A DNA stretch of 64,000 nucleotides, from assembly GCF_001746835.1 (NCBI RefSeq), contig NZ_CP016094.1:4107501-4171500 (forward strand). Reading direction: 5' to 3'. The notes below the pieces were generated by a model. That model was not told the DNA's origin and ran no database searches. It was given only the letters and a program-made list of their open reading frames with translations. Positions 1 to 64,000 of this stretch are shown here, in pieces; position 1 is the stretch's first letter, and each line of letters opens with the position of its first letter. Both the position numbers and the translations under genes were made by a program. The stretch is from Lacunisphaera limnophila. GTDB taxonomy: Bacteria > Verrucomicrobiota > Verrucomicrobiia > Opitutales > Opitutaceae.

Positions 1-557
1 ATCAGAGCGAAGACCGATGATCCCGTCTCCTCGTCGAGCGAGCCGGTGGGTTCGTCGGCCAGGAGCAGCCGCGGCGAGTTCATGAGCGCGCGGCAGATGG
101 CCGTGCGCTGGCGCTCGCCGCCGGAGAGATCCTGGATGCGATGCGTGAGCCGGTGCCCCAAACCGAGCCGCGCCGTGAGTTCGGCGATGCGCGCCTGCCG
201 CGCGGCCGGGTCCATGCCGGTCGCCAGGGCGGGCACGGCGATGTTCTCCGCCATCGTGAGGTCGGGGATCAGGTTGTGCAGCTGGAAGACAAAGCCGAGG
301 TGCCGGCGGCGCAGCTCGAGGCGCGCGACCTCATCCCGCGGGTCGAGCCCGCAGACGGCGAGCTCGCCCTGGTCGGGCACGTCGAGGCCGCCGAGAAGGT
401 GCAGGAGCGTGCTCTTGCCCGAGCCGGACGAGCCCAGCAGGGCGACGAGTTCGCCAGGACGGACCTCCAGGGACACATCCTGCAGCACCTTCAGGCGGCC
501 GCCATCGTAGCTCTTGTGGAGGTTGCGCGCCAGGACCGGGGAAATCACATCACTCAT
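1..557 (-). CDS. ABC transporter ATP-binding protein, LolD/MacB type (partial, runs off the left edge)
   Basis: This is the cytoplasmic ATPase of an ABC exporter, and its permease is the gene just upstream. About 185 residues are visible. Walker A (GSSGSGKST) is at residues 42-50, the Q-loop around 91, the signature LSGGERQR at 143-150 and Walker B (LLLADEPT) at 163-170. The C-terminal D- and H-loop region lies outside the window. The ATG overlaps the stop of the permease gene by 8 bases, so the two are probably translated together. The closest well-known relatives are LolD, MacB and FtsE-like ATPases, which power mechanotransmission-type exporters acting on periplasmic or outer-membrane substrates. 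The substrate cannot be told from sequence. The family call is firm; the exact subtype is not. Confidence 0.93.
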   Translation of the reverse strand, partial: MSDVISPVLARNLHKSYDGGRLKVLQDVSLEVRPGELVALLGSSGSGKSTLLHLLGGLDVPDQGELAVCGLDPRDEVARLELRRRHLGFVFQLHNLIPDLTMAENIAVPALATGMDPAARQARIAELTARLGLGHRLTHRIQDLSGGERQRTAICRALMNSPRLLLADEPTGSLDEETGSSVFAL

Positions 558-1662
558 AACGCAGGGCCTCCGCCGGTTGGATGGTGGAGGCAAAACGGGC
601 CGGGTAGATGGCGCCGAGGACCGCGGTCGCCAGGGCGGTCACCACGATGCCCACGAGCACCAGCGGCTGGACCGTGGCCTGCACATAACCCTGGAATTGC
701 GGGACGCGCTCGACGATGGCGAGCAGGCCAAAACCGAGGATGAGGCCGGTGGCGATGCCCAGCGCGGCCACGGCCACGGCCTCGCTGAAGATCAGGGCGG
801 CCACCTGGGGCCGGGAGAAACCGCAGACGCGCAGCACGGCGATCTCGCGGATGCGGCTGAAGACCGAAAGCAGCATGGTGTTGGCCACACCCAGCCCGCC
901 GAGGGCGAAAGCGCACAGACCCACGGCCCAGGCCGTGAGGTTCAGGATCTTGAAACTGCTGTAGCCCGAGGAGAACTCGCGGTTTTCGAGCGCCACCACC
1001 CCGGGCAGGGCGGCCTCGACGGCCTGCTTGAACTCCGCGCCTCGCGACTGGTCGCGCAGCTTGACTGCCACGACCGACGCGGCGGTGCCGCGGTGGAAAA
1101 ATTCCTGGGCCGTGGCCAACGGGAGAAAGACGCCGCCATCCTCAAAACCGTTCTCCGTGCGGAAAATGCCGCCAACCCGGAACCGGCTGCGGCCGATCTC
1201 CAGTTCCTGGCCCAGCTTGGCCTGCAGAAATTCCGCCGCCCGCGAGCCGAGGAAGACCTCGCCCTCCGTGCGCCCGAAGGCCTCGCGTGTGCCGGCCAGC
1301 CACTCCGCGCGCGCCAGCCGCGGATCGGCGGCCTCGATGCCAAAGCAGGTGATCACCGGGTGTCCCGCCGCCGTGACAATGCCGAACAACATGGGGTGCG
1401 CCTCGGCCACCTCGGGCCGGGCGCGGACCAGGTCGACCTGCTCCGCGGTCACGGAGCTAAAGAACAGGTCCGAGACATTGCGCTCGAAGACCAGGTAGTG
1501 GCTGTCGGTCGAAAGGATGCGCTGGAACATGCCGATCGCGCCGGTGACAATGGCGAGGATCGTCAGCATCGCGGCCACACCGAAGGCGATGCCGGCGACG
1601 CCGATGGCCGCCCGGAGGCGGTGGCGGCGCAGGTTGATGAAGACCAGGGTCAGGTGGCGCAT
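550..1662 (-). CDS. FtsX/LolC-like ABC transporter permease
   Basis: This 370-residue inner-membrane permease belongs to the FtsX/MacB superfamily. It has an N-terminal membrane segment at about residues 18-42 after a basic start (MRHLTLVFINLRRHR). A large periplasmic domain follows at about 45-235, then three C-terminal membrane segments in the last 130 residues. This one-plus-three arrangement is typical of LolC/E, MacB and FtsX. It partners the ATPase gene that overlaps its 3' end. It lies 9 bases downstream of a polyprenyl synthetase gene and two genes downstream of a YceI-like gene, so the four probably share a transcript. That context suggests a lipid-like cargo, which is inference only. 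Confidence 0.92.
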   Translation of the reverse strand: MRHLTLVFINLRRHRLRAAIGVAGIAFGVAAMLTILAIVTGAIGMFQRILSTDSHYLVFERNVSDLFFSSVTAEQVDLVRARPEVAEAHPMLFGIVTAAGHPVITCFGIEAADPRLARAEWLAGTREAFGRTEGEVFLGSRAAEFLQAKLGQELEIGRSRFRVGGIFRTENGFEDGGVFLPLATAQEFFHRGTAASVVAVKLRDQSRGAEFKQAVEAALPGVVALENREFSSGYSSFKILNLTAWAVGLCAFALGGLGVANTMLLSVFSRIREIAVLRVCGFSRPQVAALIFSEAVAVAALGIATGLILGFGLLAIVERVPQFQGYVQATVQPLVLVGIVVTALATAVLGAIYPARFASTIQPAEALRYE

Positions 1663-1671
1663 GGGCGGGGT

Positions 1672-2571
1672 TCAGGCGGCGCGGGCGCGGTTTTTCTCCA
1701 CCAGCACGCCTTGAAATTGATCGAGGTAATCCCACTGCGCCCCGCACTGCCGCAGGCGTCCCAGGGTACGGGCGATCTGGCGCTCCAGCCGGTCCAGCCG
1801 GCGGCTGGCGGCGACCGGCCCGAGAGCCAGCACCAGATTCGGCCGGACCAGGGCGCGGTCCCGCCCGGTGTCCTTGCCGGTTTCCTGCGGGGTGGCGAGT
1901 ACGTCCTTCATATCGTCACAGGCCTGAAACCATTGTCCCCAGTAAAGGGCGAGCGCTTTTAACAGGCGAAACTCGACCGGGCCCGGCGCCGCGTTCAGCG
2001 CCGGCAGGATCAAGGCCAGCTTGATGAGGGCGCCGGTCTTGGCGGCGGCGATGCGGCTGATCTCGCGTCCGCCGGTCGGGCCTTCGCCGAAGCGCAGGTC
2101 CCGGGCCTGCCCGCCCACCAGGCCGTTGATGCCCAGACAGCCGTCGAGGCAAAGGACTGCCTGCAGGCGCACCGCCGCGGGATGGGCGGCATAAGCGAAG
2201 CCGATCAGGACATGGGCGCGATTGATCAGCGCCAGGGCGGCGAGAATCGCCGTGGCCTCGCCGTGCACCCGGTGCACGCAAGTCTGCCCGCGGCGCACGG
2301 TGGCGTCATCCATGCAGGGCAGGTCGTCGAGAAGCAGCGAGGCGGCGTGAAAGTATTCCACCGCGCAGGCCAGCTGTCCGGCCGTGCCCTCAGGCAGGCC
2401 GTGGCGGCGGGCCGCGGTCGCGACCAACCGGGCCCGGAAGAGACCGCCGGGGGAGCTGATGGCCTGGGTGATGGCCGCATCCAGGTGCGTCTCCATGCCC
2501 GGGGAGCGCGGCGCGTGTTCCCGCAGGATCGCGGCCAGGTTCAAACCCTCGACTTCAGGAGCTTTATTCAT
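1672..2571 (-). CDS. Polyprenyl (geranylgeranyl/farnesyl-type) diphosphate synthetase
   Basis: This 299-residue all-helical prenyltransferase condenses allylic diphosphates with isopentenyl diphosphate. The first aspartate-rich motif is present as DDLPCMDD (about residue 77), followed by RRGQ and the HRVHGE segment usual in IspA/GGPP synthases. A KTGALI segment is also visible. The second aspartate motif reads DDMKD instead of the common DDILD, and the GKTPGKD-type segment reads GKDTGRD. The enzyme may therefore be active but somewhat divergent. The ATG overlaps the stop of the YceI-like gene (ATGA) and the ABC permease follows 9 bases later. Product chain length cannot be judged by eye. Confidence 0.88.
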   Translation of the reverse strand: MNKAPEVEGLNLAAILREHAPRSPGMETHLDAAITQAISSPGGLFRARLVATAARRHGLPEGTAGQLACAVEYFHAASLLLDDLPCMDDATVRRGQTCVHRVHGEATAILAALALINRAHVLIGFAYAAHPAAVRLQAVLCLDGCLGINGLVGGQARDLRFGEGPTGGREISRIAAAKTGALIKLALILPALNAAPGPVEFRLLKALALYWGQWFQACDDMKDVLATPQETGKDTGRDRALVRPNLVLALGPVAASRRLDRLERQIARTLGRLRQCGAQWDYLDQFQGVLVEKNRARAA

Positions 2572-3131
2572 GGGGTGGCTTCTTTTTTACCCTCCAGATG
2601 AAAGCGGACCAGCACCAGCGGATCCACCTTCAAAAGGCCCATCATCCGGATGACCGGCAGGCCGAACTCGCGGGTGTCGATCTGCGCCTCGCCATCGATC
2701 GTGGCGGCCGGGCCCTGCCACTTGAGGGTGACCGGGAAATCCAGGGGGCGGGTCTGGCCGTGAAAGGTCAGGCGGCCGGTCGCGAGCCAGCGGCCATCCG
2801 GGGCCGGGGTCAGGGTGGCCAGCTCGAATTCACCATCGGGAAAGCGGTCGGTTTGTTGCCACTCGTGCATGGCGCGGTCCCGCTTCTCCTTGCCGGTCTT
2901 GACGTCGGCGAACCGGAAACGCAGGCGGGCGGTGGCGATCTGGCCGTCCGCGCCCAGCGTCACCTCCGGTTCAAACTTCTCCAGGCGGCCGGTGAATGAA
3001 TCCACTGTGGCCTTCACGACCACCTCCACGCGGGAGGCGGCAGGATCGAACGTCAGCGGGGCGGACCCGCCCGACAAAGCGGTTCCGAGGGAAGCCGCGA
3101 CCAAAACACCCAGCAAAGGAATCAAGCGCAT
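2568..3131 (-). CDS. YceI-like exported lipid-binding protein
   Basis: This is a protein of about 187 residues with an N-terminal signal peptide (MRLIPLLGVLVAASLGTAL) and a YceI-type beta-barrel. The FDPAASRVEVVVKATVDSFTGR start, the VKTGKEKRDRAMHEW segment, the FPDGEFELATL strand and the LTFHGQTRPLDFPV strand are typical of the family. YceI proteins are periplasmic lipocalin-like barrels, and a bacterial homologue has been crystallised with a polyisoprenoid in its cavity. I chose the ATG at 3131 because it begins the signal peptide; an in-frame start 15 codons earlier gives no sensible leader. Its stop overlaps the start of a polyprenyl synthetase, a suggestive pairing. Confidence 0.9.
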   Translation of the reverse strand: MRLIPLLGVLVAASLGTALSGGSAPLTFDPAASRVEVVVKATVDSFTGRLEKFEPEVTLGADGQIATARLRFRFADVKTGKEKRDRAMHEWQQTDRFPDGEFELATLTPAPDGRWLATGRLTFHGQTRPLDFPVTLKWQGPAATIDGEAQIDTREFGLPVIRMMGLLKVDPLVLVRFHLEGKKEATP

Positions 3132-3195
3132 GCCCCAGACTACAGGGCCGATATGAACCCCGCATGTAAGCCACATTAATTTTCATTCATTCCAT

Positions 3196-3229
3196 GCCGG
3201 CCGGGCCTTAAAGAAAACGCCCGGCCGGC
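3196..3229. other. Strong hairpin in the 5' leader of the small gene at 3245
   Basis: An 11-bp perfect inverted repeat (GCCGGCCGGGC / GCCCGGCCGGC) encloses a 12-base A-rich loop. It lies between the divergent YceI-like gene and the small plus-strand ORF that starts 15 bases further on. It has no T-run on either side, so it is not a simple terminator. A leader structure or the 5' part of a small RNA is possible. Confidence 0.5.
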
Positions 3230-3244
3230 CGATGTAAGGGAAGT

Positions 3245-3439
3245 ATGAATACCCCCTACCCTGCTTTTTCGCTGCAAGGGGCGGAGAATCCGCCGCCGCG
3301 CCGGCGGCGTGATGTGACGTGGGACCGCATCCTCTTCCAGCCGCCGACGCTGAATCCCCGCCTGGTTTTTGACCCGCTGCCCTTCCGGTCGCAGCTGCTG
3401 CCGAGATCGGGCCGCAGCCGCCCGCCCTTTGGTCGCTGA
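3245..3439 (+). CDS. Small Pro/Arg-rich hypothetical protein (64 aa)
   Basis: The 64-codon reading frame starts MNTPYPAFSLQGAENPPPRR and is rich in Pro and Arg. I do not recognise it. Three things support it. A purine-rich stretch (TAAGGGAAG) precedes the ATG at short spacing. About three quarters of third codon positions are G or C, as in neighbouring genes. A clear intrinsic terminator on the same strand lies 25 bases past the stop, while both flanking genes run on the other strand. The region could instead be a small RNA with an incidental ORF. No membrane segment or signal peptide is visible. Confidence 0.45.
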   Translation: MNTPYPAFSLQGAENPPPRRRRDVTWDRILFQPPTLNPRLVFDPLPFRSQLLPRSGRSRPPFGR

Positions 3440-3464
3440 GCGGTTATCCCGCCTGCTTCCACGC

Positions 3465-3491
3465 ACCCGGTGCCGAGGCACCGGGTTTTTT
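3465..3491 (+). terminator. Rho-independent terminator
   Basis: ACCCGGTGC pairs with GCACCGGGT around a 4-base loop, and the 3' arm runs straight into six T residues on the plus strand. There is no matching A-tract to serve the convergent minus-strand gene. It therefore terminates a plus-strand transcript covering 3245-3439. Confidence 0.8.
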
Positions 3492-3509
3492 ATGGCCGGG
3501 CCAGCCGCC

Positions 3510-5240
3510 TCAGGCGCGGGCGCGGAGTTCCATGTCCTGCGGGACGGTGCTCAGGGCCTCGGCCATGGAAGTGAGGCCGTCCTTCACCTTGACCATGCTG
3601 TCCTGGTGGAGGGTCTTCATGCCGCCCTTCATGGCGATCCGCTTGAGTTCGGCCGTCTCGGCCTCCTTGTTGATCGCCTCGATGAGTTCCTCGTTGGTGA
3701 CCATCAGCTCGTGGATGCCGATGCGGCCCTTGTAACCGGTGCTGTTGCACTTGGCGCAGCCCTTGGGGTTGGCCTTGTAGATCTGTCCCGCCCAGCCGAT
3801 CGACCGCTCGAGCATGTCCTTCTCGCGCCCCTCGGGCTCGTAGGCGACCCGGCAGACCTTGCAGACGCGGCGCATCAGGCGCTGGGCACAGACACACACA
3901 AGGGATGACGAGATCATGAACGGCTCGATCCCCATGTCGGTCAGACGGGCGACCGTGCTGGGGGCGTCGTTGGTGTGCAGCGTGGAAATGAGCAGGTGAC
4001 CGGTGAGCGCGGCCTCGACGGCGATGTTAGCCGTCTCCTTGTCGCGAATTTCACCCACGAGGATGATGTCGGGATCCTGGCGCAGGAAGGCGCGGAGGGC
4101 GGCGGCGAAGGTGAGGCCGATCTGCCGGTGCATCTGCATCTGGTTGATGCCGGGCAACGTGTATTCGATCGGGTCCTCGGCGGTGCGGATGACGACGTCG
4201 GCCGTGTTCACCTCGTTGAGCGCGGAGTACAGGGTCATCGACTTGCCGGAGCCGGTGGGGCCGCAGTGCAGGATCATCCCATAGGGCTGGCGGATGCACT
4301 CGCGGTATTTGGCCAGGTTGGCGTCGGTGAAACCGAGCGCCGGGAGGGGCAGCGTGGATTTCTGCTTGTCGAGGATACGCATCACCACGCCCTCGCCGTG
4401 GTTGAGCGGCGCGGTGGAGACGCGGAGATCGATGTCCACGTTCTTCTTGTTGTATTGCTTGAAGACGATGCGGCCGTCCTGCGGCAGGCGGCGTTCCGCG
4501 ATGTCGAGGTTGCACATGATCTTCAGGCGGGCGACGAGGGCCCCGGAGACCTTGGCGGGCAGGCGCAGCTTTTCCTGGGTGAGACCGTCGATGCGGTAGC
4601 GCACCACGACCTCCTTCTCCCACGGCTCGATGTGAATGTCGGACGCGCCGGCAAAATAGGCATCCTCGATGATGCGGTTGGCCAGCTGGATGATGGGGGC
4701 CGAGTCCTCGTTCTCCAGATCCTCGTCCTTGATCTCCGAGTCGTCCTCGTCGAACTGGGCGCCAAGCTGGTCGACCACGTCGGAGAACTGCACCTCGTCG
4801 TGGACCTGGTCCTTCTTAAGCTTGTCGCGGATGTCGGCCTCGCGGCCGAGGAGGCGGATCACGCGCTGGCCGGTCTTGTCCTGAATCTTGGCCGCAACCG
4901 TCGTGTCGAAGGGGTTCGCGAAGGCGACGAGCAGGAAGTCACCGACCTGCCCGACCGGCAAAATCATGTTCTTCTGGCAGAACTCGAGGTCGATCTTCTC
5001 GAAGGTGGCCGGGTGCAGGCGGTAGCGGGCCACATTGTAGGGCGCGAGGCCGAGGGCGCGGCACTTGGCGAGCAGCAGCTGGAACTGCGTGATGTGGTGG
5101 TCCGCCTGGAGGATCTGGTCGAGCTGGTCGCCGGTCGGCTCGTCGGGGCGGGCCACGAGGACGGCCCGCTGCTCGGCGGAGAGTTTGCCCATCTCCTGCA
5201 GCTTGTCGATGATCTGCGTCTGCGTGCGTCCGAGCGGCAT
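3510..5240 (-). CDS. PilB/GspE-type secretion or pilus assembly ATPase
   Basis: This 576-residue hexameric ATPase powers type IV pilus or type II secretion pseudopilus assembly at the inner membrane. An MshEN/GspE N-terminal domain (about 1-145) precedes the catalytic core. Walker A GPTGSGKS is at 327-334, the Asp box is the DIHIEP region near 201, and Walker B is [13 protein letters not shown] CxxC pair (CKVC, then CAKC) forms the zinc-binding C-terminal module, followed by GRIGIHELM. It follows, by 3 bases, a gene encoding a second GspE N-domain-like protein. No other pilus genes lie in the window, so pilus and secretion roles cannot be separated. Confidence 0.93.
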
Positions 5241-5243
5241 GGC

Positions 5244-5921
5244 CTAGTGGGTGGTCGCGGGTTTGTTGGCGCTGGACACCGGGAAATGCAGGGGCACCCC
5301 GCCGCCGGGGGTCGAGAGGGGCGGGCTGCTGCCGTCGGCCGGGGCCAGCGGCGGGGCGCTGCCGGGGCCGGAGCCCGCAAGGGGAAACGGCGCGCGGGTG
5401 CCGCTGCTGCGGCCGGCGGCCTTGTTCTCCGCGGCCCGCTCGCCGGTCATCCGGTCGAGGAAATCCGCGATGATGTCCATCGTCGTGGCCTGCCAGATGA
5501 TCTGGCCGCCCAGTTTCTTTTCCCAGTGGGTGCGGACGGCCGGGCTGAGGTAGTAGGCAGTGGCGACGAAGTGAAAATCCTCCTCGCGGTCGAACGGCAC
5601 GCTCCACGTCGCCCAACAGGCATCGAGATCGAGCTCCTTGCGCACATCCTCCGGCACGTCGTAGCCGCGCAGGTCGACGACGCCCACGCCGTGGTCGTCG
5701 ACCACATGATGCAGCACGTCCTCCTCGCGGAGGACCTTCTTTTCATAGACCAGGATGCTGAGCACCGAGCTCTGGCGGACCTGGCCGCTGGCCGCGACCT
5801 CGAGCAGGCGCTCGTTGGCCGCCTCGAGATCCTCGAACTTGACCAGGTTGTGCTCGATCAACGCCGACCCCAGCAACCGGTTGGCGCGCATGAGCAACGG
5901 ACGGTATTCGGCGGCAGGCAT
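5244..5921 (-). CDS. GspE N-terminal-domain-like protein
   Basis: This 225-residue soluble protein has an N-terminal part (about 10-100) that resembles the MshEN/GspE N-terminal fold, with LLGSALIEHNLVKFEDLEAA and a following helix-rich stretch. A middle alpha/beta region (residues 100-165) ends in DIIADFLDRMTGE. The last 60 residues are a Pro/Gly/Ser-rich, probably disordered tail. It has no Walker motifs. It lies 3 bases upstream of the secretion ATPase gene and probably acts with it as a regulator or adaptor. The start is preceded by TCACC rather than a Shine-Dalgarno sequence. The partnership is inferred from adjacency. Confidence 0.7.
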   Translation of the reverse strand: MPAAEYRPLLMRANRLLGSALIEHNLVKFEDLEAANERLLEVAASGQVRQSSVLSILVYEKKVLREEDVLHHVVDDHGVGVVDLRGYDVPEDVRKELDLDACWATWSVPFDREEDFHFVATAYYLSPAVRTHWEKKLGGQIIWQATTMDIIADFLDRMTGERAAENKAAGRSSGTRAPFPLAGSGPGSAPPLAPADGSSPPLSTPGGGVPLHFPVSSANKPATTH

Positions 5922-5940
5922 GGTGACTCGAACAAGTTAC

Positions 5941-6972
5941 TCAGGTGGCAGGACTTGGCGATTTATTTTCTTTGGCCCGGAGCTTGAGGACGCGCTTTAG
6001 CAATTCTTTCCGGAGCTTGGGCAGACCGGCCTCGGAAAGGCAGGAAATCGGCACCAATTCCACCTTCGGATAGCGTTTTTTGAATTTCTTCAGGTTCACG
6101 ACGGCGGCCTCCTCGTCCATCTTGTTGGCCGCGACGAGGCGGGGCTTTTTCAGGAGGGATTTGTCGTAGAGTTCGAGTTCCTTGAGCAGCTGCTTGTAGT
6201 CGTCTCGCGGGTCGCGGGTGTCGGTGCCGGCGAGGTCGATGATGATCAGGAGCAGCTTGCAGCGCTCAATGTGGCGCAGAAAACGGTGGCCGAGGCCCTT
6301 GCCGTCGCTGGCGCCGGCGATGAGGCCGGGGATGTCGGCGAGGACGAGGCGCTCGTACTCCGCGGGGTACTCAATCACGCCGATTTGCGGGTGCAGGGTC
6401 GTGAACGGGTACGGCGCGGTCTTCGGGCGGGCCTTGGTGATGAGATTGGTGAGCGACGATTTGCCCGCGTTGGGAAAACCGACCAGGCCGATGTCGGCAA
6501 TGCTCTTCAGTTCCAGCCGGAACTCCCCGATCTCGCCGGGCAGGCCCGGGCCGGTCTTGGTCGGCGCGCGGTTGGTGGAGGATTTGAACTTGGTGTTGCC
6601 CATGCCGCCCTTGCCGCCCTTGAGCAGGACGAGGATCTGGCCGTCCTCCAGCACCTCGCCGATGACCTCACCGGTCTCCCGGTGGTAGGCGATGGTGCCG
6701 AGCGGCACGCGCAGGACGGCCGGACGGCCCTCCCGGCCGGTGCAATCCCCGCCCTGGCCGTGCTCGCCGCGCTCGCCGTTCCAGTGGGGCTTGTACTTGA
6801 AATCAATGAGGTTGTTCTGGTCCGTGTCCCCCTGGAGGACGACATCGCCGCCCTTGCCGCCGTCGCCGCCGTTGGGACCGCCCCAGGGCTCGTATTTTTC
6901 CCGGCGGAAGCTGCGGCAGCCGCGGCCACCGTCGCCGGCGCGGCATTTGATCGTGGTTTCGTCGATGAACAT
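5941..6972 (-). CDS. obg: GTPase Obg/CgtA
   Basis: This 343-residue essential GTPase is involved in 50S ribosome assembly and stress responses. The glycine-rich Obg fold fills residues 1-158 (repeated GGDGG, GERGE and GQGGD segments). The G domain follows, with G1 GFPNAGKSS at 165-173, G3 DIPG at 213-216 and G4 NKMD at 283-286. The C-terminus is short and basic, lacking the acidic tail seen in E. coli. It lies between ftsZ and the secretion gene pair, as a separate small block downstream of the dcw cluster. Confidence 0.97.
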   Translation of the reverse strand: MFIDETTIKCRAGDGGRGCRSFRREKYEPWGGPNGGDGGKGGDVVLQGDTDQNNLIDFKYKPHWNGERGEHGQGGDCTGREGRPAVLRVPLGTIAYHRETGEVIGEVLEDGQILVLLKGGKGGMGNTKFKSSTNRAPTKTGPGLPGEIGEFRLELKSIADIGLVGFPNAGKSSLTNLITKARPKTAPYPFTTLHPQIGVIEYPAEYERLVLADIPGLIAGASDGKGLGHRFLRHIERCKLLLIIIDLAGTDTRDPRDDYKQLLKELELYDKSLLKKPRLVAANKMDEEAAVVNLKKFKKRYPKVELVPISCLSEAGLPKLRKELLKRVLKLRAKENKSPSPAT

Positions 6973-7013
6973 GGGGTTAGGACGTCCGGTTGGCGCCGGT
7001 TGTCAAAGCTTCC

Positions 7014-8291
7014 TCAGAGCGCCACTTTGATGCCCTTGCGGAGGTAGGTGGGCACGTCGAGGTCCTGGCCCTCGAAGAGGTTGCGGTCGGACTTGCCGAA
7101 GGCGCCGCGGTTTTCGGCCGGTTCGCCCCCTTGGAAACCGAATTCCTCCTGCTGGGGCTTGGGCTTGGTGGCCGCGGGGGCGACACCGGCAGCCTCGGGG
7201 GCGGCGGGAGCCCGGGACCGGGGGGTGGCGGGATCGGCGGCGGCCGCCGGGGCGACGGGTTTCTCCACCCGGCGCACGGGCGCGGGGGCCGGCCGGCGGA
7301 CAAAATTGCGCCCCCCGACATCGGTGGTGCCGAGCACGCAGAGCTCGACGCGACCCTGCAGGGCCTCGTCGATGGCGGCGCCCATCACGACATGTGCCTC
7401 GGGGCCGAACTGCTCGGTCACGGCGGACATGATCTCGTTGACCTTGGTGAGGCTGAGGTCGGCGCCGCCGGTGATGTTCACGAGGAGGCGGTCGGCCTTG
7501 CGGGCGTGCTCCGGGGTGTGGAGCAGCGGGCAGTTCTTGAGATCATCCAGCGCGGCCTGCGCCGGATTGTCCCCGGTACCGGTGCCCAGACCGAAGAGGG
7601 TCTTGCCCCCGCGGTGGTGGAAAACCTGCCGGACGGCGGTGAAGTCCACGTTGATCAGGCCGGTGCGCGAGAGCATGGCCCAGATGGACTTCACGCCGCG
7701 GCCGATCCACTCGTCGGCGCGGGCGAAGGAGTCGAGGACGCTGGTCTGCTCGGTGCCTTCCTGCAGGAGCATGTCGTTGGAAAGCGGGATGACCGCGTCG
7801 CACACGCGGCGCAATTCGGCCAGGGCCTCCTCGGCCTGGCGGGCGCGGCGGCCGCCCTCGAAGCTGAACGGCAGGGTGACAAACGCGATGACGACCGCCC
7901 CCGCCTCGGCGGCAATCTGGGCCACGATGGGGGTGGCGCCCGAGCCGGTGCCGCCGCCCAGGCCGGCGACGAGGAAGACCAGGTCGGTGTCCTTGACGAT
8001 CTCGGCGATCTTGTCGGCGTCGGCCTCGGCGGCCTTGCAGCCGAGCTCCGGGTCGCCGCCGGCGCTCAGGCCTCGGGTGAGCCCGGCGCCAATCAGGATC
8101 TTGTCCTGCACCGGCGAGGTGCCGAGGGCCTTGAGGTCGGTGTTGATGACCGCCAGCTGGAGGCGGTCGAGGTTTTCCATCTTGAGGCGGTCGACGGCGT
8201 TGGAGCCGCCGCCGCCCACGCCGATGAGCTTGATGCCGACATCGCGGTCGGCCATGGCCTCGAGAGGCAGTTCGGAAGAGGGCTGGTCCAT
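7014..8291 (-). CDS. ftsZ: Cell division protein FtsZ
   Basis: This 425-residue tubulin homologue forms the cytokinetic Z-ring. The N-terminal GVGGGGSNAV and the tubulin signature GGGTGSG (112-118) bind GTP, and the T7-region NVDFTAV is visible. A Pro/Ala-rich linker (about residues 330-385) leads to a conserved C-terminal peptide, LDVPTYLRKGIKV, the expected tether for FtsA. The ATG at 8291 starts two bases after the ftsA stop codon. An upstream extension of this frame into ftsA is only a shadow. It is the last gene of the dcw cluster. Confidence 0.98.
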   Translation of the reverse strand: MDQPSSELPLEAMADRDVGIKLIGVGGGGSNAVDRLKMENLDRLQLAVINTDLKALGTSPVQDKILIGAGLTRGLSAGGDPELGCKAAEADADKIAEIVKDTDLVFLVAGLGGGTGSGATPIVAQIAAEAGAVVIAFVTLPFSFEGGRRARQAEEALAELRRVCDAVIPLSNDMLLQEGTEQTSVLDSFARADEWIGRGVKSIWAMLSRTGLINVDFTAVRQVFHHRGGKTLFGLGTGTGDNPAQAALDDLKNCPLLHTPEHARKADRLLVNITGGADLSLTKVNEIMSAVTEQFGPEAHVVMGAAIDEALQGRVELCVLGTTDVGGRNFVRRPAPAPVRRVEKPVAPAAAADPATPRSRAPAAPEAAGVAPAATKPKPQQEEFGFQGGEPAENRGAFGKSDRNLFEGQDLDVPTYLRKGIKVAL

Positions 8292-8293
8292 GG

Positions 8294-9511
8294 TCAGGAA
8301 GAGGCGAAGATGCGCGTGAGATTGCTCAGCAGGCCGGGTTTGCGCCGGGCGGGCAGCGTGTGCTCGTGCGCGGTGCGCAGGCCGAACTGGAAGATGCCGA
8401 GAACGGTGCTGAACATCGGGTCCTTGAGCTCGTCCTTCACCCAGGCGGGCGCCTCGCCGCGGCGGGCGTTGAGGCCGAAGACGCGGGTGGCGGCCTCCTC
8501 GATGCCGGGCATGCGGGCGGTGCCGCCCGTGAGGATCACGCCGGCGCCGCAATGCTCGGCCACAAAGGCCGGGCCGAGTTTCTGCCGCACCACCTCGAGC
8601 AGCTCGAGGGTGCGGGCGGAAGTAATGGTCTCGATGCCGAGCTTGGGCACCTGGCGGTCCCCGAAGGCGCCGTCGCCGTCGAGCCAGACCTTGTCCGCCT
8701 TGTCCCGGGTCTGCACCGTGCCGCGGCCGTGGCGGAGCTTGAGCATTTCCGCCTGGGCGAGGGTCACGCGCAGGCCGATGCTGAGGTCGTTGGTGAGGTG
8801 GTCGCCGGCGACCGGGAGGGTGCCGGTGACGAGCACATGGCCGTCGCGGTAGAGGACGTAGTCGGTGACACCCTTGCCGAGATCGATCACGAGGGCGCCC
8901 TGGGAGCGTTCCTCCGGGGTGGTCAGGAGGGAGCCGGCGGCGAGGCTGGCGAGCACGAGTTCGCGCACCTCGAGGTGGTAGCCGCCGACGACGTGGATGT
9001 TGTCGCTCACCTTGCTTTCGCCCCCGTGGACGATCCAGTAACCGACCTCGAGCCGGCGGCCGGTCAGGTGCTCGGGATTCGGCACGGCGCGGCCGTCGAG
9101 GCGGAAGGGGCGGCGGATCTCGTGGATGCGGGAGCGGCCGGCGGGCAGCTCCTTTTCCTTGGCGAGGGCGCAAACCGACTCGATGTCGAGGGCGTTGACG
9201 GTGTTGTCGGCGGACTTCACGTTGACCGAGGCCTCGTTGTAGAAGGCGTCGAGGTGGCCGCCGCTCTGGGCGAGCCAGACCTCCTCGATCCGGGCGCCGG
9301 CGCGCTGCTCGGCCATCTCGAGGGCCTGGTGGGTCGCCTCGCAGGCGGCCTTGTAGTCGACCACCTCGCCCTTCATGACGCCGCGAGCCGGGGCCACGCC
9401 GACGCCGATGATATTGAGGCTGCGCCCGCGGGCGATCTCGCCCACGAGGACCACGACCTTGCCGGTGCCGATTTCGACGGCGCCGATGATGCGACTGCTG
9501 TTAGAGATCAC
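8294..9511 (-). CDS. ftsA: Cell division protein FtsA
   Basis: This 405-residue actin-like ATPase tethers FtsZ to the membrane. Visible parts are phosphate-1 (GAVEIGTGKVVVLVGE), the SHS2-like 1C subdomain (residues about 85-165), phosphate-2 (VIDLGKGVTDYVLYRDG) and the adenosine motif (VILTGGTARMPGIEEAA). The C-terminal helix (LLSNLTRIFASS) is amphipathic and probably membrane-binding. I chose the GTG at 9511, which overlaps the last codons and stop of ftsQ. The frame continues upstream into ftsQ but without FtsA-like sequence. It sits between ftsQ and ftsZ, as in most bacteria. Confidence 0.95.
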   Translation of the reverse strand: MISNSSRIIGAVEIGTGKVVVLVGEIARGRSLNIIGVGVAPARGVMKGEVVDYKAACEATHQALEMAEQRAGARIEEVWLAQSGGHLDAFYNEASVNVKSADNTVNALDIESVCALAKEKELPAGRSRIHEIRRPFRLDGRAVPNPEHLTGRRLEVGYWIVHGGESKVSDNIHVVGGYHLEVRELVLASLAAGSLLTTPEERSQGALVIDLGKGVTDYVLYRDGHVLVTGTLPVAGDHLTNDLSIGLRVTLAQAEMLKLRHGRGTVQTRDKADKVWLDGDGAFGDRQVPKLGIETITSARTLELLEVVRQKLGPAFVAEHCGAGVILTGGTARMPGIEEAATRVFGLNARRGEAPAWVKDELKDPMFSTVLGIFQFGLRTAHEHTLPARRKPGLLSNLTRIFASS

Positions 9512-10478
9512 GTTGCGATTTCCGTTGTGAAGGGTGAAGGGGGAAAGGGGTGGCGGGTGCCGGCGTGGTTTCCTCGGCCGAGCCCAGCAGGCGCACCGGC
9601 ACCTGGCCGTCGAGCGTGAGGTTGACCGACTGGAGACCCGGTTCCGGCAGGGAACCCGCCGCGTCGAGCACATAGTCGAGCCGGGCGATCTGCTTGAAGT
9701 AATCGCGTTTGCGGCTGAAGACCACCTGCGGCACATCCTGCGCCTTCACCACGATCTCATCGGCTTCCTCCAGCCGGGCGAGCGAGACGATGAGCCAGTT
9801 TTGGTAGAGATGGGGCGCCTGGAGCTGCGCGGTGGAGAGCAGGGCGGAAACATCGGCCATGCCGGGGATCGGAGCATAACCCTTGCCGGCCTTGACCAAC
9901 CGCACGCCGTCGAGCCACGGCAGGCTGGCCAGCAGCGGCTTGTCATAACCAAAGGCCTCGTACGCCACGCCGTCCTTGGCCACCAGCAGTTGTTGGGTGG
10001 TGCCATCGCCCTGGCCGGCCTGGATCCGGGCGACGGGCGAACGTTCCTGCAGGGTGACGACCAGGGTGTCGGGAAAACTGCGGGTCAGCACGGCCACCCG
10101 GATCTGGCCATGCGCGAGGAGCTTGTCCCGGAGCGCGGGCAGATCGAGCGTCATGAGGCTGGCCCCGCGGGGGAGGCCCAGCACCTCGCTCACCCACTTA
10201 TGCCCGAGCACGCCGTCGGTGATGAGCACCGTCTCGCGCACGGGGGCGCTGTGCACGGCGGTGGCGAGGGCGGCGCGGTCGGAGGACCACGTATCGGCCA
10301 CCGCATAGATCCCCCAGCCGGCGAGCGAAACCGACGCGACCGCGGCCGTGACCTTGAGCCAGGCGATCAGCCGCCGGCGGCGGCCGCGCTGCGACATCGC
10401 CGGCGAGCTCACCTCCTGGCGAATGGTGCGCCAGGAACGGCCGGGGGACTCGGCAGAGGGTGAGGGGGAAGGTTTCAT
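9501..10478 (-). CDS. ftsQ: Cell division protein FtsQ
   Basis: This bitopic divisome protein has about 325 residues. A short basic cytoplasmic tail is followed by one membrane segment (about residues 38-60). A POTRA domain comes next, with the typical ISDGVLGHKWVSEVLGLP-like and SFPDTLVVTLQERSPVARI segments, and then the FtsQ beta domain. The ATG at 10478 overlaps the ddl stop codon by one base (TGATG). In Gram-negative bacteria FtsQ bridges FtsL/B and the septal synthase. Conservation is weak apart from the POTRA region, but gene order supports the call strongly. Confidence 0.93.
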   Translation of the reverse strand: MKPSPSPSAESPGRSWRTIRQEVSSPAMSQRGRRRRLIAWLKVTAAVASVSLAGWGIYAVADTWSSDRAALATAVHSAPVRETVLITDGVLGHKWVSEVLGLPRGASLMTLDLPALRDKLLAHGQIRVAVLTRSFPDTLVVTLQERSPVARIQAGQGDGTTQQLLVAKDGVAYEAFGYDKPLLASLPWLDGVRLVKAGKGYAPIPGMADVSALLSTAQLQAPHLYQNWLIVSLARLEEADEIVVKAQDVPQVVFSRKRDYFKQIARLDYVLDAAGSLPEPGLQSVNLTLDGQVPVRLLGSAEETTPAPATPFPLHPSQRKSQRDL

Positions 10479-11407
10479 CAAGGACGGGCGGCAGCCGGCT
10501 GGAATCGTTCCACGGCGGGAGCAACCAGTTCGCGGCACAGCGCGACAAAATCCAACCCCACGCAACGCGCACTCATCGGCAGCAGGCTGGTGTCCTTCAT
10601 GCCGGGCAGCGTGTTGATTTCGAGCAAATACAGTTCGCCCTCCTGGGAAATCATGAAGTCGATCCGCGCGTAGTCGCGGCACCCGCAGGCCGCAAAGGCC
10701 GTTTCGGCCGTCGCGCGCACCCGCGTGGCCATCTCGTCGGAGAGCCGGGCCGGGGCGAGGTACTCGGTGAGGCCCTTGGTGTATTTGCTGGAGTAGTCGT
10801 AGACCCCCGACTTGGGCACGACCTCGACGATGCCCATGGCGCGACCGCGGAGCAGGCCGACGGTGATCTCCCGTCCGAGAATGCGGCGCTCCGCCACCCA
10901 GTCACCGGCCCGGATGCCGCCGAGCGCGATCTCCAGGCCCACCTGGGAGGAAACGATCTGGAGGCCGACGCTGCTGCCCTGCCGGTTGGGCTTCAACACC
11001 ACCTGTTGGCCGAGCTCGGTGGCGAGGGCCGCCGCCGTGGGTTTGCCCGCCGCCAGGAAATGCCGGCCCGGAGCCACCGGGACGCCCATCGCGGACACGC
11101 TCAGGCGCGTGCGCCACTTGTCGAAGCAGAGGTCGCTGGCCTTGGCGTCGCACCCGCCATAGCTGAAGCCGCCCGCGTCGAGCAGGCGCTGCATGCCGCC
11201 GTCCTCGCCAAAGACCCCGTGCAAGGTCGAAAACACCACGTGTCGCGCCGGATCCAGGCCCTCGGGGAGCGCATCGTGATCAACCGTGAAGAGCCGCGTC
11301 AGGTGGGAGCAGGCCATGGCCTGGGCGACCGCGCGGCCGGAGCCGAGCGAAACCTCCCGTTCCGGGGATGTGCCGCCCGCGAGGACGGCGATGATGGGAG
11401 AACTCAT
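10478..11407 (-). CDS. ddl: D-alanine--D-alanine ligase
   Basis: This ATP-grasp enzyme of about 309 residues joins two D-alanines for the UDP-MurNAc-pentapeptide stem. The N-terminus has AGGTSPEREVSLGSG, the nucleotide-binding region has VLKPNRQGSSVGL, and the metal-binding end has RIDFMISQEGELYLLEINTLPGMKDTSLLP. The ATG at 11407 overlaps the stop of murC-murB as ATGA. It lies between murC-murB and ftsQ, a common dcw position. Confidence 0.97.
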   Translation of the reverse strand: MSSPIIAVLAGGTSPEREVSLGSGRAVAQAMACSHLTRLFTVDHDALPEGLDPARHVVFSTLHGVFGEDGGMQRLLDAGGFSYGGCDAKASDLCFDKWRTRLSVSAMGVPVAPGRHFLAAGKPTAAALATELGQQVVLKPNRQGSSVGLQIVSSQVGLEIALGGIRAGDWVAERRILGREITVGLLRGRAMGIVEVVPKSGVYDYSSKYTKGLTEYLAPARLSDEMATRVRATAETAFAACGCRDYARIDFMISQEGELYLLEINTLPGMKDTSLLPMSARCVGLDFVALCRELVAPAVERFQPAAARP

Positions 11408-13737
11408 AAAACATCCCTCCACTCCTGCCCGTAGAGCAGGACCTCGGGCTCCAGGTCGACGCCCCGGACGCTTTTCACTCGCGCCCGCACCTTTTGCACG
11501 AGGGCGATGATGTCGGCGCTGGTCGCGTGGCCGCGGTTGACGATGAAATTGGCGTGCACGGTCGAGACCTCGGCATCCCCCACCCGCTCGCCTTTGAGAC
11601 CGGATTCGTCAATCAGCCGGCCGGCGGACCCGCCCGGCGGATTCTTGAAAATGCACCCGGCACTCGGCTCGCGCGGCTGGGACTCCACGCGCTTCTTCTG
11701 ATAAACCTCGATCTGCCGGCGGATGGCATCGGCATCCACCCCGGCCGCCGGCCGCAGCCAGGCGCCGAGTGCGATGGCGTCGTGCAGCTCCGCGCAATGC
11801 CGGTAATCGACGTGCAGCTCGGCCTTTTTGCGCGTATGGATCTCGCCGGCAAGCGTCATGAGGCGAACCTCGTCGACCACGTCGAACATCCAGCCGCCCA
11901 TGGCCCCGGCGTTCATGCGCAGCGCGCCGCCGACCGAACCCGGGATGCCTTCGAGGAATTCAAAGCCCTGGAGCCCGGCCTTGGTCGCCAGCCCGCACAG
12001 GTTTTTCAGGCGCAGACCCGCCCCGACCCACAGGCGGCCGTCCGGCTGCGGTTCAAACGACTGCCAGGCCGGATGCCCGAGGCTGATCACGAGGCCGTCC
12101 ACGCCGTGGTCCGGGATGATGAGGTTGGACCCGCGCCCAAGCAGGAGCACCGGGAGATTCCGGGCGCCGGCCTCGCGCAACAGGTGCTGCAGATCCTCGG
12201 CCCCCGCCGGCTCGGCGTACACGCGGGCCGGGCCGCCCACGCGCATCGTGGTCTTGGCCGCCAGCACCTCGTGCTCGAGCAGCTTCGTGGCGGGACCCAG
12301 CCGCGCGCGCGCCGTGATCAGGAAATTCTGCCAAGCCGCCTCGCGCTCCTCACGGGCCTTGAGCCGGGCAACGAAGGCCCGGGCGGTCAGCTCGATGTCA
12401 CCGGCCCCGACAAAGGCCAACGTGTCCCCCGGCTGCAAAGCAGCGGCCAGCGCCTTGAGCAGGCCTGTCTCGTCGCCGGGCAGGTAGGTCACGTGGTCCG
12501 CCGCCCCGCCCTGCTTGAGCTCGGCGTAGATGTCCGCGGAGGTGCCGCCCGCCACCGGGGTCTCGCTGGCCGCGTAGACATCCATCAGGAAAACGTGGTC
12601 GGCCCCGGCCAGGGCGGCGGCGAACTCCGCCTTGAACTGGGCGGTGCGGGTAAAGCGGTGGGGCTGGAAGACCACGACGAGGCGCCCGGTCGTCCGCTCG
12701 CGCCGCAAGCTGCCCAGCAGCGCGCGGATCTCCGTCGGGTGGTGCGCGTAGTCCTCGTAGACCGTAATGCTCGAGGCATGCAGCACGGACTGCCGGCGGC
12801 GGACTCCGGCGAATTCCGCGAGAGAGTCGGAGGTGAGGGTCGCGCCGAGGTGCTGCGCCACGGCGAGGGCGGCGGTGGCGTTGGCGACATTAAACTCCCC
12901 GGGGGCCCGCACCGTCACCTGCGCGAGGGCAAACCGCCCGCCCAGGGCCAGTTCCTGGCCCGGAGACCGATCCGCGGTGCGGTGCCCCTGGTACTCCCCC
13001 GTGCGGCCGAAGGTGTGAATGGGCGCGGTGAAACCGCCGCGAGCCGCGAGCCGCGCGGAGAGCGGACAGGCGTCGCTGAGGAAAATCGCGCCCTTGGTCC
13101 GGGCCAGCAGCGCCGAGAACGCGGTCTCCAGGTCGGACAGTTTCGCGTAGTGATCCGCGTGATCCCAATCGAGATTCACCACCACCGTGACCTCGGGGCT
13201 GAAGCGGCCGATGGTGCCGTCGCTCTCGTCCACCTCGGCGATGACCCAGTCACCCGCCCCGACCCGGGCGGGCGGCAGCGTCGCGTCGTTGAACAACCCG
13301 CCGAGCACCCAACCGCAGGGAAAACCGGCGCGGTGCAAAGCGGTGATCAGCATGGCCGTGGTGGTCGTCTTGCCGTGCGAACCGGTGACGGCGACGAGCT
13401 TCCGGCCCTTCACCACCTCGGCGAGCATCTCCCCGCGACGCACCTGCGGCAGCCCGCGGGCCGTCGCGCGGCGGCGGGAATCGTGGGAGGGCGCCACCGC
13501 GGAGGAGTGGACGACCAGCTGGACCTCGTCGGGCAAGGTGCCCGGGGCCGTGAGGGTGACACCCGCCTGCTCGAGCAGCGCGCGCACGGCGGGGTTCCAG
13601 CCGTCATCCTCGCCGCTGACCATGAAACCGAGTTCCGCGAGGTAGAGCCCGAGCGGGGCCATGCCCATGCCACCGGCCCCGAGGAGGTGGACGCGCGTCA
13701 CAGCGAGGCCAAAGACGGATGGAACTCCCGCGCTCAT
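11404..13737 (-). CDS. murC-murB: Fused UDP-MurNAc--L-alanine ligase / UDP-N-acetylenolpyruvoylglucosamine reductase (MurC-MurB)
   Basis: This single protein of 777 residues carries out two cytoplasmic steps of precursor synthesis. The MurC half (about 1-460) has the Rossmann start HLLGAGGMGMAPL, the ATP motif GSHGKTTT near 120, NLDWDHADHY and the ADP-binding DYAHHPTEI. The MurB half (about 470-777) has MRVGGPARVYAEP, LLGRGSNLIIPD, GIPGSVGGALRMNAGAMG and PSAGCIFKNPPG, which carries the catalytic Ser region. The ATG at 13737 overlaps the murG stop (ATGA). Sequence upstream of that ATG in the same frame is a shadow of murG. Both catalytic halves look intact. Confidence 0.97.
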   Translation of the reverse strand: MSAGVPSVFGLAVTRVHLLGAGGMGMAPLGLYLAELGFMVSGEDDGWNPAVRALLEQAGVTLTAPGTLPDEVQLVVHSSAVAPSHDSRRRATARGLPQVRRGEMLAEVVKGRKLVAVTGSHGKTTTTAMLITALHRAGFPCGWVLGGLFNDATLPPARVGAGDWVIAEVDESDGTIGRFSPEVTVVVNLDWDHADHYAKLSDLETAFSALLARTKGAIFLSDACPLSARLAARGGFTAPIHTFGRTGEYQGHRTADRSPGQELALGGRFALAQVTVRAPGEFNVANATAALAVAQHLGATLTSDSLAEFAGVRRRQSVLHASSITVYEDYAHHPTEIRALLGSLRRERTTGRLVVVFQPHRFTRTAQFKAEFAAALAGADHVFLMDVYAASETPVAGGTSADIYAELKQGGAADHVTYLPGDETGLLKALAAALQPGDTLAFVGAGDIELTARAFVARLKAREEREAAWQNFLITARARLGPATKLLEHEVLAAKTTMRVGGPARVYAEPAGAEDLQHLLREAGARNLPVLLLGRGSNLIIPDHGVDGLVISLGHPAWQSFEPQPDGRLWVGAGLRLKNLCGLATKAGLQGFEFLEGIPGSVGGALRMNAGAMGGWMFDVVDEVRLMTLAGEIHTRKKAELHVDYRHCAELHDAIALGAWLRPAAGVDADAIRRQIEVYQKKRVESQPREPSAGCIFKNPPGGSAGRLIDESGLKGERVGDAEVSTVHANFIVNRGHATSADIIALVQKVRARVKSVRGVDLEPEVLLYGQEWRDVL

Positions 13738-14870
13738 ATCGTCTGGGCGGCGGGCGTGGGCCGCGCGTGACGGGCGGGCGGCTGGCCGGAGGCGAGCGCC
13801 TCGAGATCGGTCACGATGATCTCGATGGAATTTTCCTGGGACATGCGCCGGAGGTTGCCCCGGAATTTGTTCAGCAGCCAGTCGTTGAATGCCATGTCTA
13901 GGACCTCCTGGCGGAGGCCGCCCAGGGCCGATTCCTTCACGACCAGGCCGCCCCCCTGTTGCTCGAAGGAGACGGCGTTGGCCTGCTGGTGGTTGTCGGC
14001 GGCGAACGGGTAAGGCACGAGGATCGCCGGCGCCTCGCAGCGCACGAGTTCGGACAGCGTGCCGGCGCCGGCGCGGCTGAGCACGAGGTCGGCGGCGGAC
14101 AGGAGCAGCCCGACGCGGTCGGAGAACGGTTCCTGCCAGGTGCGCACCGTCTGGCCGTTGCGGCCGGGAAATTCCTGCACGGCAGCCTCGCCCTTGCCGA
14201 GGCCTGTAACGCACCAGACTTGCACGCCCTCCTGGGCGAGCGCGGCTTGGTTGTCCGTGACCCAGCGGTTCAACGGCCCCGCGCCCTGGCTGCCGCCGAG
14301 CACGACGAGAAACTTCTGGGTCGGATCGACGCCGAGGCGAGCCCGCGCCTCGGCCCGGGGCAGGCGCACGATCTCGCTGCGCACGGGCAGGCCGGTGTGG
14401 CGGACCATCACACCGAGGCGGCCGGGCAGGCGCACGCCGGGGGGCAGATAGAGGCGGCGGGCGAAGCGCGAGAGCAGGCGGACGGCGCGACCGGGGATGC
14501 GGTTGGCCTCGTGTAGGGCGACGGGGATGCCCCGCATCCAGCCGGCCAGGACCACGCCGGCGTTGGTGAAACCACCGAAGCCGATGATGACATCCGGTCG
14601 CACGCGCGTGATGAGCCGGTGGCTGAACAGCAGGCCCTTGGCCTGCTCCCAGTGGAAGCGCAGGTGGACGAGCGGGCTCCAGCCAAAGGGCGCGCCCGGC
14701 ACGCGCTCAAAGCTGAGCTGCGGGTACTGGTCGCTGAGTCGCGCATCAACCCGCTTGTGGCTGATCAGCAGCGTGGCAGTGTGGCCGCGGGCCACGAGGG
14801 CCTCGGCCAGGGCAATCCCGGGCGAGAGGTGGCCGCCGGTGCCGCCGCAGGCGATGATGAAACGGCTCAC
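13734..14870 (-). CDS. murG: UDP-N-acetylglucosamine transferase MurG
   Basis: This peripheral membrane GT-B enzyme of about 378 residues adds GlcNAc to lipid I to make lipid II. The N-terminal G-loop reads ACGGTGGHLSPG, the second is GGFTNAGVVLAG, and the donor-site region is VLGGSQGAGPLN with RAGAGTLSELVRCEAPAILVPYP further on. I chose the GTG at 14870 because a strong Shine-Dalgarno sequence (GGAGG, 7 bases ahead) precedes it. The TTG nine codons earlier has no such site. It is one of the few genes here with a strong site. It follows ftsW after 106 bases. Confidence 0.96.
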   Translation of the reverse strand: MSRFIIACGGTGGHLSPGIALAEALVARGHTATLLISHKRVDARLSDQYPQLSFERVPGAPFGWSPLVHLRFHWEQAKGLLFSHRLITRVRPDVIIGFGGFTNAGVVLAGWMRGIPVALHEANRIPGRAVRLLSRFARRLYLPPGVRLPGRLGVMVRHTGLPVRSEIVRLPRAEARARLGVDPTQKFLVVLGGSQGAGPLNRWVTDNQAALAQEGVQVWCVTGLGKGEAAVQEFPGRNGQTVRTWQEPFSDRVGLLLSAADLVLSRAGAGTLSELVRCEAPAILVPYPFAADNHQQANAVSFEQQGGGLVVKESALGGLRQEVLDMAFNDWLLNKFRGNLRRMSQENSIEIIVTDLEALASGQPPARHARPTPAAQTI

Positions 14871-14976
14871 GACGTCACCTCCGTGAGCAAGGTCCAAGGA
14901 TGAAGTGACAGCTCACAAGCAGGCCGCGGCCGCGCGCGCTTGATCCTTGGTGCTTGGCCCGTGTGGACTCGGCCGT

Positions 14977-16137
14977 TCACCCGATCACCTCCGTCAATGC
15001 GCGTTTGCGCACGAGCGGCTTGGGCCGCTCCCAGGTGCGCTGGGTGTTGATGATGACGCCGACAAGCAGGCCCATCAGCAGGAGGTTGGAACCGCCCGCG
15101 CTGATGAAGGGTAGCGACATGCCCTTCGTGGGCAGCATGCCGGTGACCACGCCAAGGTTGATGATCGCCTGCAGGCAGATCAGCAGCAGGCAGCCGGTCA
15201 CGAGGAGGAACTGGAACAGGTTGGGGGCGCGCCGCACGTGCATGAGGCCGGCGACGAAGATCGTGACGAAGAGCGCGACGACCGTGAGGGTGAAGATGAG
15301 GCCCATCTCCTCGCCCATGATGGCGAAGATGAAATCGGTGTGGGCCTCGGGCAGGAAGGAGTTCTGCTGGCGGCCCTGGCCGAGGCCGACGCCGTCCACG
15401 CCGCCGGCCGCGAAGGCGAGGATGGCCTGCCAGAGCTGGTAGGCGCCGTCACCGCGGTTGGCCTCAATGTCCATGAAGGAGGTGATGCGTCGCAGGCGCA
15501 CGGGATTCTGCCACACGAGCAGCGCGAAGAGCACGAGGGCGCTGCCGATGGCCGGCAGCAGGAACTTCAGCCGCGCGCCGGCGAGAAAGAGCATGACCAG
15601 ACCGATCGTGCCGAGGAGGAAGGCCGTGCCGAAATCCGGCTCCAGGATCACCAGCACGGCGAAAAGGCCGGTCCAGGCGCCGGGGATGACGAAGCCCCGC
15701 CACAAGTCGTGCAGCTTGCTCTGGTTGAGCGCCAGATAGTGCGCGAGGGAGAAGACCAGGGCGAGCTTGGCAAATTCCGAGACCTGGAGCCGGGTGAACC
15801 CCAGATTCAGCCAGCGGCGGCTGCCCTTCACGCTGATGCCGATCTGCGGGATGAGAACGAGCACGAGGAGGGCGAGGGAGATCGCGGCGGCAATCCACGC
15901 GAACCGGCGGGTCTGCTCCAGGTCGGCGATCGCCACCAGCCACCCGGCGCCGATGGCGAGGGCGAGGAAGATCAGCTGCTTGTAGAGGTAGGCGTAGGGC
16001 CCGCCCTTGATGGGCGAGCTCGCGCTGAAGAGCACCACCAGGCCGATCGAAACCAACGCTGCAACGCAGACGATGATGACGCTCGCGGGGGTGATCGTGA
16101 GAGGGCGGCGGGGCAAGATGGCGCTCGTCGAACTCAC
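14977..16137 (-). CDS. ftsW: Lipid II polymerase / divisome protein FtsW
   Basis: This 386-residue SEDS-family protein has about ten membrane segments. Family landmarks are KGSRRWLNLG, the FTRLQVSEFAKLALV segment, LEPDFGTAFLL and the large extracytoplasmic loop with the catalytic region (GVGLGQGRQQNSFLPEAHTDFIFA). The C-terminal GMSLPFISAGGSNLL is also present. Its place next to murG in a dcw cluster favours FtsW over RodA. It starts with GTG at 16137, preceded by CCACCG, not a Shine-Dalgarno site. Confidence 0.96.
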   Translation of the reverse strand: MSSTSAILPRRPLTITPASVIIVCVAALVSIGLVVLFSASSPIKGGPYAYLYKQLIFLALAIGAGWLVAIADLEQTRRFAWIAAAISLALLVLVLIPQIGISVKGSRRWLNLGFTRLQVSEFAKLALVFSLAHYLALNQSKLHDLWRGFVIPGAWTGLFAVLVILEPDFGTAFLLGTIGLVMLFLAGARLKFLLPAIGSALVLFALLVWQNPVRLRRITSFMDIEANRGDGAYQLWQAILAFAAGGVDGVGLGQGRQQNSFLPEAHTDFIFAIMGEEMGLIFTLTVVALFVTIFVAGLMHVRRAPNLFQFLLVTGCLLLICLQAIINLGVVTGMLPTKGMSLPFISAGGSNLLLMGLLVGVIINTQRTWERPKPLVRKRALTEVIG

Positions 16138-16153
16138 CGGTGGGGCGGCGGGC

Positions 16154-17074
16154 TCAACCGCCGTTGGCGGGGACGGGCTCCTCGACCTTGATCGTCGGCA
16201 CCTCGGTGTCGGCTTCCTTCAGGCCGGCGTCGAGATCCTGGCCGGGCGGCGGCGGGGCGATTTCAAATCGGGGGGCGTTGACCACCGGGGCGGGCGCGGC
16301 CTCGGCGGGGGCCGGCGCGGCCGGCTTGTCCGCGGCCGGGCGGACCGCCGCGGGGGCGGACTTGCTCCCCACGGCCTTGAAGCCGGGGATTACGAGCTGC
16401 TGGCCGGCGCGAACCTTGGAAGGATCGGTGATGTTGTTGGCGGCGGCGAGCTCGCCGACGCTGACCTGGTACTTGCGGGCGATGACGCCGAGGCTTTCGC
16501 CGACCACGACGGTGTGCGTGACCGACTCGCCGCTGGTCGGGCGGACCGGCACGGGGGTCTTTTCCGCGGGCAGCGACATCGCGGCGGGCGGGACGGCGGT
16601 GGCGACGGCGGCACCGGGCTTGCCGGGGATGATGAGCTTGCGGCCGGGCTTCAGGGCGACACCGGACGCGAGGCTGTTGGCCTTCGCGAGTTCCGCGACA
16701 GTGAGACCGTGTTTCTTGGAAATGCTCCAAAGGCTGTCGCCGCGCTCGACCGTGTAGGTCGAGACCGGCGCGACATTTTCGACGGGCTTGGGCGGGGTGA
16801 CGGTGACGGCCGCGGCCGAGCCGGGGCGGGTGGGCGAGGCGTGACCCAGCGGCGAGGCCGGCGTGTAGGAGACGGGCATCGTGCCGAGGTCGACCGGCTC
16901 GGGGGTGGCGGGGGAACCGTAGGTGATCGGAGCCGCCGCGCGGGCGTCGGGGACGGTGGCGTCGGGCGTGGGCAGGTTGCGCGGGCCGGACTGGCAGCCG
17001 GGGCTCGCAAAAATGAAGATAAACGCGAGCAGATGCACGGCGACAACTGCTCCGAAGATCTGGAGGATTTTCAT
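16154..17074 (-). CDS. LysM-domain cell envelope protein
   Basis: This 306-residue exported protein has an N-terminal hydrophobic segment (MKILQIFGAVVAVHLLAFIF), which looks like a signal anchor or a non-canonical lipoprotein leader ending in SPGC. Two LysM repeats follow, TYTVERGDSLWSISKKHGLT (about 107-150) and THTVVVGESLGVIARKYQVS (about 185-232). They are separated and flanked by Pro/Ala-rich linkers. LysM domains bind peptidoglycan GlcNAc. It lies between murD and ftsW, so a role at the division site is plausible (compare NlpD), but no peptidase domain is present. The start is preceded by ACCACC and has no Shine-Dalgarno site. Confidence 0.88.
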   Translation of the reverse strand: MKILQIFGAVVAVHLLAFIFIFASPGCQSGPRNLPTPDATVPDARAAAPITYGSPATPEPVDLGTMPVSYTPASPLGHASPTRPGSAAAVTVTPPKPVENVAPVSTYTVERGDSLWSISKKHGLTVAELAKANSLASGVALKPGRKLIIPGKPGAAVATAVPPAAMSLPAEKTPVPVRPTSGESVTHTVVVGESLGVIARKYQVSVGELAAANNITDPSKVRAGQQLVIPGFKAVGSKSAPAAVRPAADKPAAPAPAEAAPAPVVNAPRFEIAPPPPGQDLDAGLKEADTEVPTIKVEEPVPANGG

Positions 17075-17127
17075 GGTGGTATATGAGGGCTGAGGAGGGA
17101 GATTTGCTATCTAAAAAGCGGAGTTAT

Positions 17128-18396
17128 TCACAGGTTGTCCACGAGGGCTTCAAACTGGCGCCCACGGTCATCGTAACCTTGGAACATGTCGAAGCTGGCG
17201 AACCCCGGGCTGAGGATCAGGTGTTCGCCCGGGACGGCTTGGGCGAGGGCGGCCGAAACGGCGGCAGCCAGACTGGAACAGAGGGTGGCGGGGACGCGGG
17301 CATCCCGGCAATGACCGGCGAGGGCGGCGGAGGTTTCCCCGATCAGGAAGGCATGGCGGATGTGGCGGGCGATGCGGCCGACGAAGGCGCCGAGATCACC
17401 CCCCTTGGCCTTGCCCCCGCCGATCCAGAGGACTGGGGCGGAAAAGGTCGCGAGGGCGGCCTCGACGGCGTGGAAATTTGTCGCCTTGGAGTCATTCCAG
17501 AAAGTGACCCCGCGCTTCTCCCCCACCCGGGCCAGCCGATGGGCGCCGGGCCGGAAGGTGCGGGCCGCGGCCAGCAGGCTCTCCTCGGTGAGGCCGGTGC
17601 GCTGCCACCAGGCCGCGGCCAGCAGGAAGTTTTCATACTGCGGATAACCGGCAAACACCGTCCCGGCCAGCCGGGCGTCGGTTCCTTGGCCTTCGGTCGG
17701 GATAAGGGAGGAAGCCGGAAGCGAGAGACCGGCGGATGAAGCGAAACGTTGCACCGAAGTACCCACCAGGACCGCGCCGGGCGGCGTGCGTGCGACCAAA
17801 CGCGCCTTGGCGCTGAAATAGGCGGGCAGGCCGGGATGCCGCTCCAGGTGATCCTCGGCAAAATTGGTCCACAGCGTCGCGGTCGGCCGCAGGTGCTGCA
17901 GCGACTCGGCCTGGAAGGAGCTCACCTCGCAGACGGCCATGTCGGTACGACCGGTCTGCTCGACAACGAAGCGACTGAACGGATAACCGACATTGCCCGT
18001 GGCCTGCGCGCGGCGGCCGGCGGCGTTGAGGGCGTGGGTGAGAAACTCGGTGAGCGTGGTCTTGCCGTTCGTGCCGGTGATGGCGACCAGGTCACCGCGC
18101 CAGAAGAGGGAGGCAAAATCGAGTTCCCCAAGACAGGTGCAGCCGGCGGCGCGCGCCGTGGCGAGCCACGCATGCTCCGGGGCGAAGCCCGGGCTGAACA
18201 CCACGAGCCCATGGCCGGCGGCTTCGCGCGCGGTGAAAACGCGCTCCGCCCCCGCCGCTTTTTCATCGTAAAGCACCCCGCCCCCGCCGATCGCGGCCAG
18301 CAGTTCCAGCACACCCTGCCCGCTCACGCCCGCGCCGAGCACGGCGACGGGACGCGCGAGCAGCGCGGTGATGGCGGTGGGAGGTGCGGGGATCAT
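17128..18396 (-). CDS. murD: UDP-N-acetylmuramoyl-L-alanine--D-glutamate ligase
   Basis: This 422-residue Mur ligase adds D-glutamate. Domain 1 begins VAVLGAGVSGQGVLELL. The ATP-binding loop is AITGTNGKTTLTEF (about 104-117), with EVSSFQAESL and NFAEDHLERH after it. The C-terminal domain has FWNDSKATNFHAVEAAL, which is diagnostic for MurD, and LSPGFASFDMFQGYDDRG at the end. It follows two very short ORFs downstream of mraY and is followed by the LysM gene. Confidence 0.97.
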   Translation of the reverse strand: MIPAPPTAITALLARPVAVLGAGVSGQGVLELLAAIGGGGVLYDEKAAGAERVFTAREAAGHGLVVFSPGFAPEHAWLATARAAGCTCLGELDFASLFWRGDLVAITGTNGKTTLTEFLTHALNAAGRRAQATGNVGYPFSRFVVEQTGRTDMAVCEVSSFQAESLQHLRPTATLWTNFAEDHLERHPGLPAYFSAKARLVARTPPGAVLVGTSVQRFASSAGLSLPASSLIPTEGQGTDARLAGTVFAGYPQYENFLLAAAWWQRTGLTEESLLAAARTFRPGAHRLARVGEKRGVTFWNDSKATNFHAVEAALATFSAPVLWIGGGKAKGGDLGAFVGRIARHIRHAFLIGETSAALAGHCRDARVPATLCSSLAAAVSAALAQAVPGEHLILSPGFASFDMFQGYDDRGRQFEALVDNL

Positions 18397-18469
18397 TTCA
18401 GGAAAGGACGCAGGAGGTCCGCTGACAGCGAATAGGTAAGGTTCCGATTGGATGGGTATAAAGAACCTG

Positions 18470-18652
18470 TCAGCGGGCTCCCGCGAAAGTCTTGGCGCTG
18501 CGCACGATCGGACCCTCGGGCAGGGTCTGGCCCGAGCGGAGGCGCCGCAGCTTGGAGAGCGAACGCACGAGCGGCTGTTTCAGCAGCACGAGGCTGGTGC
18601 GGGTGACGTCACGAAAACTGGGCGTATGCTCGAGGTTGTAGTCGATGGGCAT
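18470..18652 (-). CDS. Small basic hypothetical protein between mraY and murD (60 aa)
   Basis: The 60-codon frame starts MPIDYNLEHTPSFRDVTRTS and is followed by a basic segment (VRSLSKLRRLRSG) and a basic tail. It has no membrane segment and I do not recognise it. It is collinear with the dcw genes, 73 bases upstream of murD, and starts with the same CCACCATG context seen at other genes in this window. Its third codon positions are GC-rich like those of its neighbours. No frame on the opposite strand here is convincing. Confidence 0.5.
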   Translation of the reverse strand: MPIDYNLEHTPSFRDVTRTSLVLLKQPLVRSLSKLRRLRSGQTLPEGPIVRSAKTFAGAR

Positions 18653-18699
18653 GGTGGAATGCAGTGAAAGAGAGGGAGGAAAAGAAGTTGGCTGCCGGT

Positions 18700-18831
18700 T
18701 CAGCGGCGCAGCCCGAGGGTGACGAAGGCGGCGAAGGCGCAGGCCCAGAGGGCCACCACGAACAGGGTCGGACGTGAAAACGGCAGGCGGACGTCGAGCT
18801 GCCGGGAGAGGGCTTTGATCATGGCGGACAT
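18700..18831 (-). CDS. Very small single-pass membrane protein between mraY and murD (43 aa)
   Basis: The 43-codon frame starts 18 bases after the mraY stop. Its N-terminus is MSAMIKALSRQLDVRLPFSR, followed by one hydrophobic segment (TLFVVALWACAFAAFVTLGL) and a basic end (RR). It is a tail-anchored or bitopic micropeptide. The start has the CCCACCATG context. With its position inside a division operon it could be a small divisome or MraY partner. The function is unknown. Confidence 0.5.
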   Translation of the reverse strand: MSAMIKALSRQLDVRLPFSRPTLFVVALWACAFAAFVTLGLRR

Positions 18832-18849
18832 GGTGGGGACGAGGGAGGG

Positions 18850-19965
18850 TTAGCGGAGCTTGAGGGTGGCCAAACCCGCGAGGGCAAAGCCGAGGGAGAG
18901 GACCCAGAAGCGCAGGACGACCTTGGTCTCAGGCCAGCCCTTCTTCTGGAAATGATGATGGATCGGGGCCATGAGGAACAGGCGCTGGCCCGTGCCGGTG
19001 CGGCGCTTGGTGAACTTGAACCAGCCGACCTGGAAGATGACGGACAGGGCCTCCAGCACGAACACGCCGCCGATGATCACGAGCGTGAACGGCTGGTGGA
19101 TCATGAAGGCCATGACCCCGATCAATCCGCCCAAGGCGAGCGACCCGGTGTCGCCCATGAAGACCTCGGCCGGGTGCGAGTTGTACCAGAGAAAGGCCAT
19201 GCAGGCGCCGATCAGGGCCGCGCACACGACCGTCAGTTCCCCCGTGCCGGGCACGTAGCTGATCAGCAGATACTGCGAGATGACGCTGTTGCCGGCGGCG
19301 TACGCCATGATGCCGAGCACCAGGGCGACGGTGATCGTGCAGCCGGTGGCGAGACCATCGAGGCCGTCGGTCAGGTTGATGGCATTGCTGAAGCCGACGA
19401 TCCAGAGATAGATCAGGACCAGGAGCATCCACCACGGCATGTAGCCCACGACCGCGGTCTTGAAGAACGGCAGCCAGAGCTCGCGGATCTTGCCCGCGCT
19501 CTGCGGGTGCCACAGCAGGATGCCCAAGGCGATCACGGTCGCGCCGGTCTGCCAGGCGATCTTTTCCCACGAGCGGATGCCGTCCTTGTTCTTGTGGACC
19601 ACCTTCAGGTAATCATCCCGCCAGCCGGGCACGGTCAGCGCGGTGTAGACGAAGAGGGCGACAACCGTCCAGACGTTGGGCGCGGCCCAGAGCACGGCGC
19701 TGAAAAACACCGAGAGGAAGATGATGAGCCCGCCCATGGTGGGCGTGTGCTTCTTGTCAAAGTAGGTCGCCCCAAGCGCGCCCGTGCGCTCGTCAATGTA
19801 GCCGTGACCGAACTTCAGCTCGCGGAAGCGCCGGATGAGCATGGGCCCGATGACGAAGCCGATCAGCAGGGCCGTGATGGCCGCGCCCACGGAGCGCACC
19901 GTGATGTATTGCAGCAAACGCAACGGGCCGAAGAAGTCGTGGTACTGGGAGAGATAGCTAAGCAT
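18850..19965 (-). CDS. mraY: Phospho-N-acetylmuramoyl-pentapeptide transferase MraY
   Basis: This 371-residue polytopic membrane enzyme makes lipid I from UDP-MurNAc-pentapeptide and undecaprenyl phosphate. It has about ten membrane segments. Motifs are KKHTPTMGGL, the catalytic DDYLK, NAINLTDGLDGLA, HPAEVFMGDTGSLALGG and the MraY-specific APIHHHFQKKGWPE. The motif before DDYLK reads GWRDDYLK, where GF(A/G)DDYLK is common. The ATG overlaps the stop of a small upstream ORF by 8 bases. Confidence 0.98.
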   Translation of the reverse strand: MLSYLSQYHDFFGPLRLLQYITVRSVGAAITALLIGFVIGPMLIRRFRELKFGHGYIDERTGALGATYFDKKHTPTMGGLIIFLSVFFSAVLWAAPNVWTVVALFVYTALTVPGWRDDYLKVVHKNKDGIRSWEKIAWQTGATVIALGILLWHPQSAGKIRELWLPFFKTAVVGYMPWWMLLVLIYLWIVGFSNAINLTDGLDGLATGCTITVALVLGIMAYAAGNSVISQYLLISYVPGTGELTVVCAALIGACMAFLWYNSHPAEVFMGDTGSLALGGLIGVMAFMIHQPFTLVIIGGVFVLEALSVIFQVGWFKFTKRRTGTGQRLFLMAPIHHHFQKKGWPETKVVLRFWVLSLGFALAGLATLKLR

Positions 19966-20152
19966 GGCGGGCTTGGATCTGCTGCAGGGCGCGCCAGATG
20001 CCGCCGCGGGGGGCGGGCGCGGAATCGCGGCGCGGCCATTCGCAGGACCGCACTTCCATGGGCGGAGTCGACGGCGAACTGGATTTGGACGCGGCCCCGC
20101 GCGTGGCGAGCTGACGGGCGGCCGCGGACGTGGGACTGAAATCAGCGCGCAT
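19958..20152 (-). CDS. Small hypothetical protein immediately upstream of mraY (64 aa)
   Basis: The 64-codon frame begins MRADFSPTSAAARQLATRGA and is rich in Ser, Pro, Ala and Arg. It ends in a helix-like GIWRALQQIQARHA segment. Its stop overlaps the mraY start by 8 bases and its start overlaps the previous small ORF by 11 bases, so it would link translation across the gap. I do not recognise it, and its composition suggests disorder. The 378 bases between murF and mraY are otherwise empty, an unusual gap in so compact a cluster. Confidence 0.45.
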   Translation of the reverse strand: MRADFSPTSAAARQLATRGAASKSSSPSTPPMEVRSCEWPRRDSAPAPRGGIWRALQQIQARHA

Positions 20153-20342
20153 GGGCGGTTCTTTTTCCCGTGGCGTTGGAAGCCGTGGTCCCGCGGGGTG
20201 AGGGCCGCGGGGCGGATAAACTGCGGAACGAATTGGCGCGCCGCGTGGAGGCGAGGCCGGAGCCGCGCGAGTTGGCCTCGCGGGAGTCCGAACCACCAAA
20301 CGGGAAGATGCGCGTCGAGAAACTGTGATGAAAGGTCAGCAT
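20142..20342 (-). CDS. Small hypothetical protein immediately downstream of murF (66 aa)
   Basis: The 66-codon frame begins MLTFHHSFSTRIFPFGGSDS and continues as a Ser/Arg-rich chain. Its ATG comes one base after the murF stop (TGA-C-ATG) and its stop overlaps the next small ORF by 11 bases. The third codon positions are mostly G or C. No known domain or membrane segment is seen. Chained junctions at both ends are the main evidence that it is translated. Confidence 0.45.
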   Translation of the reverse strand: MLTFHHSFSTRIFPFGGSDSREANSRGSGLASTRRANSFRSLSAPRPSPRGTTASNATGKRTAHAR

Positions 20343-20343
20343 G

Positions 20344-21744
20344 TCAGTGGGCTCCGGTGGTCTGGGGCTCCAGCAGGGTTTCGAGCTGGTAGCGACGGCT
20401 GCCCTTGAGGAACACCGCACCGGTGAAACCGGTGAGACGCTCGCGGACCGGGGCGAGGTCCGTGATCACGGCAACCTGGGACGGGTCGTTGCCATTCTGC
20501 AGCAGGCCCTCGCGCAGCGCGGCGGCCTGGTCCCCGATGGCCAGCAGGTGGTCACCCGGGCGGAGCAGCAGCGTGCGGCCGAACTGCCGGTGGTAGTCGG
20601 CCGCCGCGGCGCCGAGTTCCTCCATGCAGCCGAGCACGTAGAGCCGGGGCAGGTCGGCGCGCACCGCGCCGTTGAAGGCGTCAACCGCATCGGCCATGGA
20701 CGCCGGGTTGGCGTTGTAGAAATCAGCGTACACGGTGGCCTCGCCGTGCCGGCGGACCTCGCCGCGCCATTTGGTCGGCACCCACTGCTCCAGCCGGGCC
20801 TGCAGGGTCGCATCATCCACCCCCAGCTCCGACGCCAGCGCGAGCGCGAGGGCGGTGTTTTGCGCCATCCCCGCGGACACCCGGCGCAGGATGAACGTGC
20901 GCCGGCCGTCGAGCCGCAGCTCGGTCCGCTCCGGCCGGTGAAAGACGTTGAACTTCACGGTGCGGCCGGTGACCCGCGTCATGCCCTCGTTTTCCGGCAC
21001 CAGGATCAAGGGCTGCTCCAGCGTGTGAAAAACCGGGTGTTGCCAGCAGGCGACGGGAAAAACCTGGAGACCGCCGCGACGCACGCCGCGCAGCAGCGTG
21101 ACCTTTTCCTCGGCCACGCCGGCCAGGGAGCCGAGTTTCTCGAGATGCGCCGGGGCGACCAGGGTGACGATCGCGTGGTCCGGCTCGATCATGTCGGCGT
21201 ATGCCCGCATTTCGCCCGGGGAGTTGATCCCGGCCTCGACCACCGCCATCCGGTGCGCCGCCGGATCCAGGCGGGTGAGCGTGAGCGGGATGCCAAGGTG
21301 ATTGTTCAGGTTGCCGGCGGTGGCGAGGACGCCGGTCGGCCCGGCCGCGGGCTGACCCGGCCCCACCCCGCCGAGCAACAAGGCCAGCAGGTCCTTCGTG
21401 GAGGTCTTGCCCACGCTGCCGGTGACACCGACGACGGGGCCGTGGAATTCACGACGGTGCTCGCGGGCGATCTGCTGAAAGGCCGCCAACGGGTCCGCGA
21501 CGACCAATTGGGGCAACGGGTCACCGGTAACCGGGCGGCCGACCAGCGCCGCGGCGGCGCCGCGCGCCCTCGCCTCCCCCAGAAAATCATGGCCATCCCG
21601 CTTGCCCGTGCTCAGCGCCACGAACACCTGGCCCGCCGCAAGCGTGCGGGTATCCTGAGTGAAGCCCCGCAGCGGGCCCGTTGGAAACGGCGACCACGTG
21701 CCACCGGTCCAGGTGGCCAGCTTTTCTGCGGCGAACGTTGGCAT
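20344..21744 (-). CDS. murF: UDP-MurNAc-tripeptide--D-alanyl-D-alanine ligase
   Basis: This 466-residue Mur ligase adds the D-Ala-D-Ala dipeptide. The N-terminal domain contains FTQDTRTLAAGQVFVAL. The P-loop region reads GVTGSVGKTSTKDLLA, with GNLNNHLGIPLTL and VVEAGINSPGEM following, as usual in MurF. The C-terminal domain has DFYNANPASMADAVDAF. It lies 10 bases after murE and directly before two small ORFs. Confidence 0.96.
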   Translation of the reverse strand: MPTFAAEKLATWTGGTWSPFPTGPLRGFTQDTRTLAAGQVFVALSTGKRDGHDFLGEARARGAAAALVGRPVTGDPLPQLVVADPLAAFQQIAREHRREFHGPVVGVTGSVGKTSTKDLLALLLGGVGPGQPAAGPTGVLATAGNLNNHLGIPLTLTRLDPAAHRMAVVEAGINSPGEMRAYADMIEPDHAIVTLVAPAHLEKLGSLAGVAEEKVTLLRGVRRGGLQVFPVACWQHPVFHTLEQPLILVPENEGMTRVTGRTVKFNVFHRPERTELRLDGRRTFILRRVSAGMAQNTALALALASELGVDDATLQARLEQWVPTKWRGEVRRHGEATVYADFYNANPASMADAVDAFNGAVRADLPRLYVLGCMEELGAAAADYHRQFGRTLLLRPGDHLLAIGDQAAALREGLLQNGNDPSQVAVITDLAPVRERLTGFTGAVFLKGSRRYQLETLLEPQTTGAH

Positions 21745-21754
21745 GGCAGCGGGT

Positions 21755-23242
21755 TCAGGCCGGCTTGATGGATTTGATCCCGATCAATTCGCGTACGACC
21801 TGCCGATCGTCAAAGGGCACGATCGTGTCGGCAAATTCCTGGTAGGTCTCATGACCCTTGCCCGCAATGAGCAGGCAGTCCCCCGGCCCGGCCGCATCCA
21901 GCGCGAGGCTGATGGCATGACGGCGGTCCTCGGTGAAAGTGATCTGCGCCGGCGACTTCACGCCGGCCTTCATGTCGGTGAAGATCTGGCTGAGCGCCTC
22001 GCCGCGCGGGTTGTCAGCCGTCGCCCAGGCGAAATCGGCGAATTCCTGCACGGCGGCCGTCATGAGCGGACGCTTGCTGCGGTCGCGGTTGCCGCCGCAG
22101 CCAAACACCACGAACAGCCGGCCGGGCGTGATCGCGCGCAGCATGCCGAGGGCGTTCCGCAGGGCGTCATCGGTGTGGGCGTAGTCGACCAGGACGTTGA
22201 AGGCCTGGCCCTCCTCGATCCGTTCCATGCGGCCGGAGACCCCGGGGAAACTCTTGAGCCGGAGGGCGATCACCGCCGGGTCGCGGCCCAGCGCGTAGCA
22301 CGCCGCGAAGGCGGCCAACAAGTTGCTCACATTGTAGCGGCCGATGAAGGGGCTCTCGATCTGCACGCGCCCCTCGGGCCAGACCACCGTGAGGGAGGTG
22401 CCCTTGAAGTTGAGCTGCACATTCTCGGCGCGGACCACCGCATCCGGGGACTCGCCAAAGGTGATGACCCGCACGTGCTGGGGCACCTCGGCGGCGAGGC
22501 GGCGGCCGTAGGGATCGTCGAGATTGATCGCGGCCACGCGCGGCGACGTGCCGATACCGCCGTTGAACAGACGGGACTTCACCTCAAAGTACGCGTCGAG
22601 CGTCTTGTGGTAGTCAAGGTGGTCGCGGGTCAGGTTCGTGAACACCGTGACGCCAAACTGCATGCCGAGCACGCGCTGCTGGTCGATACCGTGCGAGCTC
22701 ACCTCCATGGCGGCCTGGCGGCAGCCGGCATCACGCATCTGGGCGAGCATGCCAAAGAGCTCCAGCGACTCGGGAGTCGTGCGGTAGGACGGCACGACCC
22801 GGGCGCCGAGGTCGTAGTTGACCGTGCCCACGAGGCCGACGCGCTGGGTGCTGGTGGACAGGAGATGCTTGATGAGGTTCGTGACGGTGGTCTTGCCATT
22901 CGTGCCGGTCACGCCGACGAGCTCGAGGGACTTGTCGGGAAAATTGAAGTACCGCTGCGCGACCTGCGCGAGGGCGCGGCGGGCATCGGCCACCTGAATG
23001 TAGGTCACGCGGGCGGCGGTGCCGGAAGGGATCTTCTCGGCCACGATCGCGACGGCGCCGCGCTGGATGGCCTCGTCGATGAAGGAATTGCCGTCGGCAC
23101 GCCGGCCCGGCAGGGCGAAGAAGAGGTTGCCCGGCATCACGCGGCGGCTGTCCATCGCCAGGCCGGAGATAGGACGGTCGAGATCGCCCTTGCTGGTGCG
23201 AATGTCTTCCTCCTGGAAATAATTGGAGAGCTTGGGGGCCAT
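21755..23242 (-). CDS. murE: UDP-MurNAc-L-Ala-D-Glu--meso-2,6-diaminopimelate ligase
   Basis: This Mur ligase of about 495 residues adds the third amino acid of the stem peptide. Motifs are AMDSRRVMPGNLFFALPGRRADG, the ATP loop VTGTNGKTTV (111-120), EVSSHGIDQQRV and LVDYAHTDDALRNAL. DNPR at 410-413 is the sequence associated with meso-DAP specificity. I chose the ATG at 23242 because the canonical MurE N-terminus starts there. A GTG at 23347 overlaps the ftsI stop and would add 35 residues; it cannot be excluded. Confidence 0.96.
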   Translation of the reverse strand: MAPKLSNYFQEEDIRTSKGDLDRPISGLAMDSRRVMPGNLFFALPGRRADGNSFIDEAIQRGAVAIVAEKIPSGTAARVTYIQVADARRALAQVAQRYFNFPDKSLELVGVTGTNGKTTVTNLIKHLLSTSTQRVGLVGTVNYDLGARVVPSYRTTPESLELFGMLAQMRDAGCRQAAMEVSSHGIDQQRVLGMQFGVTVFTNLTRDHLDYHKTLDAYFEVKSRLFNGGIGTSPRVAAINLDDPYGRRLAAEVPQHVRVITFGESPDAVVRAENVQLNFKGTSLTVVWPEGRVQIESPFIGRYNVSNLLAAFAACYALGRDPAVIALRLKSFPGVSGRMERIEEGQAFNVLVDYAHTDDALRNALGMLRAITPGRLFVVFGCGGNRDRSKRPLMTAAVQEFADFAWATADNPRGEALSQIFTDMKAGVKSPAQITFTEDRRHAISLALDAAGPGDCLLIAGKGHETYQEFADTIVPFDDRQVVRELIGIKSIKPA

Positions 23243-23343
23243 TTTGAAGATTTCCCGGGTCACGCGGTCCGCCGGGCGGGTGCGGGTTTTGGGCAGGGAG
23301 CGGAAGGCGGCGACGAGCGGATAGTTGGGGGTCAGATAACCGA

Positions 23344-25197
23344 TCACAGCGCACCTCCCTGCATGGCGAGAAGGTTGCGGGTGAGCGGGGTCACGGGCTG
23401 GATGCCGAGATATTGGATGAGCTGCTCCGCGACATTTTTGAAGGCCGGGGCGGCGACGGCGCGGCCGTAGGCGTTGCCCTTGGCCATCTTCGCGTCATCC
23501 ACGATGACGGAGAGGACGATCTCGGGACGGCTGGCGGGGAAGAAGCCGACGAAGGAGGCGACGTGACGGTTGTTCACGTATTTGCCGTCGATGATTTTCT
23601 GCGTGGTGCCGGTCTTGGCGGCGATCTCGAAGCCGGGGATGTCGAAGCCGGCCGCCGTGCCCTCGGGGCCGACGACGCCGTGCAGCATCTGCGCGAGCAG
23701 GGCCGCGGTGCTGGGCTTCATGACCTGGGTGCGTTTCTCCGGTTCGAAGGTGCGGATTACGCGGCCGTCCGCGTCGCGGATTTCCTGGATGATCTGGGGC
23801 CGCAGCAGCGCGCCGCCGTTGGCCACGACACTCATCGCCATGTGGATTTGCAGCGGGGTGGCGGCCACGGCATGGCCCATGGGCATCCGGGTGATGGTCA
23901 GGCCGTCCCAGCGCGCCGGCGGCTCCAGCAGTCCACGGACCTCGCCGCCGAGCTGGAACTTGGTCGAGGCGCCGAAGCCGAAGCGCTCGACATACTCGTG
24001 GAATTTTTCCCCGCCCATCAGCATCGCCAGGTGGGCGGCGCCGCGGTTGCTGGAATGGCTCACGATCTCGGACACCGTGAGCAGACCGAAGGGATGGTCC
24101 TCCTTCGGCAGCTTGAGGTCGCGGCCCTTGTAGTTGGCGATCGGGTTGCCGCAGTCGAAGGCCGAGGCGGGCGTGACCAGTCCCTGGTCGAGGGCGGCGC
24201 CGGCGGCCACGATCTTGAAGGTGGAGCCGGGCTCGATGATGTCGGTCACCGCGTAGTTCCGCTGCGCCTCGAGCGGGGCCTTGTTGTACTGGTTGAGGTC
24301 GAAACTGGGGTAATTCGCCATGCCCAGGATGCGCCCGGTGCGGACATCACTGGCGATGATCGTGGCGAAGTTGGGATTGTACTGCTCGGCGATCGAGCGG
24401 AGTTCGTCCTCGATGATGTTCTGCACCACTGAGTCGATGGTGAGCACCACATCGTGGCCGTCGCGGGCCGGCACCTCGCGGGAGCGGAACTGGGCGAGCT
24501 CGCGGCGGGTCCCGTCCTTCTCGGACTCGATCCAGCCGTCCTCCCCCTTCAGGTAGAGGTCGAAATGCCGTTCGGCACCGGTGACGGAAGTCCCTTCCCG
24601 GTTCAGGTAACCGATGAGATTGGCGGCGAGGCCGCCGCCGGGGTACACGCGGCGATAGACGCGGTTGGCGGTGAGGCCGCGGATGTCGAGGGCGGCGATC
24701 TGGTCGTAGGTCGGCTCATCGAGACCCTCGCGCAGCTTCACCCAGCGGTCCTTGACCCGGCCGTCGCGCGCGCCATCGCGTCCGTCCTGCTCCAGGTCGA
24801 CGCTGCGCTGGCGCGGCACAAAGGCTTCCTCCAGTTCACCCGTCGAAATTCCGAGCAAGGCGGCCAGCTGGACGCGCTTGGTGCGTTCGGCCGCGGCCTT
24901 GCGGGCGCGCCGGGGCTCGTTCTTGTCGGCCTCGAGGTAGTCGACGAGTGCCCAGGGGTCGACGGCGAGGGTGATCTCGGAGCGGCTGGTCGCGAGGAGG
25001 TTGCCGCGGGCGTCAAGGATGGCGCCCCGGCGGGCGTGCTCGACCACAATTTGGCGGCGGGCCTTGTCCACATACGCGAGCAGATCCTCCCGGTCCAGCA
25101 CATGCAGGAACACCAGCCGCACGCCGACCGCGAGGAAGCAGATCAGCACGCCGACGGCGAGCAGGGTGAGACGGTTGGTGGCAAAGCCCTTGGACAT
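23344..25197 (-). CDS. ftsI: Peptidoglycan D,D-transpeptidase FtsI (class B PBP)
   Basis: This 617-residue septal transpeptidase has a single N-terminal membrane segment (about 10-32) and a PBP dimerisation domain (about 50-230). The catalytic domain has SxxK as STFK (325-328), SxN as SSN (382-384) and KTGT (528-531). No PASTA domains are present at the C-terminus. Its order after rsmH and an FtsL-like gene and before murE matches ftsI/pbpB. Confidence 0.96.
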   Translation of the reverse strand: MSKGFATNRLTLLAVGVLICFLAVGVRLVFLHVLDREDLLAYVDKARRQIVVEHARRGAILDARGNLLATSRSEITLAVDPWALVDYLEADKNEPRRARKAAAERTKRVQLAALLGISTGELEEAFVPRQRSVDLEQDGRDGARDGRVKDRWVKLREGLDEPTYDQIAALDIRGLTANRVYRRVYPGGGLAANLIGYLNREGTSVTGAERHFDLYLKGEDGWIESEKDGTRRELAQFRSREVPARDGHDVVLTIDSVVQNIIEDELRSIAEQYNPNFATIIASDVRTGRILGMANYPSFDLNQYNKAPLEAQRNYAVTDIIEPGSTFKIVAAGAALDQGLVTPASAFDCGNPIANYKGRDLKLPKEDHPFGLLTVSEIVSHSSNRGAAHLAMLMGGEKFHEYVERFGFGASTKFQLGGEVRGLLEPPARWDGLTITRMPMGHAVAATPLQIHMAMSVVANGGALLRPQIIQEIRDADGRVIRTFEPEKRTQVMKPSTAALLAQMLHGVVGPEGTAAGFDIPGFEIAAKTGTTQKIIDGKYVNNRHVASFVGFFPASRPEIVLSVIVDDAKMAKGNAYGRAVAAPAFKNVAEQLIQYLGIQPVTPLTRNLLAMQGGAL

Positions 25198-25207
25198 GAG
25201 GGTTGGC

Positions 25208-25624
25208 TCAGCGCAGCGAGGCGGTTACAAACTGGAAGGCGGGGGCGCGGTTGGTCAGGTCGAGCGAGACCTGCGCGACGTTGAAGACCTCGCGGTTGCG
25301 TTTCGCCGCGAGGCGGAGCTCGGCGGATTCACCGACGCGCACGACCTGGGCCTCGCGGGGCGCGGCCAGCGCGAGGTGCATGGCCTGGTTGCGGCGCAGC
25401 AGGGTGTCGGGGTTGACGGCGGCGGCGACCTCCGCGTTCACCTCGTCGATCCGGCGCTCGACGTCCTCGAGCTTCACCTGCAGGGCGCGGCTGTGGTTGG
25501 CCACCTGGGAGATTTCCTGGCGCATCCAGACGGCACCGAGGCCGAGGGAACCGGTGAGCATCAGACCGCAGAGGGTCAGGAGGATGAGGCGGTTGACGAT
25601 CGTGTGGGCGGGAGGCGGCTTCAT
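25208..25624 (-). CDS. FtsL-like bitopic division protein
   Basis: This 138-residue protein has a short cytoplasmic N-terminus and one membrane segment (about 10-33, RLILLTLCGLMLTGSLGLGA). A predicted coiled coil with heptad-like hydrophobics follows (about 38-75, SRALQVKLEDVERRIDEVNA). The rest, about 60 residues, has no recognised fold. Size, topology and position between rsmH and ftsI match FtsL, which conserves little sequence. The call therefore rests on context. Confidence 0.7.
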   Translation of the reverse strand: MKPPPAHTIVNRLILLTLCGLMLTGSLGLGAVWMRQEISQVANHSRALQVKLEDVERRIDEVNAEVAAAVNPDTLLRRNQAMHLALAAPREAQVVRVGESAELRLAAKRNREVFNVAQVSLDLTNRAPAFQFVTASLR

Positions 25625-25630
25625 GGCGGG

Positions 25631-26581
25631 TCAGAGTTTGCGGAGGACGCGCAGCTTGGCGGAGCGGCTGCGGGGGTTGGTGGCGATCTCGGCGGCGGAA
25701 GGGACGATGGGCTTGCGGGTGAGCGGCAGGGCGAGCTTGGTGCGGAGCTGCTGGGGCGTGGCGTCGTTCTCGTCGATGGGCTGGCCGCAGACCTGGCGGA
25801 AAAAGCGCTTCACCGGCCGGTCCTCGAGGGAGTGGAAGCTGATGACGGCGAGCACGCCGCCCGGGGCCAGTTTGGCGAAGGCGGCGGGCAGGCCGCGCTC
25901 GATGGCGCCGATCTCGTCGTTGACGGCGATGCGGATGCCCTGGAAGGAGCGGGTGGCGGGATGGATGCGGCTCTCGCGCTTGGCGAAGGCGGGGATGGCG
26001 TCGGCGATCAGCGCGGCGAGCGAAGCAGTGCGCGCCAGGCGGCCGGTGCCGCGGGCGGACTCGATGGCGGAGACGACGCGGCGCCAGTTGGGCTCCTCGC
26101 CGTGGTCGCGGATGGCCTTGACCAGGTCATCATGGCTGGTGACCTCAAGCCAGTGGGCGGCGGATTGGCCCTGCCGGGGGTCCATGCGCATGTCGGCCTC
26201 GGCATCGTGCCGGAAGGCAAAGCCGCGGTCGGCCTCGTCGAGCTGGAACGACGAGACGCCCAGATCAAAGAGGATGCCGTGGAACCCGGTGTCGGTCAGC
26301 GCGGCCAGATCGCCGAAGTTGAGGTCGACGAAGCGGAAGGTCTCCGGGAACCCCACGAGGGCGTGCGCGGCGCGCTCGGCGGCGGCCGGATCGCGGTCCA
26401 GGGCCGTCACGTGAGCCCCGGCGTCGAGCATCAGGCGTGTGTGCCCGCCCCCGCCAAAGGTGCAGTCCAGGATGCGCTGGCCGTCGTGCGGCGCGAGGTA
26501 CTCGAGCACCTCGTGCAGCATCACTGGGAGGTGCCCGGGGGTCATGGCGCGCGGAAATAACTCAATGACGGACGCGGGCAT
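25631..26581 (-). CDS. rsmH: 16S rRNA (cytosine(1402)-N(4))-methyltransferase RsmH (MraW)
   Basis: This enzyme of about 316 residues methylates N4 of C1402 in 16S rRNA. Motifs are [13 protein letters not shown], the SAM site [14 protein letters not shown], and [42 protein letters not shown] and the C-terminal [13 protein letters not shown] are also diagnostic. I chose the ATG at 26581, preceded by GGAAG at 7 bases. An ATG at 26545 is the alternative. The start overlaps the 3' end of a 47-codon ORF in another frame by 20 bases. Confidence 0.96.
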
Positions 26582-26705
26582 GGGATTTCTTCCACGGCAG
26601 GACGATCGACATCGGGTCGCGCAGGAGCGACCGGCGCTGGGCACAAAACACGAGCGAGAGTTTCGGCAGCGGCTGGGTCTTGATGAGGGTCGTGAGGGCT
26701 TTCAT
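26562..26705 (-). CDS. Very small hypothetical protein between mraZ and rsmH (47 aa)
   Basis: The frame starts [20 protein letters not shown] and continues with a basic half containing RRSLLRDP and a KKSHARVRH tail. The ATG is 5 bases after the mraZ stop and the frame runs 20 bases into rsmH. It fills the whole mraZ-rsmH gap. It is strongly basic, with no clear membrane segment. I do not recognise it. Filling of the gap and GC-rich third positions support it. Confidence 0.5.
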
Positions 26706-26710
26706 GGGTT

Positions 26711-27163
26711 TTAGAGGCCGATGCGGCGCATCATGTCGCCGAAGTTTTCGCCCGCCGTGCTGCGCTGCATCTCGGTCCAGCGGGCCGGACTGAGGATGTT
26801 GAAGGTGTCGCCCATGCCGCTGAGGATCGCGTCCTTCGCGATGCCGGCGTGTTTGAGCAGGTCGGCGCTGGCGCCGAAGCGGCCCTGCTTGTCGAAGGTG
26901 AACGAGAGCGCCTCGGAGAAGATCTTGGCCTTCACGGCCTGCGCATCGCGGTCGGAAATTTTCATTTCCGAAATCTGCGCGAGGAGTTTCTGCACGCGCG
27001 CCGGCGGCAGCACCGCGATGTAACCATCGGGGTGAGGCATCGCGAGAAACTGCTCGGTATCCGAATGCGTCCAGCGCCAGGCCGACGGAATCGTGAGACG
27101 ATTCTTGTCGTCGAGCGTGTGTTCGAAACGCCCTGAATAAATGACTGTGCCGGAAGACGCCAT
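26711..27163 (-). CDS. mraZ: Transcriptional regulator MraZ
   Basis: This 150-residue protein has two tandem AbrB/MraZ DNA-binding repeats. The first reads YSGRFEHTLDDKNRLTIPS and the second is the ALSFTFDKQGRF region. In other bacteria MraZ represses or activates the dcw operon by binding tandem TGGG-N5 repeats upstream of its own gene. Such repeats are present here. The ATG at 27163 matches the family N-terminus; a longer in-frame form would translate through the operator. It is the first gene of the cluster. Confidence 0.95.
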   Translation of the reverse strand: MASSGTVIYSGRFEHTLDDKNRLTIPSAWRWTHSDTEQFLAMPHPDGYIAVLPPARVQKLLAQISEMKISDRDAQAVKAKIFSEALSFTFDKQGRFGASADLLKHAGIAKDAILSGMGDTFNILSPARWTEMQRSTAGENFGDMMRRIGL

Positions 27164-27188
27164 GGGTGGATGCTCCGGGTCCCCTACT

Positions 27189-27224
27189 CCCCAGAACGCC
27201 CCATTTCTCCCCATTTCACCCCCA
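27189..27224 (-). promoter_or_regulatory. MraZ operator: four GGGG-type repeats at 10-bp spacing
   Basis: Read on the minus strand, TGGGG recurs at 27213-27209, 27203-27199 and 27193-27189, with a TGGGGG at 27224-27219 in the same 10-bp phase. This is the direct-repeat layout (TGGG-N5 units) known as the MraZ binding box. It starts 26 bases upstream of the mraZ ATG, which suggests autoregulation of the dcw cluster. Confidence 0.8.
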
Positions 27225-27228
27225 ACAA

Positions 27229-27257
27229 GCAAGTAAAAACCCCGCAGAAACTGTCAA
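27229..27257 (-). promoter_or_regulatory. Possible sigma70 promoter for mraZ
   Basis: A perfect TTGACA lies on the minus strand at 27257-27252. The best spaced -10 candidates (TACTTG or ACTTGC around 27235-27229) are weak. The placement puts the MraZ repeats at or just after the transcription start, which would suit repression. No experiment is implied. Confidence 0.35.
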
Positions 27258-27350
27258 AACTTGTTCACAAATTACCCACTTACGCGGGTTGATATATTGT
27301 CAGGAAAGGGATCTCAGCCCCACAACGGTAAGCTCGAACCTATACGGACG

Positions 27351-27361
27351 TATTCCGCGCC
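27351..27361 (+). repeat. Left copy of the 11-bp direct repeat flanking the island
   Basis: TATTCCGCGCC occurs here and again at 38981-38991, in the same orientation, on either side of the accessory genes. It could mark an insertion event. An 11-bp match between two gene-poor stretches can also arise by chance. Confidence 0.35.
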
Positions 27362-27568
27362 TGCGGAAATCGAGGACCATCGAAGCGATCCGAAGATCTC
27401 CGGCTCAACTCGCCCGGACGAATTGGCCTTACCGGGTCCTTGATTCCTTACAAATACCGCCCCTCGAGACGCGCCTATGTCAACTTTATGCCCCGGCGCC
27501 CCACCCCACGGCGTCTAAGTCACCCCGAATTGCCCCTCTGGAGATGGCCCCCCCGGGGGCGCTCGAGC

Positions 27569-27733
27569 TCACGACCACGACGGAACCCAAAGCAAGGATA
27601 GCATCGTCCCATCCTCGTCCAGCGGAGCCGCCAGCTCGAACAGCTCGCGGTCTTCCCCGGCTCGGACGTGGGGGAACCACGCCTCCCATGGCACCGGCTC
27701 CAGGGACGGAACCTGGCTTGGGGCGCCTTTCAC
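27569..27733 (-). pseudogene. Possible gene remnant or small protein (54 aa)
   Basis: A GTG-initiated frame on the minus strand reads VKGAPSQVPSLEPVPWEAWF and goes on with an acidic, well-mixed composition (EDRELFELAAPLDEDG). It ends at a TGA at 27569. It looks like real protein sequence, not low-complexity shadow, but there is no Shine-Dalgarno site and an upstream stop cuts the frame. I read it as a decayed fragment of a gene disturbed by island insertion, or as a small gene I cannot name. Confidence 0.25.
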
Positions 27734-27817
27734 ATGGTAGGCGATCGCGTGCCATCAACACCGCCCCTGCCTCCAACCGCCACCCTCCTCCCAACCTTCA
27801 AAACACCCGGCGCCGCG

Positions 27818-28438
27818 TCATCCGGCGCGCACGCTCATCGTCTGCCACATCACTCTGTCAAAGGTCCATCTGTTCAGGAGAAGCAGATCGGCCGCAAACT
27901 CGAGAATCCGACGCGCTTCAAGATAGCCATGCGCGCCCACCCCGGCGAGTCGCAGTAGCTCCTGTGCATGCCGATCTACTGCAATCGCCGAGATACCCAG
28001 CAATCGGCAAAGGTAGTCGACCGTCTTGTAGCCAACACCGCGCACGGTGAGCAACGCCACCCGATTTCTGGAGGCAGACACCCAGCCACGCAATTCACTC
28101 AGAGTATCGACGCCCTGCAGCCGCAGGAAGCCGACAAGTTGCCGCAAGCGCTTGGGCTTCTCCGGATGTGACCAGGCCAACGCAGCTGCGAATTTTGGAG
28201 TGCGCATAGCCTGCTTAAACTCGACGAGTGAGGCAACCTCAGGGAAGGCGTTGGTCACTGCAATTACCCGTGGTAAGACGACCGTGCGGTAGTTGAGCCC
28301 CGCCTGGAAGATAGTATCGACCAAGATCGCGGCAATGTTCCACGAGGCCGGGGTGGGCTGGATTCTCGCTACCGCGCCTATAGTCCAATTGGCAGCGACG
28401 TAGTCCGCAACAAGCCGGGCTTTGACCAGGGTTTCCAT
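27818..28438 (-). CDS. HhH-GPD family DNA glycosylase-like protein
   Basis: This 206-residue helical protein is related to endonuclease III/OGG-type glycosylases, which flip and excise modified bases from DNA. The helix-hairpin-helix reads LLTVRGVGYKTVDYLCRLLG (about 129-148). Lys138 (GVGYK) and Asp155 (AIAVDRH) sit at the positions of the catalytic Lys and Asp of bifunctional glycosylase/lyases. There is no C-terminal cysteine cluster for an iron-sulphur centre. The ATG at 28438 comes one base after the QueC-like stop (TGATATG), preferred over a longer start inside that gene. It is the last gene of a four-gene operon. HhH-GPD/OGG-like and QueC-like genes also occur together in type IV CBASS. 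Confidence 0.82.
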   Translation of the reverse strand: METLVKARLVADYVAANWTIGAVARIQPTPASWNIAAILVDTIFQAGLNYRTVVLPRVIAVTNAFPEVASLVEFKQAMRTPKFAAALAWSHPEKPKRLRQLVGFLRLQGVDTLSELRGWVSASRNRVALLTVRGVGYKTVDYLCRLLGISAIAVDRHAQELLRLAGVGAHGYLEARRILEFAADLLLLNRWTFDRVMWQTMSVRAG

Positions 28439-28439
28439 A

Positions 28440-29063
28440 TCAGCCGCCCAGCGCAGCGAGTCCTTGCAGTCGGTCAACACAATTGGGGCAGGCCCCGCAT
28501 GGCACCCTGCTATTCACTTGGCACGAAAACGTTTCGCCAATCGGCGCGCCCAAACGGATGCCGATACGGGCAACCTGTGCCTTCGACTTGTAGCGGAAGG
28601 GCATCTTCACCCGAACTCCGCCGAAACTCTTCAGCAGCTCTGATAGTCTTCCGAAAAATCGGGCTGAGCAGTCGATTTCTTCCGCATGGTTGGAGTTAAT
28701 GAAAGCAGTATAGACCGTGCCTCCCCCCGCCGACTGGACGCGGGCTGCTGCGATACTCAGAAGCAAGATGTTCCGGTAAGGAAGATAGAGATCCTCCTTC
28801 GTGATACTCTCTTCCCAGAGATTGGTTTCCCGGATCAGGCGCGACTGGGAGCCGGCGTAGATCGCGGCCACGTCCACGATTTCAAGTTTCCTCAGGATGC
28901 GTTTGGGTAGAACCTGACGGAGCGTGTTCAGCTCCGTCGTCGCGCAATGCTGCCCATAGTTGACGAACAATGGGTAGAATTGGACGCGCTTGGCCATCAT
29001 CCAATAGGCCAAGGTGGTCGAATCGAGGCCTCCTGAAGCGAGGAGAACGGATACTTTTCTCAT
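28440..29063 (-). CDS. QueC-like 7-cyano-7-deazaguanine synthase family protein
   Basis: This 207-residue PP-loop ATPase is related to QueC, which makes preQ0. The PP-loop SGGLDSTT is at 10-17, followed by FVNYGQH. The LPYRNILLLSIAAA segment matches the QueC GRNILFLTLAA region. Zinc ligands Cys181, Cys189, Cys192 and Cys195 are complete (CGACPNC). It stands apart from any queuosine operon, and queD, queE, queF and tgt are absent nearby. It is joined by ATGA overlap to a kinase-deoxyribosyltransferase gene and followed by a glycosylase gene. QueC-like proteins also serve immunity in Qat (QatC) and type IV CBASS. A defence role is inferred from context. Confidence 0.88.
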   Translation of the reverse strand: MRKVSVLLASGGLDSTTLAYWMMAKRVQFYPLFVNYGQHCATTELNTLRQVLPKRILRKLEIVDVAAIYAGSQSRLIRETNLWEESITKEDLYLPYRNILLLSIAAARVQSAGGGTVYTAFINSNHAEEIDCSARFFGRLSELLKSFGGVRVKMPFRYKSKAQVARIGIRLGAPIGETFSCQVNSRVPCGACPNCVDRLQGLAALGG

Positions 29064-30388
29064 GTGTGTGCCGTGAGACGGGCAACCTCATCGAACGTGG
29101 CCGTGATTATGGCGTCCAGCGAGTCGGTCACCAGACTAACTCCCTGGGTGAGCATGATGTTTTTAGCCCGGCCGTCTGGGTCATACACGAACACCTTCAT
29201 GCCGCGTTCGAGGGCAATGCCGATTTCGATTAGGGTGCCAGGGTCATCGAATATGAGGACTGCAATCATCATTTTGCACTTCCCGATAAGCGCCATGTCC
29301 GCTTCGTAGAGCTTCTGCCGCTCAGCCGGTGACATGTCGCCGTGCGCCTGGCCATGCTCCTTCACCGGCCGGCGCGGACGGAAGTTGTGATACTTGAGAC
29401 ATGACACCACCGCTTCGATATGCGTTGCATCCACGTAATCGAAATCCGGCGCTGCAATGTAGATGCTAGTCCCGCGCCGGCTCTCCCACGGCAGTCGAAC
29501 GGACGGCAACCCGACGATCTCCTCGCTGGAAAGCGCGAGTGTTCGCGAGACCGCCCGCTTAAAGTCCCTCGGATATGTGGTGGCAGCATACTCGCTCGCA
29601 ACCCACGACGCATAGCAGAGCGCGCCTTCTGCCCCTACCCTGGGTCGCAGCACGACAAACGCAGCATCGAAGGCATCACCAACGCCAACGGAATGGATGA
29701 TCGCGCGACGCTGGGAGCCAGTCGTGAAGTCCTCCCCTGTTGCGAGATAGCATCGCGACCCACCTCGATTTTCCTTAAGCACGACGCATTCAGCCCGTTG
29801 CCCAGCCAGCTTCGCTACGCTACCTGGCAGCCCGCGGCGAAACTTTGGAAACTCGGTGGCCGACGTGGAGAGAAACAGCGTCGATAGTGGGCGACCCAAC
29901 TTGCCCAGCGTGCCAAGCGTGGCTGGGCCGTTACCTAGGTCATAATGGACCTCTGCATCGGCGGCGCTCAGTATCCTGAGAATCTCTCCAAGATCAAAAT
30001 CCCCACCAATGATCAGCACTGAGGTCTCTCCAACCAAGAGCCGCCGCAGAGAGCTCGAATCGAGGGCATGCTCCACTTCATCTCTGAGTAAGTGTTCATA
30101 CCCTTGGGGACCGGCTTCTTTCGCCTCCCCAATCAGCATGACGTTGGGAGCACCAATCACGTTGCCGATTTTCACCACCCTTCGGGCGCCGTGCGCTCTC
30201 GTGTATTTGCTGACGGCTTTATCGAGATAGGTTGGGCAGAAATACGCTATATCGTAGCGCACCCCAATTGCCCACAACGCTCGAGCCGCGTGTATTACGC
30301 CGCCCATCCGGAGCTTTGCCTGTTCCGCTTTGGTCGGAAGCGTCACGTCCACGACCACTTCGCCGACTAGGACAATGCGCCGCGTCAT
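29060..30388 (-). CDS. PfkB-like kinase fused to nucleoside 2-deoxyribosyltransferase-like domain
   Basis: This 442-residue two-domain protein has an N-terminal ribokinase/PfkB fold (about 1-290). The substrate-side glycines RMGG are near 28-31, and the anion-hole/catalytic motif GVGDAFD is at 235-241, as in sugar and nucleoside kinases. The C-terminal domain (about 308-425) starts with IYIAAPDFDYVD. It includes CKMMIAVLIFDDPGTLIEIG with Glu388 at the position of the catalytic Glu of nucleoside deoxyribosyltransferases. Together the domains could move a base onto a sugar or remove it, and phosphorylate the product. ATGA overlaps join it to the genes on both sides. The exact substrates are unknown. 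Confidence 0.8.
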   Translation of the reverse strand: MTRRIVLVGEVVVDVTLPTKAEQAKLRMGGVIHAARALWAIGVRYDIAYFCPTYLDKAVSKYTRAHGARRVVKIGNVIGAPNVMLIGEAKEAGPQGYEHLLRDEVEHALDSSSLRRLLVGETSVLIIGGDFDLGEILRILSAADAEVHYDLGNGPATLGTLGKLGRPLSTLFLSTSATEFPKFRRGLPGSVAKLAGQRAECVVLKENRGGSRCYLATGEDFTTGSQRRAIIHSVGVGDAFDAAFVVLRPRVGAEGALCYASWVASEYAATTYPRDFKRAVSRTLALSSEEIVGLPSVRLPWESRRGTSIYIAAPDFDYVDATHIEAVVSCLKYHNFRPRRPVKEHGQAHGDMSPAERQKLYEADMALIGKCKMMIAVLIFDDPGTLIEIGIALERGMKVFVYDPDGRAKNIMLTQGVSLVTDSLDAIITATFDEVARLTAHT

Positions 30389-30774
30389 ACTGGAGCGCCA
30401 TCAATCGCAACCTTCGGAATCGGAGTCAGCGTGGACGCCCGAACCACGCCACGGTATTTCCATCCCGCTTTGATACATTGGGCCAATCCATTGTGCTTTG
30501 TCGGAAGGTTGCCGATGACTTCTCCCTTCGCACTCACGGCACACACTCGAGTGCGCAGTTCGATGAATACCGATACGCCTTTAGCAGGGACTCCGCCGTG
30601 GTTTTGGAAGTATGCAGATTGCCCGACATCTTCCAAGTCGGCTGAGAACGCTTGGTCGCAGGGGTCGCTACCACTTGATCCACCCGAGGCTCCCCCTCGG
30701 CCGCCACTTGACGGAAGCTGTTTCTTACGCGCGCGTGAATAGTCCGAGAACTTGGATGATCCTGCACTTCCCAT
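30385..30774 (-). CDS. Small Gly/Ser-rich Met-Gly-start protein, first gene of the QueC operon
   Basis: The protein has 129 residues. Residues 1-40 are flexible and Gly/Ser-rich (MGSAGSSKFSDYSRARKKQ, then GGRGGASGGSSGSDP). A compact beta-rich domain follows (VFIELRTRVCAVSAKGEVIG, NLPTKHNGLAQCIKAGWKY) that loosely resembles a HIRAN-like barrel. I chose the ATG at 30774 because the frame before it is not coding-like. Removal of Met would expose an N-terminal Gly. That is notable because QueC-like immune enzymes have, as I recall, been reported to modify N-terminal glycines of partner proteins. The stop overlaps the next start (ATGA). I do not recognise the family with certainty. Confidence 0.65.
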   Translation of the reverse strand: MGSAGSSKFSDYSRARKKQLPSSGGRGGASGGSSGSDPCDQAFSADLEDVGQSAYFQNHGGVPAKGVSVFIELRTRVCAVSAKGEVIGNLPTKHNGLAQCIKAGWKYRGVVRASTLTPIPKVAIDGAPV

Positions 30775-31115
30775 GGGATAGATGGCGTTTGGGGTTACGT
30801 GATGGTCGGAACCAGGAGAACGCTCAACGCCCAGCACCTGTCGCGCACAGGGCGATTGGGGTAGGATGGCCAGGCGAAGACATAAACTGTGGGCAGGACG
30901 TTCTCATGGAGTGATGTGCCGCGTCCCAGTGGCCCCTGGGACGTAGCGAAGTTTGGCCCGTTGGGAAACATCAACATCCAACGTCCTTTCGGGCAAGGAC
31001 TATCCGTTGAAAACACCTTGAGTGCGCGTGTGCCAGCTTGGGACCACGCCTGGTGATTTGATGCTGGCTGGATCCGCAGAAACCGACTGAATGGTGACAT
31101 CTAGCTCTATTTTGC
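30775..31115. other. Divergent intergenic region inside the island
   Basis: The 341 bases between the minus-strand QueC operon and the plus-strand trio should hold both promoters. No clear -35/-10 pair, operator or hairpin stood out. Reading frames here lack coding character. Confidence 0.5.
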
Positions 31116-32075
31116 GTGAAACGCCACTTCAGCAGTCTTGATCGCTACACCATTGTCGAAGGCGACCTCGACGAGTCACAAGTCAATGGTATTGGCGGTG
31201 CCTTGTCGCCCGGCCTTTGGATCCCGTTGGCTCTAAATATCGCACACGGAGCCATGCAGGCCCAGGAAGGCATTCTATTCAAGAGACTGGTCGCCAAACT
31301 AGGCATGGCGCAGAGCCAGCCGTTTTCGTCAGCAAGGGCCGAACTAAATCGGCTGATCACGCCACAGTTTCACACGACGACTGAACGGGTATATCTTGAA
31401 TTTCCTCTCGACCATGCGCGCCTGACAGGGCTCGAGAAGGTCAGGTCTGGCAAGGACCTCAAATTCTTACTCGATGCAACGCTGGTTGCCGATCAGCTGC
31501 ATCTGTTGAACAATCACCAGGGGCCGATGGACCCGCACATCTGGGGCTTTCGGCAGCGCCACGTGCTTTATCTGCAGCAGGAAATCACGATTTCGAGAGA
31601 CGCATGGATCACACGCGTGCTACCACAGACTGGTTACGGCTCGGTGCATGTGCTCGAATTTCCCGCTATCCCTATAGAGAATACGGAAACCTTAAAACAC
31701 AGCTACGACGCCCTTGTTCAAGCGCAGGAACGGCATCGGCTTGGCATGTATGACGATTCAGTCGGCAAATGCCGTGTCGCACTGGAACCGTTTGTTACTC
31801 TGATTGAAGAAGACGACGGCAAGGGCGGAAAGAAGAAGGTTCCGAAGCTGAAGCCGTCCTGGCAAACGAAGCTGGGGCAGGCCACCTACCAGTGGCTCAA
31901 TGATTCCTTCAATGCCGTGAGATACGCCGGCAACCCAAACCATCACTCGCCGAATGCTCACTACGATCAACTGGAATCACAAATGATCTTGGCTGTCACC
32001 ACGGCATTGGTGTCTTACGCGTTGCGGACCCTGGGCGCTGAGGACGGTGCTGTTGGTCGGGACGGCAAGAAGTAG
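31116..32075 (+). CDS. Uncharacterised island protein (319 aa) with helical C-terminal domain
   Basis: I do not recognise a named family. The first 190 residues mix strands and helices (for example HARLTGLEKVRSGKDLKFLL, then DAWITRVLPQTGYGSVHVLE). The last 110 are helical, with a Lys/Asp-rich hinge (EEDDGKGGKKKVPK) and end in NPNHHSPNAHYDQLESQMIL plus a hydrophobic helix. The late Arg-Tyr-Ala-Gly-Asn-Pro and His-His cluster recalls HEPN/abortive-infection-type helical domains, but I cannot confirm the RxxxxH motif. It starts with GTG, and its stop overlaps the next gene start by one base. Confidence 0.7.
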   Translation: MKRHFSSLDRYTIVEGDLDESQVNGIGGALSPGLWIPLALNIAHGAMQAQEGILFKRLVAKLGMAQSQPFSSARAELNRLITPQFHTTTERVYLEFPLDHARLTGLEKVRSGKDLKFLLDATLVADQLHLLNNHQGPMDPHIWGFRQRHVLYLQQEITISRDAWITRVLPQTGYGSVHVLEFPAIPIENTETLKHSYDALVQAQERHRLGMYDDSVGKCRVALEPFVTLIEEDDGKGGKKKVPKLKPSWQTKLGQATYQWLNDSFNAVRYAGNPNHHSPNAHYDQLESQMILAVTTALVSYALRTLGAEDGAVGRDGKK

Positions 32076-32581
32076 TGAGGCGTCTGCCGATCGTGAAGAC
32101 GCCTGACAGCACAGATCCACATGTAGTTGCCTTCTGTGCGAGTATCAGTCCTAGCGCGCCATTCTACATTCCAATTCATCCGGACACGAATTGCGCGTGT
32201 GACGATTGCTTCAACAACATGGACCTCGTCAGCATGGTTCACGGGGGAGAAGTCGTTCCGGGTTGGAGCCTATTCGAGTGGCCCAGAGTATTTATCGAAG
32301 CAGAGCATCACCACACGTGGCGCAAAAAATCAGGCCAATATGAGGACCCGACACCACGCGAGGATCGGAAGCGCAGATTGCTCTTTCTACCCGATCTCGG
32401 CTTGAAGCCTGGCGAGTATCCTCCAAATAGGCGCCATTTTCTCACTGAGGATTCTACGGCCAAGGAATATGTCGCAGTTGTTGATCAACTAAAGAAAGGC
32501 GGCTCCTCAACCACGCTCATCGAGTCAATGCGTCAGCTCAGGAAGGCCTTAGAATTGAAATACGGGAAGGAGCCGATGTAG
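32075..32581 (+). CDS. Uncharacterised zinc-ribbon-like protein of the GWxxWEWP...IEAEHH type (168 aa)
   Basis: A cysteine cluster (NCACDDCFNN, about residues 40-49) precedes the segment GWSLFEWPRVFIEAEHHHTW (about 63-82). I recall similar GWxIWEWPxxxIEAEFHxxW stretches in uncharacterised bacterial proteins, some with SEC-C zinc motifs. The C-terminal half is charged and helical. The start is GTG overlapping the previous stop. It is followed after 11 bases by the ATG of the amber-interrupted TPR-like gene. Its role is unknown. Confidence 0.65.
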   Translation: MRRLPIVKTPDSTDPHVVAFCASISPSAPFYIPIHPDTNCACDDCFNNMDLVSMVHGGEVVPGWSLFEWPRVFIEAEHHHTWRKKSGQYEDPTPREDRKRRLLFLPDLGLKPGEYPPNRRHFLTEDSTAKEYVAVVDQLKKGGSSTTLIESMRQLRKALELKYGKEPM

Positions 32582-32592
32582 TCGCATATCAG

Positions 32593-33042
32593 ATGAACTA
32601 GTTCAAACGACTCTTCATACCTGCCAAGGAGCCACCTGTTCTTAATTCCGACATACTTGAGGTTACCGAAACCTCCGGTGGCGGCATTCTGATAACCACC
32701 ACCAAGGAACTTGGCCTGCTCGGTGGCAGACACTACACGGATTGCGTGGGGGAGATCAATCGCCTAAAGCGAGAAGGCAAACACGATGAGGCGATCGCGC
32801 TACTTCTCCGAACCATAGACGCAACCGAGCGAGAGTCATCCGTGGCAGGTCCTCGATGGGGCGTTGCGCCATGGTATTATGAGCAGTTGGCAATTGTATA
32901 TCGGAAGGAAGGAAGAATCGAGGATGAGATCGCCATCCTTCAGAGGTATGCCCGCCAGCAGAAAGCTCCGGGAGCCAGCCCCGACAAACTTCAAACACGA
33001 CTTCGGAAAGCCATGGCGTTGTTGAGCGCCAAGAAATCCTGA
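32593..33042 (+). pseudogene. TPR-like protein gene interrupted by an amber codon at codon 3
   Basis: An open frame of 147 codons runs from just after a TAG to the stop at 33042. Upstream of that TAG lies ATG AAC, so the gene reads Met-Asn-stop-Phe-Lys-Arg-Leu-Phe. The downstream sequence is typical of a small TPR-like family: GGRHYTDCVGEINRLKREGK, then GVAPWYYEQLAIVYRKEGRI and AILQRYARQQKAPG. A single TGG to TAG change would give Met-Asn-Trp. No ATG, GTG or TTG falls between the TAG and the GTG at 32746, and starting there would lose about 50 residues. It is a pseudogene, a readthrough case or a sequencing error. Confidence 0.7.
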
Positions 33043-33118
33043 TAATTCCAATCCATCCCGCATGCCTCAAATACGGGAGTTGTATCATTGGACGTTCCCA
33101 CTGCTTAGCACAAGTCCG

Positions 33119-35269
33119 CTAACTGGCGGCCAGCCTGAGGGGCACCGGGTCAGAAAGGATTTCCCGCGTATGCACTTCCGGGCCTTCGCGTTGCCAGCCC
33201 ACCAGTTCAATCACGATGGTGCGGCCCGTCGTATCCGCAGGACGGAGTTTTCGGGCCAGCAGATTGGCGAAACGCTGGTCATGCGTGGAAACACATAGCT
33301 GCCGGCGGTCTTTCGTGCGTCGCAGCAAATCGACAAGGCCCAAGAGGTTGACATCGTCCAGACATTGAAGCGGGTCGTCCAACAGCAGGGACGCCAGCGG
33401 CGGTTGTGTGACCCCGAAGTTGAATGATAGAAAGATCGAAACAGCGAGCGCGTTCACTTGGGAACTCGACATGACCAGCGGCGGATGCTGGCACGACAGG
33501 TCTTCTTGCGAGTCCTGCACCACAGTGGACAGCAGCCCGCGACCCTTTGTAACGCGCGATAGAAACTTCACCGTCTCGAATGCCGGATGCGGGTCGATCC
33601 GGGAGTAAATGTTCTGCAACAGGGGTTCTACCTGTTGCAGTCGCTGCTCGACCACCGCGGAAGCGGCTTCGCGCAATCCTTCGATCACCCGCTGGGCCAT
33701 TTCGCCGGAGGCGTTCCGACTGGCGATCGCCTGTTGCCTCTCTTGGATTAGCTTTTGCAGGCGCTCGCTTTCGACCTTGGTCTCGCTCAATGCGAGCTGA
33801 GCCACCGATTGCGAAACCGCGAGAGCCAGAGCTTCGCCTTGATGCTGCAGCTCCTTGAGCCTCGCGGCATGGCTGTCGTTCTTGGAAATGCCTTCCTCGA
33901 GCTGCCGCGCGCGAACAGATGACTCCTCGGCCGAGATCCCATGTTCGACGAATCGCGCCTGCACGAACTTCCGAAGCATGTCGGCTTCCATCTCCCGTTG
34001 CTGCTCGGTGCGAATGGAGAGTTCCAGACCACCGATCTCCTTTTCCTTAGCTGCCACCAGCGCCAGTAGTTCGTTCAGTTTAGTGGATGAGGAGTCGGGC
34101 AACGGCTCCCCACCTTTCTGGGTTATGGCCGTCAGTCTTTGGTGGGTCTTCGCTCGGTCGATACTCTGGGCGCACACCGGGCAGTGGTCGCCGAGGTGCT
34201 CAAGGGCAAGCAATGCCAAAACCCGCAACTGCTCGTCTTTTTGCTTCAGCTCAGCCTGCATCCGCCTCATTTCTGCCTGTCTGTCCTGTTCCTGCGTGAC
34301 CGATTGGCGTAGCGTGCTTAGTTCGTTCGTGAGCGCGACTGACCTTGCCCGTAGTTCAGCAACGTCGCCCCGAGGCGGCAATGCCTCCAATTGGACAAGC
34401 TGCGGTTGCAGTAAGCGCAGAGACTGGCCGCTTCGTTCGGAAGCCACCCGTTTCATTTCGATTTCTTTAATCGCTGTGTCGATCGCGCGCCCGGCGTCCC
34501 GCGCCACCGGCTCGGGAGCCGTCCCGGTAATCCCCAGCGCGTTTAGTTCCGTCCACCATTTGCTCCATTCAGCCGGGTTGACCGGGGTAGCGACCGAGGG
34601 ATAGCGAGCGGTGAGTTCCCGAGCCCGCGCCAGCACATTGGCCAAGACAAGCCGGGTTTCCTCCAAATCACTGACACGTTGATTGGTGACGGTTGACCAC
34701 GCTTTTTTGGCCCGCTCCAACGCCCCTTGAAGTTCGGTAACACGACCGGCCCCAAACAATTCACTGACCGAGGTGAAGCGATCATGATCGTCCGCCGGCT
34801 CGATGAAATGGCGCAGGACATCCTGCTGTAAGTAAACACTGCGGGTCAGGACAGAAGCGAGTGCCGCCAGCGGCTCGGTCCCCGTTTGGGCCTCAGGCCA
34901 AACCAATTGCAGCAGCCGACCTTCGGCCGAAGGTCCAGAAAGTAGTCCCTCCGGGGTTTCAAGGGCCACCCGCGCTTCCCCTGTTTCCCGGTCGCAGCTG
35001 CGCGTCACTTTGAAGAGCCGGCCGGCTGCGTCGCAGAGCGTAAGCAGAGCGCGAGCCTGGCCGGATTCAGCGTAAAGCGAAACGACACTGGCGCCCTCGG
35101 CTGCCAGCCGAGGAATCCTCCCGCATAGCGCCCACAGAATACCGTCGAAGAGCGAAGTCTTACCATTCCCGTTCGCCCCCACCACAATGATGGCGTCAGC
35201 ATTCAGGTCGAAGGCCTGGGTTTTTGCAAACCCGCGGAAACCGGAAAGTTCTAGCCCGACGATCTTCAT
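33119..35269 (-). CDS. Rad50/SMC-like ATPase, putative ABC-three-component system ATPase
   Basis: The protein has about 716 residues. The N-terminal half-site begins MKIVGLELSGFRGF, with Walker A GANGNGKTS (31-39). Long coiled coils (about 180-350 and 370-560) flank a zinc-hook motif CPVC at 363-366. The C-terminal half has the signature-like SSQVNALAVSIFLS, Walker B LLLDDP (628-633) and the His-switch STHD. I chose the ATG at 35269, which overlaps the stop of the middle gene (ATGA). The preceding two genes encode a small uncharacterised protein and a SIR2-like protein. That layout fits the ABC-3C conflict systems, where the ATPase senses invasion and licenses the effector. Confidence 0.88.
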   Translation of the reverse strand: MKIVGLELSGFRGFAKTQAFDLNADAIIVVGANGNGKTSLFDGILWALCGRIPRLAAEGASVVSLYAESGQARALLTLCDAAGRLFKVTRSCDRETGEARVALETPEGLLSGPSAEGRLLQLVWPEAQTGTEPLAALASVLTRSVYLQQDVLRHFIEPADDHDRFTSVSELFGAGRVTELQGALERAKKAWSTVTNQRVSDLEETRLVLANVLARARELTARYPSVATPVNPAEWSKWWTELNALGITGTAPEPVARDAGRAIDTAIKEIEMKRVASERSGQSLRLLQPQLVQLEALPPRGDVAELRARSVALTNELSTLRQSVTQEQDRQAEMRRMQAELKQKDEQLRVLALLALEHLGDHCPVCAQSIDRAKTHQRLTAITQKGGEPLPDSSSTKLNELLALVAAKEKEIGGLELSIRTEQQREMEADMLRKFVQARFVEHGISAEESSVRARQLEEGISKNDSHAARLKELQHQGEALALAVSQSVAQLALSETKVESERLQKLIQERQQAIASRNASGEMAQRVIEGLREAASAVVEQRLQQVEPLLQNIYSRIDPHPAFETVKFLSRVTKGRGLLSTVVQDSQEDLSCQHPPLVMSSSQVNALAVSIFLSFNFGVTQPPLASLLLDDPLQCLDDVNLLGLVDLLRRTKDRRQLCVSTHDQRFANLLARKLRPADTTGRTIVIELVGWQREGPEVHTREILSDPVPLRLAAS

Positions 35270-35859
35270 TTCTTGGTCAAGGTTTCGTGCAGCTGATCCA
35301 TGATTGGAGCCTGCGTCTTGAAGGCTTTCAGGACGGCCTCGGTCGCGTTGCGGGGAACTTCTGAGCGAGCCAACAAGTCCGGTAGCAGATCGAGCACGGA
35401 TGCCGGCGCCGGCACCGAGACTCCCTCGTTTAGCGGCAATAGCGGTCGCAATACGCGCGCTGCCGCGCCCGGCAGCTTCAATTCCACGCCTGATGCCACC
35501 AGTTTCCGAATTCGGTTGGTGTCGTATCGGATATGTTCCAGTTGCGCAGACTCGGAAGGCGCGACGGCCGGGGTGAGTAAAACCAAATAGCCATCCCATG
35601 ATTTCGATTCAGTCTGTGCAACGTTCTGCGAGATGATTTCCACCAATGACCCTTGCAGGTCGGGCCAAGACTGCAGCAACTCAGTGCAGCTGTCGAAAAT
35701 GGCGACGCCAACTACGTTATATTTGTCCTCAAAGAGCCGCGCGTGCGACGTATCCCAGTCCGTGAAACGCCCTTCAATCCGTCGGTAGCCTCCAGCCATC
35801 AAGGTTTCAGAGGCCACCGCCATTAGTTCAGCGCTCGTGTTGTCGGGGGTATCGCTCAT
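35266..35859 (-). CDS. Putative ABC-three-component system middle component
   Basis: This 197-residue soluble alpha/beta protein begins MSDTPDNTSAELMAVASETL. It includes VVGVAIFDSCTELLQSWPDL and a run of strands and helices (SKSWDGYLVLLTPAVAP). The C-terminal half is helical. It lacks nucleotide-binding motifs. ATGA overlaps tie it to the SIR2-like gene before it and the Rad50-like gene after it. The call of middle component rests on operon position and size; sequence alone would only say hypothetical. Confidence 0.65.
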   Translation of the reverse strand: MSDTPDNTSAELMAVASETLMAGGYRRIEGRFTDWDTSHARLFEDKYNVVGVAIFDSCTELLQSWPDLQGSLVEIISQNVAQTESKSWDGYLVLLTPAVAPSESAQLEHIRYDTNRIRKLVASGVELKLPGAAARVLRPLLPLNEGVSVPAPASVLDLLPDLLARSEVPRNATEAVLKAFKTQAPIMDQLHETLTKK

Positions 35860-37250
35860 GGGACGATAGCAGCGACCAGGGCCGGGTTCGCGCGTAGAGT
35901 TTCGAGATGATGATAAGATAGGGAAGTCTGTCCGGTGATGATGTCGTTGGCGGGGCCTTCACCACGAACTAAGTCGGTGGGCGGCGTGATCGTCACGGGG
36001 CCGTCAGAGGTCGCGGCCACCAAGGTCGCCGTGGGCTGAATGCCACGCGTGCGCCACTGCGGCCGGCGCTGGTTGATTCGGGTTTCGATACTGGCAGTCT
36101 TCCGATGCCCACAGCCCGAAGCAACGATTACAGCAGAGATGACTTTTCCGCCACGCCGGAATTCGACCAAGCCGTCTTCTGCGACACTGACCTCGGTTGT
36201 CGAGTTGCGGGCGATATACGCAATGCCCAGCAGGAGATCAGCCTGCAACGGCGAGACGTTTCCGTCCATCGGCTGGTATGGACGTTTGTCGTTCAAGAGC
36301 CAATTTGCCCTAATCCTGCCAGCCGTGACAACCCCATGCCCGCGCAACTGTGCAAGGATTGGGGTCAGGTTCTCGTTGGTATGATTGTTCTCCAGAGCTT
36401 TTTCCTGGGCCGATGCAGCAAGCAGTTGGTGATGCTCAACTACGAGCCGGTCCGCTAGTTGCCGCATGAAATCGCACCAACCCATCTGGATGTAACGATC
36501 GTCGGCCAGTTGCATCTGTTGGAAAAATCCCGAACCCGCGCTTGGAGATGGATTCACCAGATACTGCCGCGTTGCGGCCGGAATCGCTTGCCGCATCAGC
36601 TTGGCGCTCTCCAGAAGCACGGTTACCGCGGTCCCGATTCCAGCGAATACCACCACCGGCCTGACGAGCACGTGCTGCGTAATTTGCTGTTCCCAATTTC
36701 CCTGCCACTCAGCCTGAATGGTCACGGTTCTCAGGACCCAGGCATTGGGATCGACTTCATTGGCGCTGCGATGAAGATAGTAAATGTTGTGGTTCGTTTG
36801 ATTGCCAAGGTGGTGGGGCCCTTCAATAATGCCAACAATGTCGCCACAGGACAACGCGGCCACCGCCGCCGTAATGGCGACATCGTAGTTCAAAGTGACG
36901 ATGGAGGCTATGGCACGTTCGGTTAACAGGGCCGCTGCGATGAGATAGCCCTCGTTGGGCATTTTCGCATGAAGCTGGTAGCGTTGCCGCAAACGAGTCA
37001 CCAAGGGTTCCTGCGTCCCTGCTTTCAGAAAAACCAGATCCGCCAACACCGAGAGATCGTCGGGCTTGGTGCATTCCCCTGCGGCAAGAAATCCGTCAGC
37101 GACAAAATCGTCATGAAGAGCCTGGGAGCATACCCGCGCGACCGGGACCCCGGTAGGTGCTTCGACTGAACAACCAGCGCCCAGAATAAGGGCCAAGCGT
37201 CCACCGCCAGGAGCCACAACGGCTTGGTTTAGTTCAACAGGAAGGGGCAT
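35856..37250 (-). CDS. SIR2-like domain protein, likely NAD-consuming defence effector
   Basis: This 464-residue protein has an N-terminal SIR2-like Rossmann domain. The nucleotide-binding start is LILGAGCSVEAPTGVPVA (about 21-38), TLNYD at 119-123 supplies the conserved Asn and Asp, and YYLHRS places a His at 160. These are the residues expected in SIR2-type NADases of bacterial defence systems. The C-terminal third has no recognised domain. It is the first gene of a three-gene coupled operon, the effector position of ABC-3C systems. NAD depletion upon infection would be the expected outcome; this is inference. Confidence 0.85.
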   Translation of the reverse strand: MPLPVELNQAVVAPGGGRLALILGAGCSVEAPTGVPVARVCSQALHDDFVADGFLAAGECTKPDDLSVLADLVFLKAGTQEPLVTRLRQRYQLHAKMPNEGYLIAAALLTERAIASIVTLNYDVAITAAVAALSCGDIVGIIEGPHHLGNQTNHNIYYLHRSANEVDPNAWVLRTVTIQAEWQGNWEQQITQHVLVRPVVVFAGIGTAVTVLLESAKLMRQAIPAATRQYLVNPSPSAGSGFFQQMQLADDRYIQMGWCDFMRQLADRLVVEHHQLLAASAQEKALENNHTNENLTPILAQLRGHGVVTAGRIRANWLLNDKRPYQPMDGNVSPLQADLLLGIAYIARNSTTEVSVAEDGLVEFRRGGKVISAVIVASGCGHRKTASIETRINQRRPQWRTRGIQPTATLVAATSDGPVTITPPTDLVRGEGPANDIITGQTSLSYHHLETLRANPALVAAIVP

Positions 37251-37605
37251 GGGCTAAGCATATCGTGAATATCAGGACGTGCAGGCCCGGCACGCGTGTG
37301 CAGACCAAACTGGATTTGATTTTGGGGCAAGGCTCATCGGCAAGGCCTTCCCGCACCTCCCGAAACCAGGCATGAAGCACTACCAGCCGGCCAGACGGCC
37401 AAGCCTGTTGAGACAATCCCAGGCATCATCAGATCGCAGAGCCCTGGACGAGGCACAATTGCGACTCCGAAAAGGGTCAATGGGTTGACGAAGGGCCTTC
37501 CCGTTACTGGAGACCGAGAAAATGATCCCTTCGACCAAGCGTTTTGCCAAGTCGATGTGACCGCGCGATTGTCATTAACACGTTTCGGCGCGAATATCGG
37601 CGCAA
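37251..37605. other. Intergenic region between the SIR2 operon and the DUF4365 gene
   Basis: There is no convincing gene in these 355 bases. It should contain the promoter of the SIR2 operon, but no clear consensus elements were seen. Short plus-strand frames here look accidental. Confidence 0.5.
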
Positions 37606-38652
37606 TCAGACCGGATACAGGTAGTCAAGGAGCGCCGACGGGCCCCGATTCATAAGTTTGTCCAACACATCGTATTCCTCCGTGGTGGCCAGGCGAAAGC
37701 CAAAGGCCCGGAATTCGCGAGCGGCTTCCTGCAGCCCCAGCTCACTCACGTTGGGGAAAGCCTCCTGCAATGTGCAAAAAAAGGCCGGGCATGGATTCTT
37801 CTTCCCGGCGTATCGCTCCGGTAGCTTGAGCTGAGAAATGTGCTTCGGGAAGTAACGATAGAGCCGGCTCAAAACATTGATTCCAGTCCGAGAATAGGTT
37901 TCATCCCGCCAGATAAGCCGGTCAATTTGCTCGACGGTGAAGCGATCTCCAAAGATTTCGGCCAACCGGAACAGTAGTTCGACGATCTTGTTGCCCTTGG
38001 GTGTGCCCCAAATCTCCAAGCCCATGGCGACAGCCCGGTCGATCACAGCCCCGATTGGAAAAGGATCGGGCAAGGGTCCGACTTCCACCAAGAGATCCGT
38101 CAGGGTGGTCAGCATCTTCGCGTTATCCTGCCGGGATGCGGCGCGGACGGTATCCGAGAGACTCAAAACCAGTTGTTCATGGGTTTCGCCGCGCGCCATT
38201 TGCTGTAGTTCGCCCGTCAGCCCGCGACGAAAATCGTGCGCTGACGGGATCCATACGGTAATGGATTCGGGAAGATCCTGAAAGCGGACGCCTTCCTGCC
38301 GCTGCGAAAGCCACCAACGTTGAACCCAGAGATACCAGGCGCGCTCCTTACTGCGGTCCATCCAGACCAGGACTAGCGGAATACGAAGATTTTCACCGAT
38401 GTGAACGAGGTCCTTGGGAAGTTGGCAGGCCACCCGGCCCTGCTTTTGAGTGGCAGTTGTGGTGGATTTGACCTGCAGCTTGATGAGTTCTCCGGCGACC
38501 GCTGGAATCGCTAACTCGAGTTCAATATCCATCCCAAAATCATGCTGCACCTGGTGGCGCACTATCCAGTTTTCGGACGCCTCAGCCACCCAAACAGCCG
38601 AAGCCTCGGCTTTTGCACCAACGGCTTGTTGCTGACTTCTCGTCTTAGCCAT
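37606..38652 (-). CDS. DUF4365-type nuclease-like protein
   Basis: The first 160 residues of this 348-residue protein match the DUF4365 pattern. GAKAEASAVWVAEASENWIV is followed by HDFGMDIELE (about 38-47) and LIKLQVKST (about 57-65), the D...E/QxK arrangement of restriction-endonuclease-like folds. A Trp-rich segment (WYLWVQRWW) follows. The C-terminal 180 residues are helical and unassigned. DUF4365 proteins are common in defence islands. It has its own upstream region and is not overlapped with the SIR2 operon. Confidence 0.75.
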   Translation of the reverse strand: MAKTRSQQQAVGAKAEASAVWVAEASENWIVRHQVQHDFGMDIELELAIPAVAGELIKLQVKSTTTATQKQGRVACQLPKDLVHIGENLRIPLVLVWMDRSKERAWYLWVQRWWLSQRQEGVRFQDLPESITVWIPSAHDFRRGLTGELQQMARGETHEQLVLSLSDTVRAASRQDNAKMLTTLTDLLVEVGPLPDPFPIGAVIDRAVAMGLEIWGTPKGNKIVELLFRLAEIFGDRFTVEQIDRLIWRDETYSRTGINVLSRLYRYFPKHISQLKLPERYAGKKNPCPAFFCTLQEAFPNVSELGLQEAAREFRAFGFRLATTEEYDVLDKLMNRGPSALLDYLYPV

Positions 38653-39080
38653 GATGTTTGAAATTTTGTCGCGCCGGGGAGATGACTACAAGCCTGCCCT
38701 ACTCAACTTCCTTCAGGATGCGCAGGATCTGCTCTTACCCGGCACGCAATCTTGCAAGGTATGGACGTATCCCTCATTGGCGCTCGCGGTCGCCTAAGAG
38801 CCATCCACTTTGCAACGTTTATTTTACAATTAGCCTACGCTCTCCGCAAGGTATCGGGGTGAGTAAGTTGTCTCACCTGTTAATTCGTAAGCCTCAGTTA
38901 ACTCCCCCCTTACGGCCGAGTGGCTGGTCTTTAGATCCCCAGTGGCCGTGAGGATCGGCCTGAGTAGCAGTTTTCGACAATATTCCGCGCCACTTTCGAC
39001 CCAAACCCACCGCCCGGCTGGCCCAGCCAGCGGCGGCCAGCCGGCCCGCACCGGCCGGGCCGGGCGGGCGGGGTCGTGAC
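38653..39080. other. Right-hand island junction, gene-free
   Basis: About 430 bases without a supported gene. It carries the second copy of the 11-bp repeat. The last 80 bases before the oxidoreductase stop are a very GC-rich run with several possible hairpins (GCTGGC/GCCAGC, GCCGGC/GCCGGC), perhaps a weak terminator zone. Base composition changes sharply from mixed to GC-rich near 38990. Confidence 0.5.
38981..38991 (+). repeat. Right copy of the 11-bp direct repeat flanking the island
   Basis: TATTCCGCGCC, identical to 27351-27361. The visible return to GC-rich chromosome begins right after this copy. Confidence 0.35.
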
Positions 39081-40379
39081 TCAGACCAGCGGGGTCTCGC
39101 CGGGGACCGGTACCTTCACCGCGGGGGCATCGCCGAAGGCGTAGGCCGCGGGCGTGAGGTCGAGCTTCGAGTTGGCGAGCAACCAGCCGTAGCTGACCTC
39201 GCGGCCCGTGTAGGCGGACATGCGGCCGAGGATGGCGGTCAGCGTGGACTCGGCGACCTGCTTGCCCTCGTTGAGCGGCGTGCCGGCGCGAATACTGCGG
39301 ATCAGGTCGATGTGCTCCTGATCGTAGGGATTCACGAGCTGGCCGGAGTATTTCCACGGCTGCTCGCCGCGGATCGTGCCCGACGGATCGGCCGAGCCCT
39401 TCGTGCCGGTGAGACGCTCGCTGACGCGCGTCGAGGTGCCGGGCACCTGGCGGCACATGCTCTGCACCCGCGCGCCGTTGGCGTATTCAAACTCGATGGC
39501 GAAATGATCCCAGGCATCGCCGTACTTCGCGTCGGTGCGGCTCTGGCGCCCGCCCATGCCGTAGGCCTTCACCGGGGGGCCGCCGAAGGCCCAGTTCATC
39601 ACGTCGATGTTGTGCATGTGCTGCTCGACGATGTGATCGCCGCTCAGCCAGGTAAAATAGAGCCAGTTGCGCATCTGGTATTCCATCTCCGTCCACTCCG
39701 GCTTGCGGCCGTTGTGCCAGAGGCCCTCCTGCATCCAGTAGCAGGAGCCGCCGGTGAGCTCGCCGATGGCACCGTCCTTGATCCGGGCCATGGTCTCGAG
39801 GTAATCCGCCGAGTGCCGGCGCTGCGTGCCGGCGACGATCGCGAGCTTCTTTTGCGCGGCGATTTCCGCCACGCGGATGACCAGCCGGGCGCCCATGGGA
39901 TCCACGGCCACGGGCTTCTCCATGAACACGTGCAACCCCGCATCGACGGCCGCCTGCAGGTGCAGCGGGCGGAACTGCGGCGGCGTGACCAGGAGCACCA
40001 GATCGATGCCGGAGGCCATCACCTGCTTGTAGGCGTCAAAGCCGGTGAAACAGCGCTCGCGCGTCACGGCAAACTGATCGGCGGGCAGCGGGGCCCGGCC
40101 CTCGCCCTTTCCCCCCTGGGTGAATTCCTTCATCGCCCCGTCCACGCGGTCGGCGAAGGCGTCGCCGAGGGCCACGAGCTGGACCGAGGGGTCGGCCGCG
40201 AGGCAGTTGCGCACGGCGCCCATGCCGCGGCCGCCGCAGCCGACGAGCCCGACGCGGATGCGGTCGGAACCGGCGGCGAAGACCGGCGTGAGGGAACCGA
40301 GCAACGGGAGAAGCGAGGCGGCGGCACCGGTCTTGAGGAACTGGCGGCGCGAATAACCGGAGAACGAGGGGACATTCAT
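39081..40379 (-). CDS. Exported Gfo/Idh/MocA-family oxidoreductase (Tat signal)
   Basis: This 432-residue NAD(P)-dependent oxidoreductase has a twin-arginine signal (SRRQFLKTGAAASLLPLLGS), so it is exported folded with its cofactor. The Rossmann start is RVGLVGCGGRGMGAVRNC. The EKP motif of the family is present (HVFMEKPVAVDP), and HMHNIDVMNWAFGG supplies the later conserved His region. Such Tat-exported members are very common in Verrucomicrobiota and Planctomycetota and act on sugars or polyols. The substrate is unknown. Confidence 0.93.
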   Translation of the reverse strand: MNVPSFSGYSRRQFLKTGAAASLLPLLGSLTPVFAAGSDRIRVGLVGCGGRGMGAVRNCLAADPSVQLVALGDAFADRVDGAMKEFTQGGKGEGRAPLPADQFAVTRERCFTGFDAYKQVMASGIDLVLLVTPPQFRPLHLQAAVDAGLHVFMEKPVAVDPMGARLVIRVAEIAAQKKLAIVAGTQRRHSADYLETMARIKDGAIGELTGGSCYWMQEGLWHNGRKPEWTEMEYQMRNWLYFTWLSGDHIVEQHMHNIDVMNWAFGGPPVKAYGMGGRQSRTDAKYGDAWDHFAIEFEYANGARVQSMCRQVPGTSTRVSERLTGTKGSADPSGTIRGEQPWKYSGQLVNPYDQEHIDLIRSIRAGTPLNEGKQVAESTLTAILGRMSAYTGREVSYGWLLANSKLDLTPAAYAFGDAPAVKVPVPGETPLV

Positions 40380-40501
40380 GACGGAGGGGGTTGACGGTGG
40401 GGCGACGCCGGGGGGCGACGCGTTATCCGAGGGGTGCGATCAGTCCATGAATTTCCCGCCCGGGCGCAAACCTGTTCACCCGAAAGGCCAAGCGATGCGC
40501 A

Positions 40502-41884
40502 GTGATTGCTAACCCGCGAGACGACCGGCCCGCCGAATCCGCCGACTCGCCCCTTGCCACGCCGCGTTTCCGGGCGATTTTCAGGGTCGTGCCGCTGCGC
40601 TACCTCACCCTCGATTTCAATTCCTTCTTCGCTTCGGTGGAGCAGCAGGAACGGCCGGAGCTCCGCGGCCGGCCGGTCGGCATCGTGCCGGTGATGGCCG
40701 AGACGACCGGTTGCGTGGCGATCAGCCTCGAGGCCAAGGCCGCGGGCCTCACCCGCAACGCCCGCGTGTCCGACGCCCGCCAGCTCTGTCCCGGCATCGT
40801 CATCGTCGAGGCCCGCCCCGAAACCTACATTCAGTACCACCGGGCCCTCGCGGCGGTCATCAAGACCCACGTCCCCGAGACCAAGATGCAGTCGATCGAC
40901 GAAATGACCGCCCGGCTGCACGCATTCCTGAACCGCACGCAGGCGGAGCAACTGGCCCGGGAGATCAAGGCCGACATCGCGCGCCAAGTCGGTCCCCTCC
41001 TCCGCAGTTCCATCGGCATCGCCCCGACCTGGCTGCTCGCCAAGGTGGCCTCGGACATGCAGAAACCCGACGGGCTCGTAATCCTCGATGACGAGGATAT
41101 CCCCGGGAAGCTCCTGCACCTGAAGCCGGGTGACATCGCCGGCATCGGCCCCAACATCCAGCGTCGCCTCGAGGAACATGGCATCACCACCATGGCGCAG
41201 CTTTATGCCGCCAACGTGCACGAATTCCGCGGCATCTGGGGCGGCGTCCGCGGCGAGCAGGTCTGGCGCCTCCTGCATGGCGAGGATCTCGACTACTTCG
41301 AGCAGCGGGAAGGCCAGACCATCGGCCACGGCCAGGTGCTGCCTCCGGCCAAACGCAACCACGCCGACGCCCTCGCCGGACTGCACCGCCTGCTGCAGAA
41401 GGCCGCGATGCGGCTGCGCCATTCCCAGTATTTTGCCGGGGCGCTGCACGTGTCGGTCGACTACGCCGACGAGGCCCACTGGTCGGACGAGATGCAGCTG
41501 ACCGAGACCCAGGACACGCTGCGCCTGACGCACGCGCTCAACGAGATCTGTCGCCGGCGCCCGGAGAAATTCAACCGCCGCAAGCCACTGCGCATCGGCG
41601 TGCACCTCACCGCGCTCATCGACACCAAGCTGCACACCCCGGACCTGTTCGAGGAGCGGACGGAGCAGACGCGTGGCAAGCTCTTCGAGGCGGTGGATCA
41701 CCTCAACAAGGTCCTCGGCAAGAACACCGTTTACTTGGGTGGCGCCCACGGTGCCACGAAGGACGCCCCGATGCGAATTGCGTTCACGCGCATCCCCGAG
41801 CCCGAGATCGAGGAGATCGACCGCAGCTACGAGGGACGCCTGAAAAAGAAAACACCCCCGCCGAAGGAGCCGGAGGTGTGGTGA
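40502..41884 (+). CDS. Y-family DNA polymerase (DinB/UmuC-like)
   Basis: This translesion polymerase has about 460 residues. The palm begins RYLTLDFNSFFASVEQQ in place of the usual DMDAFFASVE. The second catalytic motif is SIDEMT, keeping the Asp-Glu pair of SIDEA. A thumb helix-hairpin-helix (LKPGDIAGIGPNIQRRL) and a little-finger domain follow. The first in-frame GTG is at 40502. A GTG at 40589 lies just before the conserved N-terminus and may be the true start. No imuA or lexA partner is adjacent. Confidence 0.88.
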   Translation: MIANPRDDRPAESADSPLATPRFRAIFRVVPLRYLTLDFNSFFASVEQQERPELRGRPVGIVPVMAETTGCVAISLEAKAAGLTRNARVSDARQLCPGIVIVEARPETYIQYHRALAAVIKTHVPETKMQSIDEMTARLHAFLNRTQAEQLAREIKADIARQVGPLLRSSIGIAPTWLLAKVASDMQKPDGLVILDDEDIPGKLLHLKPGDIAGIGPNIQRRLEEHGITTMAQLYAANVHEFRGIWGGVRGEQVWRLLHGEDLDYFEQREGQTIGHGQVLPPAKRNHADALAGLHRLLQKAAMRLRHSQYFAGALHVSVDYADEAHWSDEMQLTETQDTLRLTHALNEICRRRPEKFNRRKPLRIGVHLTALIDTKLHTPDLFEERTEQTRGKLFEAVDHLNKVLGKNTVYLGGAHGATKDAPMRIAFTRIPEPEIEEIDRSYEGRLKKKTPPPKEPEVW

Positions 41885-41895
41885 GGGGGATTTAA

Positions 41896-41944
41896 TGTAG
41901 CCTGGCTCGCTGAGCCCGGTCCGGGGTCAGCGACCCCGGTTACA
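41896..41944. repeat. REP-like double hairpin
   Basis: Two inverted, imperfect copies of a 24-base unit begin with TGTA and contain GGxTCGCTGAxCC. Each copy folds into its own hairpin. It sits between the convergent polymerase and sugar-binding protein genes and is related to the units near 56134 and 58110. Confidence 0.65.
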
Positions 41945-41954
41945 GCTGTTGCCC

Positions 41955-42968
41955 TCAATCGATGATCCCTTCCTTCCGCAGCACCTGTTCGAAATTTTCG
42001 CGGGTGATCAGGATGCCGCTGGTGCGGGTGTCGGCCGGCGGGACGGTGCCGTCCTTGATCCAATGATAGAGCATCTCGGCGGTCTGGAAGCCCTCCTGCG
42101 GGGCGGAGACGAGCATCGAGCCGTGGAAGCCGGTGGGCTTCGCCTTGCGCAACTCGTCGATGCAGTCGGTGCCGTTGATGCCGATGCCGATCACGTTCTC
42201 CGCGGTGAAGCCGCGGCCCTCGGTCGCGCGGATGGCGCCGAGCACGGCGTTGTCGTTCATGCCGAGGACGAGCCAGCGCTTCACGTCCGGGTGCTGGGTG
42301 AGCAGGATGTTGGCGGCATCGAGGCTGCCCGGGATGTCGGTGGTCTTTTGCGGTGCCTTGAAAATGCGGTCGGCCGGAAACCCCGCGGCCCGGAGGGCGG
42401 CGATGGAGGCGTCGGTGCGCTCGCGCGCGGTGTCGAGTTCCTCGAAGGTGATGGCGCACACAGCGGTCTCCGCCACCGGCCAGCCGCGGCGCTGCATCTC
42501 CGCGTAAAGCGCCTCGCCCTGTGCGGCGCCGATCTTGCTGGCCGACATGCCGAGGTAGGGCACCTCGGTCATGAACTTGCCGTCGGCCGACACGAACTGG
42601 TCGTCCACGGTGATGAGCTTGAGCCCCTTGAGTTTCGCGCGCGCCGCGATGGCGGGCCCGAGGCGGACATCGGGCGTGCAGATCACGAAACCCTGCGCCC
42701 CGCCGGCCACGAGGCTGTCGATGGCGGTCATGACCTTCTCGCCGTCGGTCACGCCGAGCTTCACCACCTCGAAACCGTACTGCTTCGCGGCCGCATCGGC
42801 ACCCTTCCATTCGAACTGGAACCAGGGTTCCTCGGGCTGCTTCACCAGGAAACCGATCTTGATCTTCGCCGGCGCGGAGGCGGGCGCGGGCGTGGCGGTT
42901 TGTTTGCTGCAACCGGCCAGCAGACCGGCGCTCAGGAGGATCAGGACCAGTGGGGCGGGGATTTTCAT
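41955..42968 (-). CDS. Sugar ABC transporter substrate-binding lipoprotein
   Basis: This protein has about 337 residues. It carries a lipoprotein signal (MKIPAPLVLILLSAGLLAGC; lipobox LLAGC). The mature part is a type I periplasmic binding protein: KIGFLVKQPEEPWFQFEWKG, GFVICTPDVRLGPAIAARAK, NDNAVLGAIRATEGRG and IGIGINGTDCIDELRK. The pattern resembles the arabinose-binding protein AraF. No permease or ATPase gene lies next to it. I chose the ATG at 42968 because it begins the signal peptide. Confidence 0.92.
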   Translation of the reverse strand: MKIPAPLVLILLSAGLLAGCSKQTATPAPASAPAKIKIGFLVKQPEEPWFQFEWKGADAAAKQYGFEVVKLGVTDGEKVMTAIDSLVAGGAQGFVICTPDVRLGPAIAARAKLKGLKLITVDDQFVSADGKFMTEVPYLGMSASKIGAAQGEALYAEMQRRGWPVAETAVCAITFEELDTARERTDASIAALRAAGFPADRIFKAPQKTTDIPGSLDAANILLTQHPDVKRWLVLGMNDNAVLGAIRATEGRGFTAENVIGIGINGTDCIDELRKAKPTGFHGSMLVSAPQEGFQTAEMLYHWIKDGTVPPADTRTSGILITRENFEQVLRKEGIID

Positions 42969-43094
42969 GGGGTATGCGCCCCGGTGATAGGCCGGGCGCA
43001 CGGCGCGGGCAAGCCCACACGCCCGGCCCCGGGCCCGGGTCCCGCGATCGGGCTTCCCTTTATCCGCGGGATGCCGCTAGCTGCAGGCCTCGCC

Positions 43095-43400
43095 ATGCCC
43101 TCCCCTGTTGACGTGCAACTCATCGGCCCCGAGGTCGCCATCCGCTGGGATGACGGCCAGGAAAGCTACATCACCTTCGCCACGCTGCGGGCGGCTTCGC
43201 CGAGCGCGGAGGTCAAGGGCGAGCGCGACATCTTCGGCACGGTCTATGGCGGCGAAGCCCCGCGGGACTACCGCGGCGTCGAGGTGACCGGCTGGGAACG
43301 CGTGGGCAACTACGCGATCCGCTTCGATTTCAGCGACGGCCACCGCACGGGGCTGTATGCCTACGAGCTGTTGCGGAAGCTGGGGGAAGCCCCGAAGTAG
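43095..43400 (+). CDS. DUF971 family protein
   Basis: This 101-residue protein matches the small N-terminal domain seen in gamma-butyrobetaine hydroxylase-like proteins (DUF971). IRWDDGQESYITFATLRAAS is followed by VEVTGWERVGNYAIRFDFSD, then GHRTGLYAYELLRKL. Free-standing members are sometimes linked to iron-sulphur proteins or ParA/Mrp homologues, but none is adjacent. An ATG eight codons earlier is possible. The TAG stop lies in a short inverted repeat. Confidence 0.88.
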   Translation: MPSPVDVQLIGPEVAIRWDDGQESYITFATLRAASPSAEVKGERDIFGTVYGGEAPRDYRGVEVTGWERVGNYAIRFDFSDGHRTGLYAYELLRKLGEAPK

Positions 43401-43423
43401 GACCGGGCTTTGACCGGCCCTAC
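43397..43423. repeat. Short inverted repeat supplying the DUF971 gene stop codon
   Basis: GTAGGACCGG pairs with CCGGCCCTAC (one mismatch) around a 7-base loop. The first TAG is the stop codon of the preceding gene. The convergent lpxA gene ends five bases later. Confidence 0.5.
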
Positions 43424-43427
43424 CCGC

Positions 43428-44213
43428 TCACTTCCCCGCCACGACCCCGCGTTCGCTCTTCGTGACGAAATTCAGGAAGTGCTGGAACTCCGGCGCGCTC
43501 GCCAGTTTGTGCTGGCGCATGTGCTCGAAAGCCTGGGTGCGGTTGTAGCCCGAGCGGTAGAAGAGCCGGAAGGCCTGCTTGATCGCGTCGAGCTGCTCCA
43601 CCGTGAATTCATGGCGCTCGAGGCCGACCTTGTTGATGGAGCGGGCGATGGCGGCGTTGCCGTCGGCGATGATGTAGGGCGGCACGTCCTGCACGACCTT
43701 CGACATGGCGCCGAGCATGGAGTGGCTGCCGACGCGGCAGAACTGGTGCACGCCGGAACCCCAGCCGATGTTGACATGGTCCTCCACGACCACATGCCCG
43801 GCCAGCGCGGACTGCGCGCTCATCACGAGGTGGTGGCCGACGATGCAGTCGTGGGCGATGTGGCTGTAGGCCAGCATCACGTTGTCGTCGCCCATCCGCG
43901 TGTAGTCGGCCTCGTTGGTGGCGCCGTGCACGCTGACGTACTCGCGGAAAACATTGCGGTCGCCCACGACGAGACCGGGCTCGCCGCCCTTGTACTTCAG
44001 GTCGTGGGTCTTGGTGCCGACGCAGGAGAACGGGAAGATCTCGCACTGCCGCCCGATGGTGGTGCGGCCCTCGACGTTGGCGTGGTGGTGCAGGACGGTG
44101 CCGTCGCCGATCACCGCCTTGCCGCCGACGAAGGCGTAGGCGCCGATGATGACATCCTCGCCCAGCTGCGCACCGGGCTCGATGATGGCCGTGGGATGGA
44201 TCTGTTGGGCCAT
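43428..44213 (-). CDS. lpxA: Acyl-ACP--UDP-N-acetylglucosamine O-acyltransferase
   Basis: This trimeric left-handed beta-helix enzyme has about 261 residues and catalyses the first step of lipid A synthesis. Hexapeptide repeats fill residues 8-180 (IHPTAIIEPGAQLGEDVIIG onward). The catalytic His region is YSHIAHDCIVG, and GWGSGVHQFCRVGSHSMLG leads into the C-terminal helices. It starts 4 bases after the lpxC-fabZ stop, so the two are co-transcribed. Its presence shows an LPS-type outer membrane. Confidence 0.96.
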   Translation of the reverse strand: MAQQIHPTAIIEPGAQLGEDVIIGAYAFVGGKAVIGDGTVLHHHANVEGRTTIGRQCEIFPFSCVGTKTHDLKYKGGEPGLVVGDRNVFREYVSVHGATNEADYTRMGDDNVMLAYSHIAHDCIVGHHLVMSAQSALAGHVVVEDHVNIGWGSGVHQFCRVGSHSMLGAMSKVVQDVPPYIIADGNAAIARSINKVGLERHEFTVEQLDAIKQAFRLFYRSGYNRTQAFEHMRQHKLASAPEFQHFLNFVTKSERGVVAGK

Positions 44214-44217
44214 GGCG

Positions 44218-45549
44218 TCAGTCCACGTCGGCGTTGTTGACCACGGCAAACATCAGGTCGGCGGAGGATACCGCCTGGCCGCCGACCGTGCACTCGGCCT
44301 CGGCGCAGGCGACGGTGCCACGCACGCGGGTGAGCTTGACCTTGATGTTGAGCTGGTCGCCGGGACGCACAGGTTTGCGCCACTTGACCTTGTCGCAGCT
44401 CATGAAGAGCGCGGTCTTGCCCTCGATGCTGGCGCGGCGCAGCAGCAGGATGCCGGCGGCCTGCGCCATGGCCTCGAGCTGCATGACGCCGGGCATGACA
44501 GGATTGCCGGGATAATGGCCCTGGAAAAACGGCTCGTTGATCGTGACGTTCTTGATCGCGGTGAGGGTATCCTCCCCCAGTTCGACCACGCGGTCGATCA
44601 TGACAAACGGGTAACGGTGCGGCACCGTGTCGAGGATGCGGCGGATGTCGAGCGACGACTCGGTGGCGATCTCGGCGCGGGGGGTGGCAGGCTTGGCAGG
44701 TTTCTTGCCCCCCTTCTTCCACGCCTCGTATTTCTCGAACAGCGCCTTGGTCAGCTCGGCGTTGGCCGCGTGGCCGGGCCGCGTGGCGACGATGTGCGCC
44801 TTCAGCGGGATGCCGAGCAGCACGATGTCGCCGATGATATCGAGGATCTTGTGGCGCACGAACTCATCGGCGAAGCGCAGCGGCTCCTTGGAGATGATCT
44901 TGTCGCCCTTGATGACCACGGCGCAGTCGAGGCTGCCGCCCTTGATCTTGCCCAGCTTGATGAGTTCCTCGATGTCCTCGTAGATCGTGAAGGTGCGGGC
45001 GGCGGCGACCTGGGTGATGTAGCTGTCGGGATCGATGACCAGCGACAGGTGCTGGGTGTGGATTCCGCGGTCATCCGCGCTGGTGCAGGTGATCTTGAGG
45101 CCGTCGAAGGGCAGCGCGATGATCGAGGAGTTGCCGCGGGAGATCGAGACGGTCTCGGTCACGGCGAAGTACTCGCGATCGGCGTCCTGTTCGACCGGCT
45201 CACCCTGCTGGATCAACTTCACGAACTCGCGGGCGGAACCGTCCAGGATCGGCGGCTCGCTGGCATCGATCTCGATCAGGAGGTTGTCGATGCCGCAGCC
45301 ACTCAGGGCGCTGAGCACGTGCTCGACGGTGTGGAGCTTGGCGTGGCCGACCTGAATGGTCGTGGCGCGCACCAGGTCGGTGACCTGGTCCACCCGCGGC
45401 TTGAGCTCGGGATGGCCGTGCAGGTCCATGCGTTTGAACACGATCCCGTGGTTGGCCGGGGCGGGCTTGAAAGTCATATGCACGGCGTCTCCGGTGTGCA
45501 GGGCATTGCCCTTGATGGAGACCTCGCGCAAAAGGGTGCGCTGCTTCAT
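44218..45549 (-). CDS. lpxC/fabZ: Bifunctional UDP-3-O-acyl-GlcNAc deacetylase / 3-hydroxyacyl-ACP dehydratase (LpxC-FabZ)
   Basis: This 443-residue fusion begins with LpxC (about 1-285), the zinc deacetylase that commits to lipid A synthesis. [10 protein letters not shown] supplies zinc ligand His77, and HKILDIIGD supplies the later His and Asp ligands. FabZ (about 300-443) has [18 protein letters not shown] with the catalytic His and LEAMAQAAG with the catalytic Glu. The linker is Lys/Pro-rich ([13 protein letters not shown]). The ATG at 45549 matches the LpxC N-terminus. LpxC-FabZ fusions are known in Bacteroidota and relatives. Confidence 0.96.
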
Positions 45550-45693
45550 GGGTATGGCGCGCAGTGTCGGAAGCCCCTTGGAAATGACAAGCTTGGAGAT
45601 GCAAATGACCGGCGGCGAACCCCCGGAAGTCGTTCGGGAGCACCTTAAGCAGCCAGCGCCGGGCGCGGGCGCCACCTTTGTCCGAGACCGCTG

Positions 45694-45723
45694 TTGACAG
45701 CCCCGAAAGCCGCTGGGTATTCC
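45694..45723 (+). promoter_or_regulatory. Possible promoter of efp
   Basis: TTGACA at 45694-45699 and TATTCC at 45718-45723 are 18 bases apart, 40 bases upstream of the efp ATG. The -35 is perfect and the -10 is weak. Confidence 0.4.
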
Positions 45724-45763
45724 TGTACCCTTACTAAACCAGAACCCCCGAACCGAATCCGTC

Positions 45764-46321
45764 ATGCCCGCAGCCAACGACCTCCGCAAAGGCCAAGTCA
45801 TCAAGTTCAACGGTGAGCCCCACCTCATCATGGAGACCCAGCACCGGACCCCGGGCAATCTCCGGGCCTTCGTGCAGGTGAAAATGCGCAACCTGCGCTA
45901 CGGCAAGTCGCTGGAACAGCGCTTCAATTCCCCCGATCCCGTCGAGGTCCTCCCGACCGACCGTCGCACCCTGGAGTTCAGCTACGCCGACCGCGACAGC
46001 TTCTCGTTCATGGATCCGGAAACCTTCGAGACCTTCGAGCTGAACGCCGCCATGATCGGCGACGCCAAGTATTACCTGGTGGCCAACGGCAAGGCCGAGG
46101 TGCTCTTCATCAACGAGGCCCCCGTCACCATCGACATCCCCTCCTCCGTGACCCTCAAGATCACCGAGAGCTCCGAGGGCATCAAGGGCGACACCGCCTC
46201 CAACGTCCAGAAGCCCGCCACGTGCGAGACCGGCCTGGTCGTCCAGGTCCCCCTCTTCATCAAGGCCGGCGAGATCATCAAGGTCAGCACCGCCGACGGT
46301 TCCTACCTCGGCCGCGCCTGA
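45764..46321 (+). CDS. efp: Elongation factor P
   Basis: This 185-residue, three-domain tRNA-mimic relieves ribosome stalling at polyproline. The KOW-like first domain includes [20 protein letters not shown], and [16 protein letters not shown] follows. The C-terminal signature is [20 protein letters not shown]. The domain I loop reads RTPGNLRAF, so the residue matching Lys34 of E. coli EF-P is Asn32, with Arg34 two places on. That differs from the Lys- and Arg-modified types. A terminator follows 50 bases after the stop. Confidence 0.95.
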
Positions 46322-46372
46322 GGCGAGGTGGTAAACCCATCTCAAATTTAAAATTTGAGATCTGAAATTTCA

Positions 46373-46402
46373 AAACCCGCGGCCGACGCCGCGGGTTTTT
46401 TT
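46373..46402 (+). terminator. Rho-independent terminator of efp
   Basis: AAACCCGCGGC pairs with GCCGCGGGTTT around a 4-base loop, running into seven T residues. It lies between efp and the convergent carbonic anhydrase gene. Just upstream is a second AT-rich hairpin (TCTCAAATT/AATTTGAGA). Confidence 0.88.
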
Positions 46403-46457
46403 ACGCCCGGAAGGGGAACGCGGCCGCCGGACACACTGGTTTGCGCCGACTCGGCGT

Positions 46458-47102
46458 CTACTCCAGCGCCGCGACCGCGGTCTTGTACACCGCCGAGGCT
46501 TCCTCCGCGCTGCTGGCGGTGGTCTTGAGGTCACGCAGCAGGCCGTCCTGCAGGCCGTAGACCCAGCCGTGCACGGTGACTTCCTGCCCGCGCGCCCAGG
46601 CATCCTGGAGCACGGTGGTGGCGCAGACGTTGGCGACCTGCTCGATGACATTCAGCTCGCACAGGCGGGCGCTCCGGGCGGTGTCGTCGGGCAGGCGGCA
46701 AAGGCAGTCCTCGTGTTTGACCTTCACATCCTGCACGTGGCGGAGCCAGTTGTCGGCCAGGCCGACGCGCTGGCAGCGCATGACGGTGTTCACGCCGCCG
46801 CAGCCATAGTGGCCGACCACCATGATGTGCTTCACCTTGAGCATATCCACGGCGAACTGGATGACGGAAAGGGCGTTCAGGTCGGCGTGGACGACGACGT
46901 TGGCGATATTGCGGTGGACGAAGACCTCGCCGGGCAGGAGCCCGATGATCTCGTTGGCCGGCACCCGCGAATCCGAGCAACCGATCCAGAGGTATTCCGG
47001 GCTCTGCTGACGGGAGAGTTTGGAGAAAAATTCCGGGTCCCGCCGCTTGATCGACTCGGCCCATGCTTGGTTCTGTTCGAAGAGGTTGTTCAGACTTGGC
47101 AT
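46458..47102 (-). CDS. can: Beta-class carbonic anhydrase
   Basis: This 214-residue cytoplasmic zinc enzyme interconverts CO2 and bicarbonate. Zinc ligands Cys42, His98 and Cys101 (VVGHYGCGG) are present, with the Asp44-Arg46 dyad in CSDSRVPA. HRNIANVV and the C-terminal VTVHGWVYGLQDGLL are typical. Length and motifs match E. coli Can closely. It is monocistronic and divergent from the FkbM gene. Confidence 0.96.
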   Translation of the reverse strand: MPSLNNLFEQNQAWAESIKRRDPEFFSKLSRQQSPEYLWIGCSDSRVPANEIIGLLPGEVFVHRNIANVVVHADLNALSVIQFAVDMLKVKHIMVVGHYGCGGVNTVMRCQRVGLADNWLRHVQDVKVKHEDCLCRLPDDTARSARLCELNVIEQVANVCATTVLQDAWARGQEVTVHGWVYGLQDGLLRDLKTTASSAEEASAVYKTAVAALE

Positions 47103-47221
47103 GCGGGCGCGATGCTTGGCATGCCCCGGGCCATGTCCATCTCGGAATACCCGCTGCTATCGCCCGGCAGGCAAAAGTTGACCCCGCCGGATCGGCCGCC
47201 GACCCTGAGCCCGACGCCAGC

Positions 47222-48073
47222 ATGCGCACGCTCAAGCCTATCCTGACATTTCTGCGTCCGTTCGTCGATCGGATGCCCCTGCTTGCCAATGGTTATCGCC
47301 GTTGGCGGGATCGCCGCCTACTTCACCAGACCCCGGTGATGACCCCGTTCGGATTTCGCTTGGTGGGTCATGCCGAAATGCAAGCCGGCCGGTTTGAACC
47401 CGCCGAGACGGTGCTCATCCGCGAGTTGCTGGCTGCTACCGATATCCTCCTGAACGTCGGCGCAAACATCGGCTACTATTGCTGTCATGCCCGCCAGTTG
47501 GGCCGAACTGTGCTGGCCTTCGAGCCAATGCCTACCAACCTCGAGTACTTGCGTCGTAACTTGGCCGCCAATCGATGGTCGGAGGATGTTGAGATATTTC
47601 CACTGGCCGCGTCGAACCGCAGTGGCGAGATCGAGATCTTCGGGGGTGCAACCGGGGCCTCCCTCATCCAGGGATGGGCTGGAACACCTGCACACTACGT
47701 GACGCGGGTCCAATGCGCAACGCTCGATGACACCGTGGCTGACCGGCTGGCCGGCCGTCGTGTCCTGGTGGTCATGGATATCGAGGGAGCGGAACTTTGG
47801 GCCCTGCAGGGTGCCCGCCGGCTGCTCCGCAGCCGGCCTCAGCCGGTCTGGGTCGTGGAAATTTCCGTGGGCGAACACCAGCCAGCCGGGTGCATTGTCA
47901 ACCCGCACCTGGCAGCCACTTTTGCGATCTTTTGGGACCTAGGGTATGAGGCTTGGACCGCGACCGCCACGCCCCGGCGCGTCACCCCCGCCGAGGTCGC
48001 AGCGATCGCTGGCGGCGGACCCGACACGCTCGGCACACACAATTTCCTGTTCCGCCCCTCACCCGTTGCCTGA
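47222..48073 (+). CDS. FkbM-family methyltransferase
   Basis: This SAM-dependent methyltransferase has about 283 residues. The cofactor site reads LLNVGANIGYYCCHARQLG, and VLAFEPMPTNLEYLRRNLAAN is typical of FkbM enzymes. DIEGAELWALQGARRLL also matches the family. FkbM proteins methylate hydroxyl groups, often of glycans or secondary metabolites. Here there are no biosynthetic neighbours to point to a substrate. The ATG at 47222 begins MRTLKPILTFLRPF. The frame before it overlaps the divergent anhydrase leader and is not coding-like. Confidence 0.88.
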   Translation: MRTLKPILTFLRPFVDRMPLLANGYRRWRDRRLLHQTPVMTPFGFRLVGHAEMQAGRFEPAETVLIRELLAATDILLNVGANIGYYCCHARQLGRTVLAFEPMPTNLEYLRRNLAANRWSEDVEIFPLAASNRSGEIEIFGGATGASLIQGWAGTPAHYVTRVQCATLDDTVADRLAGRRVLVVMDIEGAELWALQGARRLLRSRPQPVWVVEISVGEHQPAGCIVNPHLAATFAIFWDLGYEAWTATATPRRVTPAEVAAIAGGGPDTLGTHNFLFRPSPVA

Positions 48074-48114
48074 ACCCGTTCGCCTGCTCGGCTGGGCGAT
48101 TGCCTCTCCTCTCC

Positions 48115-48588
48115 ATGAAAATCCCATCCGTCGGCCTTTTGACCCTGCTCGGTCTCACCGCCACCGCCCTCCCCTGCCCCGCGTCCGCCGCGGATGTGGC
48201 GGCTGTCAGCCCCCGCATCAACCACATCGCCTGCTACGTGGCCGACCTGAAGATCAGCACTGATTTCTACGAGAAGGTCATCGGCTTGCCGACGATCCCC
48301 GAGCCCTTCAAGGACGGACGCCACACTTGGTTCCTCATCGGGCCGAAGACCCATCTCCACCTCATCTCCGGCGCCAAGGTCAGCCTGCCGAAGGACAAGA
48401 ATACCCACCTGTGCTTCACGGTGCCTTCCGTCACCGACTTCATCGTCCGCCTGCAGCAGGCCGGCGTGCCCTACGAAAACTGGGCCGGCGAGAAAATGGC
48501 CGTGACCAACCGCGTGGACGGCGTGAAGCAGATCTATTTCCAAGACCCCGACGGCTACTGGCTCGAGATCAATGACGCCCGGGACTAA
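48115..48588 (+). CDS. Exported VOC (glyoxalase-like) protein
   Basis: This 157-residue protein has a signal peptide (MKIPSVGLLTLLGLTATALP, cut near AASA) and a single VOC domain. RINHIACYVADLKISTDFYE gives the first metal His, KNTHLCFTV the second, and DPDGYWLEIND the Glu. VOC proteins act as glyoxalases, dioxygenases or binding proteins. Export is unusual, though known in environmental Bacteroidota and Verrucomicrobiota. It is followed by another exported enzyme. Confidence 0.85.
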   Translation: MKIPSVGLLTLLGLTATALPCPASAADVAAVSPRINHIACYVADLKISTDFYEKVIGLPTIPEPFKDGRHTWFLIGPKTHLHLISGAKVSLPKDKNTHLCFTVPSVTDFIVRLQQAGVPYENWAGEKMAVTNRVDGVKQIYFQDPDGYWLEINDARD

Positions 48589-48627
48589 GCCCGCGCGCCG
48601 TGGCATTGCCCCTGCTCAGGCGGGGGC

Positions 48628-49512
48628 ATGAAACTGCCCGCCCTCCTGCTGCTCCTCTCGCTTCCCGGTCTCCTGCTTGCCGCCCCCCCGCCCCCGGCGC
48701 GGGTCGCCGTCATCGGCGGCACCTACCTGAACGACATCATGCTGGATTCCGGCTGGCTGAAGCAGGAATTCACGATCGAGACCAAGGCCGGCCCCTCCCC
48801 CGTGATCCACTACGGCGAGGTGGACGGCGTCCCCTTCTACTTCATCGACGGCCACGGCCGCGGCAAGTGGGTGGCCACCTGGCTGGCGCTCCACGAGCTC
48901 GGCGTGAAGGAGGCCATCGGCGGCGCGACCGCCGGCGGCATCAACCTCGCCATGAAGACCCGGGACTTCGTCGTCCCGCACGACGTGATCGATTTCAACA
49001 CCGACCGCCCGAAGATGATCCCGCCGGGTTCGCTGGGTGACGAGGGGTTTGTGCTCGCCCGCCTCACGCCCGCCGTCGACCCCCTGATCCACCGGATCCT
49101 CGTGGAGGAATCCCGCGCCGTGCTGCGCCCCGACCGGAGCTTCGATGACATTAATATCCACGAAAAGGGCGTCGTCGTGCAGGCCGCCGGCGGCCGCTTC
49201 GAGAGCGCGGCCGAGATCGCCTACTTCAAGCAGATCGGCGGCGACGTCGTGACGATGAACGTCGGCACCGAGATTTCCTACGCGCGCCAGGTTGGTATCA
49301 ACTACGCCTGCCTGATCATCATTTCCAACCCCGCCGAGGGCATCGCCCCCTGGGGCTGGGATTCCCTGACCGGCGTGTACCAGAAGCTCAACCCCGCTGC
49401 GCTGCAGATCGTCCGCCGCAGCCTCCCCCGTCTGGCCGCGCTGCCCGCCACCGGCCGCGTGGGCGAGGGCCTGCGCGTGCATCCCGAGATGACGGCCAAG
49501 CCGCAGAAATAG
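48628..49512 (+). CDS. Exported nucleoside phosphorylase (MTAP/PNP-like)
   Basis: This 294-residue protein has an N-terminal signal peptide (MKLPALLLLLSLPGLLLAAP) and a purine-nucleoside/MTA phosphorylase fold. VAVIGGTYLNDIML at the start, GATAGGINLAMKTRDFVVPH in the middle and MNVGTEISYARQVGINYACL match the phosphate- and base-binding regions of the family. Most relatives are cytoplasmic. Periplasmic location would mean nucleoside scavenging outside the membrane. It lies 39 bases after the VOC gene. Confidence 0.82.
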   Translation: MKLPALLLLLSLPGLLLAAPPPPARVAVIGGTYLNDIMLDSGWLKQEFTIETKAGPSPVIHYGEVDGVPFYFIDGHGRGKWVATWLALHELGVKEAIGGATAGGINLAMKTRDFVVPHDVIDFNTDRPKMIPPGSLGDEGFVLARLTPAVDPLIHRILVEESRAVLRPDRSFDDINIHEKGVVVQAAGGRFESAAEIAYFKQIGGDVVTMNVGTEISYARQVGINYACLIIISNPAEGIAPWGWDSLTGVYQKLNPAALQIVRRSLPRLAALPATGRVGEGLRVHPEMTAKPQK

Positions 49513-49604
49513 CGCCGAGAGGGGGGGCCGGGACGCGAATCCGGCCGGGCCGGTGCAAACGATTCGCCAAGGCCGGGTTTCTGCCCAAACTTCGCGCCTA
49601 CGCC

Positions 49605-50408
49605 ATGCCCCTCGTCTGCCCCCATTGCCGCGGAGTCCTGAGCCCGGCTGATCGCACTTACCGCTGCCCACAGGGCCACAGCTTCGATCTCGCCAAGGAA
49701 GGCTATCTTTCGCTGCTGCATGGACGGCAGAAGGGCGCGGGCCGGGGCGACACGCGGGACATGATCCTGGCGCGCGATCGCGTGCACCGGGCGGGGGTTT
49801 TTGACCCGCTGGTGGCGGCCCTGGCCGCCCTTCCGCTCGCGGCACCCCGCGCCCGTTTGCTGGAGCTGGGCTGCGGCGAGGGATTTTTCCTTGGTCATGT
49901 CGGCCGGTCGCATCAGTACGCCACCTCCTACGGCTTGGACCTCTCGGTCGACGCGGTGAAGCTCGCCGCCCGGACCCTGAAAACCGCCCGGATCCTGCGC
50001 GCCGACCTGCTTCACCCCCTGCCCTTCGCCGACGGCAGCCTCGATCTGGTGCAGTCGATCTTCGCCCCGCGGCCCCTCACGGAAATCACCCGCGTCCTCC
50101 GCCCCGGTGGCCAGGCCCTGTTCGTTTATCCCCAGGCCCATCACTGGGGCGAGCTTCGCGCCTTTTTGCCGTTGGCCGGCATCGGTGACGACAAGCTTCC
50201 CGCCGCCGATCTCGGCGGCTTCGTCCGCGCGGCTTCGCTGGAGGTCCGCGAATCCCGCGAGCTTCCGCACGCCCTGCTGGTGGACCTCGTGGCCATGTCC
50301 CCGTCGATCCACCGCCTGACCCGCGACGGCACGGATTGGCCCGGCCTCCTGCCCGCCCGCCTGACCGCCACGCTCTCGGTGCACGTGGCGTTGTTCACGA
50401 AGCCTTAG
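49605..50408 (+). CDS. RlmA-like 23S rRNA (guanine-N1)-methyltransferase
   Basis: This 267-residue protein has an N-terminal zinc ribbon (CPHCRG, then CPQGHSFDLAKEGYLSLL), which is the RlmA signature. The segment GRGDTRDMILARDRVHRAGVF is typical. The SAM-binding site is LLELGCGEGFFLGHV, followed by GLDLSVDAVKLAAR. RlmA-family enzymes methylate G745 or G748 in 23S rRNA helix 35. E. coli numbering cannot be assigned here. The next gene follows after a 65-base gap. Confidence 0.86.
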   Translation: MPLVCPHCRGVLSPADRTYRCPQGHSFDLAKEGYLSLLHGRQKGAGRGDTRDMILARDRVHRAGVFDPLVAALAALPLAAPRARLLELGCGEGFFLGHVGRSHQYATSYGLDLSVDAVKLAARTLKTARILRADLLHPLPFADGSLDLVQSIFAPRPLTEITRVLRPGGQALFVYPQAHHWGELRAFLPLAGIGDDKLPAADLGGFVRAASLEVRESRELPHALLVDLVAMSPSIHRLTRDGTDWPGLLPARLTATLSVHVALFTKP

Positions 50409-50473
50409 GTTTTGCGGACGCTCCGCCTCCGTCACCCTTGTCCTTCCGCGTCCCACGCCTAGCCCCTGAGGCC

Positions 50474-52375
50474 ATGAACGGAACTTCCTCGCGGGCATTC
50501 GCCGCGGTGATCGTGCTCGCCGTCCTGCTCGCCTGGTCGGGCGCGGGCCGCGGCCCGTTCGTCTTCGACGACCATGAGGCGATCGTCAACAACCCCACGA
50601 TCCGGGATTGGGGGTCGCTGCATTGGCTGTTCCCGCCGGCCACGGCCGGCGAGACGGTGAGCGGTCGTCCCGTCCTGAATTTCACCTTCGCGCTGAATCA
50701 CGCCCTCGGCGGACTCGATCCCCGCAGCTATCACCTCGTCAACCTCGGCATCCACGCGCTGGCGGCCTTGCTGGTTTTCGGCGTGGTGCGGCGCACCTTT
50801 CTCCGCCACCCGCCCGCGGGAGACATTACCTCAGCGGATACGCTGGCCGCCGCCGCAGCCCTCCTGTGGGCGGTGCACCCGTTGCAGACCGCCGCCGTGA
50901 CCTATGTCGCCCAGCGCGCGGAATCCCTCGCCGGCCTCTGGTTCCTGGCCTCGCTCTATGGGTTCATCCGCGCCGGCGAACCCGGTGCGTCCCGCGCCCG
51001 CTGGGGCACCGTGAGCGTGCTAGCCTGCCTGCTGGGTGTCGGCACCAAGGAAACCATCGTAGTCCTGCCTTTCGTCGCCGCGATCTGGGACCGCGCTTTC
51101 GCCGCCGGCTCTTGGCGGGAGGTTTGGAATCGGAACGGCCAGCTCCTCCTGCTGCTGGCCACGTGCTGGCTGCCCCTCGCGGGCCTCGTCCTCGCCCACG
51201 ACGGTCGCGGTGCCTCCGCTGGCTGGGCGACGACCGTGACCCCTTGGTCCTACCTGATCACTCAGGCGGCCGCGATCCCACACTACCTTCGCCTGATGGT
51301 CTGGCCGACGGCCCTCGTTTTCGACTACGGCACCCCGGTGGTGGGGGGCTTTACCGAGGTCTGGGGCCGGATGCTGGTCCTCGCTCTCGCTTTCGGCTTT
51401 TTCGTCTGGGCAATCTGGCGCGGCCGGTGGTGGGGTTTTCTCGGCCTGGCCTTTTTCGCGATGCTCGCCCCGAGTTCGAGCCTCGTGCCGGTGGCCACGC
51501 AGACGATGGCCGAGCACCGGGTTTACTTGGCGTTGTTGCCAGTTATCGTGGCCTTGCTGGTGGGCGTCCATCGGCTAATCAGGCGCTGGCCCCTGGCCCT
51601 GCGGGTCACCCTGATCGCCGCACTGGTCGGGGTGCTCGGCACCGCCACCTGGCAGCGCAACCGCACCTATCAATCTGCCCGCGCGCTTTGGCAGGATACG
51701 GCTGACCGCCGGCCCGACAACGCCCGCGCCTTCAACAATCTCGGCCAGGCCCTCGCCCTCGAGGGCCAGCCGGCCGCCGCAATCGCGGCCTACAACCGCG
51801 CGCTCGCCCTCGCCCCGGATCATGCCTTCGCCCACGGTAACCTCGGGGCGCTGCTGCTCGCTGCGGGCCGCCTCGCCGAGGCGCTCGCACACTTGACCCG
51901 AGCCGTCGCGCTCGACCCCGCCTTCACCAACGCCCGGTTCAACCTCGCCGATGGCCTCGCCCGCCAAGGCCGGCGCGACGAAGCCATCCTCCACCTGCGC
52001 ACCCTGCTGGCGCAGGATGCGACCGCCCTAGACGCCCGACTGAAGCTGGCCGGCCTCCTCCCCCCGGAAGAGGTCGAGGCAGCCCTGCGCGAGGCGGAGA
52101 AGCACTCACCCGGTTCGGCCGACGTGGCCTACGCGCTGGGGAGTTACCACGTGCAACGCCGCAACCTGTCCGCCGCCCTCCAGGCCTTCGCCCTCGCCGT
52201 CGAGCGCGACCCGAGCCACTGGGAGGCGCTGACGAATCTCGGCAACTGCCTGCTCATGGCCGGCCGGCCCACCGAGGCCATTGCCCGCTACGAAGCCGTC
52301 CTCCGCCTCCGCCCCGACGACCGACAGGTGCGCGAGAACCTCGCCCTTGCCCGGGAGCTGCAGCGGAAGCCGTAG
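50474..52375 (+). CDS. TMTC-like membrane protein with C-terminal TPR repeats
   Basis: This protein of about 633 residues has about ten N-terminal membrane segments (residues 1-390). They include FVFDDHEAIVNNPTIRDW, a first-loop Asp-Asp typical of GT-C/TMTC-like O-mannosyltransferase-related proteins, and AAALLWAVHPLQTAAVTYVA. The C-terminal 240 residues are TPR repeats (NARAFNNLGQALALEGQPAA onward), at least five copies. Such proteins are frequent in Verrucomicrobiota. A glycosyltransferase role is plausible but not shown. The stop codon lies in a hairpin shared with the convergent gene. Confidence 0.85.
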   Translation: MNGTSSRAFAAVIVLAVLLAWSGAGRGPFVFDDHEAIVNNPTIRDWGSLHWLFPPATAGETVSGRPVLNFTFALNHALGGLDPRSYHLVNLGIHALAALLVFGVVRRTFLRHPPAGDITSADTLAAAAALLWAVHPLQTAAVTYVAQRAESLAGLWFLASLYGFIRAGEPGASRARWGTVSVLACLLGVGTKETIVVLPFVAAIWDRAFAAGSWREVWNRNGQLLLLLATCWLPLAGLVLAHDGRGASAGWATTVTPWSYLITQAAAIPHYLRLMVWPTALVFDYGTPVVGGFTEVWGRMLVLALAFGFFVWAIWRGRWWGFLGLAFFAMLAPSSSLVPVATQTMAEHRVYLALLPVIVALLVGVHRLIRRWPLALRVTLIAALVGVLGTATWQRNRTYQSARALWQDTADRRPDNARAFNNLGQALALEGQPAAAIAAYNRALALAPDHAFAHGNLGALLLAAGRLAEALAHLTRAVALDPAFTNARFNLADGLARQGRRDEAILHLRTLLAQDATALDARLKLAGLLPPEEVEAALREAEKHSPGSADVAYALGSYHVQRRNLSAALQAFALAVERDPSHWEALTNLGNCLLMAGRPTEAIARYEAVLRLRPDDRQVRENLALARELQRKP

Positions 52376-52394
52376 CGCCCGCGATCAGGGCGCT
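52374..52394. terminator. Hairpin spanning both stop codons of convergent genes
   Basis: AGCGCCC pairs perfectly with GGGCGCT around a 7-base loop. It covers the end of the TMTC-like stop and the whole stop of the convergent secreted-protein gene. There is no T-run, so it may act as a bidirectional block or an mRNA 3' stabiliser. Confidence 0.45.
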
Positions 52395-53116
52395 GACACG
52401 AGCCTCGACCAGATTTCGTAAATGGGCTCGCCGCGGGAACTCCGTCCCTGGTGGTGCCAGTCCCCTTCCTGCACCTTCCCCTGGAAATCCAGCTTCGCTC
52501 CCACCCGGCTGGGGTCGCGCGAGAAAAACTCGATCGTCTCCGTGTAGACGCCATCCACAAAACCGTAACGGCCGCCGCCCGTGCCGGAGAATTCACCGGT
52601 CTCGATGTTCATCGCGACCCATTGGAAGCGGGAACCCGTCAGCACCTTCAGCGTCCGCCGCGCCGCCAGCGGCATGGCCTGGAACTGGCCGTCGCGCTGC
52701 CGGGCGCTGATGCGCCACACGCCGGTGAGATCACCCGGGCTCTCGCCGATCCGCTGCCAGACTTCCTCCTCGGCGTCGTCGAACCGCAGCCGGAGCTCCG
52801 TCCCGACCCGCTCCCCGACGAGGCCGACGGTCCGGCCAACCCGCGAGGGTTCCGCGGAATCAAAGTGGATCAAGGCCGTCGCGCCGGAGTCCGAGAATTC
52901 CACGGGCCCGCCGAGGGTCCGGTGAAACCGCGGGTTCGCCCGCTCGTAGGTCGTGTGGGTGAAATACCCGTCGACGATCAGCAACACGCGCTCCGTGTCC
53001 CCGTCCGTCCCCCGCCAGGCCCCGACCCAGGCGCCCCCGGCCGCCGCGGGATCGGCATGCCCGGACGTGAGCAGCAGGGCTGACAGCAACCACAGGAGTC
53101 GGCAGGCGCATTTCAT
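52385..53116 (-). CDS. Secreted hypothetical protein, lipocalin-like repeat
   Basis: This 243-residue exported protein has a signal peptide (MKCACRLLWLLSALLLTSGH). The mature part seems to hold two related beta domains. The first is AWVGAWRGTDGDTERVLLIV and the second is LTGVWRISARQRDGQFQAMP, leading into TLKVLTGSRFQWVAMNIETG. I recall similar FQWxAxNxETGEFxGTGGGxY stretches in exported proteins of Bacteroidota. No catalytic motif is visible. The start has the CCCACCATG context with no Shine-Dalgarno site. Confidence 0.75.
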   Translation of the reverse strand: MKCACRLLWLLSALLLTSGHADPAAAGGAWVGAWRGTDGDTERVLLIVDGYFTHTTYERANPRFHRTLGGPVEFSDSGATALIHFDSAEPSRVGRTVGLVGERVGTELRLRFDDAEEEVWQRIGESPGDLTGVWRISARQRDGQFQAMPLAARRTLKVLTGSRFQWVAMNIETGEFSGTGGGRYGFVDGVYTETIEFFSRDPSRVGAKLDFQGKVQEGDWHHQGRSSRGEPIYEIWSRLVSAP

Positions 53117-53186
53117 GGTGGGGACAGGCTGGCCGGAACCCTAACGATCGGCGCGGCGCTGGCAACTTTCTGCCGGCGGCCACCCC

Positions 53187-54263
53187 TCACGGCAACGGAC
53201 GCGGGGCCACCCCCTGCACGGTCATGACCACCGGCTGGATGGTGCCATCCGCGTTGAAATGCAGATGCTCCAGGGCGAGCTCACGGTGATTGCCATTCTC
53301 CGTGCCGAGCGGGCGGCGGTGATAGGCGATGTACCAGTCGTCGGTGCCAGGCAGGTTGAGAACCGAATGATGCCCGGCTCCGCGCGCCACCGTGTTGTCC
53401 TGTTCCAGAATCTTGCCCACCCGACGGAACGGCCCGAGGGGCGAAGGGCCCATGGCATAGGCGACGCAATAGTCCGGCCCGGTCCAGTCACCCTCGGACC
53501 ACATCAGGTAATACACGCCCCGGCGCTTCACCATGAACGAACCTTCGACATAGGCGGGGTCGGGCGTGATCTCCTTGTAGACCTCGCCGTCGGGAAAAGG
53601 GAGGAGGCTCAAAAGGTCCGGGGCCAGGCGCACGACATTGGCGTGCTTCCAGCCGCCGTAGTACAGATAGATTTCCCCGTCATCGTCCTTGAACACCATC
53701 TGGTCGATCGGTTGGGCCCCGTGATGAATCTGCCCGATCAGCGGGCGGCCCAGCGCATCGCGGTACGGACCGTGCGGGTGGTCGGCGACGGCCACGCCGA
53801 TGCCGCCCAGCTGGGTGTTGTCCTTGATGTCGTTGGCCCCGAAGAACAGGTAATAAGCCCCCTGATGCGCGATGACCGAAGGCGCCCAGACGGCATAGGC
53901 CGCCCAGGCGACATCCTTGATCTCGAGCACGAAGTCATGCCGCGTCCAGTGGACCAGGTCCTCCGACGAAAACGCGTCCAGGAAGGTCTGCGGCAGGAAC
54001 GGCGGATAGATGCCCTTGGCACGCTGCTGCGTCTGGCTCGGGGAGTATTCCGTGCGGCCGCGTGGCTCGCCGTGGTGGTCGGAGTACGTGGGAAACAGCC
54101 AGTAGCGCCCCTCGAAAATATGCATCTCCGGGTCGGCATACCAGCCCGGCACGACCGGATTTTCCGCCTGCGCCAAGCCGAAGCCGAGACACAGGGCGCA
54201 GGTGGCGATAAACGGGCAAAATAACCGGGTTGAATTCCGGCGGGGGCGTTGACCGTCACTCAT
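53187..54263 (-). CDS. Glycoside hydrolase family 43-like enzyme, exported
   Basis: This 358-residue protein has an N-terminal signal (PFIATCALCLGFGLAQA after a basic start) and a five-bladed beta-propeller. The general base Asp is in WYADPEMHIF and the general acid Glu in DPAYVEGSFMVKRRGVYYL. The pKa-tuning Asp is probably in PIDQMVFKDDDGEIYLYYGG. GH43 enzymes cleave arabinoxylan and similar plant polysaccharides. It is monocistronic, with no SusC/D-type partner, which fits a plant-glycan scavenger. Confidence 0.88.
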   Translation of the reverse strand: MSDGQRPRRNSTRLFCPFIATCALCLGFGLAQAENPVVPGWYADPEMHIFEGRYWLFPTYSDHHGEPRGRTEYSPSQTQQRAKGIYPPFLPQTFLDAFSSEDLVHWTRHDFVLEIKDVAWAAYAVWAPSVIAHQGAYYLFFGANDIKDNTQLGGIGVAVADHPHGPYRDALGRPLIGQIHHGAQPIDQMVFKDDDGEIYLYYGGWKHANVVRLAPDLLSLLPFPDGEVYKEITPDPAYVEGSFMVKRRGVYYLMWSEGDWTGPDYCVAYAMGPSPLGPFRRVGKILEQDNTVARGAGHHSVLNLPGTDDWYIAYHRRPLGTENGNHRELALEHLHFNADGTIQPVVMTVQGVAPRPLP

Positions 54264-54333
54264 TGCCAGTGTTGATGGCGAACCTCGCCAGCCCCGGCAA
54301 ACCCCATCCGCGAGGAATCGCGAAACGCGTGGA

Positions 54334-54750
54334 TCAAGCCGGCACCTGGCCCGCCGCGGGCGCCTTCTCCGGCGTGGCCGGCGCGTCCTTGAGCCAGCGC
54401 AGCGCCGGTTCCAGTTCGGTAAAGACCTGCATCTGCAGAGCGGGGTTTTGATTGATCAGCTGCATCATGCGCGCCATGCCGAAGGCCACCGGTTGATGGC
54501 ACACCGAGGCGATGCGGCACGAGTTGGGCACTTTGACCGACCGCAGCCTGTTCCCGTGAATGTGCATGGCATCAAAGCGCAGGGATGTGCTCGTGACCTC
54601 CTCAAAGGTGTGCAGGACGTTCGGGGCCCGGCCAATCTGCCGTCCGATCCGCGGCATTTCCGCGCTCAGGAATTCCAGGTCCTGATTGACGAGTTCCCCA
54701 TGCCAAACCACGTGCACGTACTCGGGCAATAGCTGGATGCGAATAGGCAT
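54334..54750 (-). CDS. Hypothetical protein with STAS/SpoIIAA-like pattern (138 aa)
   Basis: The protein starts MPIRIQLLPEYVHVVWHGEL; an ATG six codons upstream is an alternative. Alternating strands and helices such as LRFDAMHIHGNRLRSVKVPN and MARMMQLINQNPALQMQVFT give a pattern like STAS/SpoIIAA-type proteins of unknown function. I cannot assign it firmly. It is a single gene between the GH43 and RlmI-like genes. Confidence 0.6.
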   Translation of the reverse strand: MPIRIQLLPEYVHVVWHGELVNQDLEFLSAEMPRIGRQIGRAPNVLHTFEEVTSTSLRFDAMHIHGNRLRSVKVPNSCRIASVCHQPVAFGMARMMQLINQNPALQMQVFTELEPALRWLKDAPATPEKAPAAGQVPA

Positions 54751-54819
54751 GACAGGAACGGCTGCCATGAAGCTAAATCAATCGCCCAGCGTCGCAAGGG
54801 AATTGCGTTGAGCCCGCGC

Positions 54820-56091
54820 TCACACCACCCGCGCCCACAGCAGCTTGAGGTAACGGCTCTCGAGACAGTTCGAATACACCGGATGGTCCACGCCGGGACC
54901 GGTACGGTCGAAGATCTGCAAGCGGCGGCCGAGGCGGTGCACACCCTTGATCACGCAACCTTCGAAATCCTCCAGCGACACAAGGCCGGAGCACGAGCAG
55001 GTGACAAACAGTCCGCCAGGTTTCACGAGGCTGGCCGCGATGGTGTTCAGGTCGGCGTATTTCCGCATGCCCTCGGCGGCAAAGGCCGGATCGCGCGTCA
55101 TGACGAACTTCGGCGGGTCGCACAGCACGGCGTCAAACTGCTCGCCGTTCTTCTGCATCTGCCGCGCGTAAGCGAAGGCGTCGGTGTGCACCCACTTGAG
55201 CTTGTTCGGAGAAACTTGGTTCAGGTTCGCATTGCGCCGGCCCTGCGCGATGACCTTCTCGTCGAGGTCCACCGCCGTCACCTCGGCCGCGCCGCCGAGG
55301 ATGGCGTTGATGGAGAAACCGCCCGTGTAGCTGCACAGGTCGAGCACCCGCAGGTCCTTCACGAGCTGACCGAAGCGTTTCCGGTTGTCGCGCTGGTCGC
55401 AGAAGAAACCCGTCTTGTGCCCCTCGGCGAAATCCACCTCGTACTTCACGTCGCCCTCGCGGATCCGCACCTTGTCGGGGGCGGACGCGGTGATCTCCTT
55501 CATCTGCGAGGGCTTGATGCCCTCGAGGCTGCCGAGGTCGTGATCCACGTGCACGCGCACGTGCTTTGTGCCCAGCAGCTCGTGCAACAACGGCAGCCAT
55601 TTCGGCAGGCGCAGGAAGATGCCCAGCGAATACACGTCGCAATAGAGGGTGTCGGCGTACCGGTCGATCGTCAGGCCGCTCACACCATCGCCGTCGGAAT
55701 TGAGCACCCGGTAGGCGTTCGTGGTCGCGTCGAGCTTGAACATCTCCCGGCGCAAGGCCACGGCCCGGCGGATCGCCGTTTCGAAATACTCCTCGCCCAT
55801 CGGCTGGTCGGTGTGGACCACCACCCGCAGCGGCATCTTGGCCCGCGGATTGAAGAGCCCGATGCCCACGCGGTGGCCGAACTTGTCGTACACGTTGACC
55901 AGGTCGCCCGGCCGGGCGTCCCGCGACACCTCGCCGAGCATGCGCGGGAAGATGGCCGGCTGGAAGCTGACGAACTTCAGCTGCGCCCAGGGCTTCTGCC
56001 ACTGGGATTGGGGGATGGGATCGCCCTTCGGCGGGCGGATCGGGTCGATCGGGGCCTTCGGGTTTTCCAGTTCGGCGTCTTCGGCTTCCAT
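54820..56091 (-). CDS. RlmI-like rRNA (cytosine-C5)-methyltransferase
   Basis: This 423-residue enzyme has an N-terminal PUA domain (VSRDARPGDLVNVYDKFGHR), a central domain and a C-terminal SAM domain. TGFFCDQRDNRKRFGQLVKD is followed by VLDLCSYTGGFSINAILGGA, LCDPPKFVM and the catalytic-type SCSGLVS. The layout matches RlmI/RlmL, which act on 23S rRNA cytosines. The first 30 residues are a Pro-rich extension, and a later start is possible. Confidence 0.9.
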   Translation of the reverse strand: MEAEDAELENPKAPIDPIRPPKGDPIPQSQWQKPWAQLKFVSFQPAIFPRMLGEVSRDARPGDLVNVYDKFGHRVGIGLFNPRAKMPLRVVVHTDQPMGEEYFETAIRRAVALRREMFKLDATTNAYRVLNSDGDGVSGLTIDRYADTLYCDVYSLGIFLRLPKWLPLLHELLGTKHVRVHVDHDLGSLEGIKPSQMKEITASAPDKVRIREGDVKYEVDFAEGHKTGFFCDQRDNRKRFGQLVKDLRVLDLCSYTGGFSINAILGGAAEVTAVDLDEKVIAQGRRNANLNQVSPNKLKWVHTDAFAYARQMQKNGEQFDAVLCDPPKFVMTRDPAFAAEGMRKYADLNTIAASLVKPGGLFVTCSCSGLVSLEDFEGCVIKGVHRLGRRLQIFDRTGPGVDHPVYSNCLESRYLKLLWARVV

Positions 56092-56133
56092 TCAGCCCCT
56101 AGCAAGGCGGCCGGCCCGCCAAGGGCGAATCTT

Positions 56134-56152
56134 TTGTAGGGCGGGGTCGCCG
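56134..56152. repeat. REP-like half unit
   Basis: TTGTAGGGCGGGGTCGCCG occurs here singly and recurs as the two arms of the element at 58110-58218. It lies between two minus-strand genes. No inverted partner is seen nearby. Confidence 0.6.
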
Positions 56153-56214
56153 TACACCCCAAGGCGCCGGCCCGCCTGCTGCGCGACCGGCTTTGGCGAC
56201 CAAAGCAGCGCGCG

Positions 56215-56388
56215 TCAGCCGCGCGCTGTCTTGCCAAAAAGGAAGTACAAGATCGTCCCCAGGAACGGCAGGAGGATAATCACGATGATCCAGACCACCT
56301 TGTTCGGATTGTTGCCCTTGATGCAGTCCACCAGCGCGACAATCCAGAAGATGAAGAGGAGCACACCAATCAGGTAGTTCAGGTTCAT
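56215..56388 (-). CDS. PLDc_N-type small membrane protein
   Basis: This is a protein of about 57 residues with two membrane segments: NYLIGVLLFIFWIVALVDCI and KVVWIIVIILLPFLGTILYF. They are joined by NNPNK and end in a basic tail. This matches the phospholipase D-nuclease N-terminal domain found as a free-standing small protein. I chose the ATG at 56388, preceded by GAGGGAC. An ATG three codons earlier is equally possible. The function is unknown. Confidence 0.8.
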   Translation of the reverse strand: MNLNYLIGVLLFIFWIVALVDCIKGNNPNKVVWIIVIILLPFLGTILYFLFGKTARG

Positions 56389-56558
56389 GTCCCTCATCCT
56401 AGCGGGTTTCCCGGACCCGGGGGATGGGGCCAAACCCTACCCCTGCCAGCCGGATCAACTTTCCCCATTTTCCTGAATCCAAACCCCTGGCTGGCGACAC
56501 TCACCTTGGTACCGCCAATTCCATCGCCACTCAAACCTTCCCCGCCATCCTCGTTGCC

Positions 56559-56759
56559 ATGAAAAATCTCCTGCCCCCCGTCTTCGCCGTCGTCGTCAGC
56601 ACCGCGGGCACCGTCTGGGGTTGTCACGCTGCGGGCATGCCCGCCCCGGAAGTCACCCTCGCCGGCGCCCTCGCCTTCACGCTTTCATTCGGCGCCGCCT
56701 TCGTCGCCGTCCTGCTGGCGAGCCGGCCCCGCCGCCTGCCGCGGGATCTGGCCTCCTGA
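56559..56759 (+). CDS. Small membrane protein, first gene of the sigma-factor operon (66 aa)
   Basis: This 66-residue protein begins MKNLLPPVFAVVVSTAGTVW and has two hydrophobic stretches (about 5-28 and 35-56). It ends in a basic tail (SRPRRLPRDLAS). It is not recognised. It precedes the DUF6249-like gene by 32 bases on the same strand, and both are membrane proteins next to an ECF sigma factor. Confidence 0.6.
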   Translation: MKNLLPPVFAVVVSTAGTVWGCHAAGMPAPEVTLAGALAFTLSFGAAFVAVLLASRPRRLPRDLAS

Positions 56760-56791
56760 ATCATCCCTCGTCCCACCTCATCCTTCCTCTC

Positions 56792-57220
56792 ATGTCCTCC
56801 CTCATGCCCAACCTCCTGGCGGAAATTTCCGGCGGCCATCTCGTCGCCATCGCCGCCATCCTCGGCGGCCTCACGTTCACCATCCTGCTCATCATCTTCG
56901 GCCTCAAATTTGTCCAACGCCGGCAGGAACTGTGGCACGAGACCGCCCGCACCGCCCTCGAGAAGGGCCAGCCGCTGCCCCCTTTGCCGCCCGACATGCG
57001 CCACGAGCAACACCCGGAACAAAACAACGACTTCCGCGCCGGCCTGATCCTGGTCGCGACCGGCGCCGGCCTCTACCTCTTCTTCGTCACGTTTCTCCAT
57101 CCGCTCCGGTACGTCGCCGCCATCCCCGGCTTCATCGGCGTGGCCATGCTGCTCTACGCCATTTTCCACGCCCTCCTCGGACGCAAGGACAAGCCCGCTG
57201 ACCGCCCGCCCCAATCGTGA
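56792..57220 (+). CDS. DUF6249-like membrane protein
   Basis: The protein has 142 residues. An N-terminal membrane segment (LVAIAAILGGLTFTILLIIF) is followed by a charged linker with an HETARTALEKGQPLPPLPPD pattern. Two more membrane segments come at the C-terminus (LILVATGAGLYLFFVTFLHP and onward). This layout matches DUF6249-type proteins that sit beside ECF sigma factors. The TGA overlaps the GTG start of the sigma gene. It may be a membrane sensor or anti-sigma partner, which is inference. Confidence 0.7.
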   Translation: MSSLMPNLLAEISGGHLVAIAAILGGLTFTILLIIFGLKFVQRRQELWHETARTALEKGQPLPPLPPDMRHEQHPEQNNDFRAGLILVATGAGLYLFFVTFLHPLRYVAAIPGFIGVAMLLYAIFHALLGRKDKPADRPPQS

Positions 57221-57753
57221 CCGATCCGGAACTGATCGCCCGCGCGCTCGTCAGCGACGACCACGCCGCGTTCGGGGAACTGGTCCGCCGTCACCAATCC
57301 GCCGTGCGCCATTTCCTCCGGCACCTGTCCGGGGGTGATGCCGCGCTCGCCGACGATCTCGCGCAGGAAACCTTCGTCCAGGCCTGGCACGGCCTGGCGC
57401 GCTTCGGCGGCAATTCCAGTTTCTCGACCTGGCTGCTCGGCATCGCGCATAACCACTGGCGCAACGCGCGCCGCAAACAACGCACGGTACCGGTCGAGCC
57501 GGAACATCTCGACGCGCTGGAACCCGTGCCCTCATCCGCGCCGCTGAGCGATCTCCGTCACGACCTCGCCGGCGCGCTCCGTGGCCTCGCCCCCGAGGAA
57601 CAGACCGCGCTGCACCTCTGCTACCAACAGGGACTTTCCCACGCCGAAATCGCCACGGTCCTCGCCTGGCCCCTCGGCACCGTCAAAACCCATATCAACC
57701 GCGGCAAGGACAAGCTCCGCCCGCTTCTCGCCTCATGGAACCCCACGACCTGA
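57217..57753 (+). CDS. ECF-type RNA polymerase sigma factor
   Basis: This 178-residue sigma factor has region 2 at about 15-80 (HAAFGELVRRHQSAVRHFLR, DDLAQETFVQAWHGLARF, FSTWLLGIAHNHWRNARRKQ). Region 4 is at about 115-165 (LRGLAPEEQTALHLCYQQGL, then SHAEIATVLAWPLGTVKTHI). It starts with GTG overlapping the DUF6249-like stop, and its end overlaps the next gene by 19 bases. The four genes form a signalling operon. Confidence 0.92.
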   Translation: MTDPELIARALVSDDHAAFGELVRRHQSAVRHFLRHLSGGDAALADDLAQETFVQAWHGLARFGGNSSFSTWLLGIAHNHWRNARRKQRTVPVEPEHLDALEPVPSSAPLSDLRHDLAGALRGLAPEEQTALHLCYQQGLSHAEIATVLAWPLGTVKTHINRGKDKLRPLLASWNPTT

Positions 57754-58115
57754 ACTCCCCCCCGTCTGACGACGCGGCCCTCGAGACCTGGCTGCGCACC
57801 GGTGCGGCCCTGCCGCCCCTGCCCGACGCCGGTTTCTCCGGACGTGTGCTGACGGCCCTGCCGCGAACGCAAAAGTCGCGCCTGTCTCCGCGCCTGCTCG
57901 CAATCGCCATAGGCGCCGCCGCCGGCGCGGGACTCGCGGCCTTCAAGGCTCTCACGTCCGCGTCGGGTGACTTCGTTCCGCCGACGATAGCGTCCGACCT
58001 TTCCGCCGCCTTTGCGCAGCTGGCGGACCCCAGGCTGCACGTGGCGCTGGGCGTGACTGTCATCACGCTGGTGCTGGCCTTTTGGAACGACCTTCGGCGG
58101 CGGGTCAGATTGTAG
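57735..58115 (+). CDS. Putative anti-sigma or sigma-associated membrane protein
   Basis: The protein has 126 residues. The cytoplasmic N-terminus (DDAALETWLRTGAALPPLPD, then GFSGRVLTALP) resembles short anti-sigma-type N-termini. Two membrane segments follow (LLAIAIGAAAGAGLAAF near 55-72, then VALGVTVITLVLAFW). It has no HxxxCxxC zinc motif. Its start overlaps the sigma gene. The TAG stop is part of the following REP-like repeat. The anti-sigma role is inferred from operon position. Confidence 0.6.
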   Translation: MEPHDLNSPPSDDAALETWLRTGAALPPLPDAGFSGRVLTALPRTQKSRLSPRLLAIAIGAAAGAGLAAFKALTSASGDFVPPTIASDLSAAFAQLADPRLHVALGVTVITLVLAFWNDLRRRVRL

Positions 58116-58218
58116 GGCGGGGTCGCCGACGGAGGCTTGGCGGAGATGGCGAAGCAACCCCGCCTTCGTTAGAAGATCATGCCGCGACCGAGGCGGGGTT
58201 CGGCGACCCCGCCCTACA
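58110..58218. repeat. Nested REP/BIME-like inverted repeat element
   Basis: The outer arms TGTAGGGCGGGGTCGCCGA and its exact reverse complement are 19 bp long and about 70 bases apart. An inner pair (AACCCCGCCT / AGGCGGGGTT) is nested between them. It fills the gap between convergent genes and supplies the stop codon of the first. The outer arm recurs singly at 56134. Confidence 0.8.
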
Positions 58219-58281
58219 GCCAAACAAAAGGCCGGTCCGCGAGGACCGGCCTTGAAATGAACCGCCGCGAATTGGCGCGCC

Positions 58282-59628
58282 TTACGCCACGCGCTCGACG
58301 ACGAGCGGGGGCGGGATCGGGCGCTTCGGGGCGAGGCGGTAGGCGTCCTTGAAGTAGTTCAGCGCCTGCTCGAGCTTCGCCTCGTCGTTGTAATGGATCA
58401 TCATCAGCGGCTCGCCCTGCTTGACCTGCGTGCCGACCTTCTTGATCTCCGAGACGCCGACGGCGTAGTCGATCTTGTGGTGGTGCGCGGCGTCCTTGCC
58501 GGCGCCGAGGAGCGAGACCCCCTTGGCGATCATGGCGGCGTTGATCGTGTGCACGTAGCCGCGCTTCGGGGCGGGCAGCTTGCGGATGTGGCGGGCCGTC
58601 GGGAATTTCTCCGGGTGGTCGATGAACGAGGTGTCGCCGCCCTGCGCGCGGATCATGTCCTTGAACTTCTCGAGCGCGGAACCGTCGGTGAGGTGGCGCT
58701 GCACCGTCTGCTTGGCCGAGAGCGTGGAGCCCGCCACGCCGGCGAGGCGCACGATCTCCATGCCGAGCTTGAGCACGAGCTCCTTCATGTCCTCGGGGCC
58801 TTCGCCTTTCAGGAGCGCGATGGCCTCCTTGATCTCCAGCGCGGTGCCGACGGTGTCGCCGAGCGGCTGGTTCATGTCGGTGACGAGCGCGACACAGCGG
58901 CGCTTCATCGAGCGGCCGACGCGGGTCATGGAGCGGGCGAGCTGCTTGGCCTGCTCGAGATCCTTGATGAAGGAACCGTTGCCCCACTTCACGTCGATCA
59001 CGAGGCCCTCGGCGCCTTCCGCGAGCTTCTTGGACAGCACGCTGCCGGTGATGAGCGGGAGGCTCGGGATCGTGCCGGTCTCGAGACGCAGGTCGTAGAA
59101 AATCTTGTCGGCCGGGGCGAGCTCGGGGCTCTGCTCGGCGATCGCGCCGCCGATGCGGGCGAGCTGGTCCTGGAAGTGCTGGATCGACATGTGACCCTTG
59201 AAACCGGGCACGGCCGAGAGCTTCTCAAGGGTGGTGATGACGAACTCCTGCTCGACGCCGCACATCATGGGCACCACGACGCCGCTGGCCATGGCCAGCG
59301 GGGCGAGCACCAAGGCGGTCTTGTCGCCCACGCCGCCGGTCGAGTACTTGTCGATCTTCGGCTTGGCGATATGCGACAAATCGATGACTTCACCCGAAAG
59401 CATCATTTCCTCGGTCAGGATGGCCGTCTCCTGGGCGGACATGTTCGCGAAGTAGATCGCCATCAACAGGGCCGCCTGCTGGTGCTTGGGCATTTCCTCA
59501 TCGAGCGTGGAGTCGATGATGTAACGGATTTCCTCCTGCGTGAATTCCTGGCCGTCGCGTTTCTTCTCAATCAGGGAAGTGAACGAGGGCTTGATGAACC
59601 GGCGGGTGGGAATAGGACGTTTTCTCAT
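58282..59628 (-). CDS. deoA: Thymidine/pyrimidine-nucleoside phosphorylase
   Basis: This 448-residue enzyme cleaves thymidine or other pyrimidine nucleosides with phosphate. The signature KYSTGGVGDKT is at 94-104. The helical domain has LDEEMPKHQQAALLMAIYFA, and the glycine-rich motif VIDVKWGNGSFIKDLEQAKQ lies in the alpha/beta domain. The C-terminal barrel includes GYVHTINAAMIAKGVSLLGA. I chose the ATG at 59628; the longer frame has a basic non-coding extension. It is a single gene divergent from argS. Confidence 0.94.
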   Translation of the reverse strand: MRKRPIPTRRFIKPSFTSLIEKKRDGQEFTQEEIRYIIDSTLDEEMPKHQQAALLMAIYFANMSAQETAILTEEMMLSGEVIDLSHIAKPKIDKYSTGGVGDKTALVLAPLAMASGVVVPMMCGVEQEFVITTLEKLSAVPGFKGHMSIQHFQDQLARIGGAIAEQSPELAPADKIFYDLRLETGTIPSLPLITGSVLSKKLAEGAEGLVIDVKWGNGSFIKDLEQAKQLARSMTRVGRSMKRRCVALVTDMNQPLGDTVGTALEIKEAIALLKGEGPEDMKELVLKLGMEIVRLAGVAGSTLSAKQTVQRHLTDGSALEKFKDMIRAQGGDTSFIDHPEKFPTARHIRKLPAPKRGYVHTINAAMIAKGVSLLGAGKDAAHHHKIDYAVGVSEIKKVGTQVKQGEPLMMIHYNDEAKLEQALNYFKDAYRLAPKRPIPPPLVVERVA

Positions 59629-59834
59629 GGAAGTCTCTGAAGTTGTCTGAAGCGGCGCCGTGCGGCGCAAAGGTCGAAGAGGCAATGAGTTTTGTTGATT
59701 TTGTCGAGCCTTAAATCCCGGTATGCCGCACCGGGCTCGTCGCGCCCAACCCCCGCGGCGGCCCGGCTGGCGGCGGTTCTCCACCCGCGAAAATGCTTCT
59801 TGCTCAAAGCCAAGCGCAATTCCTCAATCGATGG

Positions 59835-61586
59835 ATGTCGCTTCCTTTCAACGTCGCCGCTCACCTCAGCACGAGCCTCCGCGCCGCCGCCGATCAGGCC
59901 GGTCTGGCCGGCCGCGGCTTCGATCCGGAGGTCCGGGTGGCCGACCCGGCCCACGGCGACTTCCAGGCCAACGGTGCCCTCGCCTTCGCCAAACGGGAAA
60001 AACTGAACCCCCGCGCCCTCGCCCAGCAGGTCGTGGATCAACTCGGGGCCCTGCAGGCGTCCTTTGACATCACCCTCGCCGGCCCGGGTTTCATCAACTT
60101 CCGCCTCAAGCCCGCCGCCCTCCTCGCCTGGCTCCAGACCCATGCGTCCGAGGACCAGCTCCGCGCCGGCGCCTCCGCCGCCCATGCCGGCCAGACCTGG
60201 GTCGTCGATTACTCCTCCCCCAACACCGCCAAACAGATGCACGTCGGGCACCTCCGCTCCGCCGTCATCGGCGAGGCCATCTGCCGCCTCCTCGCCTTCA
60301 CCGGCGCCAAGGTCATCCGCGACAACCACCTCGGCGACTGGGGCACGCAGTTCGGCAAACTCATCTACGGCTACAAGCGCTGGGTCGACGAAGCCGCCCT
60401 GCTGTCCGAACCCATCGAGGAACTCGAACGCGTCTACAAGCTCGGCCACGCCGCCACCCCCGACGACTCGCCTGAGCTCGAGGAGGCCCGCCGCGAGCTC
60501 GTGAAGCTCCAGTCCGGCGACCCGCAAAATGTCGCGCTCTGGAAAAAATTCTCCGACGTCAGCCTCGCCGCCTTCCAGCAGATCTACGACCGCCTCGGCA
60601 TCGTCTTCGACCACAACCTCGGCGAATCCTTCTACAACGACAAGGTCGAGCGCATCTACCGCGAACTCGCCGAGACCGGCCTCGCCGAGGTCAGCGAGGG
60701 CGCCCTCGTGGTCTTCCATCCCGAGCACCCGCGTTACGCCAAGCAGCCCTTCCTCATCCGCAAGGCCGATGGCGCCAGCAACTACGCCTCCACCGACCTC
60801 GCGACCGCCCTCTACCGCGTCGAGCACTTCGCGGCCGATGGCATTGTCGTCGTCACCGACTTCCGCCAGGGCGATCACTTCGAGCAGCTTTTCCTCACCG
60901 CGAAAAAATGGTTCGCCGCCAAGGGGTACCGCGTGCCCGAGCTCCACCACGTCACCTTCGGCGCCGTCACCGGCGAGGACGGCAAGGCGCTCAAGACCCG
61001 CGACGGCGGCGTGATCAAGCTCAAGGCCCTGCTCGACGAGGCCGAGGAGCGCGCCTACGCCCTCGTCTCCGCCAAGAGCCCCGACCTCCCCGAGGCCGAG
61101 CGCCGCGAGATCGCCCGCGCCGTCGGCGTCGGCTCCGTGCAGTACGCCGACCTCGCCCAGAACCGCAGCAGCAACTACGTGTTCGCCTGGGACAAGATGC
61201 TCGCCCTCGACGGCAATACCGCACCCTACCTGCTCTACGCCGTTACGCGCGTCCGCTCCATCTTCCGCAAGGCCGACCTCGACCCCGCCGCGCCGCCCAC
61301 GACCGGCGCCTCCGCCCCCGAGAGCGCGCAGGAACTCACCCTCGCCCGCAAGCTCGTGCAGTTCGCCGACGCCATCCAGGTCGCCGGCACGCAGCTGCGC
61401 CCGCACTTCCTCTGCCTTTACCTCTTCGAGCTGGCCGGCGCCTACAGCGCCTTCTACGCGGCCGACAAGGTCATCGTCGACGATCCCTCCGTCCGCGCGC
61501 GCCGTCTCCTGCTCTGCCACCGCACCCTCCTCACGCTCGAGACCGGCCTCCGCCTGCTCGGTCTGCGGACGTTGGAGCGGATGTAA
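59835..61586 (+). CDS. argS: Arginyl-tRNA synthetase
   Basis: This class I synthetase has about 583 residues. The N-terminal Add-1 domain precedes the catalytic core. VVDYSSPNTAKQMHVGHLRS contains the HIGH motif as HVGH (136-139). DNHLGDWGTQFGKLIYGYKR is diagnostic for ArgRS. The KMSKS loop is degenerate, as usual (KALKTRDGG), and the DALR anticodon-binding domain ends with LLCHRTLLTLETGLRLLGLR. An ATG 14 codons earlier is possible, but the family N-terminus fits 59835. Confidence 0.96.
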   Translation: MSLPFNVAAHLSTSLRAAADQAGLAGRGFDPEVRVADPAHGDFQANGALAFAKREKLNPRALAQQVVDQLGALQASFDITLAGPGFINFRLKPAALLAWLQTHASEDQLRAGASAAHAGQTWVVDYSSPNTAKQMHVGHLRSAVIGEAICRLLAFTGAKVIRDNHLGDWGTQFGKLIYGYKRWVDEAALLSEPIEELERVYKLGHAATPDDSPELEEARRELVKLQSGDPQNVALWKKFSDVSLAAFQQIYDRLGIVFDHNLGESFYNDKVERIYRELAETGLAEVSEGALVVFHPEHPRYAKQPFLIRKADGASNYASTDLATALYRVEHFAADGIVVVTDFRQGDHFEQLFLTAKKWFAAKGYRVPELHHVTFGAVTGEDGKALKTRDGGVIKLKALLDEAEERAYALVSAKSPDLPEAERREIARAVGVGSVQYADLAQNRSSNYVFAWDKMLALDGNTAPYLLYAVTRVRSIFRKADLDPAAPPTTGASAPESAQELTLARKLVQFADAIQVAGTQLRPHFLCLYLFELAGAYSAFYAADKVIVDDPSVRARRLLLCHRTLLTLETGLRLLGLRTLERM

Positions 61587-61592
61587 TCGTTT

Positions 61593-61651
61593 CGCGGGCG
61601 AGGTCGCCCGCGCTCGATATACCGAGTGGAGCCACGGCGGCCCCGCCGTGG
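61593..61651. repeat. Pair of GC-rich hairpins after argS
   Basis: CGCGGGCGA/TCGCCCGCG and CCACGGCGG/CCGCCGTGG each form a 9-bp stem with a 2-base gap at the tip. They lie just past the argS stop and have no T-run. They resemble the other intergenic hairpins of the window. Confidence 0.6.
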
Positions 61652-61738
61652 TAAATTTCCGTAAGCCGGCCCGACCCGCCTTTCCCTGACCCACTTCGCT
61701 CTTGCGGGCTCGCGCTCGCCCCGCAACATGGCCCCACC

Positions 61739-62509
61739 ATGTCTGGAGGCTCCCCGCAAAACACCGGCCCCGAATACTACGTCCGCGGCATCAACGACAC
61801 CGATGCGCGCGGCCCGTTCTCCCTCGAACAGCTGGTCTCGCTCGTGGAAGCCGGCCAGGTCACGGCGGAAACCTATTACTACGACGCCACCAGCGAACAG
61901 TGGCTGCTGATCTCCAGCAACGAGGCCATGAAGGCGGCCCTCTGGCCCGAGAAGAAACGCCTCGGCTTCAAGTCCATGGAGTTCAAGGCGGTCAACGAGG
62001 AGAAGACCGACAGCGCCCCGCCCATCACCGTGCAGCAGTTCCTCGATGCCGCCGAGGGCAAGACCGAGGAGACCAAGGGCAAGAAGGACAAGGGCGACAT
62101 CATGATGCTCGCCGCGCAGTGGGGCACCCGCTCCGCCGCCCTCATTTCCATCGCCAGCGCCATCGCCCTCGTGCTCCCCGGCATCGACGGCCTCACCGCC
62201 ATGGACCCGGTCAAGATCATGCAGACCCCCGGCGTCGTGCTCGGGCTCGTGGACCTCGTCATCGGCGTCCTGCTGCTCCTCGGCGTGATCCAGATTTATC
62301 CGTTCGTCCGCTTCCGCGCCGTGTTCGGGCTCGGTTTCCTTGGTTTCCTGTTTCTGACCCAGGGTCAGCTCACGCCGACGATCGCGGTCGCCGCCGGCGC
62401 CATCGGACTCTATTTCAGTACCATCTTCCTGAGCTATATCCCGCTCGCCGTCGCGGCGCTGCTCGGACTCGGCGGCATGGCGATGCTGGCGACGATGGCG
62501 TACGTCTGA
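61739..62509 (+). CDS. GYF_2-domain membrane protein
   Basis: This 256-residue protein has an N-terminal GYF_2-type domain (about 12-65): EYYVRGINDTDARGPFSLEQ followed by YYYDATSEQWLLI. A charged Lys/Glu linker with EGKTEETKGKKDKGD leads to a membrane domain with four segments (about 130-255). GYF_2 membrane proteins are common in Verrucomicrobiota and their function is unknown. The YihY-like gene starts 21 bases after it. Confidence 0.8.
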   Translation: MSGGSPQNTGPEYYVRGINDTDARGPFSLEQLVSLVEAGQVTAETYYYDATSEQWLLISSNEAMKAALWPEKKRLGFKSMEFKAVNEEKTDSAPPITVQQFLDAAEGKTEETKGKKDKGDIMMLAAQWGTRSAALISIASAIALVLPGIDGLTAMDPVKIMQTPGVVLGLVDLVIGVLLLLGVIQIYPFVRFRAVFGLGFLGFLFLTQGQLTPTIAVAAGAIGLYFSTIFLSYIPLAVAALLGLGGMAMLATMAYV

Positions 62510-62530
62510 TCCCGGCGGAGCGCCCCGTCC

Positions 62531-64000
62531 ATGCCGCTCACCCCGCTGCTCGCCCGCCTGCGCCGCCTGTGGGAGCAGGAGATCTGGTCCGCCAGCTACA
62601 ACCGCGAGCGCACCCTCCGCAACCGCGGCTACGCCTTCCTCCGGGTCGTCTCCATCACGATCTCCGGGCTGCATGAGCTGAAGGTCGCCAGTCGCGCCGC
62701 CGCCCTCAGCTACAGTTCCCTCCTCGGGCTCGGTCCGCTGGTGGCCATCGCGGTGCTCATCTCCGGCTTCGCGCTGGGCAACCGCGACCCCGCCATCATG
62801 GCGCAAAGCGTGAACCGCATCATCGGCTTCATCGCGCCGCAGGTCGCGCAATATGACCGCCCGGCAGCCGACGGCACCGCCGTGCTCGCCCCCATCACCG
62901 TCGGCGCCGACGGCCAGGTCGTGCCCCCCTCCGATCCGGAACTCGTCAAGCTGATCAGCCAGTTCGTCACCAGCAGCCGCTCCGGCACCGCCGGGCTCAT
63001 CGGTGTCTTCATGCTGCTGCTCATCGTCCTGCAGCTGTTCACCAGCATCGAGAACACCTTCAATGACATCTGGGGCGTGCGCCGCGGCCGCAGCTGGCTC
63101 ACCCGCATCATCTATTACTGGACCACCGTCACCCTCGGCGCGCTGCTGTTCTTCACCTCCATCACGCTGCTCTCGGCCAGCGCGTTCCTCAACGTCTTCC
63201 GCAACCTGACCGGCTGGCTCCCCTTCGGCGAACACCTGCTCGGCATGGTCAACTGGCTCCTGCCCTCCTCCTCCTTCGGCCTGCTGCTCATCCTCCTCAC
63301 CTTCTTCTACCGGATGGTGCCCAACACCCGCGTGCGCTGGACCGCCGCGCTCCTCGGCGCGCTCCTCGTCACCGGCCTGCTCTTCCTCAACAACTACGTC
63401 GCCTTCCTCTACTTCAAGGGCGTGCTCCGCACCAAGAGCCTCTACGGCTCCGTCGGCATCTTCCCGATCCTCATGGCGGGCCTCTACGTATTCTGGTTCT
63501 TCGTCCTCGTCGGCGGCCAGATCACCTACGCCGTGCAAAACGTGCGCTACCGCAGCAGCCAGACCGCCTGGCACAGCCTCAACCACGCCACCCGCGAGAG
63601 CATGTCGCTGGTCGTGCTCCTGCTCATCGCCCGCCGCTTCAAGGTCTGCGCGCCCGCCTACTCCGTCACCGAGCTCGCCCAGCTCATCCGCGTCCCGTCC
63701 CAGATCCTCAACGAGTCGCTCAACCGCCTCGTCGATCTCCAGCTCATCGACGAGCTCCCGCCCGCCGAGGGCGCCGACGCCAACGACAACCGCTACCAGC
63801 CCGCCCGCCCGCTGGGCCGCATCACCCTCACGGACTTCCGCCAGCGCTTCGAGAACTACGGCGAGGCGCCCAGCGGCGGGCTACTCGATCACGTCGACCC
63901 GGTGCTCGCTTTCTACCACGACAAGCTCAACGCGGCCATCCCCGCCGCCTTTGGCCCGAAGACGCTCGACGAGCTCATCGACGAGCAGCAGCCGAGCCAG
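62531..64000 (+). CDS. YihY/virulence factor BrkB family membrane protein (partial, runs off the right edge)
   Basis: At least 490 residues are visible. After a basic N-terminus, HELKVASRAAALSYSSLLGL marks the family start, with six membrane segments to about residue 340. Diagnostic parts are FTSIENTFNDIWGVRRGRSW, FYRMVPNTRVRWTAALLGAL and SLYGSVGIFPILMAGLYVFW. An extracytoplasmic insert (about 95-140) is larger than usual. The C-terminal part looks like a winged helix (VTELAQLIRVPSQILNESLN), seen in some YihY proteins. The start follows the GYF_2 gene closely. Confidence 0.92.
   Translation, partial: MPLTPLLARLRRLWEQEIWSASYNRERTLRNRGYAFLRVVSITISGLHELKVASRAAALSYSSLLGLGPLVAIAVLISGFALGNRDPAIMAQSVNRIIGFIAPQVAQYDRPAADGTAVLAPITVGADGQVVPPSDPELVKLISQFVTSSRSGTAGLIGVFMLLLIVLQLFTSIENTFNDIWGVRRGRSWLTRIIYYWTTVTLGALLFFTSITLLSASAFLNVFRNLTGWLPFGEHLLGMVNWLLPSSSFGLLLILLTFFYRMVPNTRVRWTAALLGALLVTGLLFLNNYVAFLYFKGVLRTKSLYGSVGIFPILMAGLYVFWFFVLVGGQITYAVQNVRYRSSQTAWHSLNHATRESMSLVVLLLIARRFKVCAPAYSVTELAQLIRVPSQILNESLNRLVDLQLIDELPPAEGADANDNRYQPARPLGRITLTDFRQRFENYGEAPSGGLLDHVDPVLAFYHDKLNAAIPAAFGPKTLDELIDEQQPSQ

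What the first reader, a model, noticed from the sequence alone, without database searches (positions are those of the whole stretch)
27818..30774. Four-gene QueC / PfkB-NDT / HhH-GPD / Met-Gly-protein operon: candidate undescribed nucleobase-based defence system
Seen: four minus-strand genes joined by ATGA or one-base junctions, in a lower-GC island next to a SIR2/Rad50-like system. They encode a Gly/Ser-rich Met-Gly protein, a PfkB kinase fused to a deoxyribosyltransferase-like domain, a complete QueC-like enzyme (PP-loop and four Cys) and a HhH-GPD glycosylase with catalytic Lys and Asp. Known: QueC-like genes serve immunity in Qat, and QueC-, TGT- and OGG-like genes accompany type IV CBASS. 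Here there is no CD-NTase, no QatA or QatD and no TGT. The set therefore matches neither named system and may use a modified base in a new way.
Basis: partly seen in the sequence, partly recalled or inferred. Interest (0 to 1): 0.92.

Follow-up and report, generated by a model that had tools for sequence, protein, structure and literature searches.

The report
QueC operon tagging a HIRAN protein
A four-gene operon found across several bacterial phyla, often beside anti-phage genes or inside prophages, appears to attach a guanine-like base to the front end of a small DNA-binding-type protein; it is probably an undescribed relative of known phage-defence chemistry, but no activity has been shown.

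Summary
Four intact minus-strand genes (27818-30774) form a conserved operon. Scans seeded only on its QueC gave 80 genome loci (the best 80 of 107 relatives) and 16 viral-contig loci. With the window and three plasmid loci added and near-copies removed, 78 loci remain, 69 with complete flanks: the Met-Gly gene is in 68, PfkB-NDT in 68, HhH in 66. In all 70 loci with four separate genes (window not counted) order and strand are the same.

The Met-Gly protein begins Met-Gly in 75 of 75 loci and MGS in 74. It has a variable disordered tail and a confidently modelled domain with the HIRAN fold. This is the anatomy of the N-terminally modified substrates of Cap9 (type IV CBASS) and, as proposed, QatC. 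The QueC is a separate clade: the base-reading Asp is kept and the stacking Tyr is Glu in 78 of 78.

Sister plasmid operons pair other QueC clades with Gly- or Ser-tailed HIRAN-like or TIR proteins. One 2026 paper reports a QueC/PfkB-NDT pairing and calls it purine salvage. I think this is a third QueC-based protein-modification system, probably defensive. Chemistry, trigger and defence are untested.

The parts
30385..30774 (-). Met-Gly protein: conserved N-terminal tail (consensus MGSxGSGxFSDY), disordered Gly/Ser linker, C-terminal HIRAN-fold domain; proposed substrate of the QueC
   Evidence: blocks of residues 1-30 at mean pLDDT 45-52, residues from about 41 at 94-98; HIRAN HLTF 4xzg Z 9.4, 3k2y Z 11.5
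29060..30388 (-). PfkB-type kinase domain fused to a nucleoside 2-deoxyribosyltransferase domain (PF05014); conserved GVGD and DxGTxxE
   Evidence: PfkB half weak by sequence
28440..29063 (-). QueC-family enzyme, group A clade: SGGxDS loop, Cys4 zinc motif, Glu in place of the stacking Tyr, invariant Asp
27818..28438 (-). HhH-GPD fold glycosylase-like protein with Lys (K138) and Asp (D155) at the catalytic positions

Best explanation
A third kind of QueC-based protein-modification system, most likely anti-phage. (1) Methionine is removed from the Met-Gly protein, exposing Gly2 (inferred from the general rule). (2) The QueC uses ATP to activate the carboxyl group of a guanine-like base, 7-carboxy-7-deazaguanine or a close analogue, and joins it to the Gly2 amine, as Cap9 does to a CD-NTase (inferred by homology and tail anatomy). 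(3) The PfkB-NDT protein adds a deoxyribose to that base and may phosphorylate it, or makes or removes the small-molecule form (inferred; candidate catalytic residues are conserved). (4) The HhH protein reads or cuts the base-sugar bond, taking the place that TGT- and OGG-like proteins hold in type IV CBASS (inferred). (5) The HIRAN domain places the modified tail at DNA ends made during phage attack (inferred from the HIRAN of HLTF). Shown here: gene content, order, breadth, the invariant N-terminus, the domain folds by prediction, active-site residues, and the mobile/defence setting. Not shown: any activity.
For: Operon: 68/69, 68/69 and 66/69 non-redundant complete loci carry the Met-Gly, PfkB-NDT and HhH genes; leaving out the window and the three plasmid loci, which were not found through QueC, it is 64/65, 64/65 and 62/65 for loci seeded on QueC alone. 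Order and strand 70/70. N-terminus: Gly2 75/75, MGS 74/75, Tyr12 75/75, against Gly2 in 4 of 115 control ORFs and not among the six commonest position-2 residues of the other three operon proteins; positions 2-12 are better conserved (mean majority 0.80) than the linker (0.36) or the folded domain (0.53). Tail disordered, domain confident, HIRAN fold. QueC: ATP loop, Cys4 and the Asp that in Cap9 reads the base edge are kept. Modularity: the 14 group B plasmid operons carry tailed proteins beginning MSG (11), MSS (1) or MGGG (2), and the profile of the 12 Ser-tailed ones is related to the window's (hhalign probability 96.2%, E 2.3e-9); in group C a TIR protein beside QueC begins MGGG in the 2 loci opened. 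Setting: the 139 nearest flank ORFs match 247 PADLOC families at 1e-10, dGTPase leading with 9 ORFs, against 10 families for 115 control ORFs; 16 viral-contig loci; of eight flank ORFs tested from four loci in phage-like settings, four match head, tail-terminator or tape-measure families.
Against: No experiment. The stacking Tyr that holds deazaguanine in Cap9 is Glu here, so the base may differ. In group B residue 2 is Ser in 12 of 14, so a glycine acceptor is not the rule in the sister operons. Ten of 23 host genomes have no other strong QueC-family match, and 3 of 23 have no PTPS (QueD-family) match; those 3 show no clear QueE with two models, so CDG may be unavailable there. HhH was not found in the three fused Bacillaceae loci or in 4 of 14 group B loci, so it is not essential everywhere. 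The control ORFs come from the window's own genome, one of its genus and four of its family, not from matched hosts; 'families matched' counts redundant models, not genes; one model named among the flank matches, mad2, also matches 2 control ORFs. HIRAN rests on a predicted model; DNA-binding residues were not tested. The invariant Cys39 and Cys100 of the Met-Gly protein are unexplained.
Confidence: 0.6

Rival explanations
1. A purine or deazapurine salvage pathway: NDT and PfkB make a deoxynucleotide from a salvaged base, QueC modifies a small-molecule base, HhH cleaves a nucleoside. The Met-Gly protein is a regulator.
For: This is how Libby et al. 2026 read the QueC/PfkB-NDT pair (PMC13329287). 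NDT plus kinase is a textbook salvage pair (recalled). The HhH model also aligns with the human queuine-salvage enzyme DUF2419 (7ugk, Z 11.7, 203 residues), one of many similar HhH rows. Ten of 23 hosts have no other strong QueC match.
Against: Does not explain an invariant MGS terminus on a HIRAN-fold protein, the tail on TIR proteins, or the plasmid, prophage and defence setting.
Confidence: 0.15
2. A toxin-antitoxin or abortive module in which the modified HIRAN or TIR protein is the toxin and PfkB-NDT/HhH remove the modification.
For: Group C tailed proteins carry a TIR domain (annotation; tail). HhH is a plausible eraser of a base-sugar bond; dGTPase neighbours suggest nucleotide depletion.
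Against: HIRAN is a binding domain with no toxicity known to me. All four genes sit in one tightly coupled operon in 70 of 70 loci with four separate genes.
Confidence: 0.15
3. A DNA-modification or base-exchange system: QueC makes a modified base that NDT/HhH place into DNA, HIRAN guiding it to ends.
For: NDT, HhH and (in type IV CBASS) TGT-family enzymes act on or bind at base-sugar bonds; HLTF HIRAN has been solved bound to DNA (titles of 4s0n, 4xzf, 5bnh).
Against: No TGT-type family is among the 25 commonest Pfam families of the flank ORFs (capped list); a small-molecule route does not need an invariant protein N-terminus.
Confidence: 0.1

Closest known systems
Type IV CBASS (Cap9/Cap10, with OGG-like partner)
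   Same: QueC-family enzyme beside a protein with a Met-Gly-type disordered N-terminus (MGGS of the CD-NTase, PMC13279940); OGG-type partner (from recall and the finding, no call). Cap9 is among the three solved sequences matched by the Cupriavidus QueC.
   Different: No CD-NTase and no TGT found; the tailed protein is HIRAN; PfkB-NDT present; QueC in another clade with Glu for Tyr (the Cap9 row there is named by its PADLOC model match only).
qatABCD (QatB/QatC)
   Same: Tailed partner with essential N-terminal MGTS motif beside a QueC-like enzyme (PMC13279940, parts 1-3).
   Different: QatC is about 400 aa with Thr/Thr in place of Tyr/Asp; here 207 aa with Glu/Asp. QatB is all-helical; no QatA or QatD here.
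PF06508 'Cluster 4' of Libby et al. 2026
   Same: QueC next to a PF00294-PF05014 fusion (PMC13329287). The Roseivivax QueC of my group B carries its CH(x)5CxxCxGCxK motif.
   Different: The window clade has C(x)7CxxCxxC and Glu at the stacking position (group B: His). The paper's main text has no hit for HhH, OGG, glycosylase or kinase; it notes frequent helix-turn-helix neighbours; the parts I read mention no tailed substrate, and it reads the pair as purine salvage.
HIRAN-domain proteins (HLTF, Rad5, HamB of Hachiman)
   Same: Fold of the C-terminal domain (HamB at Z 6.8 only suggestive).
   Different: Here the HIRAN stands alone behind a conserved MGS tail, without a helicase.

Membership tests
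Type IV CBASS | CD-NTase gene in the operon | tested here: not met
   None of the four operon proteins or six island ORFs matched a CD-NTase model; the table for 33119-35599 was capped at 25 of 59 families
Type IV CBASS | TGT-like Cap10 | tested here: not met
   No such match among the same ten window proteins
Type IV CBASS | QueC-family enzyme with Tyr and Asp for the base | tested here: not met
   Glu at the Tyr position in 78/78, Asp kept 78/78; the Cap9-model row has Tyr/Asp
qatABCD | QatA (KAP ATPase) and QatD (TatD) genes | tested here: not met
   No match among the ten window proteins scanned
qatABCD | Extended QatC (about 400 aa) with invariant Thr/Thr | tested here: not met
   207 aa; Glu/Asp; QatC features from PMC13279940 and PMC13329287
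Canonical QueC (preQ0 synthase) | YPDC motif | tested here: not met
   EIDC in the window; group A (26 rows) is one clade apart from 14 canonical-type rows, 100/99 support
Canonical QueC (preQ0 synthase) | queD/queE neighbourhood | tested here: not met
   No PTPS or radical-SAM match in the window ORFs scanned; for other loci only a capped list was seen
PF06508 Cluster 4 (Libby 2026) | CH(x)5CxxCxGCxK motif | tested here: not met
   Window CQ(x)6CxxCxxCVDR; Roseivivax group B shows the motif
PF06508 Cluster 4 (Libby 2026) | Neighbouring PfkB-NDT fusion | tested here: met
   68/69
QueC-type N-terminal base conjugation | Base-modified glycine N-terminus on the partner | not testable with these tools
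   Tail anatomy fits; chemistry needs mass spectrometry
HIRAN domain | HIRAN fold | tested here: met
   The 16 best Foldseek rows are HLTF HIRAN or 3k2y (best E 2.3e-3, none under 1e-3); VIA Z 11.5 and 9.4 over 87 and 82 residues; predicted model only
HIRAN domain | Binding of DNA 3' ends | not tested
   Residues not mapped
HhH-GPD glycosylases | HhH fold with catalytic Lys and Asp | tested here: met
   K138 and D155 invariant in 38 of 38; MagIII Z 16.0 over 191 residues, Tm Ogg 14.8 over 178; that these positions are catalytic is recalled
Nucleoside 2-deoxyribosyltransferase (PF05014) | Domain with DxGTxxE | tested here: met
   E 5.3e-14; D382 and E388 77/77; that these are the catalytic pair is recalled
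PfkB kinase (PF00294) | PfkB profile match | tested here: inconclusive
   No PF00294 match at E<=1; weak kinase matches; GVGD Asp 76/77

The most novel reading that the evidence does not exclude
The operon builds a nucleotide on a protein. QueC attaches a guanine-like base to Gly2, the NDT half moves a deoxyribose onto that base (from deoxyguanosine that neighbouring dGTPases could supply), the PfkB half adds the 5' phosphate, and the HhH enzyme joins or cuts it at DNA. HIRAN would then hold a protein-borne nucleotide at DNA ends, a protein-DNA link not known in immunity to my knowledge. In hosts without their own CDG pathway the base could come from the phage and be the trigger.
Probability: 0.15. 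Interest if true: 0.96.

Novelty: new variant of a known kind. Interest (0 to 1): 0.84.

Why it matters
QueC-made protein-base conjugates were reported in one immune system and proposed in a second. This adds a widespread third, with a small substrate that looks like a DNA-end binder, an invariant modification site and a four-gene set that can be expressed and assayed. The sister operons suggest a general rule: different QueC clades, each with its own residue beside the invariant Asp, tag glycine- or serine-tailed partners (CD-NTase, QatB, HIRAN, TIR). That rule gives a way to find more such systems and to ask what the tag is for, which is open even in Qat. It also questions the purine-salvage reading of PF06508 Cluster 4.

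Tried and rejected
Canonical queuosine cluster: rejected (two stronger QueC copies lie elsewhere in the genome; clade apart). Type IV CBASS and Qat membership: rejected on gene content and active site. Single-genome accident: rejected. Phage records of INPHARED: no match to the fusion. IMG/VR scan with the window fusion alone: none of 7 pattern matches confirmed. Phylum search with the window fusion: 4 of 387 genomes (own plus three weak matches). PDB sequence search with the Met-Gly profile gave only weak matches, spidroins first (E 0.29), superseded by the fold search. Empty-site search: mraZ matches in 12 of 12 genomes (own included), but the right-hand flank gene has no close copy in the congeners, so no insertion boundary is claimed. 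Exceptions to the operon: L079 carries QueC and HhH behind a dGTPase fragment that ends like the fusion's tail (my reading), counted as a miss; L093, L102 and L103 have the fusion joined to QueC and no HhH found. No HhH gene found in the fetched group B loci L014, L020, L022 and L025 (4 of 14). Paper searches for prior description: (all 10 used; open-licence PMC only, no bioRxiv). Apart from the papers cited, none listed appears to describe this set; some searches returned mostly unrelated papers, and of the large result sets only the listed rows were seen.
Full report
What is there. Four minus-strand genes at 27818-30774 are intact and tightly packed. From the upstream end they encode a 129-aa protein starting MGSAGSSKFSDY, a 442-aa PfkB-like/deoxyribosyltransferase fusion, a 207-aa QueC-family protein and a 206-aa HhH protein whose likely ATG is at 28438. 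They lie in a 12-kb lower-GC stretch between mraZ/mraW and an oxidoreductase gene, next to a Lamassu-like ATPase gene. The host genome carries two other, stronger QueC matches elsewhere.

It is a conserved unit. Plasmid records gave near full-length relatives of the fusion in Neotabrizicola, Cupriavidus and two Proteus records; each of the three records opened carries the same four genes. I then seeded scans only on the QueC alignment: 107 genome-contig relatives, of which the best 80 were kept, and 16 viral-contig loci. Profiles of all four proteins on these loci plus the window and three plasmid loci (100 QueC loci; 78 after dropping those at least 95% identical to a kept row; 69 with complete flanks) found the Met-Gly gene in 68, the fusion in 68 and HhH in 66. 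Without the window and the three plasmid loci, which QueC did not find, the counts are 64, 64 and 62 of 65. Order and strand are the same in 70 of 70 loci with four separate genes, the window not counted; the median gap is -4 nt at all three junctions. By record titles and the tree labels the hosts include Pseudomonadota, Bacteroidota and Bacillota, and Acidobacteriota and TM6 assemblies. In three Bacillaceae the fusion is further joined to QueC and HhH was not found; L079 looks like a broken locus. This is a pattern-seeded sample, so it measures linkage, not abundance.

The Met-Gly protein looks like a modification substrate. Gly2 is present in 75 of 75, MGS in 74 and Tyr12 in 75. Mean majority-residue conservation is 0.80 for residues 2-12, 0.36 for the linker and 0.53 for the domain; the stretch between Tyr12 and the invariant Cys39 varies from 8 to 29 residues. 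Start codons were chosen nearest the profile start, which favours but does not create the motif. Gly2 occurs in 4 of 115 control ORFs. AlphaFold2 with 60 rows gives the first 30 residues low confidence (block means 45-52) and models residues from about 41 on at 94-98. The best fold matches are HIRAN domains and 3k2y: Foldseek E 2.3e-3 with probability 1.00 (none under 1e-3; the 16 best rows are all of these two kinds, the next row is E 0.29); VIA Z 11.5 for 3k2y (rmsd 2.0, 87 aligned), 9.4 for HLTF (rmsd 1.8, 82 aligned), 8.1 for Rad5 and 6.8 for HamB of Hachiman. Z under 8 may be only a common arrangement, so HamB is suggestive.

The QueC is its own clade. The ATP loop and zinc cysteines are kept; the Asp that in Cap9 reads the base edge (PMC13279940) is present in 78 of 78, while the stacking Tyr is Glu in 78 of 78. 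In a 57-row tree group A (26 rows) is one clade (100/99); the residue at the stacking place is Tyr in 14 canonical-type rows and in one row chosen by the PADLOC QueC model (its neighbours were not checked), Glu in group A, His in 14 group B rows and Phe in 2 group C rows, with Asp in all. Deeper joins in that tree are weak and the Cap9-type row is long, so I draw nothing from them.

Sister operons. Group B (14 plasmid loci) has QueC and a PfkB-NDT protein behind a small tailed protein that begins MSG in 11, MSS in 1 and MGGG in the two haloarchaeal loci; in Roseivivax it is missing from the PLSDB gene table. The profile of the 12 Ser-tailed proteins is related to the window's. Residue 2 is thus Ser in 12 of 14, so the acceptor may differ there. 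An HhH/OGG gene is near in 10 of 14: by annotation in L012, L013, L015, L019 and L021, by Pfam in L016-L018, by a weak profile match in L027 and by my reading of an ORF in L026. Group C (2 loci opened) has the fusion, a TIR gene, HhH, QueC and then a TIR protein beginning MGGG. Similar tails on unrelated domains beside QueC support modification of the tail. The Roseivivax group B QueC shows the published Cluster 4 motif.

The other two proteins. The NDT half has D382 and E388 in 77 of 77 and the kinase half a GVGD Asp in 76 of 77. The HhH model (pLDDT 92.7) is closest to MagIII (Z 16.0, 191 aligned) and Ogg enzymes, with Lys and Asp invariant in 38 of 38; human queuine-salvage DUF2419 is in the same list (Z 11.7).

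Setting. The nearest flank ORFs (139; at most one per side, 130-1100 aa, within 5 kb) match 247 PADLOC families at 1e-10, dGTPase in 9 ORFs; type I methylase and Septu models also appear among the 25 rows shown, and mad2 in 2. The 115 control ORFs match 10 families, mad2 in 2. Families are redundant and hosts are not matched. dGTPase is also the top recurrent neighbour by clustering (9 loci) and is annotated close to or in two group B operons. Of eight flank ORFs tested against PHROGs, a major head protein (L070), tail terminators (L057, L117) and a tape measure (L057) were named; three matched families of unknown function and one matched none.

A puzzle. Ten of 23 hosts tested have no strong QueC-family match besides the operon's. 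Several are draft assemblies, but L101 is titled a complete genome. Either the base is salvaged, or it comes from the invader, or it is not CDG.

Verdict. Best reading: a third QueC-based N-terminal modification system, probably defensive, using a HIRAN substrate with PfkB-NDT and HhH enzymes to process the base. The parts and their linkage are shown; the reaction, the order of steps and protection are inferred. Papers: PMC13329287 read in parts 1-3 of 5 and searched by word; PMC13279940 in parts 1-3 of 6 and searched by word; PMC11996544 abstract only; others seen only in search listings.

Noticed in passing
L054, L067, L101 (host genomes G394, G397, G406): Hosts with the operon but no PTPS/QueD match, no clear QueE and no other strong QueC match, so the source of a 7-deazaguanine base is unexplained.
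   Followed up: partly
L023:9890-10357 and L024:9928-10401: TIR-domain proteins with an MGGG tail directly after a QueC gene: a candidate QueC-tagged TIR effector.
   Followed up: partly
L020:4916-6004 and L025:5369-6004: Haloarchaeal tailed proteins that by eye carry two copies of the HIRAN-like domain.
   Followed up: no
L093, L102, L103 (about 6651-8630): Bacillaceae single ORF joining PfkB-NDT to QueC, with no HhH gene found.
   Followed up: partly
L031, L041, L042, L047, L049, L054, L079, L084, L092: dGTPase-type genes recur next to the operon, in both orientations; also near group B operons in L021 and L022.
   Followed up: partly
window 33119-37250: Lamassu-like LmuB gene with a weakly SIR2-like partner, and a DUF4365 gene (37606-38652), in the same low-GC island.
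   Followed up: no
window 31116-32581: Two plus-strand ORFs between the operon and the Lamassu-like genes with no Pfam or PADLOC match and at most a weak NCBIfam match (E 0.023).
   Followed up: no
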